From Ramicandelaber brevisporus (Eukaryota; Kickxellomycota; Ramicandelaberales; Ramicandelaberaceae), in the NCBI GenBank assembly GCA_025201865.1, contig MU602749.1, positions 18,540 through 38,774 of the forward strand: DNA of 20,235 nt, in the 5' to 3' direction. The notes beneath the pieces are model-generated. The model made no database searches and was not told the origin of the DNA. It saw only the letters and a program-made list of their open reading frames with translations. Positions 1 through 20,235 of this stretch are shown piece by piece (position 1 is the first letter of the stretch; each line of letters begins with the position of its first letter). The translations under genes and the position numbers were made by a program.

Positions 1-773
1 TCAACTCCAACAGTGGACATCAGCTTGCGTGTCATCGGGGCAAACGCCACACCGCCCAAGCCACTGCCAGACCACACAATACCAATCGCCAGTCCTCGCC
101 TCTTGGTGAACCAAGGCGCTGGCACAGAAACACAGAGTGTAATGCACAAACCAGCACCAATTCCAACAACGATGCCCTGGAAGATGATCAGCATTGCGAT
201 GCTCTTTGCAAACGACGCGATGATCATACCAAGACCCATTATCACTCCTCCCATTGCAATCACAATCTTGAACCCGCCGACAAGGCTAGACAGAGGGCTA
301 GCAAATGGACCAGTTGCATTCAGAAACGCGACCTGGAGTGTACCGATTAGTGCAATTACAGCAGCTGGTGTATCCTTGTAAAGATTGTTCTTGTACAATT
401 CTGCATACACGCCATAAGAGTTCAAGAATCCGTAGCTGCAGAACACGGCAACGAATGATGAAGCAACCACGAGCCAGCCCAGGCCGCCGTCAGGAGGAGT
501 GGCGGGCTCCTCGACAGGCTGCTGCTTTTCGAGGTCTCCCGGCGCGTTGCTGGCATTGTCGTCGCTGTCATACTCGGAGTTGACAGCGGTGAGGTCTTCA
601 ACAATGGTTGTCACTGCCACAGCAGAAGACGGCTCCACCTGTTTGATGTCCTCGTGTGTGATTGTTGATACGAGCGTGTGGTTGAATTTTTCGGTGTTTG
701 ATGTGGCAATGTGAAATGAGTCGGAAATCGAGACTGGCTCATATGAACCAGCCACAGCCTTTTCGGAGGACAT
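1..773 (-). CDS. MFS transporter, monocarboxylate (SLC16/Mch-like) family, 5' part
   Basis: Read from an ATG at 773-771, the frame stays open for 257 codons to the left edge, so the C-terminal half is missing. Residues 1-92 are a hydrophilic, acidic, Ser/Thr-rich cytosolic tail. The family hallmark PPDGGLGWLVV follows at 93-103 and opens TM1 (about 97-120). TM2 (about 137-163), TM3 (169-188) and TM4 (192-218) come next, then the loop PWFTKRRGLAIG at 220-231 (the TM4-TM5 signature of fungal MCT-like permeases) and a Gly-rich TM5. Relatives are 12-helix plasma-membrane or organellar carriers of monocarboxylates or riboflavin; the substrate cannot be told from this half. The gene is divergent from the zinc-finger gene, with about 0.8 kb between start codons. 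Family assignment is firm, substrate unknown. Confidence 0.85.
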   Translation of the reverse strand, partial: MSSEKAVAGSYEPVSISDSFHIATSNTEKFNHTLVSTITHEDIKQVEPSSAVAVTTIVEDLTAVNSEYDSDDNASNAPGDLEKQQPVEEPATPPDGGLGWLVVASSFVAVFCSYGFLNSYGVYAELYKNNLYKDTPAAVIALIGTLQVAFLNATGPFASPLSSLVGGFKIVIAMGGVIMGLGMIIASFAKSIAMLIIFQGIVVGIGAGLCITLCVSVPAPWFTKRRGLAIGIVWSGSGLGGVAFAPMTRKLMSTVGV

Positions 774-1587
774 GGTCAATAGAGGTCAATGAAAGTCAAA
801 AGAGAAGAGAGGATAGAGTGCGAGAACAATTGCTAGTTTGAAAGGAACTTCATGAAACAAGGTACTATGACCGCGCCACCAATTGTTTATATTCCTGTCA
901 GACGGCAAGTCCGACATTAACCCAACTTCCGGTTCCGATGAGAGCTGGGAAGATTATTCGTTATGCTGACAAAATAAAAAGAACAGGTATTCATCATTGG
1001 ATGTTAGTAATCACTTTTGCCTCAGGCGATGACTACGACACAGCGTGTATGTGTCATCTAGTAAAACGAAGACAGATACACTTTTGTCAGCACCACATAC
1101 ATGACCATAATGCAGCTACGTAATAGCGTGCCGAACTCTCCATTACCGTAGCCAATCTCAATGCGAGCATTAATCCTTCTCAACTCCAACTTTTTGGGGG
1201 AGGAGGGGAAAGAGGAAAGGGGGAGTGATTGCACAATGCGGCTGCGGATATCCGCAGTATAACGTGAATATTTAGTCTAAACTCAAAGCTATCATGAGTA
1301 GCGAGCATTGACAACAAATGATGCGACCAGGTGACCATATCCACTCCGGGTCTTTACTTCACTGATATTGTCATTCTTGTTGAACTCATTCCACATCGTC
1401 TGACCACGCAGTGTTGGATAGCAGTTTGGATGTTTGTCGATTTGTCGATTTTATTCGCGTTATTTGTTACCAAAGTGACTGGTTTGCTCTCTCTGATCTC
1501 AACTACTCGACTGAAGATTAACCACCACTACCAACAGCAGAAAAGAACAACAGCTGATCTACCTAACAGCCAGCCAGCCAGCCAGTT
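774..1587. promoter_or_regulatory. Divergent intergenic region between the MFS and zinc-finger genes
   Basis: No convincing gene; the short ORFs here have no recognisable protein features. It must hold both promoters. Visible elements are CCAAT pentamers near 880 and 1151, a G-rich purine run at about 1193-1227, and a (CAGC)4 repeat at 1567-1585 immediately before the zinc-finger ATG. No tRNA or snoRNA signature was recognised. Confidence 0.5.
1567..1585. repeat. (CAGC)4 tetranucleotide repeat ahead of the zinc-finger ATG
   Basis: Four CAGC units plus CAG, ending two bases before the ATG. It lies in the 5' leader, so length changes would alter the leader but not the protein. Confidence 0.8.
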
Positions 1588-3612
1588 ATGTCGACCGTGA
1601 AGATCAAAACAGAGCCAGCAGCAGCAGCAGCAGCAACAGCAGTCGACGTGAAAGTCAAGCTCGAGCCGAGCCTTTCAACAGCTGATATCAAACTCGAACA
1701 GCACTCTTCAGACATTGACACCAAAGTCGAGTCTGACTCGGATGCTGGCAGCGAAGAAGACGACGAAGACAACATCAAATCTGAGAGTGACGAAGGCTCC
1801 AACCAGCACCAGGCTACAGAGGCTCCACAGCATCAACGACCCTTTATCTGCAAACATCCTGGATGCGGTCGTAGCTTCACACATATCAAGTATTTAAGAA
1901 TGCACCAGCATGAGCACACACTCCAAGCCAAGCTTAATGTACTTGGAAAGACTTACACTTTGACTCGGCAGTCATCAAATGATCGCTGGTCATGCCCAGT
2001 TACAGATTGTACATCGAAAGTCAAAACAGTTCATTCTTTATGCAATCATATGCGAATTATTCATAGCAATACCGTAAAACAACAGCAACAGCTTCAACAG
2101 CTTCCGTTTCAGAAGACTTGGAACAAACTTTATTTCCATGGTGTGGATAACTTTTATGTGAATAATGTTCGCTGTGGGTATCATAACACAACTGGGCTGC
2201 TCATTTGTCACGAATGTCGATTGGTGCCGGAATACCTGCTAACTCATTTACAGCAGAAGCATGGATATGATGAGAAATCGATTGACAATGTGTTTATGCC
2301 AGAAAGTGCAGTGAATGCAGGTGCTAATCCAAACATTAATCAGCACACCAGCAACAGTCACCTCGCTTCAGCTATTAGCCAGCCACATTTGCGACATCAT
2401 CCAGACATTATTCAAGGTTGGCTTTGTGTCACATCAGATTGCGGACATTGCTGTTATACAGCCCAGACAAAGAGTGATCATAAAAGAATAGTTCATCAGG
2501 GTAAAAAAGTGTCAACAGCTCCTGCAGTTATACTGCGCCTTTTGTTTGCCAAATCTAACGCTTGCTACTTTCTCATTACTCGCGTTGACCAAGCAAGCAG
2601 TGCTGTCACAACCAACAGTAACAAAGTGAATCAGCACAAACTCGACTACAGTCACAATCAAGTGGATACCCATGATGAGAATGGAGATGATGTCAACCAG
2701 AAAGAGACAACAGATGCATCCGTTCGAAAGAGACAATGGAAATGTGAATATCCAGAATGCGGCCGCTCCTTCAACGCATCTAATAGGCTTAGTGAACATC
2801 GGCGTGAGCACAAACTTCAGATTGCGATTAATATGCAAGGTACGACCTTTGTTATTACCCGCCAGTCCTTAGATGATCTATGGCCATGTCCAATTTCAGA
2901 TTGTGAATCAACACACGGAACAGTTAGTGCTGCTCGTCAGCATATTGAACGCGCTCACAGCACAACGATCAAACGGGAGCGTGCAAATGATGATGATGGC
3001 GATTATCAACAGCAGCAGCACCAAACCATCAAGAGGAAGCAATATACCATTCAGTATTTGAATGTGGATGATTTTTACGTTTGTGGCACTAGGTGTGGCT
3101 ATCATACTACGACTGGCATACTCATTTGTCACAATTGTCGATTGGTGCCAGAATGTCTGCTAACTTATTTAAAGCAGAAGCATGAATTTGATGAGAAGTC
3201 GATTGACAGCGCTGTTCTGCCAGAAAGTGCTAGAATTAGTGGAAGCGATCCTAATATCAATCAGCACACCAGCAATTCACATCTCGCATCAGCAATTAAT
3301 CAATTATGTCAGCATCATCATGATATTGTCCAAGGCTGGCTGTGTGTCACATCCGATTGTTTTAGTTGTGGTTATCCTATTCAGAGGAAGAATGATCACA
3401 AAAAATATACTCATCATGGTCAACATATATCGACCGTTCCTGCTCATGTATTACGATTATATTATGGAAAAGCACACAGTTCCGGTTATCTTATTACTCG
3501 GTTGAATACAATCACAAACAATATCCAATCAAACAACACGATGAGTCAATATAATAGCGAGTATGATAACGATGATGGTGAGGAATTAGTGCTGAGTGAC
3601 TACAGTGATTAA
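1588..3612 (+). CDS. C2H2 zinc-finger protein with two tandem four-finger units, OrsD-like
   Basis: 674 aa, probably a nuclear nucleic-acid-binding protein of unknown target. The N-terminal 75 residues are acidic and carry several SUMO-consensus tetrapeptides. Two homologous units follow, about 84-334 and 383-640. Each has finger 1 C-x4-C-x12-H-x3-H (88-110; 386-408), finger 2 C-x4-C-x12-H-x4-H (136-159; 434-457), a conserved block around DNFYV/DDFYV and RCGYH, finger 3 C-x2-C-x9-H-x4-H (207-225; 514-532), a nearly identical NPNINQHTSNSHLASAI block, finger 4 C-x4-C-x12-H-x4-H (280-303; 586-609), and a terminal LITR motif. The finger 3 plus finger 4 arrangement resembles the fungal OrsD/DUF3505 domain (inference from memory). 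In unit 2 the first His of finger 3 is Tyr527. The C-terminus is acidic. The ATG at 1588 is the first in frame after the CAGC repeat. No introns are seen. Confidence 0.8.
   Translation: MSTVKIKTEPAAAAAATAVDVKVKLEPSLSTADIKLEQHSSDIDTKVESDSDAGSEEDDEDNIKSESDEGSNQHQATEAPQHQRPFICKHPGCGRSFTHIKYLRMHQHEHTLQAKLNVLGKTYTLTRQSSNDRWSCPVTDCTSKVKTVHSLCNHMRIIHSNTVKQQQQLQQLPFQKTWNKLYFHGVDNFYVNNVRCGYHNTTGLLICHECRLVPEYLLTHLQQKHGYDEKSIDNVFMPESAVNAGANPNINQHTSNSHLASAISQPHLRHHPDIIQGWLCVTSDCGHCCYTAQTKSDHKRIVHQGKKVSTAPAVILRLLFAKSNACYFLITRVDQASSAVTTNSNKVNQHKLDYSHNQVDTHDENGDDVNQKETTDASVRKRQWKCEYPECGRSFNASNRLSEHRREHKLQIAINMQGTTFVITRQSLDDLWPCPISDCESTHGTVSAARQHIERAHSTTIKRERANDDDGDYQQQQHQTIKRKQYTIQYLNVDDFYVCGTRCGYHTTTGILICHNCRLVPECLLTYLKQKHEFDEKSIDSAVLPESARISGSDPNINQHTSNSHLASAINQLCQHHHDIVQGWLCVTSDCFSCGYPIQRKNDHKKYTHHGQHISTVPAHVLRLYYGKAHSSGYLITRLNTITNNIQSNNTMSQYNSEYDNDDGEELVLSDYSD
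1837..2589 (+). repeat. Intragenic duplication, unit 1 of zinc-finger gene
   Basis: Encodes residues 84-334, aligning along its length with unit 2 at 2734-3507 with an offset of about 300 residues. The most conserved stretches encode ICHECRLVPE, DEKSID, NPNINQHTSNSHLASAI and GWLCVTSDC. The linker between units (335-382) is not conserved. Confidence 0.85.
2734..3507 (+). repeat. Intragenic duplication, unit 2 of zinc-finger gene
   Basis: Encodes residues 383-640. All four fingers of unit 1 are recognisable in the same order and spacing. Differences include a longer Lys/Gln-rich linker after finger 2 and replacement of the first finger-3 histidine by tyrosine (codon TAT at 3166-3168 against CAT in unit 1). 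Divergence at third positions suggests an old duplication. Confidence 0.85.
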
Positions 3613-4498
3613 GTAGATATCCATTAACCAGGAAACAGCTGTGATATCTCCACCATCGCAGTCCAATATGCTTAGTATGCCACTGACTGTTGATCGTGAA
3701 TTCTGTTAACTTCAAAAAGACTCTGTTAAGCTTTAATATGGTAGTGCGGTGGACCAAAGGTGGGCAAAAGGGGCTTGTTTTCATTAAAGCATATTGTCTC
3801 CTGTAGATTAGTAAGCATGTAGCTCATTGTGTCTATTAAATCTAGTGCACAAATGTATAAAAGCAAACCAATTGTTAGTATAAAGAAAGATGAATTACAC
3901 ACAACACGAGGGCGAGTGTGGTTGGATTCAGATATGCTCGCTGGAGTGAGTAAAACGCATTCAGGTGGATTGGCCCACTGAAGCTCTTTCAGTACATTGG
4001 TTCTATTTTGACTGCCACTTCCCTGTTTTCCCTATTTTGTTTTTTACTGAATGAGATGCCCTAGATCAATATGGCATGATAAAACTCCGCTACTTCCGAT
4101 GAATGATTCGGCATCGAGCCCGGCTCCGATTCTAGTTATGAAAAACACGCTTTCGCACCGTTCTTGAATATAACTGGTGGGGGCATCCCCTGATCACTAA
4201 ATTGAGGTTGGGCTGATTCTCGAATGGAATGGAGTGGAGTGGAGTGGAATTGGAATGGGAGGTACACGCGCGCTCGCGCACCTACACTCTCTGATATCTT
4301 CTATCACTCTTCTCTCTGTTAACAATGACAGCAACAGCAACAGCAACAACGTCTTCGGTCATGCTTTTCTATCGTTCCACCAGCATCACATAACGACCTT
4401 ATTCTTGTGTACACACAATATCTGCTATCTATCCACATACCAAGCAAAAAAAAACACTACACACACACACACGCATATACTCTGTGCAACCACCAACA
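3613..4498. promoter_or_regulatory. Intergenic: zinc-finger 3' end and promoter/leader of the 7TM gene
   Basis: No gene recognised. Contents include a TATAAA near 3855, a degenerate GGAGT/GGAAT pentamer run at about 4223-4260, a CGCG-rich patch at about 4267-4280, a CAGCAA run at about 4330-4348 and a CA dinucleotide run at 4459-4474 just ahead of the next ATG. The GGAGT run and CA tract are simple sequence likely within the 5' leader of the following gene. Confidence 0.45.
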
Positions 4499-6997
4499 AT
4501 GCGACGACGACGCGACTCGTCACCTTCTCGACTCGTTTCTTTCGCACTCTATTTACTCACGGCTGCAGTTGCTATTGTTAATGCCAAGATTACCGTGTTC
4601 AACAGTTCGCAGCCCACTGCTCCTTCTGCACTTGACCCGGCATTCTCGCTGCCGTCGTATCAATTCTTTGGCTGGCCCGAACTCACGTTTGACACATTTT
4701 CGGGTCCATTATTGCGCGCCAAGTTTGTGAACGACTCTGCTCATCAATGCCGTCTTGAAGTCAGCTTTGACGGTGCGCTCCCACGTTTCCCCACTCTGAA
4801 GCCACTCCAAGCCAACGACACCGGCAAAACAGAGTATGCACATGGCTACACTAAAGACATGCGCACCTCATTGTTGATTTGGAGCTGGCCCAGGTGGTGC
4901 ATCGGCTACAGTTTCATCGCTCCACAGCTTGCTGGCTTGAAACAGACTTTGCAGGCTGCCAATTTGCCGCCACCTGGATTAGCAGTGTTCAAAGGGTTCC
5001 GGCCAATTGACAAGCCAAAATCAGATGAGTTTGGCGGGCCGTTTGGAAACACATATGGCGACCCAACAAAGATGATGGAGAAGGCAATTGAAACCACATC
5101 TCTTGAAAAGCAGTATTTGGAATGGCAGCGCCGCTCTCGTCCACCATCTTCAACTGACAATGCAAACACGGGAAAGAATGAGAGAGATGATGTGACAAAG
5201 AACTTTGGTGAATGGGGCGGTGGGTATCCACGCTTTTTGGACTGGCACTTTGCGCTTGCAGCGGATGAGCGTCTCAACTGGGCCAGCGCCAACTCAACTG
5301 AGCCAATCATGGTGACCATTGAACATGACTATGGGATCTGGAACACAAAATGGCAGACTGACGATCATGTGGTGATTACTTGGGTTATAAATGGTCTCAA
5401 CATTGCTTTGGTTTTGGCCATGCTGGTTCACGTGTGGATTACGTATGGCAAGCATGGATGGTCATCACCAGCCAACAAACGCCGTGAGCAGCTTAAAGAG
5501 CAGCTCAAGCAACAACAAGACCAACAGCAACAGCAACAACAGCAACATGTACTGGCATCAAGGAATGGAGCAATGGGCAAAAGTATGCCAGTGTCGGATA
5601 TCAGCTATCATGGTAGTGCGACAGCAGCATTATCTCCACGTCAACATCCGTATCAGCTGCATAACGATGACAGCAATAACCAGTATCCACAGCTACCACC
5701 ACCAGCTAGAGGGCAGTTCCCATCTCATTCTAGCTCTCCAAACAATACTGCCACTCCGGAAGGCACTTCTAAAGACACTGCCCAGTCTCCATTACAGCCA
5801 GCTCCGGCCGATGCGATTGTCCATTTGAACTTCTACCGCGTTGCAATGGGTGTCATCTCGCTCGTGTTTGCCATCGGCTTGATTCCGCTGCCAACCACCC
5901 ACACCTTTTTCGAGACCTGGAAGATCACCGTCAGCTACATTATTGCATTCATTGGTTACTCTTCAGAAATCTTCCTGGCAATGGCAATGGTGCACATGAT
6001 GAACTCCATCTATCCACGCCCCATCCTCTCCCGCATTTGCAACATTTTGCTGTGGATTCACATGATGTGTACATTTTTGGCGCTCGCGATTGTGCCATTT
6101 GCCAGAATCCTCGAGATCCACTACCCAATTGACTACACGCTGGTGTTTGGAATGTTCATGCCGCTGATCTCGTTGATCATGTCGTATGGCTGGTGTATAT
6201 TTTTGAGCATTACATTCTACAGGAACTTGCGGCGGCTGCGTGCACGAGCTTCGAAGCACCATGTCCGCGACATTCACATTGTGACAATTGCCACGTACTC
6301 TGCAATGATTTGGATGACAGTGTTTGCAGCGTTTTTGGCATTGGTTAGATCGTATCAATTAAGCTACAAATTGCACAGAACGTTGAGCATTCTGCTGTTA
6401 CTGAGTACAGTATTTACAGTGGCGAGCATCTTTGCATCAATCTATTCGTCGGACATGGCCAGAGGTTTGGATGGAGACAGACTGGAATACTGGCCGGTGG
6501 ATGCACCGCCTGTTACGGATGGCAGTGTGCTGGATGACTGCGAGAGGCAGCAGTTGGCTGAGCATCAAATGAAGCAGGAGCAGATTCAGCAGGAGCAAAG
6601 GCAGCAGCAGCAACAACAGAAGCAGCTCAAAGCCATCGGCGCTGGCAGTGGACATGTGCGGCAGACGAGCGACACCTATACGGATGGCGCAGGTGCTTGT
6701 GAGGACTATCAGTGGGGAATTGGCATGGTGCCGCTTGCCGACGAAAGTCGTAGAGAGTTGCGGAATCCGCTGGTTGACCATCTCCAGCAGCTCGACAATG
6801 CCATTCCAGCGGATATGAACTCACAGTGGTACTCACAAGTGCCGTCGTACACATCATTCAACAGCAATGCACTGCCTCCATTGTCTCTACAGTCTCCACT
6901 GAGTCCGCCACCTCCAGCTGCCGCTACCACGACTCCAGAAACCAGTAGCAGTCGCGAGGCTGACTGGGTCAAACTTCATGTTAATAATCAATACTAA
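4499..6997 (+). CDS. Seven-transmembrane protein with secreted N-terminal ectodomain, unknown family
   Basis: 832 aa from the ATG at 4499, which has A at -3; the in-frame GTG at 4484 is not a credible eukaryotic start. A basic N-terminus plus hydrophobic stretch ending VNA (about 1-29) looks like a signal peptide. Residues 30-288 form an ectodomain with NxS/T sites near 35, 78, 106 and 265 and a Trp-rich centre. Hydrophobic helices lie at about 291-316, 446-464, 475-500, 514-537, 545-573, 592-618 and 627-649. The loop between helices 1 and 2 is unusually long (about 130 residues) and holds a polyglutamine run (338-349) and low-complexity Ser/Pro/Asn sequence. The ~180-residue tail is also Gln-rich. 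Topology (ectodomain outside, seven helices, cytosolic tail) is GPCR-like, but no receptor family motif was recognised, so function is open. AATAAA follows the stop by about 23 nt. Confidence 0.75.
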   Translation: MRRRRDSSPSRLVSFALYLLTAAVAIVNAKITVFNSSQPTAPSALDPAFSLPSYQFFGWPELTFDTFSGPLLRAKFVNDSAHQCRLEVSFDGALPRFPTLKPLQANDTGKTEYAHGYTKDMRTSLLIWSWPRWCIGYSFIAPQLAGLKQTLQAANLPPPGLAVFKGFRPIDKPKSDEFGGPFGNTYGDPTKMMEKAIETTSLEKQYLEWQRRSRPPSSTDNANTGKNERDDVTKNFGEWGGGYPRFLDWHFALAADERLNWASANSTEPIMVTIEHDYGIWNTKWQTDDHVVITWVINGLNIALVLAMLVHVWITYGKHGWSSPANKRREQLKEQLKQQQDQQQQQQQQHVLASRNGAMGKSMPVSDISYHGSATAALSPRQHPYQLHNDDSNNQYPQLPPPARGQFPSHSSSPNNTATPEGTSKDTAQSPLQPAPADAIVHLNFYRVAMGVISLVFAIGLIPLPTTHTFFETWKITVSYIIAFIGYSSEIFLAMAMVHMMNSIYPRPILSRICNILLWIHMMCTFLALAIVPFARILEIHYPIDYTLVFGMFMPLISLIMSYGWCIFLSITFYRNLRRLRARASKHHVRDIHIVTIATYSAMIWMTVFAAFLALVRSYQLSYKLHRTLSILLLLSTVFTVASIFASIYSSDMARGLDGDRLEYWPVDAPPVTDGSVLDDCERQQLAEHQMKQEQIQQEQRQQQQQQKQLKAIGAGSGHVRQTSDTYTDGAGACEDYQWGIGMVPLADESRRELRNPLVDHLQQLDNAIPADMNSQWYSQVPSYTSFNSNALPPLSLQSPLSPPPPAAATTTPETSSSREADWVKLHVNNQY
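5500..5546 (+). repeat. CAG/CAA glutamine tract in the 7TM protein
   Basis: Encodes the glutamine-rich run at residues 334-349 (one Lys and one Asp near the start) in the loop between predicted helices 1 and 2. Mixed CAA and CAG codons. Confidence 0.75.
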
Positions 6998-7019
6998 CAA
7001 CGTTACATTAGTTCCTTTC

Positions 7020-7025
7020 AATAAA
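7020..7025 (+). terminator. Polyadenylation signal AATAAA of the 7TM gene
   Basis: Canonical hexamer about 23 nt after the TAA at 6995-6997. The convergent snoRNA host transcript probably ends in the same neighbourhood on the other strand. Confidence 0.6.
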
Positions 7026-7259
7026 CATTCTAATCGGTATTCATACCTCTATCCAGCATACTACGAGTGCAAGTAAAAGTGCATCATAAAATACAAAACA
7101 TTAATAATTACATTACATTAAAAGGTGGTTTAAAGTACAACAAGTTTAATTCTGTTCAAACAGATATACACAATACAATGTAAGACAACATTGGTAATGA
7201 AATTTGTCAGTACAAATGTGTTATTGGAGAAACATCTAACATCATTGTAACCAATAAAG

Positions 7260-7355
7260 GAGGTTCAGAATAATGCCAGAATTAGGTTTACAGGCGGTTT
7301 CATCAACGAATAGATCTATGCTGACCGTCGTGATAAAAAGTGTTCATCATGATAA
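7260..7355 (-). ncRNA. snR73: Box C/D snoRNA, snR73/U35-like (25S C2959)
   Basis: Box C is ATGATGA at 7350-7344, a C'-like TTGATGA lies at 7306-7300, and box D is CTGA at 7268-7265. The guide TCACGACGGTC (7333-7323) pairs over 11 nt with universally conserved 25S GACCGUCGUGA. If D' is the degenerate CATA (7320-7317), the fifth nucleotide (7325) faces C2959, the yeast snR73 and vertebrate U35 target. The terminal stem is not obvious, so ends are approximate. A donor GTAAGT lies at 7387-7382, and the final branch point and acceptor follow at 7212-7206 and 7153-7152. Confidence 0.83.
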
Positions 7356-7486
7356 GCTGCCAACTCTGGCGAATGCTTGATACTTACCATTCATTAATTC
7401 AGTCAAGTTAGTCAGTAATACTTGTAAAAATGCAAATATACAAATATAGCTAATCCACTACACTTATTTCATAGTAAAAAAAGAAT

Positions 7487-7577
7487 GGGGATCAGACACA
7501 ATTTAATGTCTGCACGGCTGCACAAAGGCAACTCAGACATATGCTTGTCAATTTTTAAATGTTGCTCATCACATCAA
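7487..7577 (-). ncRNA. snR74: Box C/D snoRNA, snR74/U27-like (18S A28)
   Basis: Box C is GTGATGA at 7572-7566, D' CTGA at 7536-7533 and box D CTGA at 7495-7492. The guide GACAAGCATATG (7549-7538) is complementary over 12 nt to the 5' end of 18S rRNA (CAUAUGCUUGUC). The fifth nucleotide before D' (7541) faces A28, the residue guided by yeast snR74 and vertebrate U27. No convincing terminal stem was seen, so both ends are approximate. A donor ATTG/GTATGT lies about 45 nt upstream. The sequence upstream of box D matched no rRNA I could recall. Confidence 0.85.
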
Positions 7578-7730
7578 CACAAAAGATGCAAACAATGAGT
7601 AAACCACAAATTACATACCAATCTGCAGATATTAAAACAGTAAACAAAAGAGGAGAGAATAAAACTCAAATGTCAGCCAAATACTGCAACCAAACAGAGA
7701 TACACCAGTGCAATCTGTACACTATATTAT

Positions 7731-7833
7731 GCTCATAGAAGTATCAGTAATGCATGAATGGTTATTTAAAGATGGTGTCGACAGCGAGAAACTCTTCCGA
7801 CTCGTCATCTAATAATGGGTTCATCACTTGAGC
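7731..7833 (-). ncRNA. snR75: Box C/D snoRNA, snR75-like (25S G2288), possible second target
   Basis: Box C is GTGATGA at 7827-7821, D' CGGA at 7799-7796 (three of four consensus) and box D CTGA at 7747-7744. The guide ATTAGATGACGAG (7813-7801) pairs over 13 nt with 25S CUCGUCAUCUAAU, and the fifth nucleotide (7804) faces G2288, the yeast snR75 target. Before box D, CCATTCATGC (7761-7752) pairs over 10 nt with 25S GCAUGAAUGG, only 19 nt further along the same rRNA segment; its fifth nucleotide faces G2307. A terminal stem GCTCA (7833-7829) with TGAGC (7735-7731) is possible but set back from box D. Intron 4. Confidence 0.87.
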
Positions 7834-8078
7834 TACAGTGTAAACAACCACGCAGAATAGAGTTACATACCATTGCAAAAATCAATCAATCAATCAATTA
7901 TACACAAGCAAGCACTTGCAAGCTGCTACAATTACAATAATACCTCTACAAACTACAGGAATACATATACATATACATATATACACAAGCAAATCGAGTT
8001 ATATCCATGTCAGTATAAAAAGCAGTCATATTAAGGTGGCACAATGTTCTCACAAAATACAGTGATAATGACTGACTA

Positions 8079-8201
8079 AGAAGGAATGGCTGAGATCAGG
8101 TAAGCGACAAGAGAATGTCAGTAATCTTGCCTAAATTAGCACTTTTCAACACGAGTTGTCAGTGCCCAGTGCGTTTCATCATTTCAGGTCACATTCCTTC
8201 T
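8079..8201 (-). repeat. 10-bp inverted repeat bracketing the snR76-like snoRNA
   Basis: AGAAGGAATG (8201-8192) and CATTCCTTCT (8088-8079) are perfect complements on the minus strand, separated by the snoRNA. Together with the CTGA/TCAG pairing nearer the boxes they form a long external stem. Such stems bring box C and D together in intronic snoRNAs. Confidence 0.8.
8090..8187 (-). ncRNA. snR76: Box C/D snoRNA, snR76-like (25S C2197)
   Basis: Box C is ATGATGA at 8182-8176, D' a perfect CTGA at 8162-8159, and box D CTGA at 8099-8096. Directly next to D', GCACTGGGCA (8172-8163) pairs over 10 nt with 25S UGCCCAGUGC; the fifth nucleotide (8167) faces C2197, the yeast snR76 target. The ends are closed by CTGA (8187-8184) with TCAG (8093-8090), extended by a perfect 10-bp stem, AGAAGGAATG (8201-8192) with CATTCCTTCT (8088-8079). 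A CTGA at 8121-8118 is an alternative box D but lacks this geometry. Intron 3. Confidence 0.87.
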
Positions 8202-8361
8202 CAAAATCAGTCAATAGTGCAGCCAATACTGTTGAATCAAAATACATACAATTACTACAATACATTAACAAGTCAATTCAAAATAGATAGACAAATATAG
8301 ACAAATTGTCAGTATAAACTATAAGCTATAGGTAGATGAGCAAACTATGCTGTTATAGAAT

Positions 8362-8477
8362 GACCAGGTTTCAGCAGTAAGAGGAACAGTGCAGCAAAAT
8401 TATCGTCAGCGAGCCAACCAGGGGGTCAGCTCTTGGACGGTAATTCCAGTTTATTGTGCATTTTCATCATCTTGGTC
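8362..8477 (-). ncRNA. snR77: Box C/D snoRNA, snR77-like (18S U578)
   Basis: Box C is ATGATGA at 8470-8464. The preferred box D is CTGA at 8374-8371, because flanking GACCA (8477-8473) pairs with TGGTC (8366-8362). The element CTGGAATTACCG (8449-8438) is complementary over 12 nt to the universal 530-loop sequence CGGUAAUUCCAG. With a degenerate D' CCAA (8436-8433), the fifth nucleotide pairs with U578, the yeast snR77 target. Internal CTGA motifs at 8429-8426 and 8409-8406 make the exact 3' end less certain; 116 nt is long for this family. A second element, ACTGTTCCTCT (8390-8380), is complementary to the sarcin-ricin loop region. It lies in intron 2. Confidence 0.82.
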
Positions 8478-8759
8478 TAAAGAGTTGCAAGAGTAGGCGA
8501 CAGTGTATTACCACCACTCGAAGCAGAGATTGAGAAACATACCATTGTAACGAGTAGAGAGAGAATTACAAGCGTGCCATGCTAAAACACAGCTTATGAG
8601 CACACTGTTAATACACAAACATCAGTCTGATCTACACGGAAATAAGTGGACAAAGCAAGCAAACACAAAAAAGCAAGCAGGAGAATAGCAAAGAGTGTTT
8701 GTCAGCAAGCACTGTAGATACAAGGCAACCAACACACGTTCAAACGTGTTCGTGTTGGG

Positions 8760-8866
8760 AGGATCAGCACAAGAGTTTATAATCACCGAAGACAGACCGC
8801 ACTTTGGCTGATCTGCCTCGTAAGAGACTCTAGTTTGAAAAATGGTTGTAGATATCCTCATTTCCT
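8760..8866 (-). ncRNA. snR78: Box C/D snoRNA, snR78-like (25S U2421)
   Basis: Box C is ATGAGGA at 8861-8855 (one mismatch to RUGAUGA) and box D is CTGA at 8767-8764. A short terminal stem (AGGA 8866-8863 with TCCT 8763-8760) sits directly against both boxes. The antisense element TCAAACTAGAGTC (8838-8826) is complementary over 13 nt to conserved 25S rRNA GACUCUAGUUUGA. D' is CTTA (8824-8821), so the fifth upstream nucleotide (8829) pairs with U2421, a 2'-O-methylated residue guided by snR78 in yeast. A C'-like GTGATTA lies near 8783. The guide upstream of box D matched no rRNA I recall. It lies 50 nt inside intron 1. Confidence 0.85.
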
Positions 8867-9080
8867 GCAAAGCAAAACTAGACAATGCAACAAACGACCG
8901 TGCCTGCCACACATACAGTTGTGTTGTTGTAATAAAGAAGAAGATGCAAAAAGAAGAAAGATGAATGAATGAATATGCTGTTGCTGTTGCTGCTGTTATC
9001 GTGAATTGAATTGAATGAGTATATCTGTAAGGAAAGAAAGAAACAAGGAGTGTGTTGCTCTCAACATGTTTCACAAAAAT

Positions 9081-9121
9081 ACGCGCGCATGCACACACGC
9101 ATGCACACGCACGCACACGCA
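9081..9121. repeat. Alternating purine-pyrimidine CG/CA tract
   Basis: About 40 bp of almost strictly alternating CG and CA steps, including two GCATGC palindromes. It lies in the upstream part of the snoRNA host gene, on the transketolase-promoter side. Sequences of this kind favour left-handed DNA under negative supercoiling (general knowledge); function here is unknown. Confidence 0.6.
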
Positions 9122-9239
9122 TTCTCTCGCCTGCAAATTTTTCATAGTTGGTTTTTAATAACGATTTGGGGCTGCTGGCATTACTAAAACAACGGACCCG
9201 AACGTGGCCGAGGTGTTCGCGGATTGGCCGAACCTGCAT

Positions 9240-9431
9240 CGAACGACCAACCCATAAAATAAGTAGTGACTCCTTCGCCTGAACGCAACATCAAAACACA
9301 CGAGTCCAGTCGATTCGAGCAGACCAGACACCAGCCGATATCCATCCATCCATCCATCCATCCCACCTAAATCCTCAACTCCAATCCAAATACTTTCTTC
9401 CCTCTCAGCCGATACAAACGTCCTGTTGCAA
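9240..9431. promoter_or_regulatory. Shared divergent promoter region, snoRNA host and transketolase
   Basis: Separates the leftward snoRNA host from the rightward transketolase. An inverted CCAAT (ATTGG) lies at about 9223-9227 and an AT-rich CATAAAATAA at about 9252. A (TCCA)5 repeat runs 9341-9363 in the presumed transketolase leader, followed by a CT-rich stretch before the ATG. The start sites are not determined from sequence. Confidence 0.45.
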
Positions 9432-11489
9432 ATGACTGCCGCTCCAGCCATCGACGACTTGTGCATCAATACGGTGCGCACTCTTGCCGCCGACACCGTC
9501 CAGGGTGCCAACTCTGGCCATCCAGGCGCTCCAATGGGCTGCGCGCCAATGGCTCATCTGCTGTTCAGCAAGTACATCAACTGCGACCCGTCCGACTACA
9601 AGTGGCCTGCTCGTGATCGCTTCGTGCTGTCCAACGGCCACGCGTGCGCTCTGCAGTACGTTATGCTGCACCTGCTTGGCTACGATAGCGTCAAGGTCGA
9701 GGACCTCAAGCAGTTCCGCCAGTGGGGCTCCACCACTCCGGGCCATCCAGAGAACACCCATACCCACGGTATCGAGGTGGCAACCGGCCCGCTCGGCCAA
9801 GGTATCTCGAACGCAGTTGGTCTGGCCATGGGCGAGGCACATCTGGCCGCCGTGTTCAACAAGCCAGGCTACGAGAACCTCGTCAACAACTACACGTATG
9901 TCATCCTGGGCGATGGCTGTCTCCAGGAGGGTGTCTCTGCCGAGGCTGCGTCTCTTGCCGGCCATCTGAAGCTCGGCAAGCTCATTTGCCTGTATGATGA
10001 TAACAACATCACCATCGATGGCGAGACCGAAATCAGCTTTACCGAGAATGTCGAGGAGCGCTTCCGCTCGTACGGCTGGCACACCACCCACGTGGATGAT
10101 GGCAACTCTGATTTGGCTGGCCTTATCAGCGCCATTGAGGAGTCCAAGGCCGTCACCGACAAGCCATCGCTGATTCGCGTCAAGACCGTTATCGGCTACG
10201 GCTCGGCCAAGCAGGGCACCGAGGGTGTTCACGGCGCTCCACTCGGCGCTGCTGACATCGTCAACGTCAAGACCAAGTTCGGCTTCAACCCAGAGGACTA
10301 CTACTTTGTCCCAGCTGCCGTCCGCAGCTTCTACGCCGACGTCCGTGCCCGCGGCCAGCAGAAGCACGCCGAATGGAACAAGCTCTTTGCTGCCTACGAG
10401 CAGGAGTATCCAGAGCTCGCTGCCGAGTTCAAGCGCCGTGTCATTGAGGGCAAGCTGCCAGCCAACTGGGCCGACAAGCTGCCAAAGTACACTCCAGAGG
10501 ACAAGCCAGTCGCCACCCGCAAGCTGTCCGAGAACGTTCTGAACGCCATTGCCGAGAACATCCCAGAGCTCATTGGTGGCTCTGCCGATTTGACCGGCTC
10601 CAACCTGACCCGCTGGAAGTCTGCTGTTGATTTCCAGCACCCATCCACCAAGCTGGGCGACTATGCTGGCCGCTACATCCGCTTCGGTGTCCGTGAGCAC
10701 GGTATGTCTGCCATCTGCAACGGTCTGGACGCCTATGGCGGCATCATTCCATTCGGCTCCACCTTCCTCAACTTCATCACCTACGCCTGGGGTGCCGTCC
10801 GTCTGTCTGCTCTTGCTGAGCGCGGCGTGATCTACATCATGACCCACGACTCCATTGGTCTCGGCGAGGATGGCCCAACTCACCAGCCGATTGAGACTCT
10901 GGCCCTGCTCCGTGCCACTCCAAACATGCTCACCCTCCGTCCAGCCGACGGCAACGAAGTGTCTGGCGCTTACATTGCTGCCCTTGAGCACCGCCGCACC
11001 CCATCGGTCCTGGCTCTCACCCGCCAGAACCTGCCCCACCTTGCCGGCTCCTCCGCCGAGAAGGTCCTCCTGGGTGGCTACACCCTGGTTGACGCCGGTA
11101 CTCCAGACGTTGTTCTCGTTGGCACTGGCTCTGAGGTCCATCTGTGCGTTGATGCTGCCGCCAAGCTTGCCGCTTCTGGCGTCAAGGCCAACGTCGTGTC
11201 CATGCCATGCACTGAGCTGTTCGACAAGCAGAGCTTCGAGTACCGTCGCTCCGTGTTCCCAACTGGTGTTCCAGTTTTGTCCGTTGAGTGCATGTCCACC
11301 GAGACTTGGCACAAGTACTCTCACGCCCAGATTGGTCTGGATCGCTTCGGTGCTTCTGCCCCAGCTCCTCGCATCTTCAAGGAGTTTGGCTTCACTGCTG
11401 AGAACATTGCCGCCAAGGCCGATGGTCTCGTCAAGTTCTACAAGCAGTCTGGCCGCGCTGTTGGCGACCTCGTTGACCGCTTCCACTAA
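9432..11489 (+). CDS. TKL1: Transketolase
   Basis: 685 aa, close to the ~680 aa of yeast Tkl1 and collinear with it throughout. It transfers two-carbon ketol units between pentose phosphate pathway sugars using thiamine diphosphate and a divalent metal, in the cytosol. Visible features: GHPGAP with His30, NGH at 68-70, TGPLGQG at 118-124, the ThDP-binding GDG (160-162) through DDNN (189-192), VHGAPLG with His267, REHGM with the cofactor-activating Glu422, HDSIGLGEDGP from His472, and THQPIE with His484. All catalytic positions are present. The start is the ATG at 9432 (AAA before it), not the in-frame TTG at 9426. Codon use is strongly biased (CCA for Pro, AAG, GAG, GGC, CTC/CTG), as expected for a highly expressed gene. 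It is convergent with the Rho GEF and divergent from the snoRNA host. Confidence 0.97.
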   Translation: MTAAPAIDDLCINTVRTLAADTVQGANSGHPGAPMGCAPMAHLLFSKYINCDPSDYKWPARDRFVLSNGHACALQYVMLHLLGYDSVKVEDLKQFRQWGSTTPGHPENTHTHGIEVATGPLGQGISNAVGLAMGEAHLAAVFNKPGYENLVNNYTYVILGDGCLQEGVSAEAASLAGHLKLGKLICLYDDNNITIDGETEISFTENVEERFRSYGWHTTHVDDGNSDLAGLISAIEESKAVTDKPSLIRVKTVIGYGSAKQGTEGVHGAPLGAADIVNVKTKFGFNPEDYYFVPAAVRSFYADVRARGQQKHAEWNKLFAAYEQEYPELAAEFKRRVIEGKLPANWADKLPKYTPEDKPVATRKLSENVLNAIAENIPELIGGSADLTGSNLTRWKSAVDFQHPSTKLGDYAGRYIRFGVREHGMSAICNGLDAYGGIIPFGSTFLNFITYAWGAVRLSALAERGVIYIMTHDSIGLGEDGPTHQPIETLALLRATPNMLTLRPADGNEVSGAYIAALEHRRTPSVLALTRQNLPHLAGSSAEKVLLGGYTLVDAGTPDVVLVGTGSEVHLCVDAAAKLAASGVKANVVSMPCTELFDKQSFEYRRSVFPTGVPVLSVECMSTETWHKYSHAQIGLDRFGASAPAPRIFKEFGFTAENIAAKADGLVKFYKQSGRAVGDLVDRFH

Positions 11490-11540
11490 ATTGATTTGAC
11501 CTTGATTATCAAGTGTCTCTAAATTATTCCATTTAAGTCT

Positions 11541-11572
11541 TTCTCTCTCTCTCTCTCTCTCTCTTCTCTCTT
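11541..11572 (+). repeat. (CT)n microsatellite in the transketolase 3' region
   Basis: An uninterrupted CT run of about 11 units followed by a TCTCTC remnant, 52 nt after the transketolase stop and before its AATAAA hexamers. Confidence 0.8.
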
Positions 11573-11620
11573 TACTTATCCGAAGACTACAGATTCAGGA
11601 ATCATACAATGCGGATTACA

Positions 11621-11637
11621 AATAAAATAGAAATAAA
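11621..11637 (+). terminator. Polyadenylation signals of transketolase (two AATAAA)
   Basis: AATAAA at 11621-11626 and again at 11632-11637, about 135 nt after the stop codon. The convergent Rho GEF stop lies at 11730-11728, leaving a short shared 3' intergenic region. Confidence 0.6.
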
Positions 11638-11727
11638 AGAAAAAGAGAGGTGAATGCTAGGTGAGGAGAGATGCATTAAGAACTGGGTGGAAAGTGTGTT
11701 TAAGCAAATGTGTTTGTGAAGTCAGAA

Positions 11728-14700
11728 CTAGCCGAGAACAGGTGCGCCATTTGTATCGTCGCCATCATCCTCATCACCAAGACCATCCAAATTATTTGCA
11801 GAGGCTGGTTCACCAGTGTATACAATCTTGTAGATGACCTGCATTTCCACACCACTGTTTGCATTACCACCTGAACCATGCAGTGGAAGAGACGTGGGAG
11901 GCAGAGGGGCAGAATACGCGGAATGTGGAGAAGTGGAATACGGAGGCGGCGATGTGGCAGCAGTGAAGGCTTGGATGGTTGTTGGATTTGGCGTCGTGCT
12001 AGTTGTAACTGGGGATGAGACTGAAACTCTGTCTGATGATACACCACCAGCAGATGGTGACGATGGACTGCCGCTGCCGAGCGGGTAAGTCGCAGTTGGG
12101 TGAGCAGAGTGTTCATTTATAGACTGGAAGGTGGCCGAAGAGAGACGTCGCTGCAGACGGTGTGAATGATCATCAGAATTTGGTGCAAAGAGAGACTCAA
12201 GAGGATGCTGCTGTTGTTGAAGACCATTAGAAGAGCTCATCGACTTGGCAGCAGCGGTGGCACCAACAGTCTGTGGGATTGATGTCGAGACACAATGAAT
12301 AACTGGAGCATTTGACGGCAACAAGCTGCTGCACCGATCCAGCGGTACAACTTGAGTCAGCGCACCAGTTTCAATATTGTGGATTTCGACAAAACGAGAA
12401 TCAAATGCCATGATGTAGGGATGGTGATATGCAAATGAAGAGGGAGTTCCGTCCCAGTATATGGTCCAGCCTGGATTAACGCGTCGGCCAACTCTATCCA
12501 CCATAAATGCCAATAAATCATAGCAGACGAGGAATTCACCAGTAACCAGTCTGAATATCTCAAGCGGCCAAACGTGCTCCATATCCATCACAAACCGGAG
12601 TGATTCGTCATCTGGATTAAGCAGCGATTGAGACTGAAGAGTGTCCGGATCAAGCATCTCAAATCCACGTTTGCATCCAATCAACAGTCGAGTACGCAGG
12701 AAATGAACGCTGCGGCTTTCACTTGGAATGTAAAAGTCGCGATGCTTCTTCAGCACTTCGGGTGGACTGGCACCAAGCAATCTGCCGAAACCCATTGTGC
12801 TGCGATGCTTATCTCGATCACGCGCCTTTGGCTGCACAAGAAGTGGCTCATAGATACGTCCAATTGTCATGTTGGATGATGTCTGGACTTGAACAACAAA
12901 CATCCGGCCAGAACACTCGCCAGAGCGTACAAAGTTGATACCAGTAGCCACTTTTCTACCCTTTGGTGGATCATGGGCAGTCCATTCAAGAGCATCCATT
13001 TGGAAAGTCCAGAGTGCATTTTCACGACTGGTACGGATTAATACAATATTGAACTGCTCGAGAATGATGATTTGCTTCACATAATCAATTTGGACTTTCA
13101 TTCTGACAAATGAATTTGGATGGCCATCAACTCCAACATAAATGCCTTGATCAGTTCCAACTGCAATCTTGCGATTATCATCAAACAGCGCTGTACAATT
13201 CACTCGGTTGGACAGTGGCAATTCAATGCTAGACACTGCTACAAAGTCAAACCGCTGGCGACGGGCAATCAACTTGGACTGCGCAGCTTGAATGGCTGAT
13301 ATCCATTCTCTACGCTCAGCTATCGACGATGCAGTCAACGTATGCACTGATCCATGTCGGCCCAAATGAGTAATAGTGAGCGTGAGTGGGCTGGGCTGGC
13401 GTGATGCGCCTGATGCTCCGCCAACTGCCGCAGCCATCAACCCACCAGGACCAGCAATGGTTGATGCATTGACAGAGAATGAATCACGGCCATTGTCAGC
13501 TAGAGCTGAACTGCCAGACTGAGAGCTGCTGTTGTTGTAGTTTCCAAGTTTCAATACACTAGAAGTTGCACCTTTGAGAGCAAAAAGTCGTGAACGAGAG
13601 CTAGTGGAGTCGCCACCACCACCACTACCACTGCTTGTCGCTGGTGGATTAAGATTGGCACTCAGACCAGATGACGATGCTCTGCTTGACAACAGACGGC
13701 GTCCAATTGAATGAGGAGATGACAATATGCCGCCTGGAGAAAGTGGACTTGCTGGAGCAGTGGCTGCAGCTGTGCTGGCCGTGATGGACGGAAGAGGATC
13801 CAGTACGGAGAAGGTGAGCATATCTAGAGGAATGGGCTGTTTGTATATCTTGTACTCGATAATTTGACCAGTGTCTTTAGATTTCTTTGGTCTGGCTAGT
13901 AATATCATGTGATCAAACAAAAATATAGTTAACTCGAAAGTATCCACAGCCGATCTACGCTTCAATATTCCTTCTCTAATAAACAAACGTCTGGGGTTTC
14001 TCAAATCCAACATTTCCAAATCAGATTCATCACAATGCAAACTGCTGTATATTGTGTTTAATCTCAATTTGTTATGAGCCACACCAACTTCTTTATTAAT
14101 TTTACTCAATAGCAATCTTAATTCAGATATAGCAAGAGGTAAATCATGAGCATCGGGACTGTCAGGCTGAGTGCGTTTTAATATACCCTCCAAGAACAAC
14201 ACATACTTTGGCAAACGAGTAAAAGGTCTACTGAGGAAACTATGGATGGTCAGTCTACGCACCTGGGGAAGTCTTTCGGCTTCTCTCAGAAATGTATTAA
14301 ATGTCTGATTTCTTCCTGCTTCAAAGTCCACATGATATTTGGCATAAGGCTGATTCGCGCAGTATGCAACATACGGCTCAAACATTCTAACAAATTTACG
14401 TATGATATCACCAATATTAGACACAATATGAGACTGCTTCTGTCTAGCAGCTAAATCCTTCCAAAAATGGTTGCTAATACTCATAATGTGCAACACATTA
14501 AACACTACACTTTCTACAAATCTAGCTCGATGTGATTGAGGAATTATTTCTTCAGATCTCAGTGGCTTGATATACACATCTCTCAACACTTTGAAATCAT
14601 CCAAATATTCCTTTTCACTATCTATTAACTCAAATATCATCTCTTGTCTCTTTAGCTCATCTTTGCTAACTGATTCCACCACATTCCGTGGCACTGTTGT

Positions 14701-16860
14701 TGACCATAGTCTCGGCGGAGGCGGTGCTGTTGAGGCTGGCGGAGGTGGTGCTGCTGCTGCCAGTGTCGCTGTAGCAGTCACTGTTGATTGCGGTGCTGGT
14801 GTCACTGGTGTTGTTGCTGATGGAGGTGATGCTGGATTGCTTACTGATACTGTAGCTGGAACTGCAACAACCTCACTAGTGGGAAGTGAGACTGAAAATG
14901 GAAGCACAGGTGGTGACTCTGATAGTGAAGCTGTAGCCATCTTAACCGAGGCTGGAATTGGCATTGGCATTGGAGGCTGCGATTGTGGGAGAGAAGCTGG
15001 CGGTTTGCTAGGTGTGCTTGAGCTGCGCTTCTTTTTCTTTTGCTTCTGAGATGCATATTGCTGCTGCTGTGATTGTGAATGTTGCTGTGATTTAGTGGAT
15101 GGCTGGACAGAGCGGAATGGACAACTTGGGCTGTAGCATCTAGAATCACGAGGGCATGTTGGCGAATAGCAATTTGATGTCAATGTAAACACTCCTGTAG
15201 GCAGTCCAGTTAATGACGCCTTTTCCAATGTACCGCCAGAGTTTCTATCCAAGGGAGTGATTGGTGGCAGCACTCTATTGTACCCATCGCTGGTTGACAT
15301 TGTGTTAGTAGCCTGCTGTTGTACTCTAATTGGATCGATCTGAGTAGATTCAAGAGCTGCATTAAACATGTAGATTTCAGACTGGTCATCTCTCAGCATG
15401 TGTTCATATGCAACATCATAAAAATACATTTGCTCTTCCAACGCACGTCCGAATGCCACTGCAGTCTTTCTATCTGGTGATTGCAATAGTGAGCATAATA
15501 CATCAACTGCATGTCTGCCATTAAATGAGTTTGGATATTCAACTCCTGCACGTGAATTGACTGTTAGTTGGACTTTGCTGCGGAATGCAATGGCTACTCT
15601 GCTCAGTAATGCTGGATTAAATGGTTGAAGTTGAAGAGAAGTCGGCGTAATGGCTGTGGAAGGCGTGCTGCCACTCATTGGATGTGAGTCAGAGTCTTTT
15701 CGTCCAGAGTAAACCATGGCTGATGCTGACCTAGAGTGACTGATAGTAGTTGGCCATATAGACTCAATCTGCTGCGATTGTGGCTGCGTTGATGATAGTG
15801 GCTGTGGCTCTTGATGCTGATATATCTGCGGTTGCGATCGAGGCTGCTGCTGCTGCCGTCTTTGTTGCTGTTGCTGTTGCTGCTGTTGTTGTTGTTGCGG
15901 TCTTTGTTGCGGTTGTTGATATTGGTGTTGCTTTGATTGATCCGACCGCTTCGGAATGATAATTGGAGGAGGTGGATTCGAGAGTCGCTTCGAGGATGTT
16001 TGGCTTGTGCCGATTGAGCCATTTGACATTTGAGGCCTGAGCAGATTTTGATTTGCGAGAGCTGGCGGCACAGGAGACTCTGTAACTGATGTCGATTTCA
16101 CATTGGGACTAAAATGGCTCATCAAATCATCTTCCAAGCTGATTCCGGGTATATCCACATCAAGCATCAACCCACTACTCTGCTTCAAACCATCAACCTC
16201 TTCATCCTCCTGGTATTGCTGTGCTTCTTCAACCAATTGTGGCTGTGGCGGCTGCGGCTGATGAACGATGCCCATAGCATCATCAATGACCAGTGCACCA
16301 ACTTTCCTTGCTGCTTTACTCACTGCCATTGACAAGTCATCGCTAACGCGTCCACCAGTTGGCTCCCATGTTGATAACAGTCCAACTTGAACGTGCGGCT
16401 GAGAGGAGTGCTGATACGACGGAAGAGCATTGTGATTGTGAGGGTTACCAGTTGATATCACTGCACCGCCACGCGGTCCTGCTGCAATCGAAGAATAAGT
16501 TCCTGACATAGGTGCACTGCTGTAACCTCCGGTGTAGCCACTATACTCACTCGTCTCATACGGATTATAGTGTCCGCCAAGTCCGGTGCGCTGCTGAGCT
16601 GCAACCGCTGCAGCCACAGTCGCTTGCCGATATGGGTGCTCCAGTTGCTGGTGGTGCTGTTGCTGTTGCTGTTGCTGGTGCTGTTGCTGGTGCTGGTGCT
16701 GGTGCTGGTGCTGGTGCTGGTGCTGGTATTGCTGCTGCTGCTGGACAGAGGGTGGCTGTTGTCTCAAGGCAGATTGAGGAGGAGTCGAATGAAGAGCATA
16801 GCGCGCACCTCCCTGACTCGCCATTGCCGACGCAGATGCCTGACGAGGCCTCGAGTCCAT
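11728..16860 (-). CDS. Rho1 guanine nucleotide exchange factor, Rom2/Rgf1 family (DEP-DH-PH-CNH)
   Basis: 1710 aa, uninterrupted. Rom2/Rgf1 proteins activate Rho1 at the plasma membrane, driving glucan synthesis and the cell-integrity MAPK pathway. The first ~415 residues are low complexity with His-Gln and polyglutamine tracts (40-72; 322-339). A DEP domain lies at about 418-500 (TGR-like NGRHAVDVL, DRKTAVAFGRALEEQ, RDDQSEIYMF). A Cys-rich linker with two CYSPxCP motifs (564-581) is typical of fungal homologues as I recall them. Pro/Ala/Ser sequence leads to the DH domain at about 735-930 (DSEKEYLDDF; SRPFTRLPKYVLFLEGILK). The PH domain starts at about 950 but is split by a ~130-residue Ser/Gly/Ala insertion (1025-1155) before its terminal helix AERREWISAI. 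A CNH domain spans about 1205-1520. The last ~190 residues are Ser/Pro-rich. Coding of the DH region (about 13840-14640) is visibly more AT-rich than the flanks. Confidence 0.95.
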   Translation of the reverse strand: MDSRPRQASASAMASQGGARYALHSTPPQSALRQQPPSVQQQQQYQHQHQHQHQHQHQQQHQQQQQQQHHQQLEHPYRQATVAAAVAAQQRTGLGGHYNPYETSEYSGYTGGYSSAPMSGTYSSIAAGPRGGAVISTGNPHNHNALPSYQHSSQPHVQVGLLSTWEPTGGRVSDDLSMAVSKAARKVGALVIDDAMGIVHQPQPPQPQLVEEAQQYQEDEEVDGLKQSSGLMLDVDIPGISLEDDLMSHFSPNVKSTSVTESPVPPALANQNLLRPQMSNGSIGTSQTSSKRLSNPPPPIIIPKRSDQSKQHQYQQPQQRPQQQQQQQQQQQQRRQQQQPRSQPQIYQHQEPQPLSSTQPQSQQIESIWPTTISHSRSASAMVYSGRKDSDSHPMSGSTPSTAITPTSLQLQPFNPALLSRVAIAFRSKVQLTVNSRAGVEYPNSFNGRHAVDVLCSLLQSPDRKTAVAFGRALEEQMYFYDVAYEHMLRDDQSEIYMFNAALESTQIDPIRVQQQATNTMSTSDGYNRVLPPITPLDRNSGGTLEKASLTGLPTGVFTLTSNCYSPTCPRDSRCYSPSCPFRSVQPSTKSQQHSQSQQQQYASQKQKKKKRSSSTPSKPPASLPQSQPPMPMPIPASVKMATASLSESPPVLPFSVSLPTSEVVAVPATVSVSNPASPPSATTPVTPAPQSTVTATATLAAAAPPPPASTAPPPPRLWSTTVPRNVVESVSKDELKRQEMIFELIDSEKEYLDDFKVLRDVYIKPLRSEEIIPQSHRARFVESVVFNVLHIMSISNHFWKDLAARQKQSHIVSNIGDIIRKFVRMFEPYVAYCANQPYAKYHVDFEAGRNQTFNTFLREAERLPQVRRLTIHSFLSRPFTRLPKYVLFLEGILKRTQPDSPDAHDLPLAISELRLLLSKINKEVGVAHNKLRLNTIYSSLHCDESDLEMLDLRNPRRLFIREGILKRRSAVDTFELTIFLFDHMILLARPKKSKDTGQIIEYKIYKQPIPLDMLTFSVLDPLPSITASTAAATAPASPLSPGGILSSPHSIGRRLLSSRASSSGLSANLNPPATSSGSGGGGDSTSSRSRLFALKGATSSVLKLGNYNNSSSQSGSSALADNGRDSFSVNASTIAGPGGLMAAAVGGASGASRQPSPLTLTITHLGRHGSVHTLTASSIAERREWISAIQAAQSKLIARRQRFDFVAVSSIELPLSNRVNCTALFDDNRKIAVGTDQGIYVGVDGHPNSFVRMKVQIDYVKQIIILEQFNIVLIRTSRENALWTFQMDALEWTAHDPPKGRKVATGINFVRSGECSGRMFVVQVQTSSNMTIGRIYEPLLVQPKARDRDKHRSTMGFGRLLGASPPEVLKKHRDFYIPSESRSVHFLRTRLLIGCKRGFEMLDPDTLQSQSLLNPDDESLRFVMDMEHVWPLEIFRLVTGEFLVCYDLLAFMVDRVGRRVNPGWTIYWDGTPSSFAYHHPYIMAFDSRFVEIHNIETGALTQVVPLDRCSSLLPSNAPVIHCVSTSIPQTVGATAAAKSMSSSNGLQQQQHPLESLFAPNSDDHSHRLQRRLSSATFQSINEHSAHPTATYPLGSGSPSSPSAGGVSSDRVSVSSPVTTSTTPNPTTIQAFTAATSPPPYSTSPHSAYSAPLPPTSLPLHGSGGNANSGVEMQVIYKIVYTGEPASANNLDGLGDEDDGDDTNGAPVLG
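15843..15898. repeat. Polyglutamine-coding CTG/TTG tract in the Rho GEF
   Basis: Mixed CAG/CAA codons on the coding (minus) strand encode glutamine runs around residues 322-339, broken by Arg pairs. Codon mixing lowers slippage compared with a pure CAG tract. Confidence 0.75.
16651..16743. repeat. TGCTGG hexamer / CTG repeat coding His-Gln and Gln tracts
   Basis: On the coding strand it reads as CAC-CAG (His-Gln) repeats flanked by CAA/CAG runs, giving residues about 40-72 of the Rho GEF. The hexamer TGCTGG is nearly perfect over about seven consecutive units (16685-16727), so length variation between strains is likely. Confidence 0.85.
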
Positions 16861-17074
16861 ACTTTTGAAAGAGAAGAAAAGAAAGAAAAGTCAGAGTGAG
16901 GCTAGAGGTAGAGATAGAGTGGGCAGAGGTGGAGGCAGAGGTAGAGGTATAGATAGAGGCAGAAGTGGATAGATAAAGAGAGAGAGAGAGCAGTGGCAGG
17001 ACACACAGAGTGAGAGTGAGCTGAGGGGGGATGGCTGGGTCGTGGATTGAGAACAAGAAGAGTATGTTCACAGT

Positions 17075-17106
<32 letters not shown>

Positions 17107-17557
17107 TAAAGTCGAGTGAAGAAGATAGATAGAGAAGAAAAAGGAAAAAGAAAAGAAAAAGAGAGCAGCCGACGACACTTGATCTCTATCCAACTGGACA
17201 GCTGATGAGGTCACTTTGACGGAAGGGATACAGGTGGAGAGGTTAAGCTTTATGTACGCATGCCTTCCGTCCAAGACTCTGTACTCTGCATGCTCCAAAA
17301 ATAGGCACAAGAACGCGCAGTAATAACGTTGTATCAGAAAGCACACCACTGTTAACCCATAGGACGCCTGCCAAGGATTACCCCGCCTTCACTTTCCACT
17401 TTTCACTTTTCACTCTCGCGTCGTTATAATTAGACTCCAATTTTCTCAACAATAGCGCACCCGCGAGCAAAGCAAAGCAAACAAGCAAGCAAACAAACAA
17501 ACAGAAAAAGAGAAAAGTCGCGCGATCTAGACCACTTGATCCCCCTCTTTTGTTCAT
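16861..17557. promoter_or_regulatory. Divergent intergenic region, Rho GEF and PSF2
   Basis: No gene recognised. The side next to the Rho GEF ATG (16861-17000) is purine-rich on the plus strand with degenerate AGAGGT/AGAGAT repeats, so the Rho GEF leader would be CT-rich RNA. A (GTC)10 microsatellite lies at 17075-17105. The PSF2 side has TTTTCACTTTT repeats (about 17390-17415), AAGCAAAC repeats (about 17468-17505) and a CGCGCG patch (17519-17524) about 35 bp before the ATG. Confidence 0.5.
17075..17105. repeat. (GTC)10 trinucleotide repeat
   Basis: Ten perfect GTC units (GAC on the minus strand) in the presumed 5' leader or promoter of the Rho GEF, about 215 bp upstream of its ATG. Confidence 0.85.
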
Positions 17558-18115
17558 ATGGCGCTTCCACGTAATCTACAGCAAGCATACAGCTTGGGCG
17601 AGCTCGAGCTGCTCACCGGCTCTTCCGAAGAAGTCACAATTCGTCCGACTTTTGCAATGCCCAAACTCGAGCTTCTCGGCGGCACTGTCGGCCCATTCCA
17701 GCCTCCACGCACTCTCAAAGTGCCCCTCTGGCTCGCCTGTACTCTCAAACGTCGCAATCGCTGCCACATTGTGCCGCCAGACTGGCTAACAATTGCCCAT
17801 CTCGACAAGGCCAGCGAGTTTGAAGAGCTGAATCACTATCGGTTTAGCGAGAATTTGCCATTTAGATTTATGGAAATTGCGCACATGCTGATTGAATGTG
17901 CGTCGGATGACATTCCAGATGCGCAGCATCTTTGGAGAATCATCCAGGACTTGAGAGAAATGAGACAGAGCAAGGCGAGAGAGGGTTTGAAGGACTTGGA
18001 TGCGAGGTATCTGCAAATGGATGGATTGTCGTCGTTTGAAATTAACGAAGTACGGCCAGTGTTTAGCAAAGTGTTCAATGAGCAAGTTAAGATTGAAAAG
18101 ACAAGAACATCCTAG
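17558..18115 (+). CDS. PSF2: GINS complex subunit Psf2
   Basis: 185 aa, the usual length for Psf2. GINS (Sld5-Psf1-Psf2-Psf3) binds Cdc45 and Mcm2-7 to form the replicative CMG helicase in the nucleus. Family hallmarks in order: N-terminal MALPRNLQQAYSLGELELL, beta-strand region VTIRPTFAMPKLELLGG, GPFQPP (residues about 46-51), VPLWLACTLKRRNRCHIVPPDWL (about 56-78), FRFMEIAHMLIECASDDIPD (about 103-122), the basic helix DLREMRQSKAREGLKDLD, and the C-terminal SSFEINEVRPVF. No domain is missing and no intron interrupts it. The ATG at 17558 gives exactly the conserved MALPR start. It is divergent from the Rho GEF and tandem with the glyoxalase II gene 276 bp downstream. Confidence 0.96.
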   Translation: MALPRNLQQAYSLGELELLTGSSEEVTIRPTFAMPKLELLGGTVGPFQPPRTLKVPLWLACTLKRRNRCHIVPPDWLTIAHLDKASEFEELNHYRFSENLPFRFMEIAHMLIECASDDIPDAQHLWRIIQDLREMRQSKAREGLKDLDARYLQMDGLSSFEINEVRPVFSKVFNEQVKIEKTRTS

Positions 18116-18391
18116 TTTTAAACTGTAATAGTAGCAATAGTATCCATATTAATCAGCCTGTTTTATTATTATAAACTCCCCCTCTCGATGCGATCGAAAA
18201 AGGATCATCTCCGTGTGACACATCTTGACCCCGTCGGATATACCGTAATAAATCACGCTTGATGGTGTCATTCGATCTTGTCACAACAACGCTTGTCTGC
18301 ACATGTGTGCGTGTGACCATCCTTCCTCTCAATACACATTATTAATTGCACCCTAAAGTTCACCTTTTGGACCCTAAACCACTTCCCTCGT

Positions 18392-19360
18392 ATGCACTCT
18401 GTAGCAGCTGCTCTTCTTCGGGGACCGTCTCGGTTTCGGTTTCCAGCTCGCGTTTGTGCCTCTTCCTTACAAATCTCGAGCTCATTTCGGAATATAACAC
18501 GCGTCGCAACAAACTTCACCACCACCTCGCCGACCTCGTTCGCTGCTGCTCGCTACTTCAGTACCACCATACCAAGACCAGAAATGCGCGTCGTCACCCT
18601 CCCAATCTTCCAGGACAACTACAGCTACGTCATCTTTGACGACGCCACCAAGAAGGCAGCCGTTGTCGACCCTGCCGAAGCCTCTAAAGTTCTCCCGCAG
18701 CTCAAGACACTCGTCACTGACCAGGGCTATGAGCTGACCCACGTGCTGACCACTCACCATCACGCCGACCACGCCGGCGGTAACGAAGCTGTTGCCGACG
18801 CGTATCCTGGCATTGCTGTTGTGGGTGCCGATAAGCGCGTTAATGCCATTACTGCTCTCGTTAATGATGGCGCAGAGTTCAAGATTGGCGGTGTCAATGT
18901 CAAGTCGCTGCTGACTGTTGGCCACACTACGGGCCACGTGTCGTTTTACGCAACTCCAGCTGAGCAAAACTCTGTGCCAGCTGCAGTGTTTACCGGCGAC
19001 TGTCTCTTTTTGGGTGGATGTGGTCGCTTCTTTGAGGGTACTCCAGAGGACATGTACAAGTCGCTCATTGAGATTCTGGGCAAGCTCCCGAAGGATACCA
19101 AGGTTTATTGCGGACACGAATATACTCGTGGAAACTACAAGTTTGCCTTGTCGGTTGATGGCCAGAATGCTGATTTGATCAAATTGAACGAGGCTGCCAA
19201 TGCGACCGAGATTACCGTGCCAGGCACTATTGAGAATGAGCTCAAGGCTAATCCATTCATGCGCGTTCATGAGCCGGCTCTTCAGGCGTCCACCGGCAAG
19301 ACTGATCCAATTGACGTCATGGCCAAGTTGCGTGAGCTTAAGAACAACTTTCGCGGTTAA
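18392..19360 (+). CDS. GLO2: Hydroxyacylglutathione hydrolase (glyoxalase II), mitochondrial and possibly cytosolic
   Basis: 322 aa. Glyoxalase II hydrolyses S-D-lactoylglutathione to D-lactate and glutathione, the second step of methylglyoxal detoxification. Residues 1-64 are rich in Arg, Ser, Ala and Thr without acidic residues until Glu64, a typical mitochondrial presequence. The conserved enzyme begins at Met65 (MRVVTLPIFQDNYSYV). The metallo-beta-lactamase motif THHHADHAGG (121-130) supplies His122, His124, Asp126 and His127; further ligands are His178 (VGHTTGH), Asp203 (TGDCLF) and His242 (CGHEYT). The C-terminal substrate-binding NPFMR (287-291) and Lys/Arg tail are present. The first ATG (18392) has C at -3, whereas Met65 (18584) has G at -3, so leaky scanning could yield a cytosolic form. 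It converges on the nucleoporin gene with 92 bp between stops. Confidence 0.95.
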   Translation: MHSVAAALLRGPSRFRFPARVCASSLQISSSFRNITRVATNFTTTSPTSFAAARYFSTTIPRPEMRVVTLPIFQDNYSYVIFDDATKKAAVVDPAEASKVLPQLKTLVTDQGYELTHVLTTHHHADHAGGNEAVADAYPGIAVVGADKRVNAITALVNDGAEFKIGGVNVKSLLTVGHTTGHVSFYATPAEQNSVPAAVFTGDCLFLGGCGRFFEGTPEDMYKSLIEILGKLPKDTKVYCGHEYTRGNYKFALSVDGQNADLIKLNEAANATEITVPGTIENELKANPFMRVHEPALQASTGKTDPIDVMAKLRELKNNFRG

Positions 19361-19387
19361 GAAATCATCACTATAGAGTCGATCCAT

Positions 19388-19393
19388 AATAAA
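19388..19393 (+). terminator. Polyadenylation signal AATAAA of glyoxalase II
   Basis: Canonical hexamer 28 nt after the stop, followed by a T-rich/AT-rich stretch (19403-19426) in the 92-bp gap shared with the convergent nucleoporin gene. Confidence 0.6.
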
Positions 19394-19452
19394 CACTTTA
19401 GGTTTTTTTTAATAATAATAAAAAACGAGTAATTAGAGGCTTATTTAAGTGG

Positions 19453-20235
19453 TTAGTAGCGACGATATGAGGGAGTATACGGAGTAGCTGGCACACGCTG
19501 GCCATAGCTGCTTGTATTGCTGTTGTTGTATTGGTTAGCTGCACCAGTAGCAGTTACTGAAGCTGAAATGATGCCAGTTTTGCGCATTTCATCGTGCAAG
19601 ACTGCAATGCGGTTGGTAATGGCAATGAAGCTCTGGTGAATCCGCTGAACAGCCTCACCAACGGCAGCCGGAGTGATGTTTGGACCACCTTGGCGATGCT
19701 GCATGACCAAAGAGTGCATAGTGCGCTCCAGCTCCTCAACCACAAGTGTCAACTGCTGCAGACGGCTGTCAAACTGAGCCATCGTGACACTGTAGTAGTT
19801 GTTGATGGTGTTGGCAGCAACGTTTCCGCTCTGGCGCAGACGGTTCAGAATGCTGGTGGGATCTTGAGAAGCGGCACCAAGAGCAGCAGTGGAAGCCACG
19901 CCAGTAGCTGACGCAGCAGCAGCTGGATCAGCGGCCAATGAGCCAAGAACGCGGGCACGGGTATCCTCGCCGGTCAACCACCTGCTGGCCGCATCAGCAT
20001 GGCGCAAATCACGGTTGATATCCTCCTTCAGTGCACTAAGGCTGGCAAACTCGCTCTCCAGTGCAGAGTTGACCAGAATGAGATGCCGCTCAACCTCGGT
20101 AATGTAGTAAGCAATCTGTTCGGTATCCTCCTTGAATGTACGAGCCTCCAATAGATCTTGAATCTCAGATGCATCGAAGCGGCGAGCCTCAATAGCGGCA
20201 AGCTCCTGCTTGTACTTTTCTGGCAGTGATCTGAA
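19453..20235 (-). CDS. NUP49: Nucleoporin Nup49/Nup58 family, C-terminal coiled-coil part (5' end outside window)
   Basis: The frame is open from the right edge to the TAA at 19455-19453, giving 260 residues; the start and any FG-repeat region lie beyond the window. The TTG at 20151 is only an internal codon. Visible are a helical segment beginning LPEKYKQELAAIEARRF, a long amphipathic coiled coil (about residues 25-90 of the visible part), an Ala-rich linker, then a second helical block with NNYYSVTMAQFDSRLQQL, VVEELERTMHSL and ITPAAVGEAVQRIHQSFIAI. This matches the layout of Nup58/Nup49 C-termini (ITPQDL...KIYQTFVALA in the human protein, from memory). These pair with Nup54/Nup57 and Nup62/Nsp1 in the central channel complex of the nuclear pore. 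It ends in a Tyr/Pro/Arg-rich tail. Confidence 0.85.
   Translation of the reverse strand, partial: FRSLPEKYKQELAAIEARRFDASEIQDLLEARTFKEDTEQIAYYITEVERHLILVNSALESEFASLSALKEDINRDLRHADAASRWLTGEDTRARVLGSLAADPAAAASATGVASTAALGAASQDPTSILNRLRQSGNVAANTINNYYSVTMAQFDSRLQQLTLVVEELERTMHSLVMQHRQGGPNITPAAVGEAVQRIHQSFIAITNRIAVLHDEMRKTGIISASVTATGAANQYNNSNTSSYGQRVPATPYTPSYRRY

Follow-up and report, generated by a model that had tools for sequence, protein, structure and literature searches.

A minus-strand locus in the window, the 20,235-nucleotide stretch of Ramicandelaber brevisporus DNA analyzed here, is very probably fungal snoRNA cluster I, carried by a non-coding UHG-like host gene in which each of six introns bears one box C/D snoRNA. 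Between positions 8866 and 7262 of this strand lie six box C/D snoRNAs in the order snR78-77-76-75-74-73, and all six minus-strand units with guides of 10–13 nt claimed by the original prediction were recovered there. Observed here are their boxes and guides, the target register of the guides on yeast rRNA, the order of the units, the splice-like signals around them and a control intron required by the reading frame of another gene. A host transcript would be transcribed from the minus strand and spliced, the intron lariats would be debranched and trimmed to six snoRNAs, and these would bind the C/D proteins and fibrillarin and direct 2'-O-methylation of six conserved rRNA nucleotides. The units are listed below with the basis of each assignment; targets are D'-minus-5 positions in yeast numbering.

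8760..8866, minus strand: snR78 orthologue (25S complementarity and position); box C ATGAGGA 8861-8855, box D' CTTA, box D CTGA 8767-8764; guide TCAAACTAGAGTC at 8838-8826, 13 nt against yeast 25S; target 25S U2421.
8362..8477, minus strand: snR77 orthologue (guide, Rfam SNORD65, stem); box C 8470-8464, box D' CCAA, box D 8374-8371; guide CTGGAATTACCG at 8449-8438, 12 nt; target 18S U578.
8113..8196, minus strand: snR76 orthologue (guide, Rfam SNORD88, stem); box C 8182-8176, box D' CTGA, box D 8121-8118; guide GCACTGGGCA at 8172-8163, 10 nt; target 25S C2197.
7742..7829, minus strand: snR75 orthologue (Rfam RF01185 and guide); box C 7827-7821, box D' CGGA, box D 7747-7744; guide ATTAGATGACGAG at 7813-7801, 13 nt; target 25S G2288.
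7490..7575, minus strand: snR74/U27 orthologue (guide, Rfam SNORD27); box C 7572-7566, box D' CTGA, box D 7495-7492; guide GACAAGCATATG at 7549-7538, 12 nt; target 18S A28.
7262..7357, minus strand: snR73/U35 orthologue (guide, Rfam snR73); box C 7350-7344, box D' CATA, box D 7268-7265; guide TCACGACGGTC at 7333-7323, 11 nt; target 25S C2959.

Box D is CTGA in all six units and box C follows RTGATGA in five, the exception being the ATGAGGA of snR78. A terminal stem is formed by GACCA/TGGTC in snR77 and a stem by GAATG/CATTC in snR76, and the AGGA/TCCT arms of the snR78 unit could form a closing stem. Box D' is a perfect CTGA in two units (snR76 and snR74) and degenerate in the other four (CTTA, CCAA, CGGA and CATA). 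The guides were compared with pieces of yeast rRNA, and their exact Watson-Crick lengths against these pieces are, from snR78 to snR73, 13, 12, 10, 13, 12 and 11 nt. When the target is taken as the fifth base from box D', it coincides with the known yeast site in six of six units, as had been predicted, with the register fitted in the four units whose D' is degenerate. The targets of snR76 and snR74 are unambiguous because their D' is perfect, whereas the degenerate D' of snR78, snR77, snR75 and snR73 means that their registers were fitted to the known site rather than predicted. For snR78 an alternative D', CTCT, would place the target two bases further on and was dropped in favor of CTTA, which is closer to CTGA and gives U2421. 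Within snR75 a second 10-nt complementarity to 25S, at 7761-7752 on the minus strand and about 20 nt from the guided site, is also present in the Rfam consensus and possibly represents an accessory pairing.

The position of 18S A28 was counted from the 5' end of the yeast 18S piece, and the target base of snR77 is one we take to be 18S U578. Methylation sites of yeast snR78-snR73 were taken from a table in PMC8307265, with which the two 25S pieces agree at 24/24 and 8/8 base identities, anchors included. A search of the assembly for 5.8S, the 5' end of 18S and the 3' part of 25S did not find the rRNA of R. brevisporus itself, the rDNA seems to be missing from the assembly, and the guides were therefore tested against yeast rRNA only. 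Among other sequences, one (L004) begins as eukaryotic LSU, and four (L005-L008) are contigs of bacterial MAGs that carry a 28S stretch on their very edge, perhaps 28S-inserted retroelements from host DNA; an rRNA scan of L005-L007 gave no match, and none of the five entered the guide counts.

Comparison with Rfam, covering like the reading itself the minus strand around 6600-9600, bore out the prediction for snR75 and in part for four further units. The snR75 unit matches RF01185 at 64.6 bits (E = 2.3e-11) over 7742-7829, above the gathering cut-off of 40, and is the sole match to this family reported in the genome (56 of 1952 candidates scored). Matches that do not reach the cut-off were obtained for snR77 (SNORD65, 26.0 bits, E 0.013, cut-off 41, with an inner CTGA used as box D), snR76 (SNORD88, 25.3 bits, E 0.013, cut-off 46), snR74 (SNORD27, 28.0 bits, E 0.056, cut-off 52) and snR73 (snR73, 32.6 bits, E 0.007, cut-off 37). 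All four fall on the expected unit, with guide stretches that agree with the consensus. SNORD88 is presumably the RNA also called HBII-180, and a table of N. crassa snoRNAs pairs snR76 with human HBII-180 (PMC2780460). No Rfam snoRNA match at E<=10 was obtained for the snR78 unit, whose assignment is therefore by guide and position only. At E values up to 10 there are 19 matches around the cluster, mostly chance, and the five families are followed by a miRNA family at E 0.1. The order of the units, their target sites and the snR75 match above cut-off together support the predicted orthology with the yeast cluster.

Collinearity with the yeast snR78-snR72 array had also been proposed, and it holds for six members, in identical order on one strand, but not for the seventh member of the yeast polycistron, snR72, which was not found in R. 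brevisporus. Its target register is taken to be at 25S A876. Across 8950-7200 there is no complementarity of at least 9 nt at A876, and a single 9-mer to that rRNA piece, at 7997, pairs elsewhere on it. A box-C-like ATGATG near 7245 with a TACTGAC after it at 7212 was weighed as a possible seventh snoRNA and dismissed, since it has no A876 complementarity and the TACTGAC fits the branch site of intron 6. Genome-wide, three A876-guide patterns gave 0, 0 and 1 hit, parts of the genome sequence reading N; the lone hit is not credible, being antisense to an open frame that resembles the zinc-finger protein of the window and having Rfam matches all far below cut-off. That zinc-finger-like protein (1588-3612, plus strand) has internal similarity and a related open frame on contig C96 (L041), and perhaps belongs to a lineage-specific family. 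The N. crassa arrangement, in which the double guide CD5 unites the functions of snR78 and snR72 (PMC2780460), was likewise rejected, the snR78 unit of R. brevisporus having no A876 guide. snR72 has been lost from the cluster in most fungal species (PMC3596301).

Splice-like signals surround every unit, and the introns predicted from them are as follows.

8632..8916, minus strand: predicted intron 1 (snR78); GTATGT 8916, branch site TGCTGAC 8707, 3' splice site TAG 8632.
8255..8542, minus strand: predicted intron 2 (snR77); GTATGT 8542, branch site TACTGAC 8314, TAG 8255.
7953..8249, minus strand: predicted intron 3 (snR76); GTATGT 8249, branch site TACTGAC 8015, TAG 7953.
7623..7870, minus strand: predicted intron 4 (snR75); GTATGT 7870, branch site GGCTGAC 7678, CAG 7623.
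7357..7618, minus strand: predicted intron 5 (snR74), uncertain; GTATGT 7618, branch site TACTGAC 7417.
7152..7387, minus strand: predicted intron 6 (snR73); GTAAGT 7387, branch site TACTGAC 7212, CAG 7152.

Each unit sits, as claimed, behind its own 5' splice site, a GTATGT or GTAAGT 37-72 nt before box C (55, 72, 67, 43, 46 and 37 nt in introns 1-6); in N. crassa the reported distance from the 5' splice site is for the most part 41-60 nt (PMC2780460). From box D to a CTGAC-type branch site the distances are 60, 60, 106, 69, 78 and 56 nt, and from the branch adenosine to the AG they are 70, 54, 57, 50 and 55 nt in introns 1, 2, 3, 4 and 6. The signals are clean in introns 1, 2, 3 and 6 and weak in intron 4, which has the weakest branch site of the six and in which a GAG at 7665, 8 nt after the branch, was passed over. 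The 3' splice site of intron 5 is ambiguous: no YAG occurs from the branch site to the next 5' splice site, and the first YAGs past the branch (7366 and 7357) fall inside intron 6. Intron 5 could instead end upstream of this branch site, at TAG 7458 or 7450 or at AAG 7421, and use a different branch site, or it could end at an AG of the last exon that lies 115 nt away once intron 6 is removed. Predicted inner exons measure 89, 5, 82 and 4 nt, the 5-nt exon (8254-8250) preceding intron 3 and the 4-nt exon (7622-7619) following intron 4. By these splice-like signals, the cluster snoRNAs of R. brevisporus are supported as putatively intron-encoded. A transketolase gene next to the cluster runs divergently from the snoRNA host gene, and the two may have a promoter region in common across 8916-9426; apart from itself, this transketolase has its best named matches, of 65-68%, among chytrids and Mucoromycota.

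Combinations of splice-like motifs were fewer in the sampled contigs than in the same kind of count on reversed sequence (51 vs 199, and 34 vs 155 in a second count), and they therefore lend no support to introns elsewhere in the genome. Because these counts were uninformative or contrary, the RPL7 intron was taken as the control for splice signals. The reading frame of RPL7 (L039, G000:C195) is kept only with an intron of the form ...GCCAAGAAG|GTATGT ... TTTACTGACACTG ... CAG|GCTGCC, and the signals of this one control intron, GTATGT...TACTGAC...CAG, are those that flank the cluster units. It contains a C/D RNA (L039 1949-2040, minus strand) that matches Rfam snR39 at 29.6 bits (E 0.016), below the cut-off of 40, and that is an snR39/snR59 orthologue; an RPL7 snoRNA intron is conserved in most fungi (PMC8476143).

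The genome of this Kickxellomycotina fungus comprises 17.9 Mb in 510 contigs. Seven of nine CCT/Cpn60 family matches cover the domain within one open frame; of the other two, one is partial and lies inside a 3218-aa frame, and one places 50 profile-end positions in a 102-aa frame that may represent one exon of a split gene. The Prp8 PROCN domain, whose presence counts in favor of the spliced reading of the cluster, is encoded within a single 2697-aa frame, and four of the seven window frames scanned hold their domain (transketolase, RhoGEF/CNH, PSF2 and glyoxalase-II-type) in a single frame, the other three having weak or no Pfam matches. Protein genes of R. brevisporus thus appear mostly uninterrupted in what is a small sample and not a genome-wide intron count.

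One possible alternative, which we hold to be the less likely, is that splicing of the cluster is real and its details differ: there would be fewer introns, some containing two snoRNAs, and the 4-5 nt exons would be passed over in splicing or would not exist. Exons as short as the predicted 5 and 4 nt are hard to define, and exon skipping in cluster I is known in N. crassa and Candida parapsilosis (PMC2780460, PMC5033589). Against this, a branch-like site and a 5' splice site accompany each unit separately, and tiny or absent exons are known in other fungal snoRNA hosts (PMC3596301). We also advance, as a speculation more doubtful still, that the host gene keeps six introns in a mostly uninterrupted genome and that introns 5 and 6 overlap, with splicing either ordered or mutually exclusive; past the snR74 branch site, the only 3' splice sites at ordinary spacing are those within the snR73 intron. 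Were this so, either intron 6 would be removed first and intron 5 would then use the last-exon AG about 115 nt from its branch, or one transcript would give snR74 or snR73 and never both. Nested and stepwise splicing and vanishing exons are known in other fungal snoRNA clusters (PMC5033589, PMC3596301), and alternative splicing of N. crassa snoRNA hosts was described by Liu et al. 2009 (PMC2780460).

It is improbable that the six are real snoRNAs which, as happens in S. cerevisiae, RNase III frees from a polycistronic precursor that is not spliced, with the GTATGT motifs as relics. Intron 5 has no clean 3' splice site, as would suit such a precursor, and the sequence to either side of snR78, within intron 1, can be folded into hairpins (minus strand, 8758-8729 at -10.1 kcal/mol and 8920-8876 at -12.7 kcal/mol). 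These hairpins are, however, ordinary for their composition (z -1.46 and -1.58, with 19 and 16 of 200 shuffles folding equally well) and were rejected as RNase III sites, being no better than shuffles allow. Regularly spaced 5' splice sites and branch-like sites, six of each, also speak against it, and the motifs exceed the genome background: minus strand 8922-7145 holds five GTATGT where 0.31 are expected and five TACTGAC (one of them the snR76 box D) where 0.06 are expected. Regular and enriched signals that recur in the frame-required RPL7 intron suggest that they have been kept by selection. RTGATGA is also enriched over the same interval (5 observed vs 0.71 expected).

The background for complementarity was drawn from 21 other stretches of this genome (L002 and L009-L028, of which L020 and L022 are wholly N), where 31 positions in 345,752 strand-bases without N have a 10-mer that is complementary to one or another of the six site windows. 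The 1.78 kb cluster region would therefore be expected to hold about 0.16 such positions, and in it all six site windows are matched on a single strand and in yeast order. The plus strand of the window has no such 10-mer, and the minus strand has a single stray outside the cluster region, at 15303. Outside the cluster the window contains 14 rRNA matches of at least 10 nt in 36,968 strand-bases, and at 19249-19266 (plus strand) an 18-nt exact complementarity to yeast 25S lies within a hydroxyacylglutathione hydrolase coding sequence and is taken as coincidence. Complementarity length alone is a weak criterion, and the case for the predicted cluster is made by boxes, register, order, strand and Rfam match combined. 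That the region is a spacer holding chance look-alikes of conserved rRNA is vanishingly improbable, since chance can yield long complementarities such as these but is opposed by the E value of the snR75 match and by six sites found in order against the 0.16 expected.

The assignment to cluster I with one snoRNA per intron places R. brevisporus beside fungi already described. Luo et al. 2013 define snR78-77-76-75-74-73-72 as cluster I and report it in nearly all fungi analyzed. They place it within introns in Euascomycetes, Basidiomycota and Rhizopus oryzae, and mostly so in other Hemiascomycetes and Archiascomycetes; in S. cerevisiae and its close relatives it is not spliced at all (PMC3596301). 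R. brevisporus resembles the Euascomycetes, Basidiomycota and R. oryzae in members and order, in a predicted arrangement of one snoRNA per intron and in a host RNA without a long ORF. The six N. crassa homologues CD5, CD24, CD12, CD7, CD21 and CD31 guide the corresponding rRNA positions, are intron-encoded and all lie on chromosome VI, with UHG-like cluster hosts; the human homologues tabulated with them are, from snR78 to snR73, U52, HBII-135, HBII-180, U15, U27 and U35 (PMC2780460). Spliced cluster I is also reported in Candida parapsilosis and relatives (PMC5033589). The S. cerevisiae snR78-snR72 polycistron shares with R. brevisporus the order and target nucleotides of the six members, but is unspliced and freed by Rnt1p and exonucleases (PMC5033589), whereas the R. 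brevisporus units are flanked by splice signals. Members of cluster I have been lost or moved in some fungi, so that full collinearity is not universal (PMC3596301): R. oryzae and Archiascomycetes are without the snR76 intron, whereas R. brevisporus has snR76, and in some Basidiomycota snR78, snR75 and snR72 have moved and snR73, snR74, snR76 and snR77 are lost, whereas six are together in R. brevisporus.

The original prediction set intron encoding against the yeast exonic polycistron as the norm, and this contrast does not stand, intronic cluster I having already been published in many fungi (PMC3596301, PMC2780460, PMC5033589). Nor is intron hosting new, and published work already accounts for the contrast with yeast, ascribing the unspliced state to decay of splice signals and presuming it to be correlated with genome intron density (PMC3596301). 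New here are the lineage, the few sampled genes being mostly uninterrupted and the overlap that the snR74 and snR73 introns may have. Kickxellomycotina are absent from the species list of Luo et al. 2013 (PMC3596301), and a search of the freely readable literature by titles and abstract starts (snoRNAs or the cluster in chytrids, early-diverging fungi, Coemansia and Ramicandelaber, and intron-poor fungi) found no paper describing cluster I in the R. brevisporus lineage. By the papers cited here, a Kickxellomycotina fungus thus joins the lineages with a described cluster I. The genome offers an example of snoRNA-bearing introns, the predicted ones of the cluster and that of RPL7/snR39, being retained where most of the protein genes sampled lack interruptions; if the tentative proposal of six retained introns is true, loss of cluster introns would be uncoupled from low genome intron density, contrary to the presumption of Luo et al. 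The R. brevisporus cluster fits intron hosting as the older fungal state and corrects the view of the yeast exonic polycistron as the reference, intron hosting being usual and baker's yeast exceptional.
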